Positions 1-64,000 of a stretch of 64,000 nt of DNA are shown here, one piece after another. Numbering within the stretch: position 1 is the first letter of the stretch; every line of letters begins with the position of its first letter. Below the pieces are notes generated by a model. That model made no database searches, was not told where the DNA came from, and saw only the letters and a list, made by a program, of their open reading frames with translations. This DNA is from Chitinophaga vietnamensis (GTDB lineage Bacteria > Bacteroidota > Bacteroidia > Chitinophagales > Chitinophagaceae), in assembly GCF_902167635.1 (NCBI RefSeq), contig NZ_CABHMS010000008.1:186001-250000 (forward strand), read 5' to 3'. The position numbers were made by a program, and so were the translations under genes.

Positions 1-3000
1 GTCGTACGAAGATTATGCTGAAAGTGGATAGCGCAGCTACCGCAGCCAGCATCAATATCAGCGATATAACAATCTGCGCAGGCGATACAGCGATACTGAA
101 ACCGACCAGCGCAATCAGCAACCCGGTATTCAAATGGTATGCAGATGCGAACAAAGTAACACCAATCACTACCGGTGTGAATACCGCGACAGGCGTACTC
201 TCTATCCCGGGTCTTGCTACTGGCACTTACACCTACTATGTAAGCGTGAGCGATTCTGGTACCTGCGAAAATGCGGCCGGTGCGCTGAAGAAAGTAACGG
301 TGAATGTAGGCAACAGAGCTACTGCGGCAGATATCACTGTCACAGGTGCTACTACTACCTGCCCGCAAACGACGGTTACCCTTACCGCCAGCAGCACCAC
401 CGTTACCAACCCGGTATTCAACTGGTACAGTGATTCCAAACTCACGCACCTCTTACATACCGGCGCTACTTACACTACCGACACATTGAATGCGGCTACC
501 ACTTACTATGTGAGTGTAACAGGCAGCAACAAGTGCGCTAACATGGCTGATTCCGGCAAAGCAGTTACTATCAATGTGAATGCTATCACAGTGCCGGTTG
601 TAGCGCCTGTGGCCATCTGCAGCGGTCAAACAGCAACGCTGAGCGTATCCAACGCAGATGCATCCGTGACCTACACCTGGTATAACAACATGCTCCGCAG
701 CAGCATCCTGCAAACCGGCAGCACATTCACTACCGGCGCGATCACCAGCGACACCGCCTTCTATCTCGAAGCGAAGAAAGGCGCCTGCGTACTGCAACTG
801 GTGAAAGTAATGGTAACTGTAAACGGTGCACCATTACCAGTGGTAGACACAGTACAGGCAATATGTGCCGGCCAGCGCGCAACACTGAGCATCAAGACGC
901 CAGTGGCAGGTATCACTTACAAATGGTTTAATGTAGCTACCGGTGGCACACCGTTGAACACCGACGCTGGTACTACCTTCATCACCGATACATTGCGTAC
1001 CACTACCATATTCTACGTAGCGGCAGTAGGTAACGCAGCCTGCGTCGGCACATCCGCAAGGGTACCCGTTACAGTAACGATATCACCGCTGCCAGCAGCA
1101 CCGCAACTGGTATCTGCTACACAAACAGTATGTGCAGGTAATGGCGTAATATTCCAGGTACTCAACCCTGATCCGAACATGACCTACCGCTGGACCAACA
1201 GCGCAGGTGTACAGATCGGCGCAGGACCGATAGATACTATCCCGGGTGTTACCACCACTGGCGACTACTACGTAACAGCGTTCAACAAGAATGGCTGTGG
1301 TGGCGGAGGCAGCAGCACTAAAGCACACGTAGACGTGAGCGGCTCACTCGTGAACCCGATAGTTGGCGACACTTCTATCTGCCGCAACCAGCCGGTAACA
1401 CTGCAAGTGAAGAACATCACCGCAGGCGCCAGCTACAGCTGGTACAGCGCAGCAACAGGCGGACAGCTCCTGTCAAATGCAGCTACCTTCACAACAGGCA
1501 CATTGTCCAGTGATACAGCCTTCTATGTACAGGCATCTAACGGTACATGTACCTCTGTTTCACGCACGAAAGTGAATGTGTTTGTAGGCAGCGCACCAAA
1601 ACCAACTGTCGACAACAACAACAAACAAGTATGTGCGGGTAGCAGTGTAACCTTCACCATCACCTCTGCTACAAATGGTGTGACCTACAAGTGGTACAAC
1701 GTGGCCACTGGTGGTACGCCACTGAACACAGATAATGGTGCAACCTTCACCAGCGGCGCACTCAGCGCATCTGTAACATACTATGTGGAAAGTGTAGCGG
1801 CCCTGAGCTGTGGCACGGCAGTATCTCCGAGAGTAGCCGTAGCAGCCACTGTACAACCGGCGCCGGCAGCACCACAACTGGTAACTAACAGCCAGCATGT
1901 ATGTGGAGGCGGTAACGTTACCTTCAATATCAACAACCCGGATCCGTCACTCACCTACAACTGGTATGACGCAGCTGTAAACGGTACGCTGAAAGGCACC
2001 GGCACTTCCTTCACCGCCAGCGGTGTAACGGCCAGTGTGACTTACTATGTGGCCGCATTCAACAGCGCAGGTTGCAGCAATACCGGCGGCAGAACAGCAG
2101 CAGCGATCATCGTAGACGCTGCACCAGGTGCACCGGTAGTGACTATCCCGGCACAAACAACTTGTCTCAATAACATCGTAACATTCAACATCAGCAATCC
2201 TGATCCGGCCTTGACCTATAAATGGTACAACGCAGTAGGCAACGACAGCGTAGCCGTTGGTACATCCTTCACCACCGCTAAGCTCACCGCCACTACGAAC
2301 TACTATGTAATAGCTCAAACCATCGGAGGCTGCAACAGCCTGTCACGTACCAATATCTCCGCTACCGTGGTGGATTCTATCAGCACGCCGAATGTAAATG
2401 CAACACAAACAGTATGTGTGGGTACACCGGCAACGCTGAGCGTGATCAACCCGAACAGCGGCCTGGTATACCACTGGTACCATACTGCTACTGATGCAAC
2501 ACCATTTGCTACCGGCAGCCAGGTACAGGTAACAGGCCTCACCGCTAATGCTTCCTTCTTCGTGGATGCACAGGTAGCGAACGGCACTTGTGTAAGCACC
2601 GGCAGAGCAAGAGTGGATGTAACAGTAAGCACCGTACCGCCAGTACCAACAGTGAAGAGCGCGAACGTGTCAACCTGCACCGGCGGCAATGCTACCCTGC
2701 AGGTACAGAACCCGAACCCGGCATTCACTTACACCTGGTACACTGCACCGCAAGGCGGCGCCAAAGTAAACACTGGCGACAGTGTAACCGTAGGCCCGAT
2801 CAACGCGAACCAGGTTTACTATGTAGAAGCAACGAACGCCGGTGGCTGTGCAAGCCCGACACGCGCACTCGTGAATGTATTCGCAGGCGTTGCTCCTGAT
2901 GCGCCAAGTGTAACAGGCAACGAGCCTGGTCAATGCCCGGGCAGCACTTACACGCTCACGGCTACTTCTACAACGCCAGGCGCTGTATTCAACTGGTACA

Positions 3001-3701
3001 CCACCGCAACAGGCGGCGCGCCAGTGGCAACAGGTGCTACATTCATCACACCACAGATCAACGCAGATGTGACCTACTATGCAGAAGCAGCTATCGGTAC
3101 CGGTTGCGCAAGCGCCAGCAGAACAGCGGTGAACATCGCCGTACTGAAACCGCTCGCAACACCAGTAGTAGATACAGCTAATACCACTGCTACCAGCATC
3201 ACGTTCACATGGCAGCCGGTACCAGGAGCAACGCACTACGAAGTAACGCTCGATAACGGCGTGACCTTCATACCGCCTAGCTCCGGCGCTAACGGCACTA
3301 CCCATACAGTAACCGGATTGCAGCCGAACCAAAGCGTAACGATTCGCGTAAGGGCGCTGAGCGATAAGGCTTGCCAAACCAGTGCACTCTCTAACGGTAT
3401 CACCGATAAGACAAGGAACCCGCAAGGCAACAACATCTTTGTGCCAAACCTGTTCAGTCCGAACGGTGATGGTGTGAACGATATCCTGTACGTATACGGT
3501 ACGTCCATCGCTCAACTCGAATTCAGGGTGTACAATCAGTGGGGTCAGCTGGCATTCCAGTCCAAAGACCAGCATATCGGATGGGATGGTACCATGGGTG
3601 GTCAGAAACAGCCGGTAGGCGTGTATGTATGGCAGCTCCGCGCAGTAATGCAGGATGGCACTGTGATCATCAAGAAAGGTAACGTAACCATAATGAGATA
3701 A
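1..3701 (+). CDS. Giant Ig-repeat surface adhesin with T9SS type B C-terminal sorting domain (5' partial)
   Basis: This is the C-terminal part of a very large secreted cell-surface protein. The reading frame is open to the left edge and the first codons (RTKIMLKVD) look like the last strand of a preceding repeat, so the first ATG at 15 is internal and the true start is outside the window. The visible part has twelve repeats of about 80-95 residues with a Cys near 'CAGxxATL', a central 'Y.WY' and a 'YYVxA...C' strand, as in Ig-like domains of CHU_C-associated proteins. These are followed by a fibronectin III-like domain (about residues 1045-1135) and a C-terminal domain with 'VPNLFSPNGDGVND' and 'VYNQWGQ', which matches the gliding-motility CHU_C / type B T9SS sorting family. 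Export through type IX secretion and a role in adhesion or gliding are inferred. PorP/SprF follows directly, as with SprB-SprF pairs. Confidence 0.93.
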   Translation, partial: RTKIMLKVDSAATAASINISDITICAGDTAILKPTSAISNPVFKWYADANKVTPITTGVNTATGVLSIPGLATGTYTYYVSVSDSGTCENAAGALKKVTVNVGNRATAADITVTGATTTCPQTTVTLTASSTTVTNPVFNWYSDSKLTHLLHTGATYTTDTLNAATTYYVSVTGSNKCANMADSGKAVTINVNAITVPVVAPVAICSGQTATLSVSNADASVTYTWYNNMLRSSILQTGSTFTTGAITSDTAFYLEAKKGACVLQLVKVMVTVNGAPLPVVDTVQAICAGQRATLSIKTPVAGITYKWFNVATGGTPLNTDAGTTFITDTLRTTTIFYVAAVGNAACVGTSARVPVTVTISPLPAAPQLVSATQTVCAGNGVIFQVLNPDPNMTYRWTNSAGVQIGAGPIDTIPGVTTTGDYYVTAFNKNGCGGGGSSTKAHVDVSGSLVNPIVGDTSICRNQPVTLQVKNITAGASYSWYSAATGGQLLSNAATFTTGTLSSDTAFYVQASNGTCTSVSRTKVNVFVGSAPKPTVDNNNKQVCAGSSVTFTITSATNGVTYKWYNVATGGTPLNTDNGATFTSGALSASVTYYVESVAALSCGTAVSPRVAVAATVQPAPAAPQLVTNSQHVCGGGNVTFNINNPDPSLTYNWYDAAVNGTLKGTGTSFTASGVTASVTYYVAAFNSAGCSNTGGRTAAAIIVDAAPGAPVVTIPAQTTCLNNIVTFNISNPDPALTYKWYNAVGNDSVAVGTSFTTAKLTATTNYYVIAQTIGGCNSLSRTNISATVVDSISTPNVNATQTVCVGTPATLSVINPNSGLVYHWYHTATDATPFATGSQVQVTGLTANASFFVDAQVANGTCVSTGRARVDVTVSTVPPVPTVKSANVSTCTGGNATLQVQNPNPAFTYTWYTAPQGGAKVNTGDSVTVGPINANQVYYVEATNAGGCASPTRALVNVFAGVAPDAPSVTGNEPGQCPGSTYTLTATSTTPGAVFNWYTTATGGAPVATGATFITPQINADVTYYAEAAIGTGCASASRTAVNIAVLKPLATPVVDTANTTATSITFTWQPVPGATHYEVTLDNGVTFIPPSSGANGTTHTVTGLQPNQSVTIRVRALSDKACQTSALSNGITDKTRNPQGNNIFVPNLFSPNGDGVNDILYVYGTSIAQLEFRVYNQWGQLAFQSKDQHIGWDGTMGGQKQPVGVYVWQLRAVMQDGTVIIKKGNVTIMR
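27..3143 (+). repeat. Twelve tandem Ig-like domain repeats in the adhesin gene
   Basis: There are twelve consecutive protein-level repeats with a period of roughly 240-285 bp. Each has one Cys in the second strand, a 'WY' or 'WF' core and a second Cys near the end, a plausible disulfide pair. Domains 4 and 7 share 'NVATGGTPLNTD', and domains 5 and 8 share 'PAAPQLV', so part of the array seems to derive from duplication of a two-domain block. Third positions differ widely, so the duplication is old rather than a recent expansion. Confidence 0.85.
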
Positions 3702-3782
3702 AATTCTAAAACACAAGCCGGGGTGCTGGCGATCCCATCACCCGTGCCCCGGCTCTTCTTTGAACAAGTAAAAAATGTTCCT

Positions 3783-4787
3783 ATGAAAAGGATCTTTATA
3801 GCCGCAATAACTTTAGCGAGCAGTTTGCTGCCCAGGTTAGCAGTAGCCCAGGTAGACCCTCACTTCTCGCAGTACTACGCGTATCCGCTGTGGTTAAACC
3901 CTGCGCTCACAGGCATTATAGACGGCGACTACCGCATCAGTGGTGATTACCGTAACCAGTGGGCCAACTATGGTAAACCATTTTCCACTGCCGGCGTATC
4001 CATTGATGCCGCCACCGATAAAAATATCGGCGTTGGTTTGAACGTAATAAATATGTCTGCCGGCGATGCAGGCTATAATCACCTCAACGCAATGGCCAGC
4101 GTATCTTATAGCGGTGTGAAATTTGGTAAAACAAAAACTACCATGTGGGTATTTGGTATCCAGGCAGGTATTATCAACAGAAGACTGGACCCCGCTAAAT
4201 TCCAGACTGGTAGCCAATATAGCCCCACTATTGGATTTGATCCGAGCATCTTCAACGGAGAAAATGTGAGAACTACCTCTTCCAATTCCTTTGATGCAGG
4301 CGCCGGTACCGTTTTGTTCGATGGCAATCCTAACCATCGTTTCAATCCATTTGTAGGTTTTGCAGCAACACACCTTACTCAGCCTAAAGACGCTTTTTCG
4401 GCAGAAGGCAACCGCAACCTGCCTGTACGCTACCTCGTACATGGTGGCGCCAAGATCAAGCTTACCGACCAATTAAGCATTACGCCCACTGGCCTCTATA
4501 TGCACCAGGGTAATGCAGAAGAAACAGTGGCTGGTGTGTACGCACAGCTGGCCGTGAATCCCGAATTTGATTTTCTCGTAGGCGGTAACTACCGATTCAA
4601 CGATGCCGCTATACCCTTTGCTGGTTTCCACTTCAAAAATTTTGTGCTGGGCCTCAGCTACGACGCCAATACGTCCAGCCAGCGCCGCCTGGTGAATGGC
4701 AGCCAGAGTTTTGAAGTATCACTATCCTTTATCAGTCGTAAAAGAAGAGTGCTGAACGAAGAATACTTTATTTGTCCAAGATTGTAA
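3783..4787 (+). CDS. PorP/SprF family type IX secretion outer-membrane protein
   Basis: A 334-residue outer-membrane beta-barrel of the PorP/SprF family, which helps secrete or anchor type B CTD substrates of the T9SS and links them to the gliding machinery. The start at 3783 gives a clean signal peptide (MKRIFIAAI...AVAQ); the longer frame from 3723 adds 20 non-signal residues. Hallmarks are 'DPHFSQYY', 'LNPALTG' and 'YRNQW' directly after the signal peptide, then alternating barrel strands. It lies 81 bp after the adhesin and 58 bp before the PorE-like gene, so the three probably act as one secretion/attachment module. The family assignment is strong; the specific partner is inferred from adjacency. 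Confidence 0.92.
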   Translation: MKRIFIAAITLASSLLPRLAVAQVDPHFSQYYAYPLWLNPALTGIIDGDYRISGDYRNQWANYGKPFSTAGVSIDAATDKNIGVGLNVINMSAGDAGYNHLNAMASVSYSGVKFGKTKTTMWVFGIQAGIINRRLDPAKFQTGSQYSPTIGFDPSIFNGENVRTTSSNSFDAGAGTVLFDGNPNHRFNPFVGFAATHLTQPKDAFSAEGNRNLPVRYLVHGGAKIKLTDQLSITPTGLYMHQGNAEETVAGVYAQLAVNPEFDFLVGGNYRFNDAAIPFAGFHFKNFVLGLSYDANTSSQRRLVNGSQSFEVSLSFISRKRRVLNEEYFICPRL

Positions 4788-4845
4788 TACTTCGCCCAGC
4801 AACTAGAAGGGAGAAAATTTATACAGAAAAAAGAAATGGACCCTC

Positions 4846-6903
4846 ATGAAAAAAATTACACACTGTTGGCTGATTGTTATCTTCACGGGAATAATAAGCG
4901 CTGCGCAGGCACAGTATGTTTATGACTATAAACATACTGCTGATGTTTACTACAATGCGAGAGATTATTATTCCGCAGCGCAGTATTATAACAAAGCGCT
5001 GGGCACCTTCAAAGTGAAATCAGAACAGATATTGCCCTATGCCGTTGCCGGGGCTGCTCCCCCTTCCGGTAAAATTAAAGACTATCAACAGGTAGTGGCC
5101 AAACTGGCGGAATCTTACCGCATGTATAATGATTTCGGTAATGCCGAAACATGGTACTCGCAACTGGTAGGGTTCAACAATCCACAGTTCGCACAGGCGC
5201 GCTACTGGTACGGTGTGTGCCTCCGCGCTAATGGTAAATACCAGGATGCGCTGGATCAGTTCAATAAATTCAAACAAAGTTATACCGCTTCTGACGAGAT
5301 CTCTACACGTGTTCCTCTGGAAATCGCTAACTGCGAATTTGCAATAGCAGAAGCCGCCAAACAACCACGTTTCACTATCGCAAAAGTATCCGGTAATGTG
5401 AATGAGGGCGGCGCTAACTACGCGCCTGTAGTACTGGACCCGCATACGCTCCTGTTCACCTCTTCCCGGCCGGAAACGCCACCATTGCCTGCCACAGCCA
5501 AACAACCGGCAGAAAAGAACAAGAATAAAAATGGTAACCCCTATGTAAACGACCTCTATACAGCTACCGGAAGCGATAACAATTACGATAACAGCCAGAA
5601 ACTGAAGATACCCGTTGCTAAAGGTTATGATCAGGGTGTATCTGCCATCTCCCCGGATGGTAAAAGTATGTATATTACCCGATGGACCGTTAAAAATGGT
5701 GTGAAACAAGCTGCTATCTATATCAGCAATCGCCTGAACGGCGCATGGTCTGACCCCAAACCATTAGGCAACAATGTAAACGTAGAAGGCTACAGCTCCA
5801 TGCAGCCTTTTGTTACAGCCGATGGAAAATATTTGTTGTTTGCTTCTAACAGACCTGGGGGTATGGGTAAGAATGATCTTTGGTATTGTGTGATGTCTAA
5901 CGGTGTGCCGGGCAGCGCGCGCAATATGGGTACCGCCATCAATACAAAAGATGAAGAACAGGCGCCTTTCTATGACGCAGAAAAGAACCTGCTGGTATTC
6001 AGTACTGATGGCCGCGTAGGCCTCGGTGGTCTTGATTTCTTTTCCAGTGAAGGCGATTTCGGCACCTGGTCTACCCCGGTGAATATGGGCCTGCCGCTCA
6101 ACTCTCCCAAAGATGATATCTATTATTCTGCACTGGATAATACGCATCCTTTTGCTTCAGGCTTTATCAGCTCAGACAGAGAATCTGTATGCTGCCTCGA
6201 AGTATTCAGTGTGAAAAGGGTACGTAAACTGGCCAGTGGCCTTGTGATCGACTGTGACACGCATCTGCCGCTGGAAGGCGCTACCGTCACGCTTTCAGAC
6301 AGTGCCCGCCAGAAAACGATCAATAAAGTTACACTAGGAAAAGATGGTCGCTATTCGTTTGAAGTAGATCCCAAACGTTCTTATAAAATAGTAGCAGAAA
6401 AAGAAAACTATTTTACCAAAACACTCAGCTTCAAGACCGATGGACTGGATAACAGCGACTCGCTTGATAATCCAACACTGTGCCTGCGCCATTATGAAAT
6501 AGAAAAACCAATCGTACTGAATAATATCTACTACGATTTTGCTAAGGCCACCTTACGTCCTGAGTCGAAGGCCGTGCTGGATACTGTAGTGGATATCCTC
6601 AACGACAATCCGAAACTCACGATAGAAATGAGTGCGCACACCGATAGCGTTGGCTCCGTGAAATTCAATGATAAACTGTCGCAGGCCCGCGCGCAATCAT
6701 GCGTGGATTACCTGATCAGCAGAGGTATTTCGCCCAGCAGGCTTACAGCTAAAGGCTATGGTAAATCAAGACCGATCGCACCAAACTCTCTGCCTAATCA
6801 TAAAGATAATCCTGCAGGACGTCAGTTGAACAGGCGTACTGAATTTAAAGTACTCCGCCGCCAGGTGGTAGTATTGGAAGGAAAAAATGCACAAGGGCAA
6901 TAA
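4846..6903 (+). CDS. PorE-like TPR / beta-propeller / OmpA-domain protein
   Basis: A 685-residue periplasmic or outer-membrane-associated protein. The domain order visible is: signal peptide (MKKITHCWL...AAQAQ), TPR-like helices at about 25-150, PD40-type WD40-like blades at about 180-450 ('SPDGKSMYIT', 'FVTADGKYLLFASNRPGG'), a carboxypeptidase regulatory-like domain at about 465-545, and a C-terminal OmpA peptidoglycan-binding domain at about 555-670 ('NNIYYDFAKATLRPES', 'MSAHTDSVG', 'LSQARAQSCVDYL'). This order matches PorE of the T9SS, which anchors the machinery to peptidoglycan. It is the third gene of the adhesin-PorP-PorE set. It could be a paralogue dedicated to this one adhesin rather than the core PorE. 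Confidence 0.88.
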   Translation: MKKITHCWLIVIFTGIISAAQAQYVYDYKHTADVYYNARDYYSAAQYYNKALGTFKVKSEQILPYAVAGAAPPSGKIKDYQQVVAKLAESYRMYNDFGNAETWYSQLVGFNNPQFAQARYWYGVCLRANGKYQDALDQFNKFKQSYTASDEISTRVPLEIANCEFAIAEAAKQPRFTIAKVSGNVNEGGANYAPVVLDPHTLLFTSSRPETPPLPATAKQPAEKNKNKNGNPYVNDLYTATGSDNNYDNSQKLKIPVAKGYDQGVSAISPDGKSMYITRWTVKNGVKQAAIYISNRLNGAWSDPKPLGNNVNVEGYSSMQPFVTADGKYLLFASNRPGGMGKNDLWYCVMSNGVPGSARNMGTAINTKDEEQAPFYDAEKNLLVFSTDGRVGLGGLDFFSSEGDFGTWSTPVNMGLPLNSPKDDIYYSALDNTHPFASGFISSDRESVCCLEVFSVKRVRKLASGLVIDCDTHLPLEGATVTLSDSARQKTINKVTLGKDGRYSFEVDPKRSYKIVAEKENYFTKTLSFKTDGLDNSDSLDNPTLCLRHYEIEKPIVLNNIYYDFAKATLRPESKAVLDTVVDILNDNPKLTIEMSAHTDSVGSVKFNDKLSQARAQSCVDYLISRGISPSRLTAKGYGKSRPIAPNSLPNHKDNPAGRQLNRRTEFKVLRRQVVVLEGKNAQGQ

Positions 6904-6960
6904 CATAACTTCTCCGGATATATCCGGACTTCCATATCCTGTCAAATAACCGTATCTGAA

Positions 6961-6993
6961 AAATAGCCGGCGCAAAAGCCGGCTATTTCTTTT
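6961..6993 (+). terminator. Rho-independent terminator after the PorE-like gene
   Basis: An 11-bp perfect stem AAATAGCCGGC / GCCGGCTATTT with loop GCAAAA is followed by CTTTT. It lies 57 bp after the stop codon and closes the adhesin-porP-porE unit. The opposite strand also ends in A/T, so it might act on both strands. Confidence 0.8.
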
Positions 6994-7060
6994 CATCACT
7001 CTTTACAAAATAAGAGCTACCCTCCTAACAAAGGTTGCTCTTCAACCTTTAACAGTAGTA

Positions 7061-7558
7061 TTAGTTAGTTTTACCGTAGTTGCCGATAGCGAGTGTATCT
7101 TTTGCATTTACGATCACTTTCACGTAAGCGGCATACTTAACAGCACCGTCGTATTTGAAAGTGGTATCTTTCGGTCCGGTAGCGGTTTTCAGCGTGATCT
7201 TGTTCACTTTCTTGAACAGGTCAATGTTCATAGCAGCGCCAGTACCGGTAGCTGAAGTAACGTTCAGTGTATCAGTTTTAGGTGCAGTCATAGTACCACC
7301 AATGAAGTAGATGACGTTGTTTGCATCTTTGGTGTTTTTAGTCAGAGAAACAGATACATTGATAGTGCTGTCGCTGTTTTCTGTTACAGTGATGGCGCCT
7401 ACTTTGTTGGCGGCGTCAGCGCCTACACCTTTCAAATCGAAGCTGGTACTGCGTGGAGCCGGAGGCGCTGGATCATCATCTTTCTTACAGGCAGTAAAAG
7501 TAACACCCATAGCAATAGCGAGCATGGCTCCTGTTTTAAGAGCATGTTTGTTGAACAT
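7061..7558 (-). CDS. Small lipoprotein of unknown function with surface-export-like signal
   Basis: A 165-residue protein (start at 7558; an in-frame ATG two codons upstream at 7564 is also possible). The N-terminus is a lipoprotein signal peptide ending in 'GVTFTAC', and the mature protein would begin CKKDDD. A basic-acidic run just after the lipidated Cys resembles the lipoprotein export signal that directs Bacteroidota lipoproteins to the cell surface. The rest is Thr/Lys-rich and predicted beta; I do not recognise the family. It is monocistronic, convergent with the PorE-like gene and divergent from the MATE gene. Confidence 0.72.
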   Translation of the reverse strand: MFNKHALKTGAMLAIAMGVTFTACKKDDDPAPPAPRSTSFDLKGVGADAANKVGAITVTENSDSTINVSVSLTKNTKDANNVIYFIGGTMTAPKTDTLNVTSATGTGAAMNIDLFKKVNKITLKTATGPKDTTFKYDGAVKYAAYVKVIVNAKDTLAIGNYGKTN

Positions 7559-7837
7559 AAGCATGATTTCAGTTTTAATAAAGGTTTTAGATCAAGATTA
7601 CTTATCAGTAATTTTTGGATTATAGGTTTTCAGCGCTTACTGTGATGTTAAACGGAACTTAAAAACAAAAGTTACACTTACAGGTAAAGAATTTTTAAAA
7701 TGCTTGTGCCCGATCGATGAAACCCAATGCTGTAGCTGGTTTTAAACAATCCGGGATTTATTTCATGATAAGACGGTAGCCCTAACTTAAACTCGTGTTA
7801 CAACATTTTTAAAATTTTATTTTTTGCAATGATGATT

Positions 7838-7866
7838 TTGATGAATGAAAAATTCGATTACATTTG
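7838..7866 (+). promoter_or_regulatory. Predicted promoter of the MATE gene, with a long leader
   Basis: TTG at 7838-7840, an 18-nt spacer and TACATTTG at 7859-7866 fit the Bacteroidota sigma-ABfr consensus (TTG, then TAnnTTTG). Transcription should start near 7870, leaving about 150 nt of leader before the ATG at 8022. The leader contains a 12-codon frame starting at 7871 (MLEDAKSTLMKM, stop). The rest of the 7565-8021 gap shows no other gene. Confidence 0.55.
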
Positions 7867-8021
7867 TAAGATGTTAGAAGATGCCAAATCAACACTTATG
7901 AAAATGTAATCAGACAACGGTACTTCCGTTACGTCGCCCCTTTCACTTTCTTATATGTCTCTGTAGCCCGGAGTGAGCTATTATTGCAATACTTTATTGT
8001 TTACGACCTTATTTTTTGTTT

Positions 8022-9437
8022 ATGACTATGTCATCAGAACCACTGTCGCGTACCGGCAGGTTTTTCAGATTATTACGTATAGCCATTACCGGTAGTGAGA
8101 AAGAATTTACTACTGGTAGTATTAACCGCGCTATCTTTTTACTATCACTGCCTATGGTGCTCGAAATGGCCATGGAGTCGCTGTTTGCAGTGGTGGATAT
8201 ATTTTTCGTCAGTCATCTTGGTATCAACGCCATTACTACGGTAGGCCTTACAGAGTCCGTGCTGTCATTGTTATATACCGGTGCAGTAGGACTCAGTATT
8301 GCCGCTACGGCCATGGTGGCCAGGCGCATTGGTGAAAGAGAACCTGATGCGGCCGCGCATGCCGCCACGCAGGTGCTGTACCTCTGTGTGGCCTTCGCTG
8401 TAGTGATCGGCGTTATCGGTGTTTTCCTCTCCAAAGATATCCTCGCTGTCATGGGAGCCAGCAAAGAAGTAGTGGAATACGGTCACGTATATACGAAAAT
8501 TATGCTGGGCGGCAATATCGTGATCCTGTTGCTCTTTCTGATCAACGGTATCTTCCGCGGCGCGGGCGATGCCGCTCTTGCCATGCGCTCCCTCTGGCTG
8601 GCGAATGGCCTCAACATCATCCTTTGCCCGCTGCTGATCTCAGGTTTCGGCCCCATACCGGCGCTGGGCCTGAAAGGCGCTGCCATCGCCACTACCATCG
8701 GACGCGGCGCAGGAGTATGCTATCAGCTGTGGCACATCTTCAGCGGAAAAGGGATCATACACATCATGCGCAAGCATCTCAAGCCCGCGCCGGCCATGAT
8801 GGTATCTGTCCTGAAACTGGCCGCCGGCGGCTCTTTGCAGATGCTCATCGCTTCCGCCAGCTGGATATTCCTGGTACGCATCATCTCTTATTTTGGTAAG
8901 GATGCCGTTGCAGGGTACACCGTAGCGATCCGCGTGGTGATCTTCACCATCCTGCCGGCCTGGGGAATGGCCAATGCTGCGGCTTCGCTGGTAGGACAGA
9001 ACCTGGGCGCGGGCCAGCCCGACAGGGCCGCTACCTCGGCATGGCGGGCCGCCTTCTTCAATATGATCTTCCTGGGCATTGTATCGATATCCTTCCTGGT
9101 GGCCGCAGAGCCTATTATACGGCTCTTTACCGGTGAAGAACAGGTGGTGTTGTATGGCAGCCAATGCCTGCGGTTCATGAGCCTCGGATACGTTTTCTAC
9201 GCCTATGGCATGGTGCTGATGCAGTCGTTCAACGGCGCCGGCGATACCCGTACGCCTACGCTCATTAACCTCTTCGGCTTCTGGATGCTGCAACTGCCGC
9301 TGGCCTACCTGCTGGCTATCTTCCTGAAGCTGGGCCCACAGGGCGTTTTCTGGGCCATCGCCATCTCAGAATCGTCGATCGCCATCATCGCCATCCTCCT
9401 TTTCAGGAGAGGCGCCTGGATGAAGGTTAAAATTTGA
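8022..9437 (+). CDS. MATE family multidrug/toxin efflux transporter
   Basis: An inner-membrane protein of 471 residues with about twelve hydrophobic segments in two similar halves, matching NorM/DinF-type MATE exporters that expel cationic compounds using Na+ or H+ gradients. Recognisable parts are the N-terminal 'INRAIFLLSLPMVLEMAMESLFAVVDIFFV' region (positions 8118-8207) and the 'VGQNLGAGQPDRA' loop in the second half. The ATG at 8022 is preferred over the TTG at 8016; 8028 is an in-frame alternative. Substrate cannot be read from the sequence. It stands alone between a lipoprotein and a sugar kinase. Confidence 0.92.
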   Translation: MTMSSEPLSRTGRFFRLLRIAITGSEKEFTTGSINRAIFLLSLPMVLEMAMESLFAVVDIFFVSHLGINAITTVGLTESVLSLLYTGAVGLSIAATAMVARRIGEREPDAAAHAATQVLYLCVAFAVVIGVIGVFLSKDILAVMGASKEVVEYGHVYTKIMLGGNIVILLLFLINGIFRGAGDAALAMRSLWLANGLNIILCPLLISGFGPIPALGLKGAAIATTIGRGAGVCYQLWHIFSGKGIIHIMRKHLKPAPAMMVSVLKLAAGGSLQMLIASASWIFLVRIISYFGKDAVAGYTVAIRVVIFTILPAWGMANAAASLVGQNLGAGQPDRAATSAWRAAFFNMIFLGIVSISFLVAAEPIIRLFTGEEQVVLYGSQCLRFMSLGYVFYAYGMVLMQSFNGAGDTRTPTLINLFGFWMLQLPLAYLLAIFLKLGPQGVFWAIAISESSIAIIAILLFRRGAWMKVKI

Positions 9438-9523
9438 TGGAGAACCCGCTATTTCATATTAAGTAGTTACCTTTGCGAGGTTTTGCATTAAACATTAACC
9501 TAATAAACCAGTAACAAAAAAAT

Positions 9524-10447
9524 ATGTCGCTAACTGTCGTAGGCACCATGGCGTTTGACGAAATTGAAACGCCGTTCGGAAAATCAGGAAAAATCATCGG
9601 TGGCTCCGCTACCTTCATCGCCTGGGCTGCATCCAATTTTGTAAAGCCTATCAACCAGGTATCCGTAATAGGCGCCGACTTCCCACAGGCTGAACTGGAT
9701 GCCCTCACTGCCAAAGGCGTGGTGCTCGAAGGTGTACAGATCAAGAAAGATCAGAAGTCTTTCTATTGGTCCGGCAAATATCACATGGATATGAACACCC
9801 GCGATTCCCTGGTGACCGATCTGAACGTGCTGGCCGATTTCCAGCCGGTGATCCCCGACAGCTACCAGGGCAGCGAATTTCTTATCCTCGGCAACCTCAC
9901 GCCACAAGTGCAGATGAGCGTGCTCGACCAGCTGAAAACAAGGCCTAAGCTGATCGTCATGGACACCATGAACTTCTGGATGGAAGTAGCCCTGGAAGAC
10001 CTGCTGAAAGTGCTGAAAAGAGTGGATGTACTGATGGTAAATGACAGCGAAGCCCGTCAGCTTAGCGGCGAATACTCACTGGTAAAGGCTGCCCGCAAGA
10101 TCATGACCATGGGCCCGCGTTATCTCATCATCAAAAAAGGTGAACACGGTGCGCTCCTGTTCCATGAAAATCATGTATTCTTCGCTCCCGCTATGCCGCT
10201 GGATGATGTATATGATCCAACCGGCGCCGGCGATACCTTCGCTGGTGGTTTCATCGGTCACCTGGCTAAAACCAAAGACCTCTCCTTCGAGAACATGAAA
10301 ACCGCCATCATCGTAGGTTCTGCCATGGCATCTTTCTGTGTGGAGAAATTCGGTACCACCCGCCTCCGCGAAATAACGCCGGAAGAAATTACCGCCCGCC
10401 TGGAACAATTTGTTCAACTGGTGAACTTCGATATCGACCTCGTTTAA
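9524..10447 (+). CDS. PfkB-family carbohydrate/nucleoside kinase
   Basis: A cytosolic kinase of 307 residues in the ribokinase/PfkB superfamily. The C-terminal signature 'DPTGAGDTFAGGFIGHL' (about residues 231-247) contains the GAGD anion hole and catalytic Asp, and the N-terminus has a 'GGSATFIAWAAS' substrate-binding stretch. The substrate cannot be assigned; relatives phosphorylate sugars or nucleosides such as adenosine. A TACCTTTG box at 9468-9475 is a likely -7 element 49 bp before the ATG. A long palindrome follows the stop codon. Confidence 0.87.
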   Translation: MSLTVVGTMAFDEIETPFGKSGKIIGGSATFIAWAASNFVKPINQVSVIGADFPQAELDALTAKGVVLEGVQIKKDQKSFYWSGKYHMDMNTRDSLVTDLNVLADFQPVIPDSYQGSEFLILGNLTPQVQMSVLDQLKTRPKLIVMDTMNFWMEVALEDLLKVLKRVDVLMVNDSEARQLSGEYSLVKAARKIMTMGPRYLIIKKGEHGALLFHENHVFFAPAMPLDDVYDPTGAGDTFAGGFIGHLAKTKDLSFENMKTAIIVGSAMASFCVEKFGTTRLREITPEEITARLEQFVQLVNFDIDLV

Positions 10448-10457
10448 ATAATTAATA

Positions 10458-10525
10458 ATTACGAATTAAGAATTACGGCCCACCCGGTAGATCTACCAGG
10501 TGGGCCGTAATTCTTAATTCGTAAT
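10458..10525. terminator. Very long perfect hairpin between convergent genes
   Basis: Left arm 10458-10484 and right arm 10499-10525 are perfect 27-bp reverse complements. They are separated by one C-A mismatch (10485/10498) and a self-complementary 12-mer GGTAGATCTACC (10486-10497). It fills the 84-bp gap between the convergent kinase and nuclease genes and can serve as a bidirectional terminator. The outer arm is AT-rich (ATTACGAATT type), the inner part GC-rich. The length far exceeds what termination needs. Confidence 0.8.
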
Positions 10526-10531
10526 CCGTAA

Positions 10532-11323
10532 TTATTTAAAGATGCCGTTCAACACCGCTGCCAGCCTCAATCCGCCCTTCAGCAACTGTTTGTTCAGATC
10601 GTTGATAAATACATAATTGTAACGGTAGCTGAGTTTGGAATCCGGTTTCGTATAGCCGTAAACTTTATCCGCCAGCTCGTGTGATTCAAACATCCAGTCA
10701 GCGATTGTGCCCGCCTGGTAAGCCTTTACCTGCTCCGGAGAGGCAATGTCAATAGCTTTGGTGTACTCCGTATAGCTCAGCTGCTGGAAGTCGATCAGCT
10801 GCTCATCCCACACGTGGTGCAGGTTAGACGGCTGATTGAACCACTGCACACTGATCTTGTTGCCGCCCTGGTCTTCATCATGGCCTACGTGCAAAGGTTG
10901 ATGCATATCGCCCAGCATGTGCACGAGGAAAGACAAGGCAAACTGTTTTTGATCCTTAGGCAAGGAACGGTTTTTCAGTTCTTTGATCATAGCCTGTGTT
11001 TCCACGTATAGATTCTCGCCGGTAGCGGCTTTGAGCAGACTGTCAAATTCCGCGCGACTAACGCCTCCCGGAAAATCCAGGTAATGCCAGGTGTTGGTAT
11101 GATCGTACCGGTGCGTGGTGTCTGATTTGATGAAGTCAGGCCAGTTGGCGATCATGGCAAGGCTCTCGCGTCCGAGTATGGCGGTAACAGCCTGTCGTGC
11201 TTTAGGCGTGAGATGCTGCCAGGCAATCTCCGCTACCACACGGTGGCCGATAGGCCCCCAGGCAAAGCTGGCAAAAGGTAAGAGGAAGCCGAGCGCCAGG
11301 CCCAGCACAAATTTTTTCATCAT
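10532..11323 (-). CDS. S1/P1-type zinc-dependent nuclease, secreted
   Basis: A 263-residue protein with signal peptide MMKKFVLGLALG...ASFA. Cleavage would expose an N-terminal Trp (WGPIGHRVVAEIA), the residue whose backbone and side region help coordinate zinc in P1/S1 nucleases. Other ligand motifs are present: 'WPDFIKSD', 'HTNTWHYLDFPGG', 'HMLGDMHQPLH' and 'HHVWDEQLI'. The family cleaves single-stranded DNA/RNA and 3'-nucleotides with three zinc ions; the protein should be periplasmic or secreted. The start at 11323 is chosen for the signal peptide; the frame extends 16 codons further without one. Confidence 0.93.
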   Translation of the reverse strand: MMKKFVLGLALGFLLPFASFAWGPIGHRVVAEIAWQHLTPKARQAVTAILGRESLAMIANWPDFIKSDTTHRYDHTNTWHYLDFPGGVSRAEFDSLLKAATGENLYVETQAMIKELKNRSLPKDQKQFALSFLVHMLGDMHQPLHVGHDEDQGGNKISVQWFNQPSNLHHVWDEQLIDFQQLSYTEYTKAIDIASPEQVKAYQAGTIADWMFESHELADKVYGYTKPDSKLSYRYNYVFINDLNKQLLKGGLRLAAVLNGIFK

Positions 11324-11423
11324 AAGTATCCTTGATTGAAGCAACAAAAGTAAAGCATCTTTTTTTAACACTTTAGCTCACACTTCTTTAGTATTTTTAC
11401 ATACTGCTCAAAGAAATTTACAT

Positions 11424-13478
11424 ATGCCTTTCAAGATACATGCACCCTACGCTCCCGCTGGCGACCAGCCGGAAGCAATCAGACAATTGACCGAAGGATT
11501 AAAGGAAGGAGAACCCTATCAAACCCTGCTGGGCGTTACCGGCTCCGGTAAAACCTTTACCGTGGCCAATGTGATCCAGAATGTACAGCGCCCCACATTG
11601 GTGCTTACACATAACAAAACCCTTGTAGCCCAGCTCTATGGCGAGTTACGGCAGTTTTTCCCGGAAAATGCCGTGGAATATTTTGTGTCTTATTACGATT
11701 ATTATCAACCAGAGGCCTACATGCCCGTGAGTGATACCTATATCGAAAAAGATCTTGCCATCAACGAAGAGCTGGACAAACTGCGCCTGAAAGCCACGTC
11801 CAACCTGCTTTCCGGCCGGAGGGATATTATTGTGGTAGCCAGCGTGTCCTGCATTTATGGTATGGGTAACCCTACAGATTATGAAAATGGTATCATCCGT
11901 ATCCACCAGGGACAAACATTAAGCAGGAACACCCTCTTGCACGGGTTGGTGAATTCCTTGTACTCCCGCACCACTGGCGACTTTAGCCGCGGTAACTTCC
12001 GCGTACAGGGCGATACGGTAGATATCAACCTGCCCTACGTGGATTATGGCTACCGTATTACTTTTTTTGGAGATGAGATTGAAGAGATAGAAAGTTTTGA
12101 TGTACAGAACGGGAAACGCATAGGCAAGATGGACAATGCCGCCATCTTCCCCGCTAACCTGTACCTGGCGCCGAAAGACATGATGCAGCAGATCATCTAT
12201 GAAATACAGGACGAACTGCATGCACAGGTAGAATATTTCAAAGCAAACGGGAAACTCATCGAAGCGCAGCGCCTTTCCGAAAGGGTGAACTATGATGTAG
12301 AGATGATCCGGGAACTAGGCTACTGTAGCGGCATTGAGAACTATTCGCGTTTCCTCGACCGCCGTACGCCCGGCACAAGGCCGTTTACATTGCTGGATTA
12401 TTTCCCGAAAGATTACCTCTTGGTGATAGATGAAAGCCACGTGACCATCCCGCAGATTGGCGGTATGTATGGAGGCGACCGCTCCCGCAAACTGAACCTC
12501 GTGGAGTTTGGTTTCCGTCTGCCTTCCGCGCTGGATAACCGCCCGCTGAATTTTTACGAGTTCGAGAACCTGGTGAACCAGGCCATCTTTGTAAGCGCCA
12601 CCCCCGGCGATTACGAGCTCAAGAAAACAGAAGGTATCGTGGTGGAACAAGTGGTACGCCCTACCGGCCTGCTGGAGCCACCGATCGAAGTAAGGCCCAG
12701 CGTGAACCAGGTAGATGACTTGCTCGATGAAATCGATAAGCGCGTGCTGAAAGGCGACCGCGTACTGGTAACCACCCTCACTAAACGTATGGCCGAAGAA
12801 ATGGATAAATACCTGAAACGCATCAACGTGAAATCAAGGTACATCCACTCCGAGGTAGATACGCTCGAACGTATCGAAATTTTGCGCGACCTGCGGCTGG
12901 GCAACATCGATGTACTGGTAGGCGTGAACCTGTTGAGAGAAGGTCTTGATTTGCCGGAAGTATCACTGGTGGCCATTCTCGACGCAGATAAAGAAGGCTT
13001 CCTGCGCGACGAGCGCTCGCTTACGCAAACGGCTGGCCGTGCCGCCCGTAACGTAGACGGTTTGGTGATTTTCTATGCAGATCATATCACGGAAAGCATG
13101 CAGCGCACCATCGATGAAACGGACCGCCGCCGCGAGAAACAGATAGCTTATAATATTGAACATAATATCACGCCGCGTACGGTGCGTAAAAGCAAGGAAC
13201 AGATACTCGGTCAGACCTCTGTATTGGAGATCAAACATTTCGATGAATCATCGCCGCTGGCCGTACATGATGAAGTAACATTAGTGGCTGAAGATGCGAT
13301 GACCTTCGCAAAATCATCTGCTGCGGAGGTGAAAACTATCCCGCAAATGGAGAAAGCGATCGGTAAGGTGAAGAAAGATATGGAGAAGGCGGCCCGCGAT
13401 CTCGATTTTATGGAGGCGGCCCGTTTGCGCGACCAAATGTTTGCCCTGGAACGCGAATTACAGGAAATGAAACAATAG
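11424..13478 (+). CDS. uvrB: Excinuclease ABC subunit B
   Basis: UvrB of nucleotide excision repair, 684 residues, normal length. The Walker A motif 'GVTGSGKTFTVANV' is at about residue 40, the beta-hairpin/damage-binding 'YYDYYQPEAYMP' follows, helicase motifs are present ('DESHVTIPQIGGMY', 'LREGLDLPEVSLVAILDADKEGFLR'), and a C-terminal UVR motif for UvrA/UvrC contact sits at about 645-680 ('KAARDLDFMEAARLRDQM'). UvrB receives DNA damage from UvrA and positions UvrC. It is monocistronic with its own terminator. Confidence 0.98.
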   Translation: MPFKIHAPYAPAGDQPEAIRQLTEGLKEGEPYQTLLGVTGSGKTFTVANVIQNVQRPTLVLTHNKTLVAQLYGELRQFFPENAVEYFVSYYDYYQPEAYMPVSDTYIEKDLAINEELDKLRLKATSNLLSGRRDIIVVASVSCIYGMGNPTDYENGIIRIHQGQTLSRNTLLHGLVNSLYSRTTGDFSRGNFRVQGDTVDINLPYVDYGYRITFFGDEIEEIESFDVQNGKRIGKMDNAAIFPANLYLAPKDMMQQIIYEIQDELHAQVEYFKANGKLIEAQRLSERVNYDVEMIRELGYCSGIENYSRFLDRRTPGTRPFTLLDYFPKDYLLVIDESHVTIPQIGGMYGGDRSRKLNLVEFGFRLPSALDNRPLNFYEFENLVNQAIFVSATPGDYELKKTEGIVVEQVVRPTGLLEPPIEVRPSVNQVDDLLDEIDKRVLKGDRVLVTTLTKRMAEEMDKYLKRINVKSRYIHSEVDTLERIEILRDLRLGNIDVLVGVNLLREGLDLPEVSLVAILDADKEGFLRDERSLTQTAGRAARNVDGLVIFYADHITESMQRTIDETDRRREKQIAYNIEHNITPRTVRKSKEQILGQTSVLEIKHFDESSPLAVHDEVTLVAEDAMTFAKSSAAEVKTIPQMEKAIGKVKKDMEKAARDLDFMEAARLRDQMFALERELQEMKQ

Positions 13479-13482
13479 CCGC

Positions 13483-13530
13483 AACCATTATCACATATGT
13501 AATTATCTACGATGTGATAATGGTTTTTCT
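13483..13530 (+). terminator. Rho-independent terminator of uvrB
   Basis: A perfect 14-bp stem AACCATTATCACAT / ATGTGATAATGGTT (13483-13496 and 13512-13525) with a 15-nt loop is followed by TTTCTTTTTC, five bases after the stop codon. Confidence 0.85.
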
Positions 13531-13821
13531 TTTTCACTTCAGGAAAAATTTCATTCGTAAGTTTCTTATTATGAATTATTTAATGTGAATTTCTTTCCGG
13601 TACTGTATCATACTGTTATGTCTTTTTTAAATTTTGTCAAGACGGAATTTATATCTCATTAAAATATTGATAATTAATGGTTTATATCGTTTTGTGCCAC
13701 ATGGCAAAGCTCTCATCCATCTGAAAATAATTATTTATATTATTATTTTATATAATACAATTGATTTAATCCCAAATATTCTCCCACTAATTCAAAAATT
13801 TCTATTTTTCATGGCTTCTAT

Positions 13822-13851
13822 TTGACGTTTTGAATTTCATATCTACTTTTA
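13822..13851 (+). promoter_or_regulatory. Predicted promoter of the ammonium transporter gene
   Basis: TTG at 13822-13824, a 19-nt spacer and TACTTTTA at 13844-13851 (7 of 8 to TAnnTTTG) lie 26 bp before the ATG. The remaining intergenic DNA (13531-13821) is very AT-rich and has no convincing gene; I see no NtrC-type or sigma-54 element. Confidence 0.5.
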
Positions 13852-13877
13852 TTTAAGAAATTTAAAAATCGAATGCT

Positions 13878-15266
13878 ATGAAGAAAAACTCATTTCAAGA
13901 CTATCTACCGTTTATTTTTCTGACGGTAATTGCCATCATAGGAATTTTTATTCCAACGATCCCCAGTTTTTCGGATACCAGCAAATACAATTATGGTGAC
14001 ATTGCCTGGATATTGGTAGCGTCTTCCCTTGTATTTCTGATGACACCCGGCCTTTCATTTTTCTATGGCGGTATGGTGAACCGGAAAAATGTGATCTCTA
14101 CCATGATGCAGAGCTTTATTGCCACCGGCATGATCAGTGTGATATGGGTGGTAGTTGGTTTTAGTCTGGCATTCGGTAAATCCTATCATGGTATCATTGG
14201 CGATCCCTCCACTTTCTTCATGTTCAGAAATGTGGGCTCAGGAGCTCCGTGGAGCCTGGCCCCCACTATTCCGCTGTTGTTGTTTGCGCTCTTCCAGATG
14301 AAGTTTGCGATCATCACGCCGGCGCTGGTAGTGGGCGCGGTAGCCGAGAGGATCCGTTTCACTTCTTATGTATTATTCATGGTGTTATTCAGTTTGCTGG
14401 TGTATGCGCCAATCGCGCACTGGACCTGGCATCCTGATGGCATCCTTTTTAAATTAGGCGTGCTTGACTTTGCAGGTGGTACCGTAGTACATATTTCTGC
14501 TGGTTGCGCGGCGCTGGCCGGTGCGCTGGTATTGAAGCGCAGAAAAGATCATATTGAGAAGAAAGAACTGCAACCCGCCAATATTCCTTTCGTATTGTTA
14601 GGTACAGGTCTGCTATGGTTTGGCTGGTTCGGCTTTAACGCCGGTTCTGCACTGGGCGCCAATATGCTGGCGGCTACCGCTTTCGCTACTACTAACACCG
14701 CTACTGCTGCCGCAGGTTTATCATGGGTGTTCTTTGATGTAGTACGCGGCCGCAAACCCTCGGCGCTGGGCTTCTGCATCGGGGCAGTAGTAGGGCTGGT
14801 AGCGATCACGCCGGCGGCGGGTTATGTAGCTATTCCGCAGAGTATCTTCATCGGTTTCGTTGCAGCGATCGTATCCAATATGATGGTACACTGGAAATCC
14901 AAAACCAGCATTGATGATACGCTGGATGTATTCCCTTGCCACGGTATCGGCGGTATGGTGGGTATGCTGTTTACCGGCATCTTTGCTACCAAAGCCATCA
15001 ACGCAGGCGGCAGCGATGGCTGGTTTTACGGCAACTTCGAACTGTTCAAAAACCAGGTGCTGGGCCTCTTGCTGGTAGTGGCTTACAGCTTCACGGTATC
15101 TTATGGTATCTTCAAGCTGATCAACCTCATTCACCCCCTGCGCGTAACAGAAGATGAAGAAGCGCTCGGACTGGATGTTACACAGCACAACGAACATTAT
15201 CATCCGGCTATGATGTCTGTAAACGGCCATGGTACGCTCAATGAAGAAGAGCTGGTTCATTCATGA
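13878..15266 (+). CDS. amt: Ammonium transporter (Amt family)
   Basis: An inner-membrane channel/transporter for ammonium, 462 residues with eleven or twelve membrane spans. Family signatures include 'WILVASSLVFLMTPGLSFFYGGMV', spanning positions 13998-14078, 'FAGGTVVHISAGCAALAGA' and 'GTGLLWFGWFGFNAGS'. The conserved pore His pair is likely in the 'VVHIS' and 'FPCHGIGGMVGMLFTG' segments. No PII (glnK) gene is adjacent; instead a beta-barrel porin gene follows, a common Bacteroidota arrangement that suggests coupled outer- and inner-membrane nitrogen uptake. Confidence 0.96.
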   Translation: MKKNSFQDYLPFIFLTVIAIIGIFIPTIPSFSDTSKYNYGDIAWILVASSLVFLMTPGLSFFYGGMVNRKNVISTMMQSFIATGMISVIWVVVGFSLAFGKSYHGIIGDPSTFFMFRNVGSGAPWSLAPTIPLLLFALFQMKFAIITPALVVGAVAERIRFTSYVLFMVLFSLLVYAPIAHWTWHPDGILFKLGVLDFAGGTVVHISAGCAALAGALVLKRRKDHIEKKELQPANIPFVLLGTGLLWFGWFGFNAGSALGANMLAATAFATTNTATAAAGLSWVFFDVVRGRKPSALGFCIGAVVGLVAITPAAGYVAIPQSIFIGFVAAIVSNMMVHWKSKTSIDDTLDVFPCHGIGGMVGMLFTGIFATKAINAGGSDGWFYGNFELFKNQVLGLLLVVAYSFTVSYGIFKLINLIHPLRVTEDEEALGLDVTQHNEHYHPAMMSVNGHGTLNEEELVHS

Positions 15267-15368
15267 ACGGTTCCCCGCATACGCATAGCAAGCGATATTC
15301 AGTTCTTTGATCACGATCTATATCAACTATATTAAACGTACGTGTAGCCATGTACGTTAGAATGACCT

Positions 15369-15424
15369 GGAATGGATAACTGGTGAGTGAAACTGCCCAT
15401 GTGATATCACTGGTTATCCATTCC
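15369..15424 (+). terminator. Hairpin in the amt-porin gap
   Basis: Arms 15369-15386 (GGAATGGATAACTGGTGA) and 15407-15424 (TCACTGGTTATCCATTCC) pair over 18 positions with a two-base internal mismatch. The following bases (TTCTATTG) are only weakly T-rich, so this may be an attenuating or processing structure. Upstream at 15334-15357 is a smaller palindrome (AACGTAC / GTACGTT), and a direct repeat CCGGCACGC occurs twice near 15437-15462. No gene is seen in this 284-bp gap. Confidence 0.5.
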
Positions 15425-15550
15425 TTCTATTGAAGAACCGGCACGCGAAACCGGCACGCTTTGTACTGTACACCACGTAACATTCTCTCCCAAAACGAGC
15501 GCAGAAAAGGCAGCATTTCAATTACCATTTTATCAACCAAACTCACGTAA

Positions 15551-16636
15551 ATGAAACGAATGCTCATGACCTTATTTGCGGCAGGCAATGTAACGCTTGC
15601 CTGGTCCCAATCTACAGACACGATACCCGCCCCGGCCCTCAAACTTTCAGGATCTGCCGATGTGTATTACAAGTATAATCTCAACGGTAATGCCACCGAT
15701 AATAAAACGAGCTTTACCAACTCCCATAACTCTTTCGAGCTGGGCATGGTATCGCTCAAGGTGGAACATGGGTTCAAGAAAGGGAGCATAGTGGCCGACC
15801 TTGGCTTTGGCCGCCGCGCGGCCGAATTTTCCTACAACGACGGGCCCGCGCAAAATAACAGCATGACCATGGCCATCAAACAACTGTATGTGTCTTATCA
15901 GCTTACAGAGAAAGTTAAGTTGAGTTTGGGCAGCTATGCCACGCACATCGGTTATGAATTGGTAGATGCTTACCTGAACAGGAATTACAGCATGAGCTAT
16001 CTATTTAGTTATGGTCCTTTCTTCAATACCGGTGTCAAGGCAGATATTGCATTGAGCCCGTCGCTAAGCGCTATGGTAGGCGTTTTTAACCCTACCGACC
16101 TGAAATCAGTTACCCAAAACAATCATAAATATATCGGTGCACAATTAGGCTTTGCGCCGCAAGGCACGCCGCTTAAATTGTACCTGAACTATTTGGAAGG
16201 GAAAGATACCAGCAGTATACAAAACCACCAGGTGGACGTGGTAGTAACTTACCAGGTGAATACTGCGCTGGGATTGGGTTACAACGGCAGCTACAGTACT
16301 TACACGAATACGCAGCCGAAAAGCGAAGTACGTAAAAATGCCAGCTGGTGGGGCTCTGCGCTGTATGTGAATTATGATATTAACAACAGGATAGGCCTTA
16401 CGCTGCGCGGTGAATATTTTAATGATAAAGATGGCCTGAAAGTATTTACCACGCCGGCTTACCCGGGAGGCGAAGTGGTGGAAGGCACGCTGTCGCTCAA
16501 TTACAAGGCAGGAAACCTCACCATCATACCGGAGTTCAGGTTGGATAAGGCATCCAAAGATATCTTCAATAAATCCGATGGCAAACCGGGTAATGTTACT
16601 TCCAGTGTACTGTTAGCGGCGGTATATCATTTCTGA
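15551..16636 (+). CDS. Outer-membrane beta-barrel porin (BBP2-like)
   Basis: A 361-residue protein with signal peptide (MKRMLMTLF...AWSQ), repeated aromatic-ended amphipathic strands and a terminal Phe (VYHF), as expected for an outer-membrane barrel folded by BamA. 'SADVYYKYNLN' and 'SFELGMVSLKVEHG' are typical of putative beta-barrel porin-2 proteins. It lies 284 bp after amt and may allow small nitrogenous solutes to cross the outer membrane; that role is inferred from context. A hairpin in the gap may uncouple its expression from amt. Confidence 0.82.
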   Translation: MKRMLMTLFAAGNVTLAWSQSTDTIPAPALKLSGSADVYYKYNLNGNATDNKTSFTNSHNSFELGMVSLKVEHGFKKGSIVADLGFGRRAAEFSYNDGPAQNNSMTMAIKQLYVSYQLTEKVKLSLGSYATHIGYELVDAYLNRNYSMSYLFSYGPFFNTGVKADIALSPSLSAMVGVFNPTDLKSVTQNNHKYIGAQLGFAPQGTPLKLYLNYLEGKDTSSIQNHQVDVVVTYQVNTALGLGYNGSYSTYTNTQPKSEVRKNASWWGSALYVNYDINNRIGLTLRGEYFNDKDGLKVFTTPAYPGGEVVEGTLSLNYKAGNLTIIPEFRLDKASKDIFNKSDGKPGNVTSSVLLAAVYHF

Positions 16637-16689
16637 TCTGTCTGGTTTTTATCTTCTTTTATAATGATTATCTTGGTGTAAAAAAAGTG

Positions 16690-17349
16690 ATGTTACAATC
16701 TTCCACGTTAAAATTCCTGAAATCGCTGAAACAACACAATAACAAGCCCTGGTTTGATGAGCACCGCGATGACTATATGCTGGCCAAGTCTGATTTTGAG
16801 ACGATGGTGCAGCAATTGATCGATGGCTTGCAGAAGCAAGACCCTTCGATGATGGGTTTGCAGGTAAAAGATTGTGTTTTTCGTATATACAAAGACGTTA
16901 GATTTTCAAAAGACAAGACACCGTACAAAGTGAATATGGCTGCCTCTTTTCAGGCAGGAGGTAAAAAGTCGACACTGGCCGGATACTATTTTCACCTGGA
17001 GCCGGGAGGCAACAGTATGGCGGGGGGAGGCCTTTGGATGCCGCCTGCGCCTGAACTGAAAAAAGTAAGGCAGGAGATCGATTATAATTTCGGTGAATTT
17101 GAAAGCATTATTTCCAATAAGGAATTCATCCGGCATTTCGGGAAGATAGAGGGCGAGTCGTTAAAAACGGCGCCACAAGGCTACCAGCCTGATAATCCGG
17201 CGATCGCTTATTTGAAATTGAAAAGCCTGGTAGTATCTCGCCCGGTAACGGATGAAGCTACTGTACAACCAGCATTGGTGAAAGATATATTAAAAACCTT
17301 CTCCATTATGCAGCCGTTCCTGCAGTTCATAAACCGGGCAATGGATTGA
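16690..17349 (+). CDS. DUF2461 domain-containing protein
   Basis: A 219-residue cytosolic protein. It matches the DUF2461/TIGR02453 family: 'STLKFLKSLKQHNNKPWFDEHR' at the start (positions 16702-16767), 'VFRIYKDVRFSKDKTPYK' and 'GYYFHLEPGG' in the middle. The function of the family is not established. The ATG at 16690 is preferred to the GTG immediately before it. It follows the porin by 53 bp and ends at a large hairpin shared with a gene on the other strand. Confidence 0.88.
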   Translation: MLQSSTLKFLKSLKQHNNKPWFDEHRDDYMLAKSDFETMVQQLIDGLQKQDPSMMGLQVKDCVFRIYKDVRFSKDKTPYKVNMAASFQAGGKKSTLAGYYFHLEPGGNSMAGGGLWMPPAPELKKVRQEIDYNFGEFESIISNKEFIRHFGKIEGESLKTAPQGYQPDNPAIAYLKLKSLVVSRPVTDEATVQPALVKDILKTFSIMQPFLQFINRAMD

Positions 17350-17359
17350 GCCATAGCCC

Positions 17360-17425
17360 GGTTTATTAGTTATATGAGGGTCAGAAATCTTGTTCTCCGG
17401 CGCCCTCATTACTAACTAATAAACC
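17360..17425. terminator. Bidirectional hairpin between convergent genes
   Basis: Arms starting GGTTTATTAGTTA (from 17360) and ending TAACTAATAAACC (to 17425) pair almost fully, with TGAGGG / CCCTCA forming the inner stem after a small bulge. It lies between the convergent DUF2461 gene and the small gene on the minus strand. Confidence 0.65.
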
Positions 17426-17431
17426 AGCAAA

Positions 17432-17683
17432 TCAGTTCTTGTGAATCAGAAATTCAAACGGACGCGCTTTGCGGTTTTTCAACAGGTTTTCCTTGTCGGT
17501 ACGCGCGTGCGCGAATTTCTGGTTGTAAACATTGGCCACTTCGATCGTTGGAATAATCCCGTCCAGTGTATCCTGCTGATCAACGATGTTCATGATCCTG
17601 GATACCTGTGAAGAAAAGTTTGAACTCCATTCTTCAGTAAACTTGTGCATCAACAAAAGCTCTCGATTGGTGTTGGTTTTCAT
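17432..17683 (-). CDS. Small hypothetical protein
   Basis: An 83-residue, probably soluble protein that I do not recognise. It has no signal peptide or membrane segment, is rich in polar and charged residues, and looks helical in the N-terminal half ('EEWSSNFSSQVSRIMNIV'). Support for being real: good codon use, the downstream hairpin at 17360-17425, and no better ORF on either strand. It is flanked by a convergent gene on one side and by the asd terminator on the other, so it is likely transcribed alone. Confidence 0.55.
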   Translation of the reverse strand: MKTNTNRELLLMHKFTEEWSSNFSSQVSRIMNIVDQQDTLDGIIPTIEVANVYNQKFAHARTDKENLLKNRKARPFEFLIHKN

Positions 17684-17880
17684 AGGACTTAAAGGGTGTT
17701 TTTCAAATTAGACAATAGTGAAAAATGCATCTCTCTCGCTTCGAATCGGACATCTCTGTTTGTTAAGTTAGTTGGCATAGGATTATTACTACCAAAATTG
17801 AATTTTATCCTCCACAAATCAATACTACTTCCGTGTAATTTTTACATGTTGCATGTTATGCTTTTATGAAAAATATAAAA

Positions 17881-17908
17881 AAAAGCAAGCGGTAATACGC
17901 TTGCTTTT
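17881..17908 (-). terminator. Rho-independent terminator of asd
   Basis: A perfect 11-bp stem AAAAGCAAGCG / CGCTTGCTTTT with a 6-nt loop. On the minus strand it is followed by a long T-rich tract, 90 bp after the asd stop codon. Confidence 0.82.
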
Positions 17909-17998
17909 AATGAGTTATAAATATATTTTCGTATAGTCATCTCCGGTACTGCATTCCCGGGTCATTCCTGCCTGAAATTACATAGCACAACAGTATGA

Positions 17999-18988
17999 TT
18001 ACAGCCAGTTTTTAGCGGTCAGATATTCTGCGATTTGTACGGCATTGGTAGCGGCGCCTTTACGCAGGTTATCTGCTACGATCCACATATTCACTGTTTT
18101 AGGTTGTGTTTCATCGCGGCGGATACGGCCTACAAATACTTCGTCTTTATCGTGGGCATCTTTCGGCATGGGGTATTGCTGTTTAGACGGATCGTCTACA
18201 ACTATTACTCCTGGCGTTTTTTCGAGGATGGTGCGCACATCTTTCAATTCGTACTCCTTATCAAATTCAATGTTCACAGATTCGCTATGGCCGCCCATTA
18301 CCGGAATACGTACAGTCGTTGCCGTTACCAGTATGCTATCATCTCCCATAATTTTCTTCGTCTCGTTCACCATCTTCATCTCTTCTTTCGTATAGCCGTT
18401 ATCGAGAAATACGTCGATCTGTGGGATCACGTTAAGATCGATGGGATAAGCATAAGCCATTTCACCCTGGATGCCTTGTCTTTCATTCATCAGTTGTGTA
18501 ACGGCTTTTACGCCGGTACCGGTTACTGACTGATAAGTAGATACCACTACTCTTTTGATGCGATATTGTTCGTGCAGTGGTTTCAGTACCAGCACCATCT
18601 GGATGGTAGAACAGTTGGGATTGGCGATGATCTTGTCTTCCGGCGTGAGTGCGTCGCCATTTACTTCGGGCACCACCAGTTTTTTGGAAGGGTCCATTCT
18701 CCAGGCGCTGGAATTGTCGATCACGGTGATACCGGCAGCGGCGAATTTAGGCGCCCACTCGAGGGAGGTGCTGCCGCCTGCGGAAAAGATCGCCACGTTA
18801 GGCTTCATGGAAATTGCCGTATCTGCGTTCACCACCTTATAGCCCTTGCCCTTAAATGTTACTTCCTTACCTACGGACTTCTCAGAAGCCACGGGAATCA
18901 ATTCTGTAACCGGGAAATTCCTTTCCTCCAGTACCTGTAACATTTTTGAGCCTACCAGCCCGGTAGCTCCTACTACGGCAACTTTCAT
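17999..18988 (-). CDS. asd: Aspartate-semialdehyde dehydrogenase
   Basis: A 329-residue NADP-dependent enzyme converting aspartyl-4-phosphate to aspartate semialdehyde, on the route to lysine/diaminopimelate, threonine and methionine. The Rossmann start 'KVAVVGATGLVGSKML' binds NADP, and 'NPNCSTIQM' contains the catalytic Cys. 'GGHSESVNIEF' near residue 240 holds the active-site His. Length and motifs are normal. A TAATTTTG box on the minus strand (19019-19026) lies 31 bp upstream and is a plausible -7 element. Confidence 0.97.
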   Translation of the reverse strand: MKVAVVGATGLVGSKMLQVLEERNFPVTELIPVASEKSVGKEVTFKGKGYKVVNADTAISMKPNVAIFSAGGSTSLEWAPKFAAAGITVIDNSSAWRMDPSKKLVVPEVNGDALTPEDKIIANPNCSTIQMVLVLKPLHEQYRIKRVVVSTYQSVTGTGVKAVTQLMNERQGIQGEMAYAYPIDLNVIPQIDVFLDNGYTKEEMKMVNETKKIMGDDSILVTATTVRIPVMGGHSESVNIEFDKEYELKDVRTILEKTPGVIVVDDPSKQQYPMPKDAHDKDEVFVGRIRRDETQPKTVNMWIVADNLRKGAATNAVQIAEYLTAKNWL

Positions 18989-19356
18989 TTTATTTTACAT
19001 TTTAATTTTTAGGAAGACCAAAATTAATATATCATCGCGGGTTTTCATAGTTAATAACGCGTGATTTTTTTTAAATCACCGCTTGTGTTCAAGGGCTCCA
19101 GGGGCGGTAGCACCGCAGTAGCTATCGGTATCTTCCGGATATGATGAAAATAAAGTACTTTTGCCGGCAGGTATTTATATATTTTTTATCTAAATATTTG
19201 ACCTCAAAGGCCTTGCCTGGAGCCGGAAACGGAGGAAAGTAATGGCATAAAAGTTGAGTTAAACTCAGCCCCCTGCGCCGGGAATTTCCAGGCGAAAATT
19301 TGTCAGCGGGCAATCTATTATAATTATTTATATTTGCGCTTCCTAAAAATTTGAAC
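18989..19356. promoter_or_regulatory. Divergent intergenic region, asd / DUF5606 gene
   Basis: This 368-bp gap holds two outward promoters: TAATTTTG on the minus strand (19019-19026) for asd and TATATTTG on the plus strand (19329-19336) for the DUF5606 gene, 21 bp before its ATG. A 78-codon minus-strand frame here has no family features and is not accepted. I see no structured RNA. Confidence 0.5.
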
Positions 19357-20034
19357 ATGCAGTACAGAGAAATTGTTGCAGTAACCGGATTGGGCGGTTT
19401 GTTTCAGTTAGTTGCCAGTAAACAAGATGGCGCCATCGTTAGGTCACTGGAAGATAAGAGCACAAGGTTTGTGTCTTCCCGCGTGCATAATTTTACTCCA
19501 CTGGAAAGTATCGAAGTTTTCACCACCGGTGAAAATGTAAACCTGGCGGAAGTTTTCAAAGCCATGGATGAAAAAGCCACTGCTCACCCACCGGTAGAAG
19601 CAAAGGCCGATAACAATGCGATCAAAAGCTATTTCAAGCAAGTGTTCCCTGAATTCGATGAAGAAAGGGTATACGTGAGCGATATGAAGAAAATGGTGAA
19701 ATGGTTCGGCATTCTCAAAGCCAACGACTTGTTGAAGTTTGAGGAGATCCTGGCCGAAGGCAATGGTGAAGAAGAAGTAGTGGAAGAGGTAGCCGCACCA
19801 GCAACGGAGAAAAAGAAAAAAGCTGCCGCCACACCTGCCGCTGAAGAAGAAACTGAAGTAGCAGAAAAACCTAAAAAGCCACGTGCTAAAAAGGCCGCCA
19901 AAGAAGAAGGTGAAGATGCTGCTGAAGAAAAAGCGCCGAAAAAAGCAAAGGCTAAAAAAGAAGACGCTGCTGCCGATGGTGAAGAACCTAAGAAAGCTGC
20001 CGCCAAGCCACGCAAGAAGAAAACAGAAGAATAA
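19357..20034 (+). CDS. DUF5606 protein with long histone H1-like Lys/Ala/Glu tail
   Basis: A 225-residue protein. Residues 1-140 match the Bacteroidota-specific DUF5606 family ('YREIVAVTGLGGLFQLVASK', 'FVSSRVHNFTPLESIEVFT', 'VYVSDMKKMVKWFGIL'). The remaining ~85-90 residues are low-complexity, alternating acidic runs with 'PKKPRAKKAAK'-type basic blocks that resemble histone H1/AT-hook tails. The tail suggests nucleic-acid or ribosome contact, but this is inference; the family has no known role. The ATG at 19357 is preferred over an upstream TTG. It is monocistronic with its own promoter and terminator. Confidence 0.85.
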   Translation: MQYREIVAVTGLGGLFQLVASKQDGAIVRSLEDKSTRFVSSRVHNFTPLESIEVFTTGENVNLAEVFKAMDEKATAHPPVEAKADNNAIKSYFKQVFPEFDEERVYVSDMKKMVKWFGILKANDLLKFEEILAEGNGEEEVVEEVAAPATEKKKKAAATPAAEEETEVAEKPKKPRAKKAAKEEGEDAAEEKAPKKAKAKKEDAAADGEEPKKAAAKPRKKKTEE

Positions 20035-20083
20035 GCTGTTGCTTGCCTAACAAAATATCAAAATAAAAAAATAACAAAATAAT

Positions 20084-20137
20084 CCAGGCTGCTGTAACCA
20101 GGTAATTTACCTGCCTGCGGAAGCCTGGAATTTTTTA
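20084..20137 (+). terminator. Terminator after the DUF5606 gene
   Basis: CCAGGCT (20084-20090) pairs with AGCCTGG (20122-20128) around an inner AGGTAA / TTACCT stem and is followed by AATTTTTTATTTT. The structure ends 11 bp before the M3 peptidase ATG. Confidence 0.7.
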
Positions 20138-20147
20138 TTTTAGTAAG

Positions 20148-21869
20148 ATGAAGCATTTAAGCGCAGATATACAAAAACTCCCCCGTCACTTTTTACCGGA
20201 AGATTTTCATGTGACCACCTGGGAAACCTTGCAGCCCTATTACGAAGCACTGCAACAAAGGCCAATCACTCATGTGAAAGACCTGGAACAATGGCTGAAA
20301 GATATCAGCGAACTGGAAGCCGTGATCAGCGAAGATGCCGCCTGGCGGCAGATCCGCATGACCTGCGACACTACAGACAAATCGCTCGAAGAGGCATTCG
20401 CCTACTTCTGCATGGAGATACAGCCCAAACTGCAACCCTATGCAGATGCCCTCAATAAAAAGCTCCTCGAAAGCCCCTTCACCAAAGAGCTGGACCAGGA
20501 ACTTTATCACACCTACCTCCGCAGCGTGCGCAAACAGGTAAAACTGTTCCGCGAAGAAAATATTCCGCTACAGGCAGAACTCAGCGTGATGGCCCAGCAA
20601 TACGGCATGGTTGCCGGTAAAATGACCATCAGTATTAACGGTAACGAATACACGCTGCAACAGGCCGCCAAATTCCTGGAAAGCAGCGACCGCAACCTGC
20701 GTGAAGAAGTGTTTTCCAAAACGGCCGCCCGCCGCTTGCAAGACCGCGATACGCTCGACAAACTCTACACTGACCTCGTATTGAAACGCGATCAGGTAGC
20801 CAGGAACGCCGGCTTCGCCAATTACCGCGACTATAAATTTGAAGAGCTGGGCCGCTTCGACTATACCAAGGAAGACTGCTTCCAGTTTCATGATGCCGTG
20901 AAAGCGCACATCGTGCCGCTGTTGCAGCAGCTCCTCGAAAAACAACAACAAAAATTACAGCTCGATACGCTCAGGCCCTGGGATACCGATGCAGAGCCAG
21001 TAGGCGTGGAACCTCTCTCTCCTTTCCACTCTGGCGAAGAGCTGGTAACAAAGGCCATCGCTACTTTCGATGAGTTAGGTCCCTTCTTCGGCAACTGCCT
21101 CCGCGTGATGAAACAGATGGGCCGCCTTGACCTTGAAAGCCGCAAAGGCAAAGCGCCCGGCGGTTACAACTGCCCGCTCGCTGAAACCGGCGTGCCTTTC
21201 ATTTTCATGAATGCGGCCGGACAGATGAAAGACCTCATCACTATGGTACATGAAGGCGGTCACGCTGTGCACTCGTTTCTCAGCCACGACCTGGCCCTCA
21301 GCGCTTTCAAGGAATACCCGATGGAGATCGCAGAAGTAGCCAGCATGAGCATGGAACTCTTTACCATGGATCATTGGCACATCTTTTTCGATGATGCCGA
21401 TCAACTGCGCCGTGCACGCCTGCAACAGCTGGAACGCGCCATCAACATCTTCCCCTGGATCGCCACTATTGATAAATTCCAGCATTGGGTATACGAACAT
21501 CCGCAGCACACCGTGGAAGAGCGTACCGCAAAATGGAATGAGATCATGAGCGAGTTTTCGCCTGCAATTGTTGACTGGAAGGGATTTGAGGCATACCGCT
21601 CCTCTTTCTGGCAGAAACAACTCCACCTGTTTGAAGTGCCTTTCTATTATATTGAATATGGCATTGCGCAACTCGGCGCCATCGCAATGTGGAAGCAGTA
21701 CAAAGAGAACAAACAACAAGCCCTCGATAATTATGTGGCAGCCCTGAGTGCCGGCGCTACCAAAACGTTGCCAGCGCTATATAAAACCGCAGGCATCCGG
21801 TTCGACTTCTCCCCTGCTTACGTGAAAGAGCTGGCTGATTTTGTGAAAGAACAAATAGATTTGTTGTAG
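20148..21869 (+). CDS. M3 family oligoendopeptidase
   Basis: A cytosolic zinc metallopeptidase of 573 residues, the usual length for the PepF/M3B-like group that degrades short peptides. The catalytic 'VHEGGHAVHSFL' (HExxH) is at about residue 368, with a downstream 'EVASMSMELFTMDHW' segment that supplies the third zinc-ligand Glu. The N-terminal half is helical, as in the family. No signal peptide is seen. The gene follows a terminator, so it likely has its own promoter; it converges on the Fur-family gene through a shared hairpin. Confidence 0.93.
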   Translation: MKHLSADIQKLPRHFLPEDFHVTTWETLQPYYEALQQRPITHVKDLEQWLKDISELEAVISEDAAWRQIRMTCDTTDKSLEEAFAYFCMEIQPKLQPYADALNKKLLESPFTKELDQELYHTYLRSVRKQVKLFREENIPLQAELSVMAQQYGMVAGKMTISINGNEYTLQQAAKFLESSDRNLREEVFSKTAARRLQDRDTLDKLYTDLVLKRDQVARNAGFANYRDYKFEELGRFDYTKEDCFQFHDAVKAHIVPLLQQLLEKQQQKLQLDTLRPWDTDAEPVGVEPLSPFHSGEELVTKAIATFDELGPFFGNCLRVMKQMGRLDLESRKGKAPGGYNCPLAETGVPFIFMNAAGQMKDLITMVHEGGHAVHSFLSHDLALSAFKEYPMEIAEVASMSMELFTMDHWHIFFDDADQLRRARLQQLERAINIFPWIATIDKFQHWVYEHPQHTVEERTAKWNEIMSEFSPAIVDWKGFEAYRSSFWQKQLHLFEVPFYYIEYGIAQLGAIAMWKQYKENKQQALDNYVAALSAGATKTLPALYKTAGIRFDFSPAYVKELADFVKEQIDLL

Positions 21870-21883
21870 GATATGCAAGATGA

Positions 21884-21930
21884 AAGCCCTTGAAGCGCTC
21901 AAAGCGTTTCAAGGGCTTCTTCATTTTTTA
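21884..21930. terminator. Bidirectional terminator between peptidase and zur-like gene
   Basis: AAGCCCTTGAAGCGC (21884-21898) pairs with GCGTTTCAAGGGCTT (21904-21918) with one G-T wobble and a 5-nt loop. CTTCATTTTTTAA follows on the plus strand. Confidence 0.78.
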
Positions 21931-21942
21931 ATCGCTTTAATT

Positions 21943-22377
21943 TTATTTACAGGATTTGCAAACCCCGCTCACGACCACTTCTACATTATGCGCTGCAAAC
22001 CCTTTAGGGAGGTGGATTTCAGGCACATCGGTATCGTCGAGGCAAATGGTATTGCCACAATGCTCACATTTGAAATGTACGTGATGATCGTGATGGTCAT
22101 GCTCCGAACATTCCGACTTGCACACGGCATAACGCACGGAAGTGTCGGTAGTCGGTATCTTATGGATGATGCCTTTATCGAGGAAGGTTTGTAAGGTGCG
22201 GTATACAGTTACCCGGTCAAATGATTTGCCGGCCAGCTTTTCAAAGTCGCTGTGCTCCAATGCGCCATTACTTTTCATAAACAGTTCCAGTATTTTGGTC
22301 CTGGTTTCTGTTACGCTCAGTTTACTGTCTCTCAGTAAGGTCGCTATCCTTTCTGCTATTTGTTGTTTGTTGCCCAT
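21943..22377 (-). CDS. zur: Fur-family metalloregulator, probably Zur
   Basis: A 144-residue DNA-binding repressor. The winged helix is in the N-terminal half ('VTETRTKILELF', 'SFDRVTVYRTLQTFLDKGIIHKI', positions 22171-22239). The C-terminal half has a His-rich metal segment ('CSEHDHHDHHVHFKCEHC') and a final 'CKSCK', giving the two CxxC pairs of the structural zinc site. Fur, PerR and Zur cannot be separated by motif alone, but it neighbours merC and a COG0523 GTPase with a strong palindrome at their promoter, which favours zinc. It lies 16 bp downstream of a SCO gene on the same strand, so the two are likely co-transcribed. Confidence 0.82.
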   Translation of the reverse strand: MGNKQQIAERIATLLRDSKLSVTETRTKILELFMKSNGALEHSDFEKLAGKSFDRVTVYRTLQTFLDKGIIHKIPTTDTSVRYAVCKSECSEHDHHDHHVHFKCEHCGNTICLDDTDVPEIHLPKGFAAHNVEVVVSGVCKSCK

Positions 22378-22393
22378 GATGAAAAAAACTCCT

Positions 22394-23020
22394 TTATTCT
22401 TTCATTAATCGGTCAATGTCGTTAATAAGTTTAAATACATCCTGTTGTTTGGTGCCTTCGTACAGGCCACGGATCTGACCATTTTTATCGACCAGTGCAA
22501 ACCATTGGGTGTGCACAAAATCCTCGTCGCCACCGGGTGTGCCATCGTCTACCAGGTACCCCTGGCGGGCAAGGCGGTACAGTTGTTTTTTATCGCCGGT
22601 GAGGAACCACCAGTTCTTTGCATCGGCATTGTGTTTCTGCGCATAGGCTTTCAGCACAGGAACGCTGTCGTGTTCCGGATCTACTGTATGCGACAGAATG
22701 AGAAAGTCCGGGTTGTCTTTATATTTCTCATACACCTTATCCATATTGGCATTCATCTTCGGGCAAATGCCGGTGCAGGTGGTAAAGAAGTATTCCGCAA
22801 CATAAGTTTTGCCTTTTACGTCGGCTTGTGTTCTGGTCTTTCCTTCCTGGTCGGTGAAGGTAAACCCTGGCACCGTATGGCCTGGCGCGCCCAATATGGG
22901 CAGCTTCTCTACGCCGAAAAATGTTCCGCGTTCCCCTTTGATCACATAGCCTGCATATCCCAGAAAAGCCACGCTTAATATCGCAAAGAATATCGTTAAA
23001 ATGATCGCTTTCTTCGACAT
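22394..23020 (-). CDS. SCO1/SenC family copper chaperone-like protein
   Basis: A 208-residue membrane-anchored thioredoxin-fold protein. It has an N-terminal anchor (MSKKAIILTIFFAIL...), the copper-binding 'CTGICPKM' (CxxxC) at about residue 83 and the distal His in 'DEDFVHTQW'. SCO proteins deliver copper or reducing power to the CuA site of cytochrome oxidase. A second SCO gene sits in the cox cluster at 44.4 kb, so this one may serve another role. It is first in an apparent operon with the Zur-like gene. A TACCTTTG box on the minus strand (23050-23057) lies 30 bp upstream. Confidence 0.92.
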   Translation of the reverse strand: MSKKAIILTIFFAILSVAFLGYAGYVIKGERGTFFGVEKLPILGAPGHTVPGFTFTDQEGKTRTQADVKGKTYVAEYFFTTCTGICPKMNANMDKVYEKYKDNPDFLILSHTVDPEHDSVPVLKAYAQKHNADAKNWWFLTGDKKQLYRLARQGYLVDDGTPGGDEDFVHTQWFALVDKNGQIRGLYEGTKQQDVFKLINDIDRLMKE

Positions 23021-23178
23021 AACCTTTATTCCAAAATTTGTTCAATATACAAAGGTAGTGCATACAGAACAGATGCCCAGCAATACCATTTTACTATAGC
23101 CCCTTTTTATTTACACACAACAATTTACAGTTGGTGAAATAAATTATCTCTCACAATACAAATTTACGTAAAAAATTA

Positions 23179-23211
23179 TTTGCAACATTGTTGCAAAATT
23201 ATATAGTTTTG
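23179..23211 (+). promoter_or_regulatory. Candidate Zur operator and promoter of merC-COG0523
   Basis: A perfect 9-1-9 palindrome TTTGCAACATTGTTGCAAA occupies 23179-23197. TAGTTTTG (23204-23211) is the -7 box, so the palindrome covers the -33 region, an ideal repression site. It lies in the divergent gap with the SCO-zur operon and could control both directions. That a Fur-family protein binds it is inferred from location and symmetry. Confidence 0.7.
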
Positions 23212-23231
23212 TGAAGATTGAAATTCGGGAT

Positions 23232-23636
23232 ATGATGAGAGTAAGATTACCGGGCCGGATGAACCTGGATGCGTTGGGTATCGGCGCTTCGTTGCTATGC
23301 GCTATTCATTGTGCGCTGCTGCCATTGCTGATGACGGTATTGCCGCTGTTAGGCGCGGCTATTTTTGAGAACGCGACAGTAGAATATGCTTTGCTGGGCG
23401 CTTCTTTCCTGATCGGGTGCCTGGCGCTGGGCCGCGGCTACTGGCGTACGCACCGCCGTTTGTTGCCCTTGTTATTGTTTGCGGGCGGTTTCAGCCTGCT
23501 GGTATTCGGGCATTTTATGCATGCGGGCAACTGGATACCGCCAGTGATCATCACCGTGGGGGCGGTGGCTATCATCACCGCACACCTGCTCAACCTGCGG
23601 CATTGCAGGCCGGGCGTTCCACACAACCATTCTTAA
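23232..23636 (+). CDS. MerC-domain inner-membrane protein
   Basis: A 134-residue protein with four predicted membrane segments and the MerC-type 'CAIHCALLPLL' with two Cys in the first helix, ending in a His-rich tail ('HCRPGVPHNHS'). MerC proteins take up metal ions such as Hg2+; homologues controlled by Zur-like regulators are thought to move zinc. A GTG at 23211 overlaps the -7 box, so the start is taken at the ATG at 23232 (another follows at 23235). The COG0523 gene begins 12 bp after the stop codon, forming one operon. Confidence 0.85.
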   Translation: MMRVRLPGRMNLDALGIGASLLCAIHCALLPLLMTVLPLLGAAIFENATVEYALLGASFLIGCLALGRGYWRTHRRLLPLLLFAGGFSLLVFGHFMHAGNWIPPVIITVGAVAIITAHLLNLRHCRPGVPHNHS

Positions 23637-23648
23637 ATAATTATACAT

Positions 23649-24833
23649 ATGAAAAAATTGCCAGTAACGGTGCTGAGTGGATTCCTCGGCGCGGGAAAGA
23701 CTACTTTGCTCAATTATGTGCTGCACAATCGCGAAAATCTTCGTGTAGCCGTGATCGTGAATGATATGAGTGAAGTGAATATTGACGCGCGTTTGGTGAA
23801 GAATGAAAACACCCTGCACAAAACGGAAGAACGATTGGTAGAGATGAGCAACGGCTGCATTTGCTGCACGTTGCGGGAAGACCTGTTGAAAGAAGTAGAG
23901 CAGCTGGCGCGCGAGCAACGCTTCGATTACCTGCTGATCGAGTCTACAGGCATCTCGGAGCCGCTGCCCGTGGCGCAAACCTTCTGTTACCAGGATGAAG
24001 CCAATGGCATCGACCTGAGCGCCGTGAGCCAGCTGGATACGCTGGTGACCGTAGTAGACGCCTACAATTTCCTGCGCGACTACAGCAGTGTGGACCTGTT
24101 GCGCGACAAAGGCCTCACCGAAGATAACGGCGACGCACGTACGATTGTAAATCTCCTTACAGACCAGGTGGAATTTGCCAATGTGATCGTGCTCAACAAA
24201 TGCGACCTCGTTACCCAAGCAGACCTGGGCGCGTTGAAGTCCGTACTGCGCAAACTCAACGCCAGCGCCAGGATCGTAGAGGCCGTGAAAGGCCAGGTGC
24301 CGCTCGCCGATATCCTCAACACCGGCCTGTTCGATTTTGAAACTACTTCTCAAAGTGCAGGCTGGCAGGCAGAACTGGAACAGGAGCATACGCCTGAAAC
24401 AGAGGAGTATGGCATTTCATCATTTGTATACCGCAGCCGCAAGCCTTTCCATCCAAAACGTTTCTGGGAGTATCTCAACGAACGCTGGCCAGGTAATATC
24501 ATCCGCAGTAAGGGATTGTTCTGGCTGGCCTCCCGCCCCAAAGTAGCGCTCAACTGGAGCCAGGCCGGCGGCTCGCTCCGCGCCGAAAAGGCCGGCTACT
24601 GGTGGTGCGCCATCCCGCGGGAACGCTGGCAGATGGACGAAGAAACCTATCAACTCGTTACCACCCGCTGGGACGAACGCTTCGCGGATCGCTATAACGA
24701 ATTGGTGATCATTGGCCAGGACCTCGATGCACACGCGATCATCATGGACCTGGAAAGCTGCCTCTGTACAGAGAAAGAGATACGGCAGTACCAGGTAGGT
24801 TATGCTTTCTATGATCCGTTTCCTTTGGATTAA
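23649..24833 (+). CDS. COG0523 GTP-binding metallochaperone (ZigA/YciC-like)
   Basis: A 394-residue CobW/G3E family GTPase. Visible motifs: Walker A '[15 protein letters not shown]' near residue 12, the metal-binding 'GCICCT' (CxCC) at about 75, 'VLNKCDL' G4 at about 180, and a C-terminal CobW_C domain ('[13 protein letters not shown]', '[12 protein letters not shown]'). Proteins of this type act during zinc shortage and pass metal to client enzymes at the cost of GTP. It is the second gene of the merC operon behind the candidate Zur operator, which fits that role. Confidence 0.92.
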
Positions 24834-24889
24834 TTTAGACTAACCTAAAAAATAATTAAAGTATGTTTAAAAAATATCTTCTAGCTTTG
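24834..24889 (+). promoter_or_regulatory. DtxR/IdeR-like palindrome and promoter of the TonB receptor
   Basis: TTTAGACTAACCTAAA at 24834-24849 is an inverted repeat (TTTAG...CTAAA) resembling the TTAGGnTAnnCTAA pattern of DtxR/IdeR/MntR-type regulators. It starts directly after the COG0523 stop codon. TAGCTTTG at 24882-24889 is a -7 match. This differs from the TTTGCAACA palindrome upstream, so the receptor may respond to iron or manganese rather than zinc. Confidence 0.45.
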
Positions 24890-24965
24890 TAAAAATATTA
24901 TTCCGAGAACCCATTGTTACTATCCTGAAAACCTGACCCTGTCAACTGTTTTTTAAATAATGCTA

Positions 24966-27416
24966 ATGAAGAAGATTTTTACATCGCTACTATTGTTGTA
25001 TTGCATTTCGGCAAGCGCACAACAGCTGGTGATCAAGGGTAAAATACTGAGCCATGGCAAGCCCCTGGCCTTTGCCAACGTGGCCATCCCCGCCCTGCAT
25101 GCCGGCGCCATCACTGATGAAAAAGGCACTTTCCAGATACAACACATTACCCCCGGCAACTATGAGATCCGGGTATCCATGCTGGGATACCAAACACAGA
25201 TCATTTATAAAAACATGACGGCGGGCACTGTGATCTTACCGGACATCTACCTGGAAGAAGACCAGTCGAAGCTCGAAGAGATTGTAGTAACGGGCGTTTC
25301 GCGCGCTACGGCGGTTCGCAAAAATCCGGTTCCCATTGCCGTGATCGGCAAACGGGAAATGAATATGAATGTCAACAATAACCTGATCGATGCCATCACC
25401 AAAGGAGTGCCCGGCGTGAGTGCCGTTACCACAGGGCCTAATATCTCCAAACCCTTTATCCGCGGACTTGGCTACAACCGCGTGCTCACCCTCTTCGACG
25501 GCGTAAGGCAGGAAGGGCAGCAATGGGGAGATGAACACGGTATAGAGATAGACCAGTATGGCGTAGGCCGCGCGGAAGTGGTGAAAGGCCCTGCCAGTCT
25601 TACTTACGGCTCCGATGCTCTTGCCGGCGTGATCAATATGATACCGGATATTCCCAATGTAGCTTCAGGCGCCTTGAAAGGCAGCTTCCTCGCCGATTAT
25701 CACACCAACAATGGAATGATCGGATCATCGCTGGGCCTGGCCTGGCGTACGGGCGACTGGAAATACGCGGCCAGAGGCACTTACAAGGCGGCGCATAATT
25801 ATCAGAACAGTGTGGATGGTTATGTATATGGCACCGCTTTCAGGGAGTATAATCTGTCGGCCCTCGCGAGGGTCGATAAATCCTGGGGCCATTCGCAATG
25901 GGGCGCTACTTTGTATGACAACATGCAGGAAATCCCCGACGGCAGCCGCGATTCGCTCACGCGCAAATTTACGCGGCAGGTAAAAGAATCCGGCGCCGAT
26001 GATATCCGCAACCGCCCCATTGTGCCGGATGATGAATTGCATACCTATCGTATCAACCCGCTGCATCAGCGCATACAACATTACCGTGTGTACAATCACA
26101 CGCAATACGACAACCTTTCGTTTACGCTGGGCGCACAGCAGAGCATCCGCCGGGAGTATAACCATCCCGAAGTACCCGTGCAGCCTGGCTTGTACGTGGT
26201 GCTCAATACCTTCAACTACGATGTGCGCTATAATCTTCCTACGGTGTCGGGCATTGAAACAACGGTGGGCGTAAATGGAATGTATCAATCCAACAAAAGT
26301 AAAAACGCTACTGATTTCCCTATTCCGGATTATCATCTCTTCGATATCGGTGGATTCTTTTTTGCAAAGAAAACCTTTGGAAAGGTAGATCTGTCGGGAG
26401 GTTTGCGTTATGACCACCGCTATATCAACTGGAAAGATTTTTATGTGGGAGAGAACAAGCAGCATGGTTTTGACCAACATGTGCAACTCCCTGATACAGC
26501 GGGCGCGCGCTTGCAGTTCCCGGCTTTCCGGCATACTTATACCGGTATCTCCGGTAGTTTGGGCGCCACCTGGAACATTACAGAGCGTGTATTGCTGAAA
26601 GCAAATATTGCGAGAGGCTACCGCGCGCCGAACATCACGGAGATCGGCTCCAATGGCCTTGATCCCGGTGCGCATATTGTATATCTTGGCAACCGTAACT
26701 TCAAGCCGGAGTTCAGCTTGCAGGAAGATATAGGCTTGCTCGCTTACCTGCCCGATCTGGACCTGAGTGTAGAGGTCTTTAATAATAACATCGACAACTA
26801 CATCTACCAGGCACGCCTATACGATAATAATGGTGATCCGGTGGTGATCGTACCGGGCAATACTACTTACAGCTACCAGCAATCACGGGCGCGGCTTTAT
26901 GGTGCGGAAGTGAGTGTGAACCTGCATCCGCGGGTGCTGAAGTGGCTTAGCTGGAATAACAGTGCCGCCTATACGGAGGGGCTGAACCGCAATGATGCAT
27001 TGATAAAGAAAAACGGCGATGCCGCGCGTTACCTGCCTTTCATACCGCCATTCCATTTCCGCTCCGAGCTGCGGGCTACCGCCAGTGGCAGCTATGGCAT
27101 CTTTTCACATGCTTATGGCCGTGTAGAGCTGGATGCTTTTGCAGCACAGTCGCATTTCTACGGTGTGGACCGTACAGAAACCTACACCCCCGGTTACACG
27201 TTGATCAATGTGGGAGCGGGTTCCGGCATTATTAACAGGAAAGGGAAAAATCTCTTTGATATCTTCTTACAACTGGATAATGTGTTCGACGTGGCTTACC
27301 AGGCCAATATGAACAGGCTGAAATATTTCGAATATTACAGCGCCTCTCCCAACGGCCGTTCCGGCATTTACAATATGGGGCGCAATTTCAGTGTGAAGGT
27401 GATCGTGCCTTTTTAG
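24966..27416 (+). CDS. TonB-dependent receptor (metal-type)
   Basis: An outer-membrane active transporter of 816 residues. Order: signal peptide (MKKIFTSLLLLY...SASAQ), carboxypeptidase regulatory-like domain at about 20-100 ('HGKPLAFANVAIP', 'ITPGNYEIRVSMLGYQ'), plug domain at about 110-230 ('GVPGVSAVTTGPNISKPFIR', 'ADVVKGPASLTYG'-like segment reading AEVVKGPASLTYGSDAL), and a 22-strand barrel ending in Phe. 'RAPNITEIGSNGLDPG' followed by 'GNRNFKPE' is reminiscent of ZnuD-type and related metal receptors; the substrate is inferred. It is separated by 132 bp from the COG0523 gene and has its own promoter and palindrome. Its last four bases overlap the convergent gene. Confidence 0.92.
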   Translation: MKKIFTSLLLLYCISASAQQLVIKGKILSHGKPLAFANVAIPALHAGAITDEKGTFQIQHITPGNYEIRVSMLGYQTQIIYKNMTAGTVILPDIYLEEDQSKLEEIVVTGVSRATAVRKNPVPIAVIGKREMNMNVNNNLIDAITKGVPGVSAVTTGPNISKPFIRGLGYNRVLTLFDGVRQEGQQWGDEHGIEIDQYGVGRAEVVKGPASLTYGSDALAGVINMIPDIPNVASGALKGSFLADYHTNNGMIGSSLGLAWRTGDWKYAARGTYKAAHNYQNSVDGYVYGTAFREYNLSALARVDKSWGHSQWGATLYDNMQEIPDGSRDSLTRKFTRQVKESGADDIRNRPIVPDDELHTYRINPLHQRIQHYRVYNHTQYDNLSFTLGAQQSIRREYNHPEVPVQPGLYVVLNTFNYDVRYNLPTVSGIETTVGVNGMYQSNKSKNATDFPIPDYHLFDIGGFFFAKKTFGKVDLSGGLRYDHRYINWKDFYVGENKQHGFDQHVQLPDTAGARLQFPAFRHTYTGISGSLGATWNITERVLLKANIARGYRAPNITEIGSNGLDPGAHIVYLGNRNFKPEFSLQEDIGLLAYLPDLDLSVEVFNNNIDNYIYQARLYDNNGDPVVIVPGNTTYSYQQSRARLYGAEVSVNLHPRVLKWLSWNNSAAYTEGLNRNDALIKKNGDAARYLPFIPPFHFRSELRATASGSYGIFSHAYGRVELDAFAAQSHFYGVDRTETYTPGYTLINVGAGSGIINRKGKNLFDIFLQLDNVFDVAYQANMNRLKYFEYYSASPNGRSGIYNMGRNFSVKVIVPF

Positions 27417-28075
27417 TGGAGGTTCATCCCGATCTTCACGCCTATCTGCAAGCTGGGGAGTACGCTTACCATAGTGCCGTCGTTGAGCTGCACGGCGCCA
27501 TTGTTATCGTGGTAGGAATGGTAGGTGTACACCTTGCTGCGGACGCCGATGCCAACGAAGGGATCGATGATGAGTTTGTCTTTCGTGAACTGGCGGCCCA
27601 GCAGGATTTGCAGGCCGTATACGTTTTTATCGCCGGAGTTGGTATAAGTGGCCCTGTTGATGGTAACGTCTTCGTTGGGATAAAAAACTCTTTTATAGAA
27701 AAGGATCGGTTCGAAGTAGGTGCCGGCAGCGCGGGAGGGCGCGGTTTCGCGGGAGATGAGGTACCAGCGGATACCAGCGCGGAAGCCAAGTCCGCGGCCA
27801 TCCACGAATTGCCCGGTGCTGAGATCGGGTTTCTTCTGTCCGAAATCTATTTTTTTCGTGAGCACATAATCCGGATAATCTGTGTAGATACCACTTACGC
27901 CCAATTCGAGGCTGATCTTGCTGGTGAGTTCCTGTTCGAGGTAAACATCCAGCTCATTGATGAGGGTAGTTGGATTGACCTTGATATAGGTGTTTCTGTG
28001 GAAACGTTTATCGTCCTGCGCGTAGGTATGAAGGAGCGAACAACAGCAAATCAAGAGGAGTAGTATCTTTTTCAT
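27413..28075 (-). CDS. Outer-membrane protein of unknown function
   Basis: A 220-residue protein with a signal peptide (MKKILLLLICCCSLLHTYAQ). The remainder alternates strands and turns as in small outer-membrane barrels ('KVNPTTLINELDVYLEQELT', 'GFRAGIRWYLI', 'LQILLGRQF', 'VLPSLQIGVKIG'). It is DUF3575-like in appearance, but I do not assign a family. The start at 28075 is chosen for the signal peptide; the frame extends upstream without one. Its 3' end overlaps the convergent TonB-receptor gene by four bases. Confidence 0.7.
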   Translation of the reverse strand: MKKILLLLICCCSLLHTYAQDDKRFHRNTYIKVNPTTLINELDVYLEQELTSKISLELGVSGIYTDYPDYVLTKKIDFGQKKPDLSTGQFVDGRGLGFRAGIRWYLISRETAPSRAAGTYFEPILFYKRVFYPNEDVTINRATYTNSGDKNVYGLQILLGRQFTKDKLIIDPFVGIGVRSKVYTYHSYHDNNGAVQLNDGTMVSVLPSLQIGVKIGMNLH

Positions 28076-28119
28076 ACAGTTGTAAGGGTTGGGTAGTTTG
28101 TAACAGCAGAGAAAGGTCT

Positions 28120-28689
28120 CTATAAACTTTTCAATAATCGTTCCACAATTACCGGGAACCACTGATGTTCGAGTAGCTGTACCTTGCGCGCAACGGATTC
28201 GGGCGTATCTTCTGGTGTGATGGTACAGCGTTCCTGCAGGATGGTTTCGCCATCATCATATTTTTCATTGACGAAGTGGATGGTGATGCCGCTTTCTTTT
28301 TCGCCGGCGGAGATCACTGCTTCGTGTACGAAATGGCCATACATGCCTTTGCCGCCGAATTTAGGCAAGAGGGCAGGATGGATGTTGATGATCCGGTTGG
28401 GGAAAGCCTGCACCAGGTTGGCGGGAATTTTCCAGAGGAACCCTGCCAATACGATCAGGTGCGCCGGAATGGCTTTCAGTTGTTGTACATATACATCGGA
28501 ATGGAGGAAGGCTTCTCTTTCGATCAGCAGCGTTGGTATGCCTTCCCTGGCAGCGATCTCCAGAACGCCCGCCCCTGGCTTGTTACAAACGATGAGCGCT
28601 ACCCTGGCTATATCGGAGCCCCTGAAATGATCGATGATCTTTTGCGCGTTACTTCCTGCACCTGATGCGAATATGACAATATTTTTCAA
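28120..28689 (-). CDS. purN: Phosphoribosylglycinamide formyltransferase
   Basis: The folate-dependent GAR transformylase of purine synthesis, 189 residues, normal length. 'IFASGAGSNAQKIIDHF' binds phosphate, 'NIHPALLPKFGGKGMYGHFV' holds the catalytic Asn and His, and 'IHFVNEKYDDGETILQ' contains the catalytic Asp. It transfers a formyl group from 10-formyl-THF to GAR. It sits 44 bp upstream of the OMP gene and 34 bp downstream of the NlpE-like gene on the same strand, so the three may be read together. Confidence 0.96.
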   Translation of the reverse strand: MKNIVIFASGAGSNAQKIIDHFRGSDIARVALIVCNKPGAGVLEIAAREGIPTLLIEREAFLHSDVYVQQLKAIPAHLIVLAGFLWKIPANLVQAFPNRIINIHPALLPKFGGKGMYGHFVHEAVISAGEKESGITIHFVNEKYDDGETILQERCTITPEDTPESVARKVQLLEHQWFPVIVERLLKSL

Positions 28690-28723
28690 TGTACCTGTTT
28701 TGAAATCCGCTGCAAAAGTAGAA

Positions 28724-29479
28724 TTAATTATGCATCAGATGTTCCCCACAGCCACGATAAGTGTGATCTTTTATTTTCACCTCCACAGTATTCGGTCTCA
28801 TTACGCCGCTCATATCATCGGAGCAGGCAGTGTTGCGGATGCTGACGGTGATAGCGGGTGTGGTATATACTTTTAAGGTGTCGGTATTGGGCCTGGGCGC
28901 TGGCAGCGCTGCGAGGATGCTGTCGCCATTGGCGGACTTATAATGTATACTTTTTTTATCGAGGTCGAGGGTCCAGAAGGGTTCGTTGCCGCTGGCGGTG
29001 AAGGTGATGCCGGCTTTTGATTTTTCGGCGTTGATGCTGCGGCGGTCGCCGCCTTCTACGGGTTTGAGTTCGTAGTTGCTGGCGAGTACGCCTTCGATGC
29101 GTTTGCCGGCACGGTCGAGCAAAATGAGTTTGCCTGCTGCGGCGAGGAAGGAGCTGCTGTCGGTCTTCTTCCGGATCAGTACTATGGAATCGTTCAATTG
29201 TTTCCAGCTGCCGTTGCTGACGGTGGCGATGCCTCCGCCCCTGCCCTGGTAGGCAGTGAGCTCACTGAAGGTATGGTCATCGTAAAGGCTGATCTGGTAG
29301 TCGATACCGGGGCAGTCTGCACAGGGGATGGTTCCCTGGAAGGTGCCAGTAAGACGGGGCGCCGCAGGAGCTGTGGTGGTAGCGGTTTTGGAGCTGTCTG
29401 CCTGGTGGCCCGGCGTGGTATTGTTGTTACAGGCGGCCAGGGAGATCAGGAGTATGGCAGAAAAGTACAGTGAGCGCAT
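28724..29479 (-). CDS. NlpE-like lipoprotein with COG3650-type C-terminal domain
   Basis: A 251-residue lipoprotein: lipobox 'LISLAAC' after MRSLYFSAI, then a Thr/Ala-rich linker. Residues about 45-140 match the NlpE N-terminal domain, including 'TIPCADCPGIDYQISLY' with its CxxC. Residues about 160-250 resemble COG3650 ('TASGNEPFWTLDL', 'CSDDMSGVMRPNTVEVKI', 'YRGCGEHL'). NlpE in enterobacteria senses envelope stress or copper through adhesion and lipoprotein-trafficking defects; the role here is unknown. Its position beside SCO, zur, merC and a TonB receptor fits a metal-linked envelope function. The start at 29479 is chosen for the lipoprotein signal. Confidence 0.85.
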   Translation of the reverse strand: MRSLYFSAILLISLAACNNNTTPGHQADSSKTATTTAPAAPRLTGTFQGTIPCADCPGIDYQISLYDDHTFSELTAYQGRGGGIATVSNGSWKQLNDSIVLIRKKTDSSSFLAAAGKLILLDRAGKRIEGVLASNYELKPVEGGDRRSINAEKSKAGITFTASGNEPFWTLDLDKKSIHYKSANGDSILAALPAPRPNTDTLKVYTTPAITVSIRNTACSDDMSGVMRPNTVEVKIKDHTYRGCGEHLMHN

Positions 29480-29875
29480 GGGAATGTTTTTTAAGGATGT
29501 ATTGAACATTCTGTCCGGTAGCAGGTTATTATTTGGTAAAAATAAGCATCCGGCGGATATAAATTGTCGGGAAGAACACATATATTTAATATAGGTGTAG
29601 GGAGGATATAAGTGGTCACTATCATTTTTCCATCTTTATATATTAATCTTATATCCTTTGAAACCGCCCGCCATCTTGGGTGTGACTGTGTTGAAGCAGA
29701 CCTTGCGAACTTTCAATCAAAATAATAAGTTTTGAAAGCAAATATTGGGTAATGTTCTGAGAATAGCCAGCAGAGAGGGTTTTAGCTGAATCGAAGCTCG
29801 GAAAATAGGAAAAAAAAGCGATTATTTACGGTAAGAAATTTTTTTAATTGTTGATAAATTGTCAACATTCTGTCT

Positions 29876-29883
29876 TATTTTTG
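29876..29883 (+). promoter_or_regulatory. Predicted -7 box of the act-cox respiratory cluster
   Basis: TATTTTTG fits TAnnTTTG exactly, with a TTG 22 nt upstream, 46 bp before the GTG start of actA. The rest of the 450-bp gap (29480-29875) is AT-rich and shows no gene, hairpin or tRNA. A TTTAG...CTAAA pair at 29902-29918 has the wrong spacing to be accepted as an operator. Confidence 0.5.
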
Positions 29884-29929
29884 CTGGCACTTTTAAGAAA
29901 CTTTAGGTCAAATCTAAACTATATAGGCT

Positions 29930-31201
29930 GTGTATCGTCGTGTTTCCATTCTTTTGCGCAAGCATTTTGTGAGTGTGCTTATTCTATGCGCTAGTATAGT
30001 AATTCCGTTTTCTTCCGTTAAGGCTGCGGATCCTGCGAAGGGTAAGGCACTGTTCCAACAAAATTGCGCTTCATGTCACAATGTCCACAAGAGGGTGACA
30101 GGTCCTGCACTGAAAGGGGTTGAAGACAGGTGGCCCGATAAGAAATTATTGCACCAGTGGATTCATAACTCCGCTTCTGTTCTCGCATCTGGCGACAAGT
30201 ATGCCAATGATCTCTTCAACGAGTACAACAAAACAGCCATGACGGCTTTTCCTGCGTTGTCCAATGAAGAAATCGACGACATCCTTGCATTTATCAAGGT
30301 AGAAGGCGAGAAAGAGCCTGGTGGCCAGAAAGCTGGCGCACCGACAACAGAAGGCGCTAAAGAATCAGGCAGCGACAACAGCCTGCTCTTTGGTATCATC
30401 ACCCTGATCCTCGCGGTGGTGGCGCTGATCCTGATGCAGATCAACAGTAACCTGAACAAGCTCGCTGGCGATAAAGAAGGCGTAGCTACTCCGGAACCTG
30501 TTCCATTCTACAAAAACAAAGCTTACATCGCACTGGGTATCCTGGTGTTATTTATGGTAGGCGGTTACTTCACTATTAACGGCGCTATCGGCCTGGGTCG
30601 CCAGAAAGACTATATGCCTGAACAGCCGATCTTCTACAGCCACAAAGTGCACGCCGGTATTAACCAGATCAGCTGTCTGTATTGCCACGCCGGTGCAGAG
30701 AAGAGCAAACATGCCATGATCCCTTCAGAAAATATCTGTATGAACTGTCACAAGGCTATTAAGGAATACTCCGGCCCTGAACTGTTCACTGCAGAAGGAA
30801 GGAAGATCGATGGTACTGCAGAAATCCACAAATTATACGATTACGTAGGCTGGGATCCTGAAGCGGGTAAATATACCAAACCAGGTAAACCTATCGAATG
30901 GACCAAGATCCACAACCTGCCTGACCACGTTTACTTCAACCACTCACAGCACGTTGTAGCTGGTAAACAACAATGCCAGACCTGCCACGGTAACATCACC
31001 GAGATGGATGAAGTACACCAGTTCGCCGACCTGTCTATGGGTTGGTGTATCAACTGCCACCGTACTACCAAAGTACAGTTCGCAGATAACAAATACTACA
31101 GCATCTTCGAACAACTTCATCAGGATATTAAAGATAAGAAGATCGATAGCGTGACTGTTGAAATGGTAGGTGGTACTGAATGTCAAAAATGTCACTACTA
31201 G
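29930..31201 (+). CDS. actA: Alternative complex III subunit A, multiheme cytochrome c
   Basis: The electron-transfer cytochrome of the quinol:cytochrome c oxidoreductase. The GTG start gives signal peptide 'SVLILCASIVIPFSSVKAA'. Six CxxCH motifs are visible: CASCH in an N-terminal monoheme domain (about residue 47), then after two membrane segments (about 150-170 and 195-220) CLYCH, CMNCH, CQTCH, CINCH and CQKCH, the pentaheme core typical of ActA. The N-terminal domain makes the protein hexaheme (423 residues). It is the first gene of the act-cox cluster. Confidence 0.93.
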   Translation: MYRRVSILLRKHFVSVLILCASIVIPFSSVKAADPAKGKALFQQNCASCHNVHKRVTGPALKGVEDRWPDKKLLHQWIHNSASVLASGDKYANDLFNEYNKTAMTAFPALSNEEIDDILAFIKVEGEKEPGGQKAGAPTTEGAKESGSDNSLLFGIITLILAVVALILMQINSNLNKLAGDKEGVATPEPVPFYKNKAYIALGILVLFMVGGYFTINGAIGLGRQKDYMPEQPIFYSHKVHAGINQISCLYCHAGAEKSKHAMIPSENICMNCHKAIKEYSGPELFTAEGRKIDGTAEIHKLYDYVGWDPEAGKYTKPGKPIEWTKIHNLPDHVYFNHSQHVVAGKQQCQTCHGNITEMDEVHQFADLSMGWCINCHRTTKVQFADNKYYSIFEQLHQDIKDKKIDSVTVEMVGGTECQKCHY

Positions 31202-31290
31202 AAAGGATTTAGAATTTTGGGATTTCTTGATTTACGGATTTTTGAATTAAATCCATAAATCCAAAAATCAAAAAATCCGAAAATGATTAG
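31201..31290. repeat. Intergenic palindromic repeat between actA and actB
   Basis: An AT-rich imperfect hairpin built from GGATTTTTTGATTT-like modules on both arms. The core GATTTCTTGATTTACGGATT at 31221-31240 recurs exactly at 60821-60840 after lysS. It interrupts an otherwise continuous respiratory operon with about 126 bp of non-coding DNA. Confidence 0.65.
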
Positions 31291-31327
31291 GGTATCAAAT
31301 TTTAAAAACGTAACTCGTTAATATAAC

Positions 31328-34300
31328 ATGGAGCAAAAAAAGTATTGGAAAGGCTTGGAGGAGTTGCACAATACCGATGCGCATCAGGAGATTGTGAAGA
31401 ACGAATTCAGTGAAGAATTGCCGTTCGAGAGTGAAGGCCTGTTGAATGCTACAACCCCCCGCAGGGATTTTCTGAAATACCTCGGGTTCACCACGGCGGC
31501 TGCTACAATTGCTGCCAGCTGTGAAACACCGATCAAAAAAGCGATTCCTTACGTTAACAAACCAGAGGAAATTACGCCCGGTGTAGCTAACTATTATGCT
31601 TCTTCTTACGCGATCGACGGTGAATATATTCCTTTGGTGGTGAAAACCCGCGAAGGCCGTCCCATCAAGATCGAAGGAAATACTTTATCATCTATCACCC
31701 AGGGTGCTACCACCGCTAAAGCACAAGGCGCGGTACTCAGCCTGTATGATACTGCCCGTCTCCGTTACCCGTCTATCGGCGGTTCGGAAACAACCTGGAC
31801 AGAACTGGATAAACAAGTAACTGCAGCACTGGCCGGTTTAGGCGGTGCTCCTGTTGTTTTATTAAGTTCCACTATCCTCAGCCCGAGCACTAAAAAAGTG
31901 ATCGGCGAGTTCCTCGCAAAATATCCGAACTCACGCCACGTAACATATGATGCAGTATCCTACTCTGGTATGCTGCTCGCCAACGAAGCTGCCTATGGTA
32001 AAAAAGTGATCCCTTCCTATCACTTCGAAAATGCGAAGACCGTAGTGAGCCTGGGCGCCGATTTCCTCGGTACATGGCTGAACCCTGCAGAATTCCAGAA
32101 ACAATTTGCGCAAACACGTAAGATCAATGCCAAGAAACCGGAGATGTCCAAACACTTCGTATTCGAAAGCACCATGAGCCTTACCGGCGCTAACGCAGAT
32201 GAAAGATATACGCACAGGCCTTCTGAAGCCGGCGCCGTAGCACTGGCCCTGCTCGCGGCAGTAGGTGGCAGCGTAAGCGCCCCCAAACTGGACGACAAAG
32301 TAGCAGCAGGTATCCAGAAAGCAGCAAAAGAACTGAAAGCCAACAGCGGTAAAGCCCTGGTGGTAAGCGGTTCTAACGATGTGAATGTACAGGTGATCGT
32401 AAACGCTATCAACAACATCATTGGCGCTAATGGCACTACGATCGACTGGGCCGCTCCGTCTAACTACCGTCAAGGTATCGACAGCGATATGACCAAACTG
32501 GTAAGCGACATGAACGCAGGCAGCATCGGCGCTGTACTGATCTATGGCGCCAACCCCGCTTACGATTACTTCGAAGCCGGCAAATTCGCTGAAGGTCTGA
32601 AAAAAGTGAAACTCGCTGTTTCCTTCAACGACCGCAATGATGAAACCACTGAACTGTGCAAGTTCATTGCGCCTGATCACCACTTCCTCGAAAGCTGGAA
32701 TGACCAGGAAGGCAGAACAGGCTACTACAGCTTCACACAGCCTACTATCAGCCCGCTGTTCAAAACACGCGCTGTACAAGATACACTGCTCACCTGGGCT
32801 GGTAATACCACGCCTTGGGCCGACTATCTGAAAAATGAGTGGATGGGTAAACTCGGCGGCCAGGAAGGTTGGGATAAAGCCCTCCAGGACGGTATCGTAG
32901 AACCAGCCACGGCTCCCGCGCTCGGCGGTGCTTCTTTCGCAGGTGATATTGCAGGTGCTGCCAGCAAAATCAACAGCGCGAAAAAAGGCGGCCAGAAAGA
33001 ACTGGTGCTTTATGAAAAAGTAGCTATCGGTAATGGTAAACTGGCTAACAACCCTTGGTTACAGGAAATGCCGGATCCTATCACCCGCGCTACCTGGGAC
33101 AACTACGCGATCATTTCCAACACCTTCGCTAAAACTTTCTCTGTTCAACTGGGCGATGATTACGAAATCAACGCAGACAAGAAAGTGCTGAAGATCAAAG
33201 CAAATGGTAAGGAGATCGAACTGCCTATGCTGGTGCTGCCAGGTATTCATCCTGACGTGATCGCGATCGCAGTAGGCTACGGCCGCAGCGCCAATACTGG
33301 TAAGGCTGCCGGCGGTATCGGTAAAAATGCTTATCCTTTCGTGAGCTTCAATGGTCAGACCTTCGATTACTTCGTTACTGACGCCGCTGTTGAAGCTACC
33401 GGCGCTAAATATCCGCTGGGTAACACACAAACCCACAACAGCTACGAGGGCCGTCCTATCATCAAGGAAACCACGCTCAAAGAATTTATCAAAGAACCTA
33501 AGAAAGTAAATGAAGACAGGGAAGAGCTGAACAAGTTTGGTAAAGACTTCCGTAAAGATGCTACCCTGTATCCTAACTATACTTACCCTGGTATCAAATG
33601 GGGTATGTCTATCGATCTTAACACCTGCTTTGGTTGTGGTGCCTGCACCATTGCCTGTCAGGCTGAGAACAACGTTTCTGTAGTTGGTAAGGAAGAAGTG
33701 GTGAAAGGGCATGAAATGCACTGGATCCGTATCGACCGTTACTTCAGCGGCGATGAGAATAACCCTGAAGTGGTGTTCCAGCCGATGCTGTGCCAGCACT
33801 GTGATAACGCGCCTTGCGAAAACGTTTGCCCGGTAGGTGCTACCAACCACAGCTCTGAAGGTATCAACCAGATGGCTTACAACCGTTGCATCGGTACCCG
33901 TTACTGCGCTAACAACTGTCCGTATAAAGTTCGTCGCCTCAACTGGAGAGACTGGAACGGTGCTGACAGCTTTGAAAATAACCTCTACGATGTAGCTGAT
34001 ATGAACGATAACCTCACCCGCATGGTGCTGAACCCTGATGTAGTGGTTCGCAGCCGTGGTGTGATGGAAAAATGTTCTTTCTGCGTACAGCGCTTGCAGG
34101 ATGCTAAACTGACCGCCAAAAAAGCTGGCCGCCCGATGAAAGACGGTGAAGCTAAAACAGCGTGCCAGCAGGCTTGCGCAGCTGATGCTATCGTGTTCGG
34201 TAACGTGAACGACAAGAACAGCGAAATCTATAAGATCCGTAACGAGGAACAAACTGAGAGAATGTACTATGTGCTGGAAGAAACCCACACATTGCCTTCT

Positions 34301-34384
34301 ATCAACTACCTGGCAAAGATCAGAAACAAAGATGCCGCGAAAGAAGCAACACCTGCTCACAAAGAAGAAGCGCATCACGCATAA
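31328..34384 (+). CDS. actB: Alternative complex III subunit B, molybdopterin-like/iron-sulfur fusion
   Basis: A 1018-residue protein that joins a large molybdopterin oxidoreductase-like domain (about 50-740) to a four-cluster iron-sulfur domain (about 745-990). A Tat-type motif 'RRDFLKYLGF' at about residue 45 directs folded export to the periplasmic face. Cys motifs: 'CFGCGACTIACQAEN', 'CQHCDNAPCENVCPVGAT', 'CIGTRYCANNCPYKVRR' and 'CSFCVQ...CQQAC'. ActB family members have lost the Mo cofactor; that is family knowledge. It forms the peripheral arm that passes electrons to ActA. Confidence 0.95.
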   Translation: MEQKKYWKGLEELHNTDAHQEIVKNEFSEELPFESEGLLNATTPRRDFLKYLGFTTAAATIAASCETPIKKAIPYVNKPEEITPGVANYYASSYAIDGEYIPLVVKTREGRPIKIEGNTLSSITQGATTAKAQGAVLSLYDTARLRYPSIGGSETTWTELDKQVTAALAGLGGAPVVLLSSTILSPSTKKVIGEFLAKYPNSRHVTYDAVSYSGMLLANEAAYGKKVIPSYHFENAKTVVSLGADFLGTWLNPAEFQKQFAQTRKINAKKPEMSKHFVFESTMSLTGANADERYTHRPSEAGAVALALLAAVGGSVSAPKLDDKVAAGIQKAAKELKANSGKALVVSGSNDVNVQVIVNAINNIIGANGTTIDWAAPSNYRQGIDSDMTKLVSDMNAGSIGAVLIYGANPAYDYFEAGKFAEGLKKVKLAVSFNDRNDETTELCKFIAPDHHFLESWNDQEGRTGYYSFTQPTISPLFKTRAVQDTLLTWAGNTTPWADYLKNEWMGKLGGQEGWDKALQDGIVEPATAPALGGASFAGDIAGAASKINSAKKGGQKELVLYEKVAIGNGKLANNPWLQEMPDPITRATWDNYAIISNTFAKTFSVQLGDDYEINADKKVLKIKANGKEIELPMLVLPGIHPDVIAIAVGYGRSANTGKAAGGIGKNAYPFVSFNGQTFDYFVTDAAVEATGAKYPLGNTQTHNSYEGRPIIKETTLKEFIKEPKKVNEDREELNKFGKDFRKDATLYPNYTYPGIKWGMSIDLNTCFGCGACTIACQAENNVSVVGKEEVVKGHEMHWIRIDRYFSGDENNPEVVFQPMLCQHCDNAPCENVCPVGATNHSSEGINQMAYNRCIGTRYCANNCPYKVRRLNWRDWNGADSFENNLYDVADMNDNLTRMVLNPDVVVRSRGVMEKCSFCVQRLQDAKLTAKKAGRPMKDGEAKTACQQACAADAIVFGNVNDKNSEIYKIRNEEQTERMYYVLEETHTLPSINYLAKIRNKDAAKEATPAHKEEAHHA

Positions 34385-34460
34385 GATCTTTTAACAGGTC
34401 ATCGTTAAGGGAAAAAGAAAGTAAGAGTTACAGAATCTGAGATCATAACAATAGACAAGG

Positions 34461-34496
34461 GCTAGTAGCTAGAAGCTAGCAGCTAAAAGCTTATAG
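34461..34496. repeat. AGCTA-type short tandem repeat before actC
   Basis: Degenerate copies of a roughly 9-bp AGCTAGAAG/AGCTAGCAG unit run through 34461-34491, just before the actC ATG at 34500. They place an interrupted palindromic stretch at the likely ribosome-binding region. The function is unknown. Confidence 0.4.
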
Positions 34497-34499
34497 AAT

Positions 34500-35936
34500 A
34501 TGCATTTAAAATACGAATCCACACTGAGAGAACCTTTAGTAGACGGGGTTAAGGATTATCACCAGGTTACGGAAGATATCATTAGTCCTATCGAGGCTAA
34601 GCCTGGAAAACTGTGGTATGTAGGCTTTTTTATATCACTGTTACTGTTGGGCTTCGGCGCATTTTCAGTGTTTTGGCAGATTTATTTCGGTGTGGGTGTT
34701 TGGAACCTGAATAAAACGATCGGTTGGGGTTGGGATATTACCAACTTCGTGTGGTGGGTAGGTATCGGTCACGCCGGTACGCTGATCTCCGCCATCCTCC
34801 TGCTGTTCCGTCAGGGATGGCGTACAGGGGTGAACCGTGCGGCAGAAGCGATGACCATCTTTGCGGTAATGTGCGCCGGCCAGTTCCCGATCATTCACAT
34901 GGGACGTGTATGGATGGCCTTCTTTATCCTGCCTTATCCCAACACCCGCGGTCCGGTATGGGTGAACTTCAACTCGCCGCTGCTGTGGGACGTATTTGCG
35001 ATCTCTACTTACTTCACTGTATCACTGTTGTTCTGGTACTCTGGTCTGATTCCTGACTTTGCTACCATCCGCGACAGAGCCAAAACTAAATTACGTAAAC
35101 GTTTATACGGCCTTGCTTCTTTTGGCTGGACTGGCTCTACCAAACACTGGCAACGTCATGAGGCACTGTCGCTCGTACTGGCAGGTTTATCTACTCCGCT
35201 GGTACTTTCCGTACACACGATCGTATCTTTCGACTTTGCTACCTCTGTAATTCCTGGTTGGCACACTACCATCTTCCCTCCTTACTTCGTGGCGGGTGCG
35301 ATCTTCTCCGGATTTGCGATGGTACAAACACTGCTGATCATCACCCGTAAAATATTGAAACTGGAAGAATACATTACCGTTGGCCACATGGAAGCCATGA
35401 ACAAGGTAATCGTACTCACTGGTTCTGTAGTAGGTTGCGCTTATCTTACCGAGCTGTTTATGGCATGGTACGGCGCTAACCCTTACGAGTTTGCTACTTT
35501 CTTCAAATACCGCGCTGCCGGTCCGCTGGGCTGGTCTTACTGGATCATGATGACCTGTAACGTAATCTCTCCGCAGGTGTTCTGGTTCCGCAAAATGAGA
35601 AGGAACGTAGCTGTAACATTCTTCATGTCCATCATTGTGAACATTGGTATGTGGTTCGAGCGTTTTGTGATCATCTGTACTTCTCTGTACCGCGATTACC
35701 TGCCATCCAGCTGGTCTTACTATCGTCCGTCCTGGCCTGAAGTAGGTTTCTATATGGGTACATTCGGTCTGTTCTTCACCTGCTACTTCCTGTTCTCTAA
35801 ATACTTCCCGGTAATTGCAGTAGCTGAGATCAAGGCTATCCTGAAAACTTCCGGTGAAAGCTTCAAAGAGAAAATGGAAGTGTATGAAGAAGAAAGTGCC
35901 GAGAAATTTGCTCACGATGTAGCGCACGCACACTAA
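34500..35936 (+). CDS. actC: Alternative complex III subunit C, NrfD/PsrC-like quinol-binding subunit
   Basis: An integral membrane protein of 478 residues with about ten spans, in the NrfD/polysulfide reductase subunit family. 'WGWDITNFVWWVGIGHAGTLISAILLL' (positions 34725-34805) is a family hallmark, as are 'QFPIIHMGRVW' and 'HEALSLVLAGLSTPLVLSVHTIVSFDFA' (positions 35157-35240). ActC is one of two quinol-binding subunits, the other being ActF. It is 115 bp after actB and 48 bp before actD. Confidence 0.95.
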   Translation: MHLKYESTLREPLVDGVKDYHQVTEDIISPIEAKPGKLWYVGFFISLLLLGFGAFSVFWQIYFGVGVWNLNKTIGWGWDITNFVWWVGIGHAGTLISAILLLFRQGWRTGVNRAAEAMTIFAVMCAGQFPIIHMGRVWMAFFILPYPNTRGPVWVNFNSPLLWDVFAISTYFTVSLLFWYSGLIPDFATIRDRAKTKLRKRLYGLASFGWTGSTKHWQRHEALSLVLAGLSTPLVLSVHTIVSFDFATSVIPGWHTTIFPPYFVAGAIFSGFAMVQTLLIITRKILKLEEYITVGHMEAMNKVIVLTGSVVGCAYLTELFMAWYGANPYEFATFFKYRAAGPLGWSYWIMMTCNVISPQVFWFRKMRRNVAVTFFMSIIVNIGMWFERFVIICTSLYRDYLPSSWSYYRPSWPEVGFYMGTFGLFFTCYFLFSKYFPVIAVAEIKAILKTSGESFKEKMEVYEEESAEKFAHDVAHAH

Positions 35937-35984
35937 AAGACGAATTGACAGAATCTATTACAAGGACTTTGAATTTTTAAATAT

Positions 35985-36578
35985 ATGGCTGTTAAAAATT
36001 TTGTTGTAGGATTGTTTGATGACGAGGCGGTGTTGTTTCCGGCGGTAAAGAAAGTACGTACCGCAGGTTACAAGTTGCACGATGTGTACACACCCTTCCC
36101 TATCCACGGTCTGGACCACGCGATGGGCCTGAGGGAAACCAGCCTGCACACAGCCGGTTTTATCTATGGTATCACCGGTACTACAACGGCATTAACATTT
36201 ATGAGCTGGGTATTTAATGTAGACTGGCCGCTGAACATCGGCGGTAAGCCTCACTTCCCTTTACCGGCTTTTATTCCTATCACCTTTGAGTTGACCGTAC
36301 TCTTTGCAGCGGTAGGTATGGTGATGACTTTCTGTTATCTCTGCCAGCTGATGCCGGGTGTGAAAAAACACATCTTTCATCCGCGCCAGACAGACGACAA
36401 ATTTGTAATGGTGATTGAGCTGACAGAAAAGACCAATGCCGAAGAAGTGAAGAACTTCCTTTCTGCAGCAGGTGCGCATGACATCAATGAGCAGCAGGCA
36501 GAAGCCGGCTGGTGGTACGGCAGGTTCGACAAAGACGACGAACCTTACCTCCGCAAGGCAAAACCGGTAAACGCGTAA
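35985..36578 (+). CDS. actD: Alternative complex III subunit D (DUF3341)
   Basis: A 197-residue protein with two transmembrane segments (about 55-75 and 100-120). 'VVGLFDDEAVLFPAVKKVRTAGYKLHDVYTPFPIHGLD' (positions 36003-36116) is the DUF3341 signature. Family knowledge places it as a membrane subunit that bridges ActC and ActF. Its cytoplasmic C-terminal part contains a 'VIELTEKTNAEEVKNFL' ferredoxin-like fold segment. It lies between actC and actE with short gaps. Confidence 0.93.
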   Translation: MAVKNFVVGLFDDEAVLFPAVKKVRTAGYKLHDVYTPFPIHGLDHAMGLRETSLHTAGFIYGITGTTTALTFMSWVFNVDWPLNIGGKPHFPLPAFIPITFELTVLFAAVGMVMTFCYLCQLMPGVKKHIFHPRQTDDKFVMVIELTEKTNAEEVKNFLSAAGAHDINEQQAEAGWWYGRFDKDDEPYLRKAKPVNA

Positions 36579-36662
36579 TAATAATAACAGCAAAACAATA
36601 CAGTGGCCTCACATTAGGAACACGCAAGCAAGGACTAATGAAAGCCAGATAAATAATTTCTG

Positions 36663-37280
36663 ATGAAAAGGACTTCCAACATATTGATTGTAGCCGCATT
36701 GGCAACTGGAGCTTTCCTGGCAGCCTGTAACAGGGGGGAGCACAACAGAAAGCCGGGCAGGATTTATATGCCAGACATGTATGAATCCCGTGCGTATGAA
36801 TTTTACAATGCTCGCTTGGCAGGGATGAAACCAGTGGAAGGAACAGTAAAAAGAGGAGAAGTATTGCCATACCATCTGAAAGAATCAGATACTGCATTGG
36901 CTAACCTGGTAAAGAATCCGCTGACGATTACCGCAGCTGATCTGAAAGAAGGTGAACGTTTATTCAATATTTACTGCGGCATCTGCCATGGCACCGCAAT
37001 GGATGGTAACGGCCCGCTCTACAGAGGCGGCGACGGTCCCTACCCTGCTGCTCCTGCTAACCTGGCAGCCGGTCCTAAAACAGCCTACACCGAAGGCCGC
37101 CTGTTCCACGTAATGACCTACGGTTATAACGCAATGGGTAGCTACGCCAGCCAGCTCGACAGAGAACAACGCTGGAAAGTAGCAGCTTACATCAAGAGCA
37201 AACAGGCCGGTGGCGCAAAACCAGCTGAAGTCGCTCCTGCTAAAGACAGCGCAGCCGCTAAAAGCGTAGCCGCTAAATAA
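36663..37280 (+). CDS. actE: Alternative complex III subunit E, monoheme cytochrome c lipoprotein
   Basis: A 205-residue lipoprotein cytochrome. The lipobox 'GAFLAAC' follows an N-terminal hydrophobic segment. One heme motif 'YCGICHGTAMDGNG' lies at about residue 105, with a likely axial Met in 'NAMGSYASQLD'. The C-terminus is an Ala/Lys-rich tail. ActE hands electrons from ActA to the oxidase. No cytochrome c domain is fused to CoxB, so ActE may deliver directly to the aa3 oxidase in a supercomplex, as shown for other Bacteroidota. Confidence 0.93.
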   Translation: MKRTSNILIVAALATGAFLAACNRGEHNRKPGRIYMPDMYESRAYEFYNARLAGMKPVEGTVKRGEVLPYHLKESDTALANLVKNPLTITAADLKEGERLFNIYCGICHGTAMDGNGPLYRGGDGPYPAAPANLAAGPKTAYTEGRLFHVMTYGYNAMGSYASQLDREQRWKVAAYIKSKQAGGAKPAEVAPAKDSAAAKSVAAK

Positions 37281-37323
37281 GAGAGTTAAACTGAATTTCA
37301 ATCAAGTATTTTAATATACAGTA

Positions 37324-38529
37324 ATGAAAGACCAATTTGTAGTACCGGCAAGATTAAAAAGGACCAGCTTCGTGTTAATGGGCGTGGGCTTGCTGACGTT
37401 ATTGATCGGATTATTTGCATTCCAAGGAGAACACGCTACACGTTTCTGGGCCGGTCTGTTGCAAAATAGCAGCTTCTTTTTGCTGATTACATTGGCCAGC
37501 ACCTTCTTTATAGCTGCTACAACCCTGGCACATGGTGGTTGGCAAATTGCTTTCCGCCGCGTACCTGAAGCTATTTCCATGGCAGTGCCTGTACTGGCCG
37601 CCATCCTCTTTCTGGTGGTGATGATCATCGTTTTCGGAGGAAAAGATGAGATCTACCACTGGGTAAATGCACATCACGTGCATGAAGATCCCATCCTCAC
37701 CTGGAAATCAGCTTTCCTGAACAAAGGCTTCTTCACTATCGCTACCATCATCACCCTCGGCCTCTGGGTATTCTTTACCCTGAAGCTGCGTAAAATGTCT
37801 ATCGAAGAAGATGGATGGGACCTCAAACCTGAAACTGGTAAAAAACTCATTTGGAGAAATACAGTAGTTTGCGGTGGCTTCCTCGTAGTGTTCACCCTCA
37901 GCGTAGGCTCTACCACGCCATGGCTCTGGCTCATGAGCATCGATGCTCACTGGTTCTCTACCATGTATAGCTGGTACACTTTCGCGAGCACCTGGGTATC
38001 TGGTCTGTCCCTGATCGCACTGTTCGTGATCTACCTAAAAAAACAAGGCTACCTGCCTTATGTGAATGAAGAACACCTCCACGATCTGGGTAAATTCATG
38101 TTCGCCTTCAGTATCTTCTGGACTTACCTCTGGTTCTCCCAGTACATGCTGATCTGGTACGCCAACATGCCTGAAGAAACTGCCTACTTCCAGCCACGCG
38201 TATGGGGCGAGTGGAGACCGATCTTCTTCCTCAACCTCCTCATCAACTTTATCACACCGTTGCTGTTCCTGATGAAAAGGGATACAAAACGTAACTATAC
38301 TGCCGTTGTATTCATGGCTATCGTGATCATCGCCGGCCACTGGATGGATTTCTGGCAGATGGTATACCCCGGCACCGTGAAACACCTCGTGTTCCCATGG
38401 TTTGAACTGGGTATCGGTGCAGGATTCGTGGGACTGATCATCTTCCTGGTATCCAACCAGCTGACTAAAGCTGCACTGGTTCCGAAGAACCACCCTTACC
38501 TGAAAGAGAGTATCATTCACCACACCTGA
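37324..38529 (+). CDS. actF: Alternative complex III subunit F, quinol-binding membrane subunit
   Basis: A 401-residue integral membrane protein of the NrfD-like group with about ten spans, homologous to ActC but shorter. Markers are 'FAFQGEHATRFWAGLLQNSSFFLLITLASTFFIA' (positions 37417-37518), 'SLSVGSTTPW'-like segment reading TLSVGSTTPWLWLMS, and 'FWTYLWFSQYMLIWYANMPEE'-type residues at 38117-38179. It completes the six-subunit complex actABCDEF. The cytochrome oxidase genes start 63 bp later. Confidence 0.94.
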   Translation: MKDQFVVPARLKRTSFVLMGVGLLTLLIGLFAFQGEHATRFWAGLLQNSSFFLLITLASTFFIAATTLAHGGWQIAFRRVPEAISMAVPVLAAILFLVVMIIVFGGKDEIYHWVNAHHVHEDPILTWKSAFLNKGFFTIATIITLGLWVFFTLKLRKMSIEEDGWDLKPETGKKLIWRNTVVCGGFLVVFTLSVGSTTPWLWLMSIDAHWFSTMYSWYTFASTWVSGLSLIALFVIYLKKQGYLPYVNEEHLHDLGKFMFAFSIFWTYLWFSQYMLIWYANMPEETAYFQPRVWGEWRPIFFLNLLINFITPLLFLMKRDTKRNYTAVVFMAIVIIAGHWMDFWQMVYPGTVKHLVFPWFELGIGAGFVGLIIFLVSNQLTKAALVPKNHPYLKESIIHHT

Positions 38530-38592
38530 TCAGGTGAGAAAGGAGATTAGGCAAAAGAAAAGCATTAGATAACTTAATTATTTCATATAGCA

Positions 38593-39630
38593 ATGTCAGG
38601 ATTTTTAGCAGTCTTAGTTGTTGTTCTCATATTCATAGTCATCTTCCAGATTGCGAAGGCGAGCGAATATGTGTCCATATTGAAGGGAGAAAAGAAAGCG
38701 CGCCAGCAAAGTAACCGTATAAATGGTTTTCTGCTGATAGCATTCCTGGTGCTGGGGCTTATCGCAGTTTACTACTGTAACGATCTGCTGAAAGGCAAGA
38801 TCCTGGGCGATTCTGCATCCGTAGAGGGTGAAGGCGTAGATACCTTGATCTATGTAACCCTGGCGATTACGGGTGTTGTATTCGTTATTACTCAGGTCCT
38901 TTTATTCTACTTCGCATTCAAATATCAGGAGAAAGAAGGCCAGAAAGCATTTTACTTCCCGCATAACAACAAACTGGAAGTTATTTGGACTGTAATCCCT
39001 GCCATTGCGCTGACTGTACTGGTAGCCTTCGGTCTGAAACACTGGTTCCGCCTCACTTCCGAAGCGCCAAAAGATGCTGCGATCGTTGAGATCACCGGTA
39101 AACAATTCAACTGGCTGATCCGTTACCCGGGTAAAGACGGTCAACTCGGTCGCCGCGATTTCAAACTGATCGATCCTGCCGCTTCCAACGAGCTGGGTAT
39201 CGACTGGAACGACCCGCTGAGCAAAGACGATTATCAGGCTACTGAAGTACACCTGGTAGTAAACAAACCCGTAAAATTTGTGATCGGTTCCCGCGATGTG
39301 ATCCACGACGTTGGTTTACCTCAGTTCCGCATGAAAATGGATGCGGTGCCCGGTATCCCTACTACCCTGTGGTTCACACCCAGATTCACCACCAAACAGA
39401 TGAAGGAAAAAACCGGTAACCCGGATTTCACTTACGAAATTTCCTGCGATCAGATGTGTGGTTCCGGTCACTACTCTATGAGAGGAGTGATTGTTGTAGA
39501 AACACAGGCGGAATTTGACGCCTGGGTAGCTAAACAACCTACACAATACAGCCTGGCGCATCCTGCTGCTACACCTGCCGCTCCTGCTGCAGACAGCACA
39601 CAAAAAACGGTAGCAGCCAATATCAAGTAA
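38593..39630 (+). CDS. coxB: Cytochrome c oxidase subunit II
   Basis: A 345-residue CuA subunit. Besides the usual two membrane helices (about 85-115 and 130-152), two more hydrophobic segments are present near the N-terminus (about 3-25 and 45-65). The CuA ligands are visible as 'HDVGLPQFRMKMD' and 'CDQMCGSGHYSMRG' (C-x3-C-x3-H-x2-M). It ends in a short Ala/Pro tail and carries no fused cytochrome c, so it is not caa3-type. Its copper is likely delivered by the SCO protein at 44.4 kb. Confidence 0.96.
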   Translation: MSGFLAVLVVVLIFIVIFQIAKASEYVSILKGEKKARQQSNRINGFLLIAFLVLGLIAVYYCNDLLKGKILGDSASVEGEGVDTLIYVTLAITGVVFVITQVLLFYFAFKYQEKEGQKAFYFPHNNKLEVIWTVIPAIALTVLVAFGLKHWFRLTSEAPKDAAIVEITGKQFNWLIRYPGKDGQLGRRDFKLIDPAASNELGIDWNDPLSKDDYQATEVHLVVNKPVKFVIGSRDVIHDVGLPQFRMKMDAVPGIPTTLWFTPRFTTKQMKEKTGNPDFTYEISCDQMCGSGHYSMRGVIVVETQAEFDAWVAKQPTQYSLAHPAATPAAPAADSTQKTVAANIK

Positions 39631-39742
39631 GCTGTAATTTTGTGTTGTAGATTTTTTTGACGGAGTACATTTTAAATTAAAAAGATAAACTGACCAACGA
39701 CGATACTTCCCGGAAGTCAGTTAATAATAAATTGAACCGATT

Positions 39743-41557
39743 ATGAGTAACGAAGCAACATTGCACAGTCAACAGGAGGTAATGCACGGCGCGGGGGCGC
39801 ATGATCATCATGATCATGAGCACCATCATGACAGTTTCATTTCAAAGTATGTGTTCAGCATGGACCATAAAATGATCGCCAAACAATTCCTCATCACTGG
39901 TATTGTGTGGGCCATCATTGGTGCTTTCTTTTCTGTACTGTTTCGTTTGCAACTCGGCTATCCGGATGCTACTTTCCCTTGGCTGGAAAGCATCCTGGGC
40001 CACTGGGCCAAAGGCGGCCGTATCACTCCTGAAGCTTACTATGCGCTGGTAACCATGCACGGTACCATCCTGGTATTCTTCGTATTGACTGCCGGCTTGA
40101 GCGGAACCTTCTCTAACCTGCTCATTCCACTGCAGGTAGGCGCACGCGATATGGCTTCTCCTTTCATGAACTGCCTGAGCTATTGGTTCTTCTTCCTGGC
40201 CAGCCTCGTAATGATGGCATCTCTGTTCGTTCAAACAGGCCCCGCTTCCGGTGGTTGGACCATGTATCCGCCGCTGAGCGCACTGGGAGACGCTTCTATC
40301 GGTTCTAAAATTGGTGTGGATCTCTGGCTTACCAGCATGGCGCTGTTCGTTGTTTCACAGCTGCTCGGTGGTCTGAACTATATTTCTACTATCCTGAACA
40401 TGCGTACCAAAGGTATGAGCATGACTAAAATGCCGCTTACCATCTGGTCGTTCTTCTTCACCGCTGTTCTGGGTGTACTGTCTTTCCCTGTGCTGCTCTC
40501 AGGTTTCATCCTGCTGCTCATGGATCGTCACGCAGGTACCAGCTTTTACCTCTCTGATATCTTCATCGCTGGTAAAGCGCTGGCTAACGAAGGTGGTAGC
40601 GCTATCCTGTATCAACACTTATTCTGGTTCCTGGGTCACCCGGAAGTATATATCATCATCCTCCCTGCGATGGGTATGGTATCAGAAGTACTGGCTATCA
40701 GCTCCCGCAAGCCTATCTTCGGTTACCTCGCGATGATCGGTTCCCTGTTCGCCATCTGTATCCTGGCCTTCCTGGTTTGGGCGCACCACATGTTCGTAAC
40801 AGGTCTGAATCCTTTCCTGGGTGCCTTCTTCGTACTCCTCACCTTATTGATTGCAGTACCATCTGCCATCAAGGTATTCAACTGGATCACCACCATATGG
40901 AAAGGTAATATCCGCTTTACGCCGGCTTCCCTGTTCTCTATCGGTTTCGTGAGCACTTTCATCTCTGGTGGTCTGACCGGTATCTGGCTGGGTAACTCTT
41001 CTATCGATGTTCACCTGCACGATACTTACTTTGTAATTGCGCACTTCCACATTGTAATGGGTGTGTCTGCATTCTTTGGTATGTTTGCCGGTATCTATCA
41101 CTGGTTCCCTAAAATGTATGGCCGCTTCATGAACAATACCCTGGGCTATATCCACTTCTGGATCACGCTTGTGGGCGCGTACCTGATCTTCTGGCCTATG
41201 CACTACGAAGGTATGGCCGGTATGCCGAGAAGGTATTTCGATTACAGCAGCTGGGCTTCTTTCAACCAGTTCCAGCCGCTCAATGCATTCATCAGCTTTG
41301 TGGTGATCATTGTTTTCGCTACACAGCTCCTGTTCGTGTTCAACTTCTTCTATAGCATTTTCAAAGGAAGAAAACTGACCGTACAGAATCCTTGGGGTGC
41401 AACTTCCCTGGAATGGACTACGCCGATCCACGCTGGTCACGGCAACTGGCCTGGCGAAATTCCGGAAGTATACCGCTGGGCTTACGACTACAGCAAGGAT
41501 GGAAGAGATTTCATCCCGCAAACGGAGCCTATCGGTCCTAACGAATCAGAGCATTAA
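39743..41557 (+). CDS. coxA: Cytochrome c oxidase subunit I
   Basis: The catalytic heme-copper oxygen reductase subunit, 604 residues, twelve membrane spans. 'TMHGTILVFFVL' has the low-spin heme His, 'LGHPEVYIIILPAMGMVSE' has the CuB His cross-linked Tyr and the A1-type Glu, and 'DTYFVIAHFHIVMGVSAFF' has the high-spin heme ligands. The protein begins with an unusual His-rich extension (about residues 17-31, 'HDHHDHEHHHD'), which could bind copper; that is inference. It reduces O2 to water while pumping protons. Confidence 0.97.
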   Translation: MSNEATLHSQQEVMHGAGAHDHHDHEHHHDSFISKYVFSMDHKMIAKQFLITGIVWAIIGAFFSVLFRLQLGYPDATFPWLESILGHWAKGGRITPEAYYALVTMHGTILVFFVLTAGLSGTFSNLLIPLQVGARDMASPFMNCLSYWFFFLASLVMMASLFVQTGPASGGWTMYPPLSALGDASIGSKIGVDLWLTSMALFVVSQLLGGLNYISTILNMRTKGMSMTKMPLTIWSFFFTAVLGVLSFPVLLSGFILLLMDRHAGTSFYLSDIFIAGKALANEGGSAILYQHLFWFLGHPEVYIIILPAMGMVSEVLAISSRKPIFGYLAMIGSLFAICILAFLVWAHHMFVTGLNPFLGAFFVLLTLLIAVPSAIKVFNWITTIWKGNIRFTPASLFSIGFVSTFISGGLTGIWLGNSSIDVHLHDTYFVIAHFHIVMGVSAFFGMFAGIYHWFPKMYGRFMNNTLGYIHFWITLVGAYLIFWPMHYEGMAGMPRRYFDYSSWASFNQFQPLNAFISFVVIIVFATQLLFVFNFFYSIFKGRKLTVQNPWGATSLEWTTPIHAGHGNWPGEIPEVYRWAYDYSKDGRDFIPQTEPIGPNESEH

Positions 41558-41664
41558 TAAACAGGTTCCGGCGGGCAAAAATGCGCTTACCGGAATCTGC
41601 ATAACTGTGATGTTTGTAAATTTGTCCCGAATGATTAAAAATCCGGGATGTGGCTAGAAAAAAC

Positions 41665-42570
41665 ATGTTGCAAGAAAACTCCATAAAATTGTCGACATCT
41701 TATGCAGTAGCAAGCAAGGTGAAGGATTACTCTCAGCTGATGAAGTTTAACCTCACCTTCATGGTAGTGTTCTCCTGTGTAGTGGGCTATCTGCTGGTGC
41801 CGGGAGTGGAGTTTAACCTGGTAAAAGTTCTTTTATTATTTGCAGGTGGTTTGCTGGTTTCAGGATCAGCCAATACCATCAACCAGATATGGGAAAGGAA
41901 TACAGACAAGCTGATGGCCCGCACGGCGCCACGCCCCTTGCCTTCCGGCCGTATGTCTGAAGGAGAGGCGATCGCTGTAGCGGCAATCACCGGCGTAGCG
42001 GGTATCCTCGTAATGGGGTATTGCTTTAACTGGTTGAGCGCTATCCTGAGCCTGTTTTCACTGGTGATGTACGGCTTCGTATACACGCCCTGGAAAAAAT
42101 GGAATTCACTGGCAGTGCTGGTGGGTGCTATCCCGGGCGCGCTGCCCCCGCTTATCGGATGGGCAGCCGGCGCCAACAACCTCGCTGAAGGCGGCTGGTC
42201 TTTGTTCGCTATCCAGTTCCTCTGGCAGTTCCCACACTTCTGGGCAATCGCCTGGATTGGCTATAAAGACTATACCAGGGCTGGTTTCAAGCTGTTGCCT
42301 GCTAATGGTGAGCCCAACAAGTTCACTGCCATGCAGGCCGCTTTGTATACCTTATTGCTCATCCCTGCAGGTGTGGCGCCTTATCTGCTCAAGATCACCG
42401 GCGGTATCTCCGCTATCGTGGCCATTATCGCAGGTGTGTTCTTTTTCTGGCGCGCAGTAAACCTGTACAGAAAAAATGATGTGCCCGCAGCACGCAAGCT
42501 CATGTTCGGTTCTTATATCTACCTGACCGTAATGCAGCTGGTGCAACTGCTGGATAAAGTACGAGTATAA
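41665..42570 (+). CDS. cyoE: Protoheme IX farnesyltransferase (heme O synthase)
   Basis: A 301-residue integral membrane prenyltransferase that converts heme B to heme O for the oxidase. 'NTINQIWERNTDKLMARTAPRPLPSG' (positions 41875-41952) contains the Asp-rich substrate-binding motif and conserved Arg residues, and 'VYTPWKKWNSLAVLVGAIPGALPPLIGWAAG' (positions 42079-42171) is also characteristic. Prodigal-type callers may prefer the GTG at 41650; the ATG at 41665 gives a more usual length. Heme A synthase is not in the window. Confidence 0.95.
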   Translation: MLQENSIKLSTSYAVASKVKDYSQLMKFNLTFMVVFSCVVGYLLVPGVEFNLVKVLLLFAGGLLVSGSANTINQIWERNTDKLMARTAPRPLPSGRMSEGEAIAVAAITGVAGILVMGYCFNWLSAILSLFSLVMYGFVYTPWKKWNSLAVLVGAIPGALPPLIGWAAGANNLAEGGWSLFAIQFLWQFPHFWAIAWIGYKDYTRAGFKLLPANGEPNKFTAMQAALYTLLLIPAGVAPYLLKITGGISAIVAIIAGVFFFWRAVNLYRKNDVPAARKLMFGSYIYLTVMQLVQLLDKVRV

Positions 42571-42587
42571 ACGAAATTGGAGGAGTG

Positions 42588-43151
42588 ATGCAAACAATGA
42601 GCGTACAACGTAACAAAATACACCCGCACAAATATTCCCTGTGGATAGCAATGGGCAGCATTACCATGATGTTCATCGGGTTTACGAGTGCTTATGTTGT
42701 GAAGAGATCGCAAGCCAACTGGCTCGCCTTTGAATTGCCACATATCTTTTGGATATCCACTGCCGTGATCCTGCTCAGCAGCCTCACCATACACCTGGCC
42801 CTGAAGCAATTCAAGGAAAGGAATATGCAACGCTACAAACAGTTAATAACTGTTACGGCTATACTGGGCGTAATTTTCGCAGCCTGTCAGTGGACTGGCT
42901 TCATGCAGATGAAAGCCAACGGATTGCCCCTCAACGGGCCGGTATCCGCGTCCTTTATTTATGTGATCGTAGGCGTGCATATGTTGCACGTACTCGGCGG
43001 TGTGGTTGCTTTACTGGTGATGTTCGCCAGGGCTTACAGGACCCGCATCCGCACCTATAGCGCAGTACCTATCGAAGTAGCCGCTACCTACTGGCATTTC
43101 GTAGATATACTGTGGATTTACCTGTTAATTTTTTTAAGTATCGCCAGATAA
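42588..43151 (+). CDS. Heme-copper oxidase subunit III-like protein (first copy)
   Basis: A 187-residue protein of the cytochrome c oxidase subunit III family with five predicted spans, shorter than classical subunit III. 'SLWIAMGSITMMFIGFTSAYVVKRS' (positions 42636-42710) and 'VIVGVHMLHVLGGVVALL' are the recognisable parts, and it ends '...YWHFVDILWIYLLIFLSI'. A clear GGAGG Shine-Dalgarno at 42579-42583 precedes the ATG at 42588 by only four bases; the ATG at 42597 is an alternative. Two subunit III genes in a row is usual in Bacteroidota. Confidence 0.92.
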   Translation: MQTMSVQRNKIHPHKYSLWIAMGSITMMFIGFTSAYVVKRSQANWLAFELPHIFWISTAVILLSSLTIHLALKQFKERNMQRYKQLITVTAILGVIFAACQWTGFMQMKANGLPLNGPVSASFIYVIVGVHMLHVLGGVVALLVMFARAYRTRIRTYSAVPIEVAATYWHFVDILWIYLLIFLSIAR

Positions 43152-43178
43152 ACTTTGTAAAATCTTATAAAACAAACA

Positions 43179-43853
43179 ATGGATACAGCAGTTACAGCGA
43201 AGAAAAAATGGTGGGCCGGAGGATATTCTCCCTTTAATGTGAGCTATGGCAAGTTGATGATGTGGTACTTCCTGATGTCAGATGCGTTCACTTTCGGCGC
43301 GTTGTTGATAGCATATGGTACCATCCGGTTTTCCAGCACCTCCTGGCCTGATCCGAATGAAGTGTTCCGCTCTTTCCCTGGTATGGGCCACGCCAATATG
43401 CCACTGGTATTCGTGAGCTTGATGACCTTCATCCTCATCATGAGTTCTGTTACAATGGTACTGGCTGTACACGCCGGCCATATGAGAGATAAAAAAGCCG
43501 TAGCTAAATGGCTTACCTGGACCATCGTTGGCGGTATCGCCTTCCTCTCCTGCCAGGCCTGGGAATGGACACACCTGTTCCACGAAGGCGCATGGTGGGG
43601 CCGTAACCCTTTCCCTAACGTAGACGGCACCGTTGCTTCTACCAACTTCACTAACTTCTTCTTTACCATCACCGGTTTCCACGGCTTGCACGTAACTTCC
43701 GGCGTGGTACTTAATATCGTGATCCTCGCCAACGTACTGAAAGGTACTTATGAAGACAGAGGTCACTATGAAATGGTGGAAAAAGTAGGCCTTTACTGGC
43801 ACTTTGTAGACCTGGTTTGGGTATTCGTATTCACCTGCTTCTACCTGCTGTAA
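43179..43853 (+). CDS. coxC: Cytochrome c oxidase subunit III (second copy)
   Basis: A 224-residue subunit III with five predicted spans. 'SYGKLMMWYFLMSDAFTFGALLIAYGTIRF' (positions 43239-43328) is a family signature, as are 'TNFFFTITGFHGLHVTSGVV' and the final 'YWHFVDLVWVFVFTCFYLL'. It stabilises subunit I and is thought to guide O2 and protons. It lies 27 bp after the first subunit III gene, and both belong to the same transcript. Confidence 0.95.
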   Translation: MDTAVTAKKKWWAGGYSPFNVSYGKLMMWYFLMSDAFTFGALLIAYGTIRFSSTSWPDPNEVFRSFPGMGHANMPLVFVSLMTFILIMSSVTMVLAVHAGHMRDKKAVAKWLTWTIVGGIAFLSCQAWEWTHLFHEGAWWGRNPFPNVDGTVASTNFTNFFFTITGFHGLHVTSGVVLNIVILANVLKGTYEDRGHYEMVEKVGLYWHFVDLVWVFVFTCFYLL

Positions 43854-43927
43854 GCACCAGTGAAACCATACAAGGTTTGTTTTTATTTGGAATCTGATTT
43901 TTGGAATTTATTTAATTAAGATAAGTA

Positions 43928-44335
43928 ATGGAACATACACAAGCTGTAGGACACGAACAAGCACACGCTGATTCATCTACCAAAAGCATCTGGAGAACCT
44001 TCTGGATCCTGCTGTGTATCACAGTGGTGGAAGTTGGCCTCGCATTCCTGCACCTGGAAACAGGCGTACCTAACAGGTTGCTCCTCAACTCCATCTTCAT
44101 CGGCCTCACCGTCGTGAAAGCCTTCTATATCGTTTCTGAATTCATGCACCTCGGTCATGAAATCAAAAACCTCATCCTGACCATTCTGATACCTTTACTG
44201 CTGTTCGTTTGGTTCATCATCGCCTTCCTTTATGATGGCGTTTCCTGGAGAAACCTGAGGAAAGACCTCGCTCCCGGTACCAAAGTAGAAGCGCCTAAAG
44301 CTCCGGTGAAAGAAGAAGGACACGGACATTACTAG
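43928..44335 (+). CDS. Cytochrome c oxidase subunit IV family protein
   Basis: A 135-residue small membrane subunit with three helices, of the prokaryotic subunit IV (COX4_pro/CtaF) type: 'SIWRTFWILLCITVVEVGLAFLH', 'LNSIFIGLTVVKAFYIVSEFMHLGHEIK' (positions 44087-44170) and 'LTILIPLLLFVWFIIAFLYDG'. The N-terminal 15 residues contain three His. It follows subunit III by 74 bp. The next gene (SCO) begins in the same reading frame after a single stop codon, without an ATG between. Confidence 0.9.
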   Translation: MEHTQAVGHEQAHADSSTKSIWRTFWILLCITVVEVGLAFLHLETGVPNRLLLNSIFIGLTVVKAFYIVSEFMHLGHEIKNLILTILIPLLLFVWFIIAFLYDGVSWRNLRKDLAPGTKVEAPKAPVKEEGHGHY

Positions 44336-44392
44336 TATTTACAACGGCTAAATTTTACGATCATTTCCCGCAGGGCTATTATAGGAGTTTTA

Positions 44393-45082
44393 TTGGCGAT
44401 ATTGGTGCCGCTTACAGGTTATCTGATTGTAGATCACTATGGTAAAAATGCTGTGCCCATCCCCCGATACTTTATCCCCGAGAGGATCGATACAGTTGTA
44501 AGAGATGGTAAAACCAGCGTGGATACGGTGTTTCACACCATCAGCGACTTTGAAATGACCAACCAGCTTGGCAACAAAGTAAGCCTGAAAGACATGGAAG
44601 GAAAAGTATTACTCGTTGATTTCTTCTTCACTTCCTGCCCGAGCATCTGCCCTACACTCACCAAAAACCTGAGAACCATCCAGAGTGCCTATGTAAAGAA
44701 CGATACGTTACTACAGATACTCTCCTTCTCGGTTGATCCAGTCAGGGATTCGGTCGACAGGCTGCGTAAATACGCATATGAACACCAGGTGAATCCCGAC
44801 AACTGGTGGCTGCTCACCGGCGATAAGAAAGAAATCTACGACCTCGCCCGTCACCAGTTCTTTGTTTCCGTAACAGAAGGCGATGGCGGTCCGGATGATT
44901 TCGTTCACACCGAAAAACTTGTGCTGATCGATAAAGACAAACATATCCGGGGATACTACAACGGCCTTGACTCCAACGATATCAAAAGGGCAGCGACAGA
45001 CATCGCCATCCTTCACCTCGAGAAAGACAAGCACCGTCCGGGTTTCCTCAAGTTCCTGAAGAAACTGTTCTCGGGTAGCTGA
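44393..45082 (+). CDS. SCO family copper chaperone for the oxidase
   Basis: A 229-residue SCO1/SenC protein in its usual place behind the cox genes; it delivers copper to the CuA centre. 'FFFTSCPSICPTLTKN' has the CxxxC, and the distal His is in 'DDFVHTEKL'. The start is uncertain. The frame contains no ATG or GTG between the preceding stop (44333-44335) and the conserved region. TTG at 44393 has an AGGAG five bases upstream but would cut the membrane anchor to about 12 hydrophobic residues. Starting at the ATT at 44363 would give 'MSRRAIIGVLLAILVPLTGY', a full anchor. Confidence 0.9.
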   Translation: MAILVPLTGYLIVDHYGKNAVPIPRYFIPERIDTVVRDGKTSVDTVFHTISDFEMTNQLGNKVSLKDMEGKVLLVDFFFTSCPSICPTLTKNLRTIQSAYVKNDTLLQILSFSVDPVRDSVDRLRKYAYEHQVNPDNWWLLTGDKKEIYDLARHQFFVSVTEGDGGPDDFVHTEKLVLIDKDKHIRGYYNGLDSNDIKRAATDIAILHLEKDKHRPGFLKFLKKLFSGS

Positions 45083-45098
45083 TAAAAGTAATTGTTGT

Positions 45099-45145
45099 GA
45101 AAGGTGAATAAAGAAAGGGCGTTCACCTTTCTTTATTCACCTTTC
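45099..45145 (+). terminator. Perfect 20-bp inverted repeat after the cox-sco genes
   Basis: GAAAGGTGAATAAAGAAAGG (45099-45118) and its exact reverse complement (45126-45145) flank a 7-nt loop. GTATTTTTG follows, so it can terminate cox transcription. The same T-run also forms TATTTTTG (45147-45154), a perfect -7 box that ends seven bases before the DUF420 ATG. Confidence 0.7.
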
Positions 45146-45160
45146 GTATTTTTGTGCATC

Positions 45161-45733
45161 ATGGAATTGAAAAATAAAAACCTGAATCTTCCTATAACAA
45201 TCGTTTCTATCGCCATTCCGGTGGTGGTAGCATTGTTGTTCTTTTTACCGAAACCGGAAATGCATCCGGGTTTTGATATCAGGATATTGCCGCTTTTCCA
45301 TGCCATCCTCAATTCCGCTACTGCCGTACTGTTGCTGGCCAGCCTCTATTTTATCAAAAATGGCCATGTGAAAGCCCACAAGATCGCTAACCTCGTTGCA
45401 GTGACACTGTCGGTGCTCTTCCTTGTATCATATGTAACCTATCACGCGATGGCGCCTGAAACCCGCTTCGGTGATGTAGACCACAACGGCGTTGTAGATG
45501 CTGCCGAAAAAGCTTCTCTCGGCGGTATCCGTTACCTGTATCTCTTTCTGCTGCTGACCCATATTGTACTGGCTGGCGTTATCGTTCCGCTGGTGCTGTT
45601 CACCTTGTTGCGCGGCTTCCAGAACGATATCCCGCGCCACCGCAAGATCGCCCGCATCACCTGGCCCATCTGGTTTTATGTGGCCGTTACCGGCGTGATC
45701 GTTTATATTATGATCTCTCCCTATTACCATTGA
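45161..45733 (+). CDS. DUF420 membrane protein
   Basis: A 190-residue integral membrane protein with about five spans ('ITIVSIAIPVVVALLFFLPK', 'LFHAILNSATAVLLLASLYF', 'LFLLLTHIVLAGVIVPLVLF', 'PIWFYVAVTGVIVYIMI'). DUF420/YozB-type proteins recur beside heme-copper oxidase genes and may help assembly; the exact role is unknown. His in 'FHAI', 'YHAMAPETRFGD' and 'LTHIVL' could bind heme or copper. The start at 45161 is favoured over an upstream ATG at 45104, which would lie inside the hairpin. Confidence 0.88.
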   Translation: MELKNKNLNLPITIVSIAIPVVVALLFFLPKPEMHPGFDIRILPLFHAILNSATAVLLLASLYFIKNGHVKAHKIANLVAVTLSVLFLVSYVTYHAMAPETRFGDVDHNGVVDAAEKASLGGIRYLYLFLLLTHIVLAGVIVPLVLFTLLRGFQNDIPRHRKIARITWPIWFYVAVTGVIVYIMISPYYH

Positions 45734-45794
45734 TGTAGTTGGTAAGCATTTTTAAACAGGATGGCTTAATTTTGCAGGATCAAAAGATAGTGAT

Positions 45795-46010
45795 ATGAAG
45801 CAACTGAGCGCGTTATTACTGACTGGCTGTTTACTGGCCATGAGCCCATCGCTGATGGCACAATGTTCCCTGTGCACCAAAACGGCACAACAGCTCGGAG
45901 AAGGCCCCGCAAAAGGACTGAATAACGGTATCCTCATGCTGGCGCTTACCCCGCTGGTGATCATTGGCTTCCTCGCCTATCGCTGGTGGCGCAGTAATAA
46001 GGAAGCCTGA
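45795..46010 (+). CDS. Small periplasmic-facing CxxC membrane protein of the cox neighbourhood
   Basis: A 71-residue protein: signal peptide (MKQLSALLLTG...SLMAQ), immediately followed by 'CSLCTKTAQQLGEGPAKGLNNG', split here at positions 45861-45926, then one transmembrane helix ('ILMLALTPLVIIGFLAY') and a short basic tail. After signal cleavage the mature protein would expose CxxC at its very N-terminus. Small proteins of this layout are seen beside Bacteroidota cox clusters. A role in oxidase copper or thiol assembly is inference. It lies 61 bp after the DUF420 gene. Confidence 0.78.
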   Translation: MKQLSALLLTGCLLAMSPSLMAQCSLCTKTAQQLGEGPAKGLNNGILMLALTPLVIIGFLAYRWWRSNKEA

Positions 46011-46044
46011 CAGTTGGCATCGCTAACAACTTCCTTTTATAACT

Positions 46045-46518
46045 ATGATAACCTACAGACAAGCAGACATTGCTGATATCCCCGTTGTTTCCCGACTGCG
46101 CCTGCAATTCCTGCAGGAAGTATATCCCCAGGCGGATACTTCCAAAAATGATATCCTGTTACAACAGCTTGATGCCTATCTCCGCGAACACCTCCCCAAA
46201 GGCGATTTCGTTAATTGGCTCGCGCTCGACCGCAACGAAGTAGTGGCCAGCGCCGGTATCGTATTCTATAACCAGCCCCCGCTCTATCATAATCTCGAAG
46301 GAAAAGTAGCCTATATACTCAATGTATTTACGTTGCCCGCCTATCGCCGGAGAGGCATAGCCCACGGGCTTTTTGAGAGAATAGTGGAAGAAGCGCGCCG
46401 CCGTAATACCGGCAAGTTAAGCCTGCATGCAACACCCGATGGCCGTTCTTTGTACGAACAGTTCGGCTTCCTGGCAGGTGATAATGAAATGACCTGCCAG
46501 ATGAGCCGTATACAATAA
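46045..46518 (+). CDS. GNAT family N-acetyltransferase
   Basis: A 157-residue acetyltransferase of the Gcn5-related fold. 'AYILNVFTLPAYRRRGIAHGLFERIVEEA' (positions 46309-46395) contains the acetyl-CoA-binding R/Q-x-x-G-x-A motif, and 'SLHATPDGRSLYEQFGFLAGD' is the usual C-terminal end of the family. The substrate is unknown. It is 34 bp after the small CxxC gene and convergent with the MarR-family gene. Confidence 0.9.
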   Translation: MITYRQADIADIPVVSRLRLQFLQEVYPQADTSKNDILLQQLDAYLREHLPKGDFVNWLALDRNEVVASAGIVFYNQPPLYHNLEGKVAYILNVFTLPAYRRRGIAHGLFERIVEEARRRNTGKLSLHATPDGRSLYEQFGFLAGDNEMTCQMSRIQ

Positions 46519-46544
46519 GGTTGTGGATAGGATAATAGGATAAA

Positions 46545-47159
46545 TCAGGCTTCTTCACTTAACTCGAACTGCGGACAATCTACACGCAGATCTGAAGGCT
46601 TCATTGAAAGACGGAACAAGTTGCAATAATGCCCTTTCTTGTTGGTGCTGTAGTGCTGACAATTAAAGCACATCTCTTGCGTGGAAGTAACTTCCTGCTG
46701 ATTGAGTTGGTAAATGAGCTGCATCAGCTGCTCCAGCAATACGCCTTGCTCCTTCTCTGAAGTCAATGCTGCGCTGTCTTGCAAAGGCTGCGCAAAACGT
46801 TCTACCTTCCTGGCAATAGCCTTGCCTTCCTTCACCAGCTGCAAACTGTGGCTGCGGGTGTCGGTGGCGCTGGCCTTTCTCACAAGATACTGCTTCTGTT
46901 CCAGCGATTTTACCGCATCACTGATCGTGGCCTTCGTCATATTGAAATAGGAGGCCAAGGATGTGACAGTGCGCTTCTCTTCCGGATAATGAAGCAGGAA
47001 TGTAAGTACCTGGATCTGTATAGGACTTAACCCATACTGTGTGGCCTCTTGCCATAATAGCACTCTAAAGGCTTCTGATAATCGCTCCAATGCAACCACA
47101 ACTTTACTTGAAGTGTTGTCGGTTTGCTGCTCGGGACTGAATGTGGATACTTTCCCCAT
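46545..47159 (-). CDS. MarR-family regulator with C-terminal four-Cys motif
   Basis: A 204-residue transcription factor. Residues about 20-150 form the winged-helix MarR domain ('LSPIQIQVLTFLLHYPEEKR', 'SLASYFNMTKATISDAVKSLEQKQYL' at positions 46880-46957). The extra C-terminus carries Cys in the spacing C-x2-C-x11-C-x15-C ('MCFNCQHY', 'HYCNLF', 'RVDCPQF'), suggesting a zinc or iron-sulfur site that could sense redox or NO. It is the last gene of an apparent operon with the protoglobin-like and DUF2024 genes (gap 70 bp) and likely regulates them. Confidence 0.88.
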   Translation of the reverse strand: MGKVSTFSPEQQTDNTSSKVVVALERLSEAFRVLLWQEATQYGLSPIQIQVLTFLLHYPEEKRTVTSLASYFNMTKATISDAVKSLEQKQYLVRKASATDTRSHSLQLVKEGKAIARKVERFAQPLQDSAALTSEKEQGVLLEQLMQLIYQLNQQEVTSTQEMCFNCQHYSTNKKGHYCNLFRLSMKPSDLRVDCPQFELSEEA

Positions 47160-47229
47160 GATTTTTTAAGTGGCTGTCCTTATTAATCGGGGCAAGGTAC
47201 AATATTAAAATATCGGTGTAAATAGCATG

Positions 47230-47487
47230 TTAGTGACATCCTTGTAATTCATGGATATGGTACCCCCGCTGGCTGATATCCCTTTCCCAACGAGGTATCA
47301 TCTCCTCCGTATGGCAAAACCGGCAATCCTTGTAGGATACGAAACCCTTATCCGGCCTGGATTGCAGCCATTCGTTGGCATAGGCGCGCACCGCCTCCAC
47401 CTCCGTAACGGCCGGCGCTATCACGTAAAAATGAAGAAACCCGCCTCCGGGCAACTTCGCATAAGTGTCATAAACTGCTGCTAACAT
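47230..47487 (-). CDS. DUF2024 family protein
   Basis: An 85-residue protein matching DUF2024: 'AAVYDTYAKLPGGGFLHFYVI' at positions 47422-47484, 'KDCRFCHTEEMIPRWERDI' in the centre and 'GYHIHELQGC' at the end. The CRFCH motif looks like a heme site, but there is no signal peptide, so covalent heme is unlikely; it may bind metal. The function is unknown. It is 36 bp downstream of the protoglobin-like gene and precedes the MarR gene. Confidence 0.85.
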   Translation of the reverse strand: MLAAVYDTYAKLPGGGFLHFYVIAPAVTEVEAVRAYANEWLQSRPDKGFVSYKDCRFCHTEEMIPRWERDISQRGYHIHELQGCH

Positions 47488-47523
47488 GACAAGATCATTT
47501 CCGGGCTAACGGTAACGGTTATA

Positions 47524-48081
47524 CTAAATCAGCGTAAACCCGCCTTTTTCCTGGTAACTCCACAGTACCACGCTGAGACTCACTGCTTTAAACCAGGCTT
47601 CCTCCATTCGCTTCACCTCGGCGGCGCTATGCCCCGCCGACGCCAGCAAGTTATTGGCCGCCTGCGTTACGGGATACACAAACGTGGTCAGATAACGGAG
47701 AAACACCGGCGGAATACCCGGCAACACATCCTCTTTCTTCAACTGTAAAGCAATCCGCTGCTCAAATTGCTGCCAGCGCCCGTCCTCATTACGCGTACAC
47801 AATTGTGTTATCCACTCGCTGAACCGCGGCGACAAAGCATTTACCAGGTTGATACCCGTGGAGAAGTATTGAGATAGGTAATCATTGGCCAGTATATAGG
47901 CCTGCCAGGCATTCAGCAGGTCCTGTTCATGGCCTTGAAGAATAGCGGCTGCCTTGTTCAGGTATTGCTCATCTTCCTGCGTCAGCAACAACATGCGCTT
48001 CAGCATCACCAGTTCCTGCGGACTGATAGAAGAGCCGCCTGTACCAGTGTTTGCAGGTGCCCGCTCTCCGGCATTACTCAT
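47524..48081 (-). CDS. Protoglobin-like protein, probable loss of proximal His
   Basis: A 185-residue all-helical protein resembling the protoglobin/globin-sensor family: 'MLLLTQEDEQYLNKAAAIL', 'LLNAWQAYILANDYLSQYF', and 'WQQFEQRIALQL...IPPVFLRYLTTFVYPVT'. In protoglobins the segment reads about IALRH, with His as the heme iron ligand; here it reads IALQL and the following loop is shortened. If the alignment is right, heme binding is lost or altered. The start at 48081 is favoured over a GTG at 48111, which overlaps the promoter. It is the first gene of an operon with DUF2024 and MarR genes. Confidence 0.72.
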   Translation of the reverse strand: MSNAGERAPANTGTGGSSISPQELVMLKRMLLLTQEDEQYLNKAAAILQGHEQDLLNAWQAYILANDYLSQYFSTGINLVNALSPRFSEWITQLCTRNEDGRWQQFEQRIALQLKKEDVLPGIPPVFLRYLTTFVYPVTQAANNLLASAGHSAAEVKRMEEAWFKAVSLSVVLWSYQEKGGFTLI

Positions 48082-48110
48082 ACATTCACATGTTTTTGTT
48101 AGGGGATTCA

Positions 48111-48149
48111 CAAATATAATGAGGTTTCCTAACTATAAAAATTTTTATA
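48111..48149 (-). promoter_or_regulatory. Promoter and candidate operator of the protoglobin-DUF2024-marR operon
   Basis: On the minus strand TATATTTG (48111-48118) is a perfect -7 box 30 bp before the start codon. A perfect 16-bp palindrome TATAAAAATTTTTATA (48134-48149) sits 16 bp upstream, over the -33 region, where a MarR dimer could bind. TTAGG...CCTAA half-sites flank the -7 box at wider spacing. Binding is inferred. Confidence 0.5.
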
Positions 48150-48189
48150 AGGGCTTAGTACGCAGTGCTAATACATGTATATGATTTTA

Positions 48190-48220
48190 TTGCATGATGG
48201 TTAAATTTCATATAGTTTTG
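48190..48220 (+). promoter_or_regulatory. Predicted promoter of the ClC gene (near-leaderless)
   Basis: TTG at 48190-48192, a 20-nt spacer and TAGTTTTG at 48213-48220. The ATG at 48226 lies only six bases after the -7 box, so the mRNA would start at or within a few bases of the start codon. Confidence 0.6.
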
Positions 48221-48225
48221 GAGAG

Positions 48226-49488
48226 ATGAAGAACCACCTGTACTACTTTAACCGGAGCGGCCTTCCCTTAATACCTCCTGTTGCCGTGACGGACGAAACG
48301 CCCGTGAATAGCGGCTTTGGAAGAGCGCTCTACCTCAGCGCCTGGTCGGTGGCCGGCGCTGTTGCCGGCTGCGCCCTGACCTATGGCATTACCTGGCTGA
48401 TACAGCAGATCACCAACCTCGCATTCAACGGAGAGCTGTCGTCGCATGCCTGGCTACCGGAACAAAGCGGCCTCGGGCCGGCCATCGCACTGATTCCGGT
48501 AATAGGCGCTATCGCCTGGTGGCAGCTGCGCCAACGCTCGCCGCTGGCCAGCGCAGCAGGTATGATCATTGGCACCGGCGCCGGCGCGCCACTCGGCGCA
48601 GAAGGCGCCGCCATGTACAGCAGTAGTACTGGCATACAATACCTCTCCCGCAAATGCGGCCTCAATACTTCGGAAACAACTATCGTGAGCAGCGCTGTTA
48701 TCGCCGCGGTGATCACCTGGTGCTTCGGAAGCCCCCTTGCTGCTATCTTCCTGGCCATAGAGCTGTTCTTGCCGGTACTGGCCCTCTCCACCTTGCTGCC
48801 GCTCGGCTGCGCGGTGGCGGTAGCTGCTGCCGGCGTATGGCTTTGGCGCCAGCCACAGTATGATGTGAGCGCTGCCACGCCCGCCACTCTCTCACTGTTA
48901 GGCATATACGTAGTAATAGGACTTTTAACCGGAGGGCTGTCGGCATTGCTGATACGCAGCACCGCCCGCATGAAACGCCTGCGCGAAAAACTCAACGGCC
49001 AGCGCCGCTGGTGGCTGCTCCTGGGGCCGGTAGCCACGGGGCTTATCGGATGGTGGGCGCCTGAAACTTTAGGGCCTGGCACAGCCATATGGCACGATCT
49101 GCTGCATGCAGGTGTTACCATGCAAACGATGATGGCGATAGCTTGTCTGAAATTATTGTCGTGGTGGTGTTATAACATTGCCCTGGAAACCGGTACCAGC
49201 GTTCTTACGCTGTTGTCGATCGGTGGCGCCTGGGGGCTTACTATCGCTTTCATTTTCCAGGTATCCCTGGACGGTATCACCGTCAATCCTGCCATGGCGG
49301 CAATAGTGGGCATGTTCGCATTATTTGCCGGCGCGTCAAGGGCGGTGCTGGCATCGGTGATATTTGCACTGGAAATATCACACAGCGGCCACCTGGCATT
49401 GCCCGTGCTGCTGGCCTGTTCTGTCGCTTATTTCGTGTCATCTTTCACGCAAAGCGGCGTAAGGCGCAAAGCCGCGCTTCGCGCGTAA
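48226..49488 (+). CDS. ClC-type chloride channel/transporter family protein
   Basis: A 420-residue integral membrane protein with ten or more spans. 'GTGAGAPLGAEGAAMYSS' corresponds to the ClC GREGP region with its gating Glu, 'GSPLAAIFLAIELFLP' and 'FAGASRAVLASVIFALEIS' are also typical. The usual GSGIP selectivity motif is not evident and the GxFxP-like region ('GGAWGLTIAF') is weak, so ion specificity may differ. It is divergent from the protoglobin operon with a strong promoter. The gene ends in a repeat-rich stretch. Confidence 0.85.
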   Translation: MKNHLYYFNRSGLPLIPPVAVTDETPVNSGFGRALYLSAWSVAGAVAGCALTYGITWLIQQITNLAFNGELSSHAWLPEQSGLGPAIALIPVIGAIAWWQLRQRSPLASAAGMIIGTGAGAPLGAEGAAMYSSSTGIQYLSRKCGLNTSETTIVSSAVIAAVITWCFGSPLAAIFLAIELFLPVLALSTLLPLGCAVAVAAAGVWLWRQPQYDVSAATPATLSLLGIYVVIGLLTGGLSALLIRSTARMKRLREKLNGQRRWWLLLGPVATGLIGWWAPETLGPGTAIWHDLLHAGVTMQTMMAIACLKLLSWWCYNIALETGTSVLTLLSIGGAWGLTIAFIFQVSLDGITVNPAMAAIVGMFALFAGASRAVLASVIFALEISHSGHLALPVLLACSVAYFVSSFTQSGVRRKAALRA

Positions 49489-49613
49489 GAAAATCGCGTA
49501 AGAAAATAATGTGATCATCTGCGGGCGAAGCCCGCCTTTGCGTCTTTGCTCCTTATGCTGCTTTGCGTGATGCTGCTTTGCGTGATGCTGCTTTGCGTGA
49601 TGCTGCTTTGCGT
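49484..49613. repeat. GCGTAAGAAAAT direct repeat, hairpin and 15-bp minisatellite
   Basis: The 3' end of the ClC gene and the following gap contain GCGTAAGAAAAT twice (about 49484-49508), a GCGGGC / GCCCGC stem with GAA loop (49521-49535), then four tandem copies of ATGCTGCTTTGCGTG at 49555-49613 (the last copy lacks its final G). The array ends eight bases before the SMR stop codon. It creates a spurious plus-strand ORF of 130 codons. Confidence 0.85.
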
Positions 49614-49620
49614 AAAAAAA

Positions 49621-49947
49621 TTATTCTCCGCCGGAAACAAATTTCAATCCTGCAATAGAGCCAATCAGCATGATCAGGAAGAAGATACGCCAGGCCGCTG
49701 CTGGTTCTTTAAAGAACAGAATACCGGCGAGGGCAGTACCAGCCGCGCCAATGCCCGTCCATACTGCATAAGCGGTGCCTATCGGCAGCCCGCTGTTGAT
49801 CGCCTTGTTCAGGAAAAGAAAACTCAATGTGATCGCTACAAAGAAACATACAGAAGGCCACAATCTGCTAAAGTTTTCGGAATACTTCAGGGAAATAGTA
49901 AAGCCCACTTCAAACAAGCCTCCAATGATCAGGAATAGCCAAGCCAT
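49621..49947 (-). CDS. Small multidrug resistance (SugE/Gdx-type) exporter
   Basis: A 108-residue inner-membrane protein with four helices. The first helix contains the essential Glu in 'GLFEVGFTISLKY', and 'GTAYAVWTGIGAAGTALAGILFFKE' (positions 49718-49792) matches the SugE/Gdx branch of the SMR family, whose best-known members export guanidinium. Dimeric antiport with protons is family knowledge. No guanidine riboswitch is recognisable in the 170-bp upstream region (49948-50116). Confidence 0.92.
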   Translation of the reverse strand: MAWLFLIIGGLFEVGFTISLKYSENFSRLWPSVCFFVAITLSFLFLNKAINSGLPIGTAYAVWTGIGAAGTALAGILFFKEPAAAWRIFFLIMLIGSIAGLKFVSGGE

Positions 49948-50116
49948 AATAACCAGGTTTAATAGGTGATGAAAAATTAGATGATACTAAAGAAGGACAG
50001 GCATGAAACGCCCTACAGCCAAGGATTAATGGCCGTAATTAAATACCGCGTAAACGATTAATATACCGATAGAGATAGTACGCATATACGCGAAGATACA
50101 AAAATTCTCCGGGGGC

Positions 50117-50779
50117 TCAGAGCCGCCGCAAAGCTTCACGTACGCTTAACGCAGCAAGGGGATGCGCGCCCACAAAGCGCTTTACCGCTTCGGGACTGGT
50201 TTTGGCGTACTCCCGCAACGACCACCCGATGGCTTTCTGGATAAAAAATTCTTTCGAACCGCTGCAATGAAGGATATACCGGAACAATAAAGCCTCGTCC
50301 GTATCTTTCTTATAACCATTCTGAAAAGTGATAGCTGCACGTTGCAACCACATATCATTGCTTTTGATCCACTGATCGGTAGTAGCGGGTTGTAAGGCCG
50401 GAAACCGCTTCAGGAGCGGCGCTACGAGATAAGAGATGGTATTGTCCACTGTTTCCCACCATGATTTATGCACCATCATCCATTCAAACAGTTCAATATG
50501 CGCTGCTGTCCACTGTTTGGGCATCTTTTGCATGATATCGATGGCGGCATATTGATATTCCCGCTCCGGCAACATCCACAATGCGTTGATGAGTGCGGGC
50601 ATCTCTGCAATAGGCGGATAGCCGTGGGCCTTCATCATCTCGCTGATCATCTGCCGCCGCGCAGGCGTTTTGATACCCAGATGGGCAAACTGATTTTTGA
50701 GATACTGCGTCATGGCCACTGCATCGGCAGGATGGGCGGCCTTTTCGAAAGTGCTGGTGATCAGGCCCAGGTAGTCCAT
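50117..50779 (-). CDS. AlkD-like DNA alkylation repair protein
   Basis: A 220-residue HEAT-like repeat DNA glycosylase that removes positively charged N3/N7-alkylated bases. The catalytic region is 'HKSWWETVDNTISYLVAP' with the essential Asp, and the DNA-binding Trp is in 'QKAIGWSLREYAKTSPEAVK'. 'LKNQFAHLGIKTPARRQM' near the start is also typical. The gene begins one base after the meaB stop codon, so the two are translationally coupled. Confidence 0.94.
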   Translation of the reverse strand: MDYLGLITSTFEKAAHPADAVAMTQYLKNQFAHLGIKTPARRQMISEMMKAHGYPPIAEMPALINALWMLPEREYQYAAIDIMQKMPKQWTAAHIELFEWMMVHKSWWETVDNTISYLVAPLLKRFPALQPATTDQWIKSNDMWLQRAAITFQNGYKKDTDEALLFRYILHCSGSKEFFIQKAIGWSLREYAKTSPEAVKRFVGAHPLAALSVREALRRL

Positions 50780-50780
50780 A

Positions 50781-51683
50781 CTATTTTTTTGAGCGGATAT
50801 AACGGTAAAGGTTAAACGATTTTTCCTGCATGTGCTGCCTGATCTCTTCCTGTAGTTGTTGTTTATTCACATCGTGCATGCGGCGGTGCTGGATCAGCTG
50901 GTAGGCTTTCTCTGCCAACAGTTGTGCATGGCGTTGCGGCTGATGCAGGATATTGGCCTGGTGTTGCTTTACGGCTGCTACAATTTCGTGTATGCCTTGC
51001 TGTTGGGTGGCCACCGATTTGACAACAGGTATCTCCCATCCTCCATGGTGGCGGCTGTGCGCCAGCATACGCAGGTTTTTTACAAATTCGTCGGCATTGG
51101 CACGGTCGGATTTGTTAACGATAAAGATATCTGCGATCTCCATCAATCCGGCTTTCATGGTTTGTATTTCGTCGCCGGCTTCGGGCACTACCACTACCAT
51201 GGTGGTATCGGCAATGCCTGCGATCTCTACTTCGCTTTGTCCTACGCCTACAGTTTCTATGAATAGGTAGTCAAAGTTTGCCGCCCGGATCACATCGCTC
51301 ACTTCAATGATCTTGGGGCTAAGCCCGCCCAGGGCGCCCCTGCTGGCCATCGACCGGATGAATACCTGCGGATGATTAAAATGCTGGCTCATTCGGATAC
51401 GGTCGCCCAGCAGCGCACCAAAATTAAAGGGAGAAGAAGGGTCTACAGCGATGATGGCTATACGTTGTTGCTGTTCCAGCAGGTGGGTGATGAAAGCATT
51501 TACCAATGTGCTTTTCCCGGCGCCCGGCGGACCGGTGATGCCGATCACCTTAGTGGAACTGTTGCCCGGCAAGGATTCCAGCAATTGCTCATAGCCGGCT
51601 GCTTCGTTCTCTACCAGCGAAATACATCTCGCCAGCGATTTAATATCGCCGCTTATCAATCCGGATAAATACTGCTGGTACAT
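50781..51683 (-). CDS. meaB: Methylmalonyl-CoA mutase-associated GTPase MeaB
   Basis: A 300-residue G3E P-loop GTPase (MeaB/ArgK) that protects and reloads adenosylcobalamin-dependent methylmalonyl-CoA mutase. Motifs: 'GITGPPGAGKSTLVNAFI' near residue 48, 'VDPSSPFNFGALLGDRIRM', 'ETVGVGQSE' and 'NKSDRANADEF' (G4). The mutase genes are not in the window, and the downstream partner is instead the alkylation repair gene. Confidence 0.95.
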   Translation of the reverse strand: MYQQYLSGLISGDIKSLARCISLVENEAAGYEQLLESLPGNSSTKVIGITGPPGAGKSTLVNAFITHLLEQQQRIAIIAVDPSSPFNFGALLGDRIRMSQHFNHPQVFIRSMASRGALGGLSPKIIEVSDVIRAANFDYLFIETVGVGQSEVEIAGIADTTMVVVVPEAGDEIQTMKAGLMEIADIFIVNKSDRANADEFVKNLRMLAHSRHHGGWEIPVVKSVATQQQGIHEIVAAVKQHQANILHQPQRHAQLLAEKAYQLIQHRRMHDVNKQQLQEEIRQHMQEKSFNLYRYIRSKK

Positions 51684-51729
51684 GTATGCTGATGGAGTGG
51701 TTTAAGTGCAAAAATAGGGATATCTCCTT

Positions 51730-52779
51730 TTAACCAGCCAGCGAACGATAGATACGGAGGTATTGCGCCGCAATATCATCCCAGCGGAAAGCGTCGGCAT
51801 GCTTGCGGATAGCGGCTGCCGTCTGGTATTGCGCGTAATGCGCAAGCCCTTTGCGGAAAATTTCCTGCATATCGGCGGGTTCAAAATTGCTGAAGTAGTA
51901 GGCCAGCGAGCCGCCCACTTCCGGTAAACTGGTTTTGTCCGACAGGAACACCGGCTTGCCGAAGTGCATAGCTTCAATCACAGGTATGCCGAAACCCTCT
52001 GCCACGGAGGGAAACGTAAAGGCGGTGCAATTGGAGAGATACCAGTATTTATCTTTTTCATTCACCGGCCCGATGATCTTCACACGGTCCTGCACGCCGT
52101 AGATAGCAGCTTCCTGCAGGATGCGCGCCTTGTAGGCTTCATTCACATTGCCCGCGATCACCAGTTCATAGGCATTGTTTGCTAACAGGCATGGCAGTAC
52201 GTGAAAATTCTTTTTAGGCAGCACCGTCCCGATGGAAAAAAGGAAACCGCCTGCGGGCCTGTATTTCGGGGCATCGAAGCCGGGAAACTCTTCCACATGG
52301 CAACCATTGTAGATCACACTGATCGGTTTGTTACCGATATGCAGGTGTTGCATGATATCGTCTTTCACATATTTTGATATCACCACCAGGTGATCTGATT
52401 GATCAACCGTGCGTTGTACCTTGGCGAGCAAACGATCTTTTTTATGCACATGGTTATCTTCATATAAAAAATTGAGATCGTGCAAAGTGAGCAGCCGCTT
52501 CACTTTCCGGTTGCCCGGCGCATAATCTGATGATTGGTAGGTAGTATGCCATACATCAAACTGCTGCCGGTAAGGCATGAATATTTTATGCCAGGATTGT
52601 TGGGCAAGATAATGTGCTTTGGGTCCGAAATGCGCGCCGGCTTTGGATGGCAGATAATAGTAAACGGCTTCGCCGGCATTCGCCTGTTTCAATATGGCTT
52701 TACCTAGTTCGCTGCAATAGGTGTACAGTCCTGTATTCGGATATTTCATTCTTTCGCAGTCGATAAGGAATCGAGACAT
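51730..52779 (-). CDS. Glycosyltransferase family 1/GT4-like
   Basis: A 349-residue GT-B glycosyltransferase. The donor-binding C-terminal half shows 'GGFLFSIGTVLPKKNFHVL', 'FPSVAEGFGIPVIEAMHFGKP' (positions 51951-52013) and 'SLPEVGG', the E-x7-E motif of GT4 enzymes. The N-terminal half contains 'NTGLYTYCSELGKAI' and 'WHTTYQSSDY'. It likely transfers mannose or another sugar in surface polysaccharide synthesis; the acceptor is unknown. The ATG at 52779 is used; the longer frame adds 19 unlikely residues. It stands 46 bp before meaB. Confidence 0.9.
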   Translation of the reverse strand: MSRFLIDCERMKYPNTGLYTYCSELGKAILKQANAGEAVYYYLPSKAGAHFGPKAHYLAQQSWHKIFMPYRQQFDVWHTTYQSSDYAPGNRKVKRLLTLHDLNFLYEDNHVHKKDRLLAKVQRTVDQSDHLVVISKYVKDDIMQHLHIGNKPISVIYNGCHVEEFPGFDAPKYRPAGGFLFSIGTVLPKKNFHVLPCLLANNAYELVIAGNVNEAYKARILQEAAIYGVQDRVKIIGPVNEKDKYWYLSNCTAFTFPSVAEGFGIPVIEAMHFGKPVFLSDKTSLPEVGGSLAYYFSNFEPADMQEIFRKGLAHYAQYQTAAAIRKHADAFRWDDIAAQYLRIYRSLAG

Positions 52780-52924
52780 AAAGGCAACAGTTGCTAGGTT
52801 GATTGAATTAATTTTTCCCAAATATAAGCAGGTCAATCAGAAATAAAAGCATATTTGTTTTGATGGCTCAGTGCGTGAAAGGCTTGTCTGTATTAATTCG
52901 CACTAATTTTATAACTTAGGGATT

Positions 52925-53560
52925 ATGACTAATTTCATTGCAATATTTCCGCTGAGTGTGGTGGCTTATCCGGGCGAGCAACTGAACCTGCACGTGTTTG
53001 AGCCGCGCTACAAGCAGCTGGTAGCGGAGTGTGTGGGTGAAAGTAAACCATTTGGTATTCCTTCAGTGATCGATAAAAAAGTGATGGAGTATGGCACACT
53101 GATGCAGGTAGAGCGGGTGGAAAAGTTTTATGATAACGGGGAGATGGATATTGTGGCCCGTGGCCTGAGCGTTTTCCGCACATTGGAACTAATCCAGCAA
53201 ATACCGGATAAACTATATGCCGGCGCGATTGTAAATTACCCTGATAGTAACGAAGCCGGCAGTCCGCGCCTGTTGCAGGAAGTGTTGCACGCTATCCGCG
53301 AGCTGCATGCTATCTTGCAGGTGCATAAAACATTCCGCAAGAACGACGAAGACCTGCGCGCCTACGACGTAGCACATCATGTGGGCCTTTCCCTGGAAGA
53401 GGAATATGAGATGCTGCACCTGTTCTATGAAGTGCAGCGGCTTGAGTACCTGAAACGCCATCTGCACAAGGTTATTCCCATGATGGCAGAAATGGAACGG
53501 CTCAAAGAACGCGTAAAACTCAATGGCCATTTCCGGAATCTATCTGCCGGGGATATTTAA
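52925..53560 (+). CDS. Lon substrate-binding domain protein
   Basis: A 211-residue stand-alone Lon N-terminal (LON_substr_bdg, PUA-like) domain protein. 'FIAIFPLSVVAYPGEQLNLHVFEPRYKQLVAECV' (positions 52931-53032) is the signature; there is no ATPase or protease domain. Such proteins may capture damaged proteins or act in cereblon-like complexes; the function in Bacteroidota is not established. It is divergent from the glycosyltransferase gene. Confidence 0.9.
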   Translation: MTNFIAIFPLSVVAYPGEQLNLHVFEPRYKQLVAECVGESKPFGIPSVIDKKVMEYGTLMQVERVEKFYDNGEMDIVARGLSVFRTLELIQQIPDKLYAGAIVNYPDSNEAGSPRLLQEVLHAIRELHAILQVHKTFRKNDEDLRAYDVAHHVGLSLEEEYEMLHLFYEVQRLEYLKRHLHKVIPMMAEMERLKERVKLNGHFRNLSAGDI

Positions 53561-53726
53561 TTTTTTATTAAGATGATGATCTGTAGAGGATTTTGAAAGA
53601 TAAAATCCGGAACTTTAACGCCTTTTTAACAGGGCGGAATTTGGTTTTTTTTGCTTCCCGCATTAAAAAGTAGATATTTGCAGACCTAAATTTTTAGTAC
53701 TAGGCTTAAACTCAATTGGATACTAA

Positions 53727-55022
53727 ATGCATTGGACAAAAGTCAGCATTCTTTGCTTTCTGGGAGCCCTGTTTCTCGTGGCAAATAATGCTACCGCACA
53801 GGATAACTCACCATACTCGCGTTACGGATTGGGAGATCTGAACAACAACCAGAATATTGTCAACCGCGGTATGGGTGGCGTATCTCAGGCCTACGGTGAT
53901 CCTCAGTCGGTGAACTATATCAATCCGGCCAGCTATTCCAACCTGGTACTGACCACACTGGATATCGGTGTGGAAGGCGGTTCACGCAGCATCAGGGACA
54001 AACAAGCCAGCTTCAACTCCGGCTTCGGTACCCTCTCTTATCTGCAATTGGGCATCCCCCTGAAGAAAAAATGGGGCATGAATATCGGTCTCCGCCCGGT
54101 AACCCGTGTATCCTACAACATACAACAGCCTGTACAACACACTTTCTTTGATACCACCAAACTGCCCGTCTCCGATATCTTTGAAGGAAGCGGCGGCTTG
54201 TACCAGGTATACCTCGGTACCGGCGTAGGTATCGGCAACTTCAGCATCGGTGTGAATGCCGGCTACCTCTTCGGCAGCATCGAAAACAACAGCCGCGTAA
54301 TATATCCGGACAATACCATCTTTGCATCCAGGCATATGTCGCGCATCAGCTATAGCAGCTTCTTCTATAAAGTGGGCGTACAATACAAGGCCAAACTGAA
54401 CAAGGAAATGGACCTTTCCTTTGGCGCCACCGGAAGCCTGAAACAGAGTATGGGCGCTCGCCAGGAGTCGCTTACAGAAACATTGCTGTTCAACGGTTCC
54501 ACCAACGACTATACGAACCAGGATACCGTAAAATATGCGAAAGGCGAAAACGGTAAAGTCATCTACCCCGCTGAATTTGGCGGTGGTATATTGCTGCGCA
54601 AACTGGATAAATGGTCTCTTGGTGTAGATTTCAATACAACCCAATGGGGCAACGACTTCCAGACCTATGGCCGGAAAGATTCAGTGCAGAACTCCTGGAA
54701 ACTGGCCATCGGCGGACAGTTCGTGCCTAACATCAACGCGCTCAGCGGCTACTGGAACAGAGTAGCTTACCGCCTCGGTGCTTACTACGGTCTCGACTAT
54801 GTGAAATTATACGGTCAGAACATGCCAGCCCTCGGCTTCACCCTGGGCGCCGGCCTGCCCGTACGCAGAATGCCCTACTCTAACCAGTACAGCATGATCA
54901 ACGTAGCCTTCGAAGTAGCGCACCGTGGTAATACCAATACCGTGCTGCAGGAAAATGTGTACCGCGTATCCCTCGGCTTCACATTGAGCGACAGATGGTT
55001 CATCAAGCGTAAATATGATTAA
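53727..55022 (+). CDS. Outer-membrane barrel protein ('SPYSRYGLGDL' family)
   Basis: A 431-residue outer-membrane protein with signal peptide (MHWTKVSILCFLGA...ATAQ). The mature start 'DNSPYSRYGLGDLNNNQNI' and 'YINPASYSNL' are characteristic of a Bacteroidota group distantly similar to FadL/OmpP1 barrels. The C-terminal strands end '...WFIKRKYD'. It is 12 bp before lptC, and this pair is commonly conserved, hinting at a role in outer-membrane assembly or lipid handling. No substrate can be named. Confidence 0.82.
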   Translation: MHWTKVSILCFLGALFLVANNATAQDNSPYSRYGLGDLNNNQNIVNRGMGGVSQAYGDPQSVNYINPASYSNLVLTTLDIGVEGGSRSIRDKQASFNSGFGTLSYLQLGIPLKKKWGMNIGLRPVTRVSYNIQQPVQHTFFDTTKLPVSDIFEGSGGLYQVYLGTGVGIGNFSIGVNAGYLFGSIENNSRVIYPDNTIFASRHMSRISYSSFFYKVGVQYKAKLNKEMDLSFGATGSLKQSMGARQESLTETLLFNGSTNDYTNQDTVKYAKGENGKVIYPAEFGGGILLRKLDKWSLGVDFNTTQWGNDFQTYGRKDSVQNSWKLAIGGQFVPNINALSGYWNRVAYRLGAYYGLDYVKLYGQNMPALGFTLGAGLPVRRMPYSNQYSMINVAFEVAHRGNTNTVLQENVYRVSLGFTLSDRWFIKRKYD

Positions 55023-55034
55023 CGCACCTCGTGC

Positions 55035-55721
55035 ATGATCCATAAAAGCATTCTATATTTTCTTATAGCCGTTACCGTTAGTAGTTGTGAAAACGACATA
55101 CAAACGGTAATGTCTTTTGATTCCAAAAAGGCCGCCGTAGAAAATGGTACAGATATCACGATCATTTTCAGCCAGAATGGACGGGTGAACGCCAAACTTA
55201 CCGCGCCGGCACTGGAACGCAGCCTCGACAGGCCCTCCTACGTGGAATTCAAGCGCGGCCTCAAAGTGTACATGTACGACACTACCCTCGCACTCTCCAG
55301 TACGCTCTCCGCCAAACACGGTAAATATCTTGAAGAAGAAGGTAATGTTTATCTCTCCGACAGTGTAGTCGTGATCAACGCTAAAGGCGAACGCCTCGAT
55401 TGTAATGAGCTTAACTGGGACCCTAAACGAAAAGTGTTCTACTCCACCAAAGAAGTGTTTATCCAATCACCTACCGCTACTTTGCATGGCTGGGGATTGG
55501 AAGCCAATGAAGACTTTACAGAAAAGAAAATACTCAAGGTAAGTGGCCCGATGACGGTGGAAGACAGCACCTCGATGGCGCATGATACTACCGTAAATGC
55601 GGTACCGGCGCCCGTTGCGCCCAAGCCTGCCGGCAATACGCCTGCCATCAAAGCACCGGTGGCCGCACCGCTTATTACACCGCCTGCAAGAACATCCCGG
55701 CAGGATTCAGTTAAACCATAA
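55035..55721 (+). CDS. lptC: LPS export component LptC (lipoprotein form)
   Basis: A 228-residue protein of the LptC/OstA-like fold that carries LPS from the inner membrane LptBFG to LptA. The Bacteroidota form is a lipoprotein ('ITVSSC' type lipobox, here 'VTVSSC'). 'FSQNGRVNAKLTAPALER' and 'LSAKHGKYLEEEGNVYLSDSVVVINAKGERL' (positions 55302-55394) show the beta-jellyroll repeats. The last 50 residues are a Pro/Ala-rich tail of low complexity. It is in an operon with the upstream OMP. Confidence 0.9.
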   Translation: MIHKSILYFLIAVTVSSCENDIQTVMSFDSKKAAVENGTDITIIFSQNGRVNAKLTAPALERSLDRPSYVEFKRGLKVYMYDTTLALSSTLSAKHGKYLEEEGNVYLSDSVVVINAKGERLDCNELNWDPKRKVFYSTKEVFIQSPTATLHGWGLEANEDFTEKKILKVSGPMTVEDSTSMAHDTTVNAVPAPVAPKPAGNTPAIKAPVAAPLITPPARTSRQDSVKP

Positions 55722-55740
55722 ACTAACGTAATAGCATAAA

Positions 55741-55780
55741 CGAAAGAACCCTACCTCTGCAGGTAGGGTTCTTTCGCTTT
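55741..55780 (+). terminator. Rho-independent terminator of the OMP-lptC operon
   Basis: A perfect 15-bp stem CGAAAGAACCCTACC / GGTAGGGTTCTTTCG with a 6-nt loop TCTGCA, followed by CTTTAACC, 19 bp after the lptC stop codon. Confidence 0.82.
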
Positions 55781-55873
55781 AACCTATTTTTTAACCTAAA
55801 ATTTGGTAATATTAGAACCAATAATTATGCCAAGTGCCGGTATTTTGATTATATTTAAAAGAAACAGGAAACT

Positions 55874-56212
55874 ATGGAATCAATCAACTGGCAAGACTTT
55901 GAAAAAGTAGAAATGAGAGTGGGCACTATCCTCGAAGCAAATGATTTTCCCAAGGCCCGTAACCCGGCATACCAACTCATGATCGATTTCGGTGAAGAAA
56001 CAGGTATTCGCCGTTCCTCTGCACAAATTACAAAATTATATAATAAAGAGGAGCTCATTGGTAAGCAAGTAATCGCCGTTGTCAATTTCCCGGTAAAGCA
56101 AATTGCCAATTTTATGTCCGAATGTTTGGTACTTGGAGTGGTTGGTAACGATAAGGAAATTGTATTGCTCACCCCCGATAAAAAGGTGGAAAATGGCTTC
56201 CGAATAGGCTAA
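55874..56212 (+). CDS. csaA: CsaA tRNA-binding domain protein
   Basis: A 112-residue EMAP-II/OB-fold protein, normal length for CsaA, which binds tRNA and has export-chaperone-like activity in Bacillus. 'WQDFEKVEMRVGTILEANDF', 'RRSSAQITKLYNKEELIGKQ' and 'IANFMSECLVLGV' are the family motifs. It is monocistronic between an upstream terminator and a long non-coding region with two small RNA-like units. Confidence 0.94.
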   Translation: MESINWQDFEKVEMRVGTILEANDFPKARNPAYQLMIDFGEETGIRRSSAQITKLYNKEELIGKQVIAVVNFPVKQIANFMSECLVLGVVGNDKEIVLLTPDKKVENGFRIG

Positions 56213-56387
56213 AAATAGGGATAAATTGATATATGTTTACCTGTAAGTGCCTGTATATCAAATAAGTATTTAGCTAAATTTAAATCAATTTTATTAATTT
56301 ATAATATTGCAAATATCTTAATATAATAGCTCATTCACCATTATCCGATGTTCACGAACTAATTCATGACGTTCACGGAAATGAAAA

Positions 56388-56485
56388 TTGAAACCTGGTT
56401 CGGGACTATATCTTTGTATCAGGTTTTTCATAGGATATGGTTAAAATTATTACAAGGGCGGTATTCTTACCACCCTTTTTTATTT
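56388..56485 (+). ncRNA. Candidate small RNA / micro-ORF unit, copy A
   Basis: A complete short transcription unit in a 650-bp gene-free region. TTG at 56388-56390, an 18-nt spacer and TATCTTTG (56409-56416) form the promoter. The leader contains GGTTTTTCATAGGATATGGT, after which come AAAATT and a stem GGGCGGTA / TACCACCC (56456-56463 and 56468-56475, one mismatch) with loop TTCT, then TTTTTTATTT. The transcript would be about 60 nt. An ATG at 56437 opens a frame (MVKIITRAVFLPPF...) that runs through the hairpin to a stop at 56521-56523. Two relatives follow at 56.7 and 59.2 kb. Confidence 0.6.
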
Positions 56486-56690
56486 CTCTCCTTTTCAGCG
56501 TTCCTGCGGGCCTTTTTCAGTAACTTTTTGTATACTCTCTTAATAATCAATAAATTAGTATTGAAAATCAAATATTTGTATTATTATAAAGTATTTTTCA
56601 ACTCCATGCGTTTAACGTCAGTTTCCGTACGTTAACCGAGAAAAATACACCATTCACAAAAATGAATGCGCACATAATCAAAAAAAGGAT

Positions 56691-56768
56691 CACCTTTGGT
56701 GTAGGTTTTTCAATAAAGATATGGTTAAAATTTTTCGGGGCTGTAGTCTTGCAGCCCCGTTTCTTTTT
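56691..56768 (+). ncRNA. Candidate small RNA / micro-ORF unit, copy B
   Basis: It has the same layout as copy A. CACCTTTG (56691-56698) is the -7-like box, then GGTTTTTCAATAAAGATATG with the ATG at 56721, GGTTAAAATTTTTC, a 9-bp stem GGGGCTGTA / TGCAGCCCC with loop GTCT (56737-56758), and GTTTCTTTTTT. The frame from the ATG ([14 protein letters not shown]...) continues 60 codons to 56903, overlapping the convergent peptidase gene, so it is not clearly a protein gene. No plus-strand gene lies downstream for it to regulate. Confidence 0.6.
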
Positions 56769-56812
56769 TATAGACCTTTCCATTCGCATCGTTGTAAACT
56801 AATAATAAATAA

Positions 56813-56846
56813 AAAAGCCCCCGCGCTATTAGCGTGGGGGCTTTTC
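56813..56846. terminator. Strong hairpin downstream of the dipeptidyl peptidase gene
   Basis: AAAAGCCCCCGCGCTA pairs with TAGCGTGGGGGCTTTT through one G-T wobble with almost no loop. T-runs lie on both sides. It follows the minus-strand peptidase gene and also closes any plus-strand read-through from copy B. Confidence 0.8.
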
Positions 56847-56861
56847 TTTTGGGCTGCCTGC

Positions 56862-59000
56862 TTATTTTTCGCTGAAGGCTGCCGGGAAAGATTTATTCAA
56901 TAAGTTATTATAGATAAAACGATAGGCTTCGCTGGAAGAGTGCTGCGCCTTGATGCCGCGCCATCCGTGGCGTTCGCCGGGATAGAGCATGAACTCGAAA
57001 TGTTTATTCAGGTTCTCCAGCTTGTCGATCAGCTGAATACAGTTCTGCATGTGCACATTATCATCCATGGTGCCATGGGTAATACGGAGCAGGCCCCTGT
57101 ATCTGTCGGCATAGGTCATCACGGCCGTTTGTTTGTAACCTTCCGGATTTTCGGCCGGGGTATCCATGTAGCGCTCCGTGTAGTGGCTATCATAGAGCTG
57201 CCAGTCGGTAACGGCGAAATTAGCCATGCCATAATTGAATACCGATGCGCCATAAGTAAGCGCCATGCAGGTCATATAACCGCCGAAACTGCCGCCGGTG
57301 ATACATATCCTGGATGTATCAACCCAGGCCTGGGAACGCAGCCAGGAAGCGGCATCCATATAATCTTCAATTTCATGGATACCCAGCTTGCGGTGGATAT
57401 AGTTCATCCCCATCTTGCCCAGCTGGCCGCTGCTGCGATTGTCGATCACCACCTGTATCACGCCTTCCTGCGCCCACCACTGTTGGGTGAGAGAAGGCTT
57501 CCAGGTATCGAACACCTTGCCTGCATCCGGGCCGCCATAGATATCGATGAGCACCGGGTATTTTTTACCGGCCTCCATATGAAGCGGCATCATGATAGTC
57601 ATCGGTAACTCAAGGCCGTCGCGGGTTTTGTAATACTTCAAAGCGGCGGTGGCTACATTGTATTTATCGAAATCCGCGCCCTTGCTATCGCCCAGCTCAC
57701 GGATCATTTTACCATTATTATCTACCAGCGCCATTTTAGCCGGCGTTTGCAGGTTGGAATAGGTGTCAATAAAATATTTACCATCTGGTGAAATGCTCAC
57801 CTGGTTATCGTAATTGCCGGAAGTGAGGCGGGTGATAGCGCCCGACTGCAAACTCACTTTGTAGAGATCAAAGCGGGTAGAGGCCTCTTTACGTGCAGTG
57901 AAATAAACGATCATATTTTTCTGATCGATGTGCACTACGTCTTTTACGGTCCAGTTGCCGGAAGTCAATTGCTTTTTAAGCGAGCCGTCGGTACTGTGCC
58001 AGTAGAGGTGCGCCCAGCCGCTCTTGTCGCTTTTCAGCAGGAAGCCTTTATTATTATCGAGGAAAGGCACGGCATCGAACCAGTCGATCCAGGTTTTTTG
58101 TTTCTCATCGTAGATCTCTTTCCTGGCGCCGCTTTCCGGGTTGATGCTATATATTTTCAGGTTATCCTGGCCACGGTTCATCCATTGTATCCAAAGGCTT
58201 TTACTATCGGCGGCCCAGAAAGGCGTACCGAAATACTGGTCATCATTTTCGTTGAAATCAGCCCAGGTAGTGGCGCCGCCGCTAACCGGCACAATGCCCA
58301 GCTTCACGGCCGGATTGGGATCGCCTGCTTTGGGATAACGGGTATTTTCGAGATAGCCATGTTGCCCCTTTTCGCTGTAGATGGGGAACACCGGCACTTT
58401 GGTATCATTGAAATGCATGTAAGCAATGTGGCGGCTATCAGGGCTCCACCAGAAAGCGCGGTATTTGGAAGGGCGGCCCAATATCTCTTCATAATACACC
58501 CAGGATGCCCAACCATTGTAGATCACATCTGTGCCATCGTTGGTATAGCGGATTTCTTTGCCAGTGGCCACTTCCACGCTGTAAAGGTCATTATTGCGGG
58601 TAAAGGCTACATATTTTCCGTTGGGCGACAGGGTAGGATTTTTTTCTGTTGCGGCATCATTGGTAAGCCGTGTTTCTTTGCCATCGGGCGTTTTATAGAA
58701 TATGTCATTATCTTTTACCTGCACGCTGGGGCCATCTACCGGTGCGGTATAGATGGTGGCCTTTCCGCTGCGGGCGTCTACCGACCAGGCCTGCAGGCGG
58801 CCGGTAGCAGTATCAGGGCGCATTTCCAGGTAATGTTCTGCATCTGCCCAATCCCTGATCATAGGTAAAGGTTTGGAGATATTGAGCGGCTTACCCCTGA
58901 ATGCCTGTTCAAAAGTAATATCCTGCTTTTGTTGCGCCTGTGCGGCCGGAAGCCATAGTAACAGCAAAGAGGCGGGTTTTAACCATTGTACACTTCTCAT
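56862..59000 (-). CDS. Dipeptidyl peptidase IV family serine peptidase (S9B)
   Basis: A 712-residue exported peptidase that cleaves X-Pro dipeptides. Signal peptide 'MRSVQWLKPASLLLLW...AAQAQ', an N-terminal eight-bladed DPPIV propeller with 'YYEEILGRPSKY' (the double Glu that binds the peptide N-terminus), then the alpha/beta-hydrolase domain from about 495. The catalytic Ser is in 'GGSFGGYMT', Asp in 'HGTMDDNVH' and His in 'GERHGWRG'. The start at 59000 is chosen for the signal peptide; the ORF upstream to 59105 lacks one. It may help use peptides in the periplasm. Confidence 0.95.
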   Translation of the reverse strand: MRSVQWLKPASLLLLWLPAAQAQQKQDITFEQAFRGKPLNISKPLPMIRDWADAEHYLEMRPDTATGRLQAWSVDARSGKATIYTAPVDGPSVQVKDNDIFYKTPDGKETRLTNDAATEKNPTLSPNGKYVAFTRNNDLYSVEVATGKEIRYTNDGTDVIYNGWASWVYYEEILGRPSKYRAFWWSPDSRHIAYMHFNDTKVPVFPIYSEKGQHGYLENTRYPKAGDPNPAVKLGIVPVSGGATTWADFNENDDQYFGTPFWAADSKSLWIQWMNRGQDNLKIYSINPESGARKEIYDEKQKTWIDWFDAVPFLDNNKGFLLKSDKSGWAHLYWHSTDGSLKKQLTSGNWTVKDVVHIDQKNMIVYFTARKEASTRFDLYKVSLQSGAITRLTSGNYDNQVSISPDGKYFIDTYSNLQTPAKMALVDNNGKMIRELGDSKGADFDKYNVATAALKYYKTRDGLELPMTIMMPLHMEAGKKYPVLIDIYGGPDAGKVFDTWKPSLTQQWWAQEGVIQVVIDNRSSGQLGKMGMNYIHRKLGIHEIEDYMDAASWLRSQAWVDTSRICITGGSFGGYMTCMALTYGASVFNYGMANFAVTDWQLYDSHYTERYMDTPAENPEGYKQTAVMTYADRYRGLLRITHGTMDDNVHMQNCIQLIDKLENLNKHFEFMLYPGERHGWRGIKAQHSSSEAYRFIYNNLLNKSFPAAFSEK

Positions 59001-59183
59001 AACTTGTATTAACGGGTGATTTGTTGGTTGTTGGCGGGCGAAAATACGTATAACTGCCAAACAGCACTCGATAATTTGTATAAACGGCCCTTCTATAATC
59101 ACCATTTGTAATGTGATTGCTGCCAGTTATTCGGAATTTCCCTGCAACGAGGAAGTATAGCTGGAAATCGCAGTAGTGGCGCG

Positions 59184-59250
59184 TACTTTTATACCGGTTT
59201 TCATAGGATATGGTCAAAAAAGTAAGGGGCTGTAGTCTTGCAGCCCCTTT
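59184..59250 (+). ncRNA. Candidate small RNA / micro-ORF unit, copy C
   Basis: TACTTTTA (59184-59191) as -7-like box, then CCGGTTTTCATAGGATATGG with ATG at 59210, TCAAAAAAGTAA, and the same 9-bp stem GGGGCTGTA / TGCAGCCCC with loop GTCT (59226-59247), followed by TTTCCC. The frame [14 protein letters not shown]... is in phase with lysS, giving a spurious 32-residue extension. lysS has its own promoter after the hairpin (59254-59284), so copy C is not needed for lysS expression. Confidence 0.55.
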
Positions 59251-59253
59251 CCC

Positions 59254-59284
59254 TTGTTCCTTCTCTATTATTCAGTTATTTTTG
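59254..59284 (+). promoter_or_regulatory. Predicted lysS promoter
   Basis: TTG at 59254-59256, a 20-nt spacer and TATTTTTG at 59277-59284 match the Bacteroidota consensus fully. The lysS ATG is 21 bp further. It lies immediately behind the hairpin of copy C. Confidence 0.65.
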
Positions 59285-59305
59285 CACTCCAATTTGGATT
59301 TACAC

Positions 59306-60814
59306 ATGACACAATTATCTGAGCAAGAGATTATACGCCGGGAAAAATTGCAGGAGCTGCATAAACTGGGCATAGATCCCTACCCCGCCGCCGAATATCC
59401 GGTAAATGATACTTCCGTTAATATAAAGACCAATTACTCGGAAGCCACCAAAGAGCAATTCCAGGATGTATGCCTGGCAGGCCGTATCATGAGCGTACGC
59501 GATATGGGCAAGGCTGCATTTGTGGTGATACAGGATAATGTAGGCCGTATCCAGTTGTATATCCGTCAGGACGATATCTGCCCGGGCGAAGACAAAAGCC
59601 TGTACAGCACCGTTTTCAAGAAACTCACCGATATAGGAGATTTTATCGGGGTGAAAGGTTATGCCTTCATCACCAAAACCGGTGAAACCTCCGTACATGT
59701 GAGGGAACTGAGCATCCTCGCCAAAGCACTGCGCCCGCTGCCGGTGGTGAAATCGGTAGATGGCCAGGTGTTCGATGAAGTGACCGATCCCGAATTTAAA
59801 TACCGCCAGCGTTATGTAGACCTGGTGATCAATCCGGAGGTGAAAGAGGTGTTCGTGAAACGCACGAAGATCATGCAAACCATCCGTGATTTCTATAACA
59901 ACCTCGGATATCTTGAGGTGGAAACGCCCATCCTGCAAGCTATTCCGGGTGGCGCAGCCGCACGCCCGTTCATTACGCATCATAATGCGCTGGATATGCC
60001 GCTTTATCTGCGTATCGCCAACGAACTGTACCTCAAACGCCTGATCGTAGGCGGTTTTGAAGGAGTATACGAATTTGCAAAAGATTTCCGCAACGAAGGG
60101 ATGGACCGTACGCACAATCCGGAATTTACCGTGATGGAAATGTATGCCGCCTACAAGGATTATGAATGGATGATGAGCACTACCGAAACCCTGCTGGAAA
60201 AAGTAGCCCTTGCACTGCATGGCACTACACAGGTACAGGTGGGTGAAAAAAACATCGACTTCAAAGCGCCCTTCCGCCGTGTAACTATGTACGAAGCCAT
60301 CCAGGAGCATACCGGCATCGATATCTCTCAAATGGATGAAGCCCAGCTGCGCGATGTTTGCAAACAGCTGAACATCCCCGTTGATCCCAAGATCGGTAAA
60401 GGAAAACTGATCGATGAAATCTTTGGTGAAAAATGCGAAGGCCACTACATCCAGCCTACCTTCATCACCGATTACCCGGTGGAGATGAGCCCGCTCACCA
60501 AAAAACATCGCAGCAAACCCGGTCTGGTAGAGCGTTTTGAACTGATGGTAAATGGTAAGGAGATCGCCAACGCTTATAGTGAGCTCAACGATCCCATCGA
60601 TCAGCGCGAACGTTTTGAAGAACAGGTGAAATTGATGGAACGTGGTGATGATGAAGCCATGTATATCGATTACGACTTCCTGCGTGCACTGGAATACGGC
60701 ATGCCGCCTACTTCCGGCATCGGTATCGGCATTGATCGCCTGACCATGCTGATGACCAACCAGCCATCTATCCAGGACGTGCTGTTCTTCCCGCAAATGA
60801 AACCAGAGAAATAA
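59306..60814 (+). CDS. lysS: Lysyl-tRNA synthetase, class II
   Basis: A 502-residue enzyme that charges tRNA-Lys. An N-terminal OB-fold anticodon-binding domain (about 55-160, '[23 protein letters not shown]' at positions 59470-59538) precedes the class II core with motif 1 ('[15 protein letters not shown]'), motif 2 ('[20 protein letters not shown]') and motif 3 ('[15 protein letters not shown]'). The ATG at 59306 matches the usual N-terminus '[12 protein letters not shown]...LG'. Upstream in-frame codons belong to RNA unit copy C. Confidence 0.97.
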
Positions 60815-60922
60815 TTTAGAGATTTCTTGATTTACGGATTTTTTGATTGAGAGATTTTTGATGGAAGCCTTCAGGCAAACCCAATCAAAAAATCCCTAAA
60901 TCAAAAAATCCGTAAATTAAAT
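60812..60922. repeat. Long AT-rich palindromic repeat between lysS and uspA-like gene
   Basis: An imperfect hairpin of about 33-35 bp per arm around a GGAAGCCTTCAGG centre. The left arm contains GATTTCTTGATTTACGGATT (60821-60840), identical to 31221-31240, and the right arm ends AAAAAATCCGTAAATTAAAT. Both arms are built from ~11-bp GATTTTTTGAT-type modules. It is a member of an intergenic repeat family; it may also terminate lysS. Confidence 0.72.
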
Positions 60923-60957
60923 TGCGCTAACTTTAAGTAGGTCTTAAAATTAGCTAT

Positions 60958-61791
60958 ATGAAAACGATCATTGTTCCCACCGATTTTTCAGATACCGCCT
61001 ACAACGCCGCGACCTACGCACTCAAACTGGCAGGAGAACTAGGTACTACCCGCATTGTACTTTATCACGCATATGAGCTGATCGTTCCCATTCCGGATGT
61101 ACCATCCGCCGTGCCGATGGTAAATTCAGACGACCTCAAAGCCGCCAGCCTGGAAGGTTTGGAGAAGATGAAAAATGAATTGTCCAGCCTCTTGCCCGCT
61201 GGCAGCACCTTGGTAACCCGTGCAGATAATACGCTTCTTCCCGCTACCATCAACGATGTATGCAAAAACGAACAGGCGGACCTCATTGTGATGGGCATCA
61301 CCGGCGGCAGCAAAATGGAAGAAATACTTGTTGGCTCCAACACCATTGATGTGGTGAAACACACCAATACACCGGTGCTGATCATCCCCGCCGATGCGCG
61401 GTTCCGCCGTATTGAAAAGATCGTGTTTGCCTGCGACCTCCGGAATGTAGCAGAAACCACGCCCATGGCCCCACTCAAGAAATTGCTGGATGTATTCAAA
61501 GCAGAATTGCACGTCATCAACATCGATCATGAAAGCAGGCACTTCACCACGGATACGCCTTTTGAAACCCTCATGCTGGACACCCTGTTGGAAGGGTACC
61601 ATCCACAATATCATTTCATCGATAACCCGCATGTAGTAGCAGGTATCGTAGAGTTTTCCGAAGAGATCAAAGCAGATCTTATTCTCACCATACCTAAAAA
61701 ACATGGATTGTTCGAAAGTATCTTCAAACGCAGCAGCACATCCAAACTGGTCTATAAAACGCATATTCCCTTGCTGACCATACACGAATAA
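60958..61791 (+). CDS. Tandem universal stress protein (UspA family)
   Basis: A 277-residue cytosolic protein of two Usp domains. The first (about 1-145) keeps the ATP-binding pattern G-x2-G-x9-G-S in 'GITGGSKMEEILVGSN' and begins 'TIIVPTDFSDTAYNAATYAL'. The second (about 150-277) has the start 'KIVFACDLRNVAETTP' and the terminal 'HIPLLTIHE' but lacks the glycine pattern, so it probably does not bind ATP. The role is stress tolerance by family knowledge; the signal is unknown. A palindromic repeat precedes it. Confidence 0.92.
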   Translation: MKTIIVPTDFSDTAYNAATYALKLAGELGTTRIVLYHAYELIVPIPDVPSAVPMVNSDDLKAASLEGLEKMKNELSSLLPAGSTLVTRADNTLLPATINDVCKNEQADLIVMGITGGSKMEEILVGSNTIDVVKHTNTPVLIIPADARFRRIEKIVFACDLRNVAETTPMAPLKKLLDVFKAELHVINIDHESRHFTTDTPFETLMLDTLLEGYHPQYHFIDNPHVVAGIVEFSEEIKADLILTIPKKHGLFESIFKRSSTSKLVYKTHIPLLTIHE

Positions 61792-61830
61792 ATTTTTATA
61801 CATTTGATCATCAACACTCATCATAACACT

Positions 61831-62574
61831 ATGCTTAAAAGAACACTGTTAGTATTGCTGGGCGTTTTTTGCCTGCAAGCCAGCCAGGCACAGCTTTTGG
61901 ACAAACTGAAGAAGATCGCGAAAACCACTACTGGAACGGATTCCAACAGCAGTGTTGGCGGTAATTTCACAGAGGCAGAAGCCGGATCAGCGATCAAGGA
62001 AGCGCTTTCAAAAGGAGTAAGCGCAGGTATCGCGAAGCTCAACAAGAAAGACGGATTTTTTGGAAGCGATGTTTACAAAATGCTGCTGCCGCCAGATGCC
62101 GTAAAGATCGGTAATACCCTTCGCGCAATAGGTCTCGGCAGCCTCGTAGATAAAGCCATCCTTCAGATCAACCGCTCTGCGGAAAAGGCCGTAGGATATG
62201 CTGCCCCCATCTTCGTAGATGCCATCAAACAAATGACCCTCACCGATGCGCTTAATATCGTAAAAGGTGGTAGCACCTCTGCTACTGATTTCTTCAAAAG
62301 CAAAACCACGGATAAGCTGAAAACTGCTTTTTCTCCGGTCATCAAAAGCTCGCTCGACAGTACCAGCGCTACCCGCTATTACGGCGATATCGTTACTAAA
62401 TACAACAGCTTGCCTACCACTTTCAATAAAGTGAATCCTGACCTGCAAGACTATGTGACCACTATGGCCGTGAATGCCCTCTTCGACCAGATCGGTAAAG
62501 AAGAAGCCAGTATACGCGCCAATCCTGCTGCACGTACTACTGACCTGCTGAAGAAAGTTTTCGGCGGTAAATAA
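61831..62574 (+). CDS. DUF4197 protein, exported
   Basis: A 247-residue protein with a signal peptide ([20 protein letters not shown]). The mature part matches DUF4197: '[28 protein letters not shown]' (positions 61981-62064), '[19 protein letters not shown]', '[19 protein letters not shown]'. The function is unknown; it is probably periplasmic. The ATG at 61831 is used; a TTG/ATT extension at 61804 lacks support. It is 39 bp after the Usp gene and may be co-transcribed. A very strong hairpin follows. Confidence 0.9.
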
Positions 62575-62586
62575 TCAAAAATTAAT

Positions 62587-62645
62587 AAAAGGGCCTGTAG
62601 CATATCGCGCCAGCTGGCGCAATATGCTACAGGCCCTTTTATTAA
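62587..62645. terminator. Long hairpin between convergent genes
   Basis: AAAAGGGCCTGTAGCATAT (62587-62605) pairs perfectly with 62622-62640. Inside are one C-A mismatch (62606/62621) and the palindrome GCGCCAGCTGGCGC (62607-62620), and TATT follows. It serves the convergent DUF4197 and flavin reductase genes. The architecture matches the hairpin at 10458-10525. Confidence 0.85.
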
Positions 62646-62649
62646 ATAG

Positions 62650-63534
62650 TTACGCGAGGCTGGTCAGCAGCACCTGCCACGCTTCCTGCACTTTGCCAGC
62701 CCGGAGCAGCTTTTGTGCATAAGTATGCAGTTCGCGCTCCATTTCATCAGGCGTGACGCTATAATATTGTATGATCTGTTTGAGATGATCATCAGAGAAA
62801 GAGGGATCCACTACCGGCATTTCATGTACATTACCCAGTTGGCCCAGGCAGTTACCCGTGAGGATATTACTGTTGCGGATAGATAACGGTAACGCATCTA
62901 CGCCGATGCCCAATTGTGTATTGGGTTTGGCCACTTCAAAAACAGCGTCGCCGGAGGCGCGGCAGTAGAAGTCGCCGCCCATGCGGGCTACCAGGTCGAT
63001 CTTATGCGGATCGATCCGGCCTTTGTTGTCAAGAATGTCGTCATTGATATGTACCATCACCGGCTCGCAGATCACGAGGTTGCCGGCGCCGCCCTGGTCG
63101 CCGGTTTCAATTACCTGCTTCACTATGCACTCCATTTGCACGGGGCTTTCGTTTACACGGAAAGGTTTTATTTTTTCGGATGGCAAAGGCGTGAAGCCCG
63201 CCTTTTCAAATTCACTTACGCCGGCCGGATATTCGCAGCTTGCGAGCGATGTTTGTTGCACCATCGCATAGTTCACCACGTTGATCACCACTTCTTTGGT
63301 GGCGTAGATATTTTCCAGTGTATGCTTCACCGTATTATCCCTAACGCGCCGTGAAGGCGAAAAGATCAGCGTAGGCGGATTGGAGCCGAAAATATTAAAG
63401 AAGCTGAATGGAGAAAGATTAGGTTGCCCGTCTTTATCAACTGTGCTGGCGAAGCAGATCGGCCGGGGCGCTACTGCGCCCAAAAGTAAAGCATGCAGCT
63501 CCGATGTTTTGATGGTTGAAGGTTGGATGCGCAT
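62650..63534 (-). CDS. Flavin reductase-like domain protein
   Basis: A 294-residue FMN-binding split-barrel protein of the flavin reductase family. 'LHALLLGAVAPRPICFASTVDKDGQPNLSPFSFFN' (positions 63396-63500) is the signature, with 'SRRVRDNTVKHTLENI' and 'LASCEYPAGVSEFEKAG' after it; the C-terminal 60 residues are helical. It lies 3 bp downstream of the fumarylacetoacetase-family gene, so it is likely in an aromatic-acid (tyrosine/homogentisate) degradation operon, where this pairing is common in Bacteroidota. The exact reaction is unknown. Confidence 0.9.
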   Translation of the reverse strand: MRIQPSTIKTSELHALLLGAVAPRPICFASTVDKDGQPNLSPFSFFNIFGSNPPTLIFSPSRRVRDNTVKHTLENIYATKEVVINVVNYAMVQQTSLASCEYPAGVSEFEKAGFTPLPSEKIKPFRVNESPVQMECIVKQVIETGDQGGAGNLVICEPVMVHINDDILDNKGRIDPHKIDLVARMGGDFYCRASGDAVFEVAKPNTQLGIGVDALPLSIRNSNILTGNCLGQLGNVHEMPVVDPSFSDDHLKQIIQYYSVTPDEMERELHTYAQKLLRAGKVQEAWQVLLTSLA

Positions 63535-63537
63535 GAC

Positions 63538-64000
63538 CTATACATTTTTTTTGAGTGCCAGCAGGGAGAAGTTAAGATCTTCTGCCACGATGGTGTTGGT
63601 GAGGGTACCGAGACCGTCGATCTCCATTTCCACTACATCGCCGGCCTGCAGCCATTGTTCGGGGTAGTTGGGATCGTTCAGTTTACCGGTGCCGTTGAGT
63701 TCCAGGAAACAGCCGGTGCCTACGGTGCCGCTGCCGATCACATCGCCGGGAAGGATATTGGCGCCGTATGCGCAACGTTCCAGTATCTCCGCAAAGGTCC
63801 AGTCCATATCCGCCATATTGCCTTCACTCACTTGAACGCCATTTACTTTGCAGGTCATTTTCAGGTTATAGTTGTTGCCGGTATGGCCGGGTTTTGCCGG
63901 CACCAGCAAGTGTTCCAGTTCATCGGGCGTAACGAGCATCGGGCCTATTACGGTGCTGAAATCCTTGCCCTTGGCGGGTCCCAGGTTCAGTTTCATTTCT
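63538..64000 (-). CDS. Fumarylacetoacetate hydrolase family protein (5' partial)
   Basis: The 3' part of an FAH-family gene; the frame stays open at the right edge and the full-length family is about twice this size, so the ATG at 63996 is internal. 'KLNLGPAKGKDFSTVIGPML', 'MADMDWTFAEILERCAYGANILPGDVIGSGTVGTGC' (positions 63709-63816) and 'LQAGDVVEMEIDGLGTL' are typical of the C-terminal half, including the metal-site and GTVGTG loop. It likely cleaves fumarylacetoacetate or a related C-C bond. It is followed by the flavin reductase gene. Confidence 0.93.
   Translation of the reverse strand, partial: EMKLNLGPAKGKDFSTVIGPMLVTPDELEHLLVPAKPGHTGNNYNLKMTCKVNGVQVSEGNMADMDWTFAEILERCAYGANILPGDVIGSGTVGTGCFLELNGTGKLNDPNYPEQWLQAGDVVEMEIDGLGTLTNTIVAEDLNFSLLALKKNV

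Follow-up and report, generated by a model that had tools for sequence, protein, structure and literature searches.

A multi-copy family of predicted FopS-like small RNAs in Chitinophaga and a candidate sponge RNA

The window analysed here, a stretch of 64,000 nucleotides from Chitinophaga vietnamensis, contains three short units, copies A, B and C, at the positions given for them by an earlier note (Table 1). Copy A lies between a CsaA-like gene, which has a tRNA-binding domain, and an S9 peptidase gene, a setting shared by 22 unique copies of relatives; copy C has the peptidase gene (minus strand) on one side and lysS (plus strand) on the other. Each copy is built from a -7 promoter box, the conserved leader GGTTTTTCATAGGATATGGTTAAAA at the 5' end and an intrinsic-terminator hairpin that covaries. 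Several details of the layout differ from the first description: the middle of the copy B leader has diverged (CAATAAAGATATGG), and the gap from GGTTTTTCA to GATATG is not a constant 5 bases, since only B has 5 and the other two copies have 3. The stem of copy A does pair, but with one internal C-A mismatch, and the short T-run of copy C is present but largely local, most of the listed C orthologues having at least four T. Copies A and B have the leader GG 5 bases past the box, so that the 'leader' probably represents the transcript's 5' end.

Table 1. Features of the window discussed in the text
Feature	Positions	Strand	Basis or remark
Candidate pairing site of the C1-variant sRNA	24913..24935	+	upstream of TonB-dependent receptor gene 24960-27416
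CsaA-like gene, tRNA_bind PF01588	55874..56212	+	domain match; upstream of copy A
Copy A -7 promoter box TATCTTTG	56409..56416	+	read from sequence
Copy A predicted sRNA gene	56422..56484	+	leader 56422-56446, terminator hairpin 56454-56477, then T-run
Copy B -7-like box CACCTTTG	56691..56698	+	read from sequence
Copy B predicted sRNA gene	56704..56769	+	leader from 56704, hairpin 56736-56759, T-run
DPP-IV/S9 peptidase gene	56862..59105	-	domain match; between copies B and C
Copy C -7-like box TACTTTTA	59184..59191	+	read from sequence
Copy C predicted sRNA gene	59195..59252	+	leader CGGTTTTCATAGGATATGGTCAAAA (start about 59195), hairpin 59225-59248, weak T-run
lysS own -7 box TATTTTTG	59277..59284	+	separate from copy C box
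lysS, class II tRNA synthetase D/K/N	59306..60814	+	domain match; name from the earlier note

Chance is excluded as the origin of the likeness among the three copies. The R1 covariance model, whose training set includes A, B and C, scored them at 81.2, 63.1 and 70.5 bits, respectively, and the next place in the window at 16 bits. A search with TTTTCATAGGATATGGTNAAAA, allowing up to three mismatches, found five places in the 6.3-Mb genome and none for the reversed control; four of the five are copies of the unit, copy B is missed, and the remaining place, L005, was rejected as a copy, being without a matching hairpin after it. Copies A, B and C are identified as members of one predicted small-RNA gene family, and this family is not confined to the three copies first described, since the genome itself holds six strong ones. 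The presence of further copies in related genomes, which had been set as a test, was borne out in all 79 Chitinophaga genomes searched (those whose matching records bear that name), with 4-19 copies per genome; at five loci, 4-6 units form tandem arrays with a spacing of 185-320 bp. Across the Chitinophagaceae, matches were found in 105 of 147 genomes and 72 of 100 genera, and an exact 25-base scan of genome contigs returned at least 116 stretches, nearly all from Chitinophaga. The 27 loci read outside the genus, each the best of its genome, all contain TTTTCATAGGATA. Beyond the Chitinophagaceae, the R2 model matched 22 genomes, of 395 searched, at no more than 36.3 bits, and those read looked like loose leader-terminator matches; a box-plus-seed pattern run on 296 genomes was dropped as too unspecific.

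The anatomy of the unit is well conserved. Among 167 unique copies, the box scores 6/6 in 121, 5/6 in 41 and 4/6 in five, and 160 of the 162 copies at 5/6 and above have it end 3-5 nt ahead of the GG; in other genera, a box of at least 5/6 was present at 29 of 36 places read. The box of one copy in the genome itself, C2, lies 19 bases from the GG. In the hairpin, 98.4% of cells are paired versus 85.7% after shuffling (none of 500 shuffles did as well), both sides have changed in eight of nine pairs, and the stem changes are compensatory. A strict hairpin rule was failed by 32 copies, of which 30 have, by eye, a hairpin with a mismatch or a larger loop; L022:6508 was left out, its hairpin, like that of L005, being absent even by eye. 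The underlying A1 alignment has 44 rows, from 46 non-redundant copies plus A, B and C, and omits these two places, a near-duplicate (L020:3268), and L002 and L003, which duplicate the sequences of A and C. Hardly any change occurs over the 25 bases of the leader, in copies that were partly selected for it. Folded alone, it has a mean energy of -0.2 kcal/mol and a mean unpaired probability of 0.56 over 164 copies (0.41 in A, whose best single structure pairs much of the leader), and in these predictions the 5' leader is at most weakly folded. No Rfam 15 family reaches its gathering score in the window, which answers the comparison that the earlier note had asked for. Together, the further copies, the narrow box distance, the covarying hairpin and the lack of an Rfam match uphold that note's preferred reading of an unrecognised family of RNAs of about 60 nt, and the family, its promoter-like and terminator anatomy, its covariation and its conservation are established here.

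Among known systems, FopS (RF04319) of Bacteroides comes closest, a set of multi-copy sRNAs that act at the start codon to repress transporters of the SusC type (PMC11697453); FopS acts by pairing and also binds RbpB, an RRM-1 protein that antagonises it. The core of the FopS R1 seed, GUUUUUCAU, is also found at the 5' end in Chitinophaga (with one U fewer in copy C), and the two systems further share many paralogous copies, each with its own Bacteroidota-type promoter-like box, and a terminator hairpin that is clear in the Chitinophaga family; in silico and for the present genome, SusC-type mRNAs are also predicted to be paired at their start codons. The R1 model, built from Chitinophaga sequences only, recovers the FopS gene in 23 of 26 FopS loci, and the R2 model, whose alignment included two FopS-like Chitinophagaceae sequences, in 25 of 26. 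In the other direction, RF04319 aligns in register over the core in copy A but reaches 21.5 bits versus a gathering score of 56, below the 25.9 bits of the DapZ model on the same copy. Among 395 genomes of the phylum, five exceeded the RF04319 threshold, neither the present genome nor any of the Chitinophagaceae among them, and none of 20 Chitinophagaceae loci was listed for RF04319 at E <=0.1 in an all-family search. A single-family search gave 36.4 and 35.1 bits for two Chitinophagaceae loci, L246 and L247, the only ones that we treat as possible intermediates, and weak matches in the genomes G034, G035, G237 and G511. The systems differ in what follows the core, the R1' 3' extension being GGUAUUAGAUUUAAGG in the RF04319 consensus and AGGAUAUGGUUAAAA in Chitinophaga; the tail in most other genera read is AGGAUAUUGGAUUUUAAAA, by eye nearer to FopS. 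They differ also in the tandem arrays and the accompanying anti-leader element of the Chitinophaga family and in its occurrence in the Chitinophagaceae, FopS being reported from the Bacteroidaceae (PMC11697453). Thus, the Chitinophaga family would work like FopS in silico, yet it misses the Rfam threshold. The genome also encodes one RRM-1 protein. Two other sRNAs were considered: GibS of Bacteroides thetaiotaomicron, as described in PMC11697453, has the R1 seed in common with FopS and a second seed, R2, and Rfp18 is an sRNA of Flavobacterium (PMC9723704). A literature search on Chitinophaga sRNAs, in which the broader matches listed were judged by title, found no account of such a family. Three things go beyond the earlier note: the resemblance to FopS, the complementarity at start codons and the element with the anti-leader.

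Predicted pairing of the leader was evaluated on 300 start regions with rule-chosen start codons, 56 of SusC genes, and 244 others that come from 344 kb of the 6.3-Mb genome. Complementarity is strongest at the start codon, with z values of -5.3 (SusC) and -3.35 (others) against 25 shuffles and of -4.12 and -3.2 against 40, versus -0.15 to -2.5 and -0.26 to -1.97 at eleven other offsets; three off-start SusC offsets (-200, +150 and +250; z -1.65 to -2.5) were likewise unbeaten by any shuffle. This position-specific complementarity is established in silico for the present genome, in which SusC starts pair better than other starts (p 2.3e-6). As a positive control, the FopS leader in a FopS-bearing genome gave z -5.55 (35 of 53 SusC-family matches); in a genome of another genus (again 35 of 53 matches), no significant preference for SusC was seen (p 0.08). 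SusC starts of Bacteroides give a signal with the Chitinophaga leader too (z -3.8), so generic ATGAAAA accounts for part of it. AACCA, a motif picked after inspecting the starts, precedes 16 of 56 SusC starts by no more than 40 nt versus 2/56 and 1/56 in two control stretches. With UUUUUCAU fixed and the tail shuffled, 6 of 143 shuffles equalled the SusC value and 2 of 143 the other value in the start window, a modest gain, and 16/99, 3/99 and 3/99 shuffles were as good in a wider window. An exact long target was rejected, the TTTTCATAGGATATGGTNAAAA places being nearly all sRNA copies and CCTATGAAAAA showing no enrichment in the genome (11 places, three of them antisense of sRNA copies, versus 17 for the reversed control). 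The best of the 300 start regions for the variant leader of contig C1 is the candidate site upstream of the TonB-dependent receptor gene (-27.7 kcal/mol), a value reached by none of 100 shuffled leaders.

That variant copy, on a contig other than that of the window, adjoins a promoter-to-terminator element of about 120 nt that contains a near-perfect anti-leader. The element is present in 79 of 79 Chitinophaga genomes, encoded about 250-750 bp from a family member, and its promoter-like box, anti-leader site and terminator are conserved (A4 alignment, 32 of 40 loci with eight near-identical ones omitted); no Rfam family matches it. The anti-leader that would correspond to other genera is CCAATATCCTATGAAAAACC. 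The predicted duplex of the Chitinophaga element is -24.1 kcal/mol with copy A and -29.9 with the C1 variant, values that none of the 300 start regions reaches, -20.3 with copy C (four of 300 as strong) and -12.5 with copy B (46 of 300 as strong or stronger). A toxin-antitoxin reading was rejected, since indels in relatives break or alter the short ORF. The element is put forward as a candidate sponge for the sRNA family. SroC and RbsZ are examples of sRNA sponges in Enterobacteria, small RNAs with a site complementary to the seed of another sRNA. The anti-leader RNA would act in a similar way, and differs in being encoded near a member of the family that it would bind. Literature on sponge RNAs in Bacteroides, judged by titles and abstract openings, contained nothing on this element.

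Other explanations of the units can be weighed against these data. Copy C lies upstream of lysS, and nine unique copies of relatives share this setting between S9 peptidase and lysS, so that the units might act in cis as attenuators or terminator units of adjoining genes. However, of 166 unique copies in relatives, 98 have none of the three tested window genes nearby, no gene on the plus strand follows copies A and B, and arrays of 4-6 units occur; we consider cis action very improbable, and attenuation of lysS, which has its own TATTTTTG box, is as poor an explanation as first stated. A micropeptide or non-stop ORF family is less credible still: nearly all copies keep the ATG, but its frame relative to the stem (stem starts placed by an automatic rule) divides 64/63/40 among 167 unique copies, 36 of these meet a stop within eight codons, the linker varies from 3 to 9, and the stem changes preserve pairing. 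The reading frame varies from copy to copy, so the conserved ATG does not mark a coding start, and the coding readings raised earlier find no support.

Two further alternatives concern the partner of the leader. It may bind a protein, the RRM protein or, like 6S RNA, RNA polymerase, which would make the start-codon complementarity incidental; the near-invariance of the leader and the single RRM-1 protein fit this, but the complementarity peaks at the start codon, FopS pairs while also binding RbpB (PMC11697453), and copies A, B and C lack a long 6S-type helix in their folds, so that this reading appears improbable. It is less remote, while still unlikely, that the leader has one fixed partner and forms with the anti-leader RNA a closed RNA-RNA circuit, either as the target of a sponge or as a regulator of the anti-leader RNA. 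For copy A and the C1 variant no stronger partner was found than the element, which is genus-wide and faces a nearly invariant leader; against this, its pairing with copies B and C is poorer, mRNA targets have separate evidence in the start-codon signal, and the sRNAs span the Chitinophagaceae while the element is known from a search within Chitinophaga.

We therefore favour, as probable, the reading that the copies are multi-copy, trans-acting sRNAs of about 60 nt that resemble FopS and pair at SusC-type and other start codons. In the scheme that we infer from these sequences, each copy would have a Bacteroidota-type promoter of its own, with transcription beginning at or close to the leader GG and ending at the intrinsic terminator, and the nearly invariant leader would be the pairing region. 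UUUUUCAU would pair with AUGAAAAA-type start codons and the leader tail UGGUU with upstream AACCA-type sequence, so that the sRNA would mask the site at which translation of SusC-type and other mRNAs starts and would repress translation, as FopS does in Bacteroides; the RRM-1 protein may also have a role. Copy number, with 4-19 copies per genome and tandem arrays, may set the dosage, and the anti-leader RNA beside the variant copy would probably titrate much of the family. That these parts form a genus-wide circuit, in which FopS-like multi-copy sRNAs repress outer-membrane transporters and are opposed by a dedicated, conserved sponge of about 120 nt, is a tentative proposal to which we give somewhat less than even weight.

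If this circuit is true, it would represent a dedicated sponge for a multi-copy sRNA family in the Bacteroidota, with a variant member beside the sponge whose leader matches it specially, and the FopS principle would predate the split between Bacteroidaceae and Chitinophagaceae. PMC11697453 discusses the open question of why so many paralogous sRNA copies are maintained in bacteria, and the 4-19 copies, the tandem arrays and one conserved anti-leader element make dosage and titration testable. The seed and covariance model can now be used to annotate a family missed by Rfam 15 thresholds. If true, control of SusC-type transporters by sRNA would be far wider than gut Bacteroides, and one genus would have a built-in antagonist RNA to such control.

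The three units of the window (copies A, B and C) are very likely members of a small RNA (sRNA) family, as judged from their comparative sequence analysis. An exact scan of genome_contigs with GGTTTTTCATNGGATATGGTTAAAA returned at least 116 stretches, nearly all of the listed matches being titled Chitinophaga, and from these stretches and the loci of the window's own genome we gathered 167 unique places with up to four substitutions; two of them (L005 and L022:6508) have no hairpin and were rejected as real copies. Because the collection was selected by its leader, conservation of the leader is partly by construction, and neither promoter nor hairpin was part of that selection. The TAnnTTTG box scored 6/6 in 121 of the 167 places, 5/6 in 41 and 4/6 in 5, and the distance from box to GG was 3-5 bases in 160 of the 162 places with a box of 5/6 or better. 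In a chosen set of 44 copies that takes in A, B and C, 98.4% of the hairpin cells are paired and eight of nine pairs vary on both sides; none of 500 shuffles matched this pairing, and shifting the partner strand along abolished the signal. The leader is predicted to fold weakly (-0.2 kcal/mol alone), with a mean unpaired probability of 0.56 over 164 copies, compared with 0.41 for copy A.

Features in the window and elsewhere in the genome
Feature	Position	Strand or orientation	Context
Copy A, candidate sRNA gene	56422..56484	+	
Copy B, candidate sRNA gene	56704..56769	+	
Copy C, candidate sRNA gene	59195..59252	+	
Strong inverted repeat with A and T runs	56808-56850		separates copy B from the S9 peptidase gene; probably terminates transcription in both directions
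Candidate pairing site of the C1 variant sRNA (predicted duplex)	24913-24935		within TonB-dependent receptor 5' region 24882-24960, downstream of a CobW-type gene
Anti-leader element	contig C1, L122:1455-1595; L423-L462 in relatives	same strand as C1 copy	~300 bp downstream of C1 copy

Reading of the window sequence bore out the positions that the earlier note had given for the three copies; the spacing from GGTTTTTCA to GATATG, described there as a constant five bases, is three in A and C, and the stem of copy A does pair, with one C-A mismatch inside. R1, a covariance model of Chitinophaga copies only, gave 81.2 bits for A, 70.5 for C and 63.1 for B, with the next-best place in the window at 16 bits; since these copies belong to its training set, the independent evidence is a leader pattern search of the own genome, which found five places, four of them true copies, and none in the reversed control. 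R1 found six strong copies in that genome (45-84 bits; next place 30.7), and the covariance search for further copies that the earlier note had called for yielded matches in all 79 Chitinophaga genomes (4 to 19 per genome, E up to 1e-5) and, family-wide at E up to 0.001, in 105 of 147 genomes, which span 72 of 100 genera. In 27 loci read outside Chitinophaga, the leader is mostly GGTTTTTCATAGGATATTGGATTTTAAAA ahead of the hairpin, with a few Chitinophaga-form leaders and one GAATTTTCATAGGATAAGG. Of 395 genomes sampled across the phylum, 14 belong to the family; R2, the Chitinophagaceae-wide model, matched 13 of these 14, and 22 genomes outside the family at 36.3 bits at most. Arrays of 3-6 units occur, and five loci (L020, L082, L087, L115 and L118) hold 4-6 tandem sRNA genes, regularly placed 185-320 bp apart and accompanied by promoter boxes and terminators. 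Two viral contigs (L463 and L464) carry one leader each, one of Chitinophaga form and one of family form.

Two other readings of these units were weighed. The micropeptide proposal would have the conserved ATG open a peptide family, and in the own genome the ATG of copy C is indeed in frame with lysS (ORF 59210-60814); the ATG-to-stem frames of the 167 places, with stem starts set by an automatic rule, split 64, 63 and 40, and the ATG equivalent to that of copy C reaches a stop after MVKK in L015, so this reading was rejected. The second reading is attenuation. Among 166 unique copies in relatives, 22 lie between a CsaA-like gene and an S9 peptidase, like A, and nine between S9 peptidase and lysS, like C; 98 have none of these three genes within 700 bp, and attenuation was therefore rejected, in line with the earlier view of it as a poor explanation.

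A relationship to FopS (RF04319) is likely. The account of FopS drawn on here (PMC11697453) describes 14 paralogues in B. thetaiotaomicron whose pairing close to the start codon represses SusC-type translation, their antagonism by the RRM protein RbpB, and conservation in Bacteroidaceae. The Rfam comparison proposed earlier gave no match in the window at gathering score. RF04319 scored copy A at 21.5 bits (threshold 56) with GUUUUUCAU aligned in register; DapZ scored higher below threshold (25.9 bits) and many chance families were listed, so this match alone proves nothing, and by its threshold the family is not a formal member of RF04319. In 23 of 26 FopS loci the match of R1, which contains no FopS sequence, fell on the FopS gene and scored 13-28 bits, with everything else in those loci below 18 bits; the misses were L241, L257 and L267, the last of which was matched at a second FopS copy. 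For R2, whose alignment includes two FopS-like Chitinophagaceae sequences, the figure was 25 of 26, with scores of 13-25 bits. Two Chitinophagaceae loci (L246 and L247, from G034 and G035) have leaders like GGTTTTTCATAGGATAAGGTTTAAGG that match R2, which was built with them, and RF04319 weakly; they are possible intermediates towards FopS. Since R2 scores of 30-36 bits are also reached by unrelated leader-terminator units when large sets of genomes are searched, common descent is likely rather than proven; a similar picture would arise if the leaders had converged on one kind of start codon.

We then compared duplex energies of the leader and shuffled leaders at 56 SusC-family genes and 244 others lying in 344 kb of own-genome sequence, with start codons picked by a signal-peptide rule, some of which will be wrong. 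In a 40-nt window centred 5 nt before the start, z was -5.3 for SusC and -3.35 for others (25 shuffles), or -4.12 and -3.2 (40 shuffles); eleven other offsets gave -0.15 to -2.5 and -0.26 to -1.97, respectively. At SusC offsets -200, +150 and +250 likewise no shuffle was better, indicating a mild general bias. Pairing was stronger at SusC than at other starts (p 2.3e-6), and the positive control, the FopS leader in a FopS-bearing genome (G378), worked (z -5.55, p 2.5e-8; 35 of 53 SusC-family matches used). With UUUUUCAU fixed and the tail shuffled, 6/143 shuffles equalled the real leader at SusC starts and 2/143 at others, and in a wider window 16/99 did for SusC and 3/99 for each of two other groups; in G004, for which 35 of 53 matches entered the test, the SusC preference was not significant (p 0.08), and Bacteroides SusC starts, too, gave a signal with the Chitinophaga leader (z -3.8). 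Thus, the start-codon signal is solid and its specificity for SusC moderate. The best start region for copy A, CTTAACCATTTCCCTTATG in L199 (~2900-2940), belongs to a gene with a signal-peptide-like start, and its -21.7 kcal/mol was equalled by 13 of 100 shuffled leaders. The sixth own-genome copy (C1:46919, leader GGGTTTTCATAGGATAGTAAC), the C1 variant, reached a predicted -27.7 kcal/mol at the candidate site upstream of the window's TonB-dependent receptor gene, the best of 300 start regions; none of 100 shuffled leaders did so (best -24.9), the site having emerged from a listing for four leaders.

A second RNA candidate of ~120 nt, the strongly conserved anti-leader element, begins with a box TATATTTG followed by ATGGTTACTGTCCTATGAAAAACC; after these come a small hairpin and a strong terminator, and the element holds a near-perfect anti-leader. 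A DNA search with a 471-bp stretch matched all 79 genus genomes, and in each the match spans the element wholly or for the greater part. Forty loci were read: that of the own genome, 19 from the search and 20 picked among the less similar. In all of them the 21-base variant leader is identical to the last letter, and it precedes the element by about 245-753 bp on the same strand. Across the 32 of these loci that were aligned (28 distinct), all cells of the small hairpin and terminator are paired, a cell count that 0/500 shuffles reached; only one pair varies on both sides, a count reached by 493/500, and the terminator stem is invariant, so covariation says little here. Indels among loci alter the frame of a 9-15 codon ORF at its ATG, and no Rfam family overlapped the element at E up to 1. 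Its predicted duplexes with copy A (-24.1 kcal/mol) and the C1 variant (-29.9) beat all 300 start regions for both leaders; for copy C (-20.3) four, and for copy B (-12.5) 46, of the 300 were as strong. The simplest reading, which we offer tentatively, is that the element may act as a sponge on a large part of the family, the C1 variant being a special partner. The family itself would probably act on start codons in the manner of FopS.
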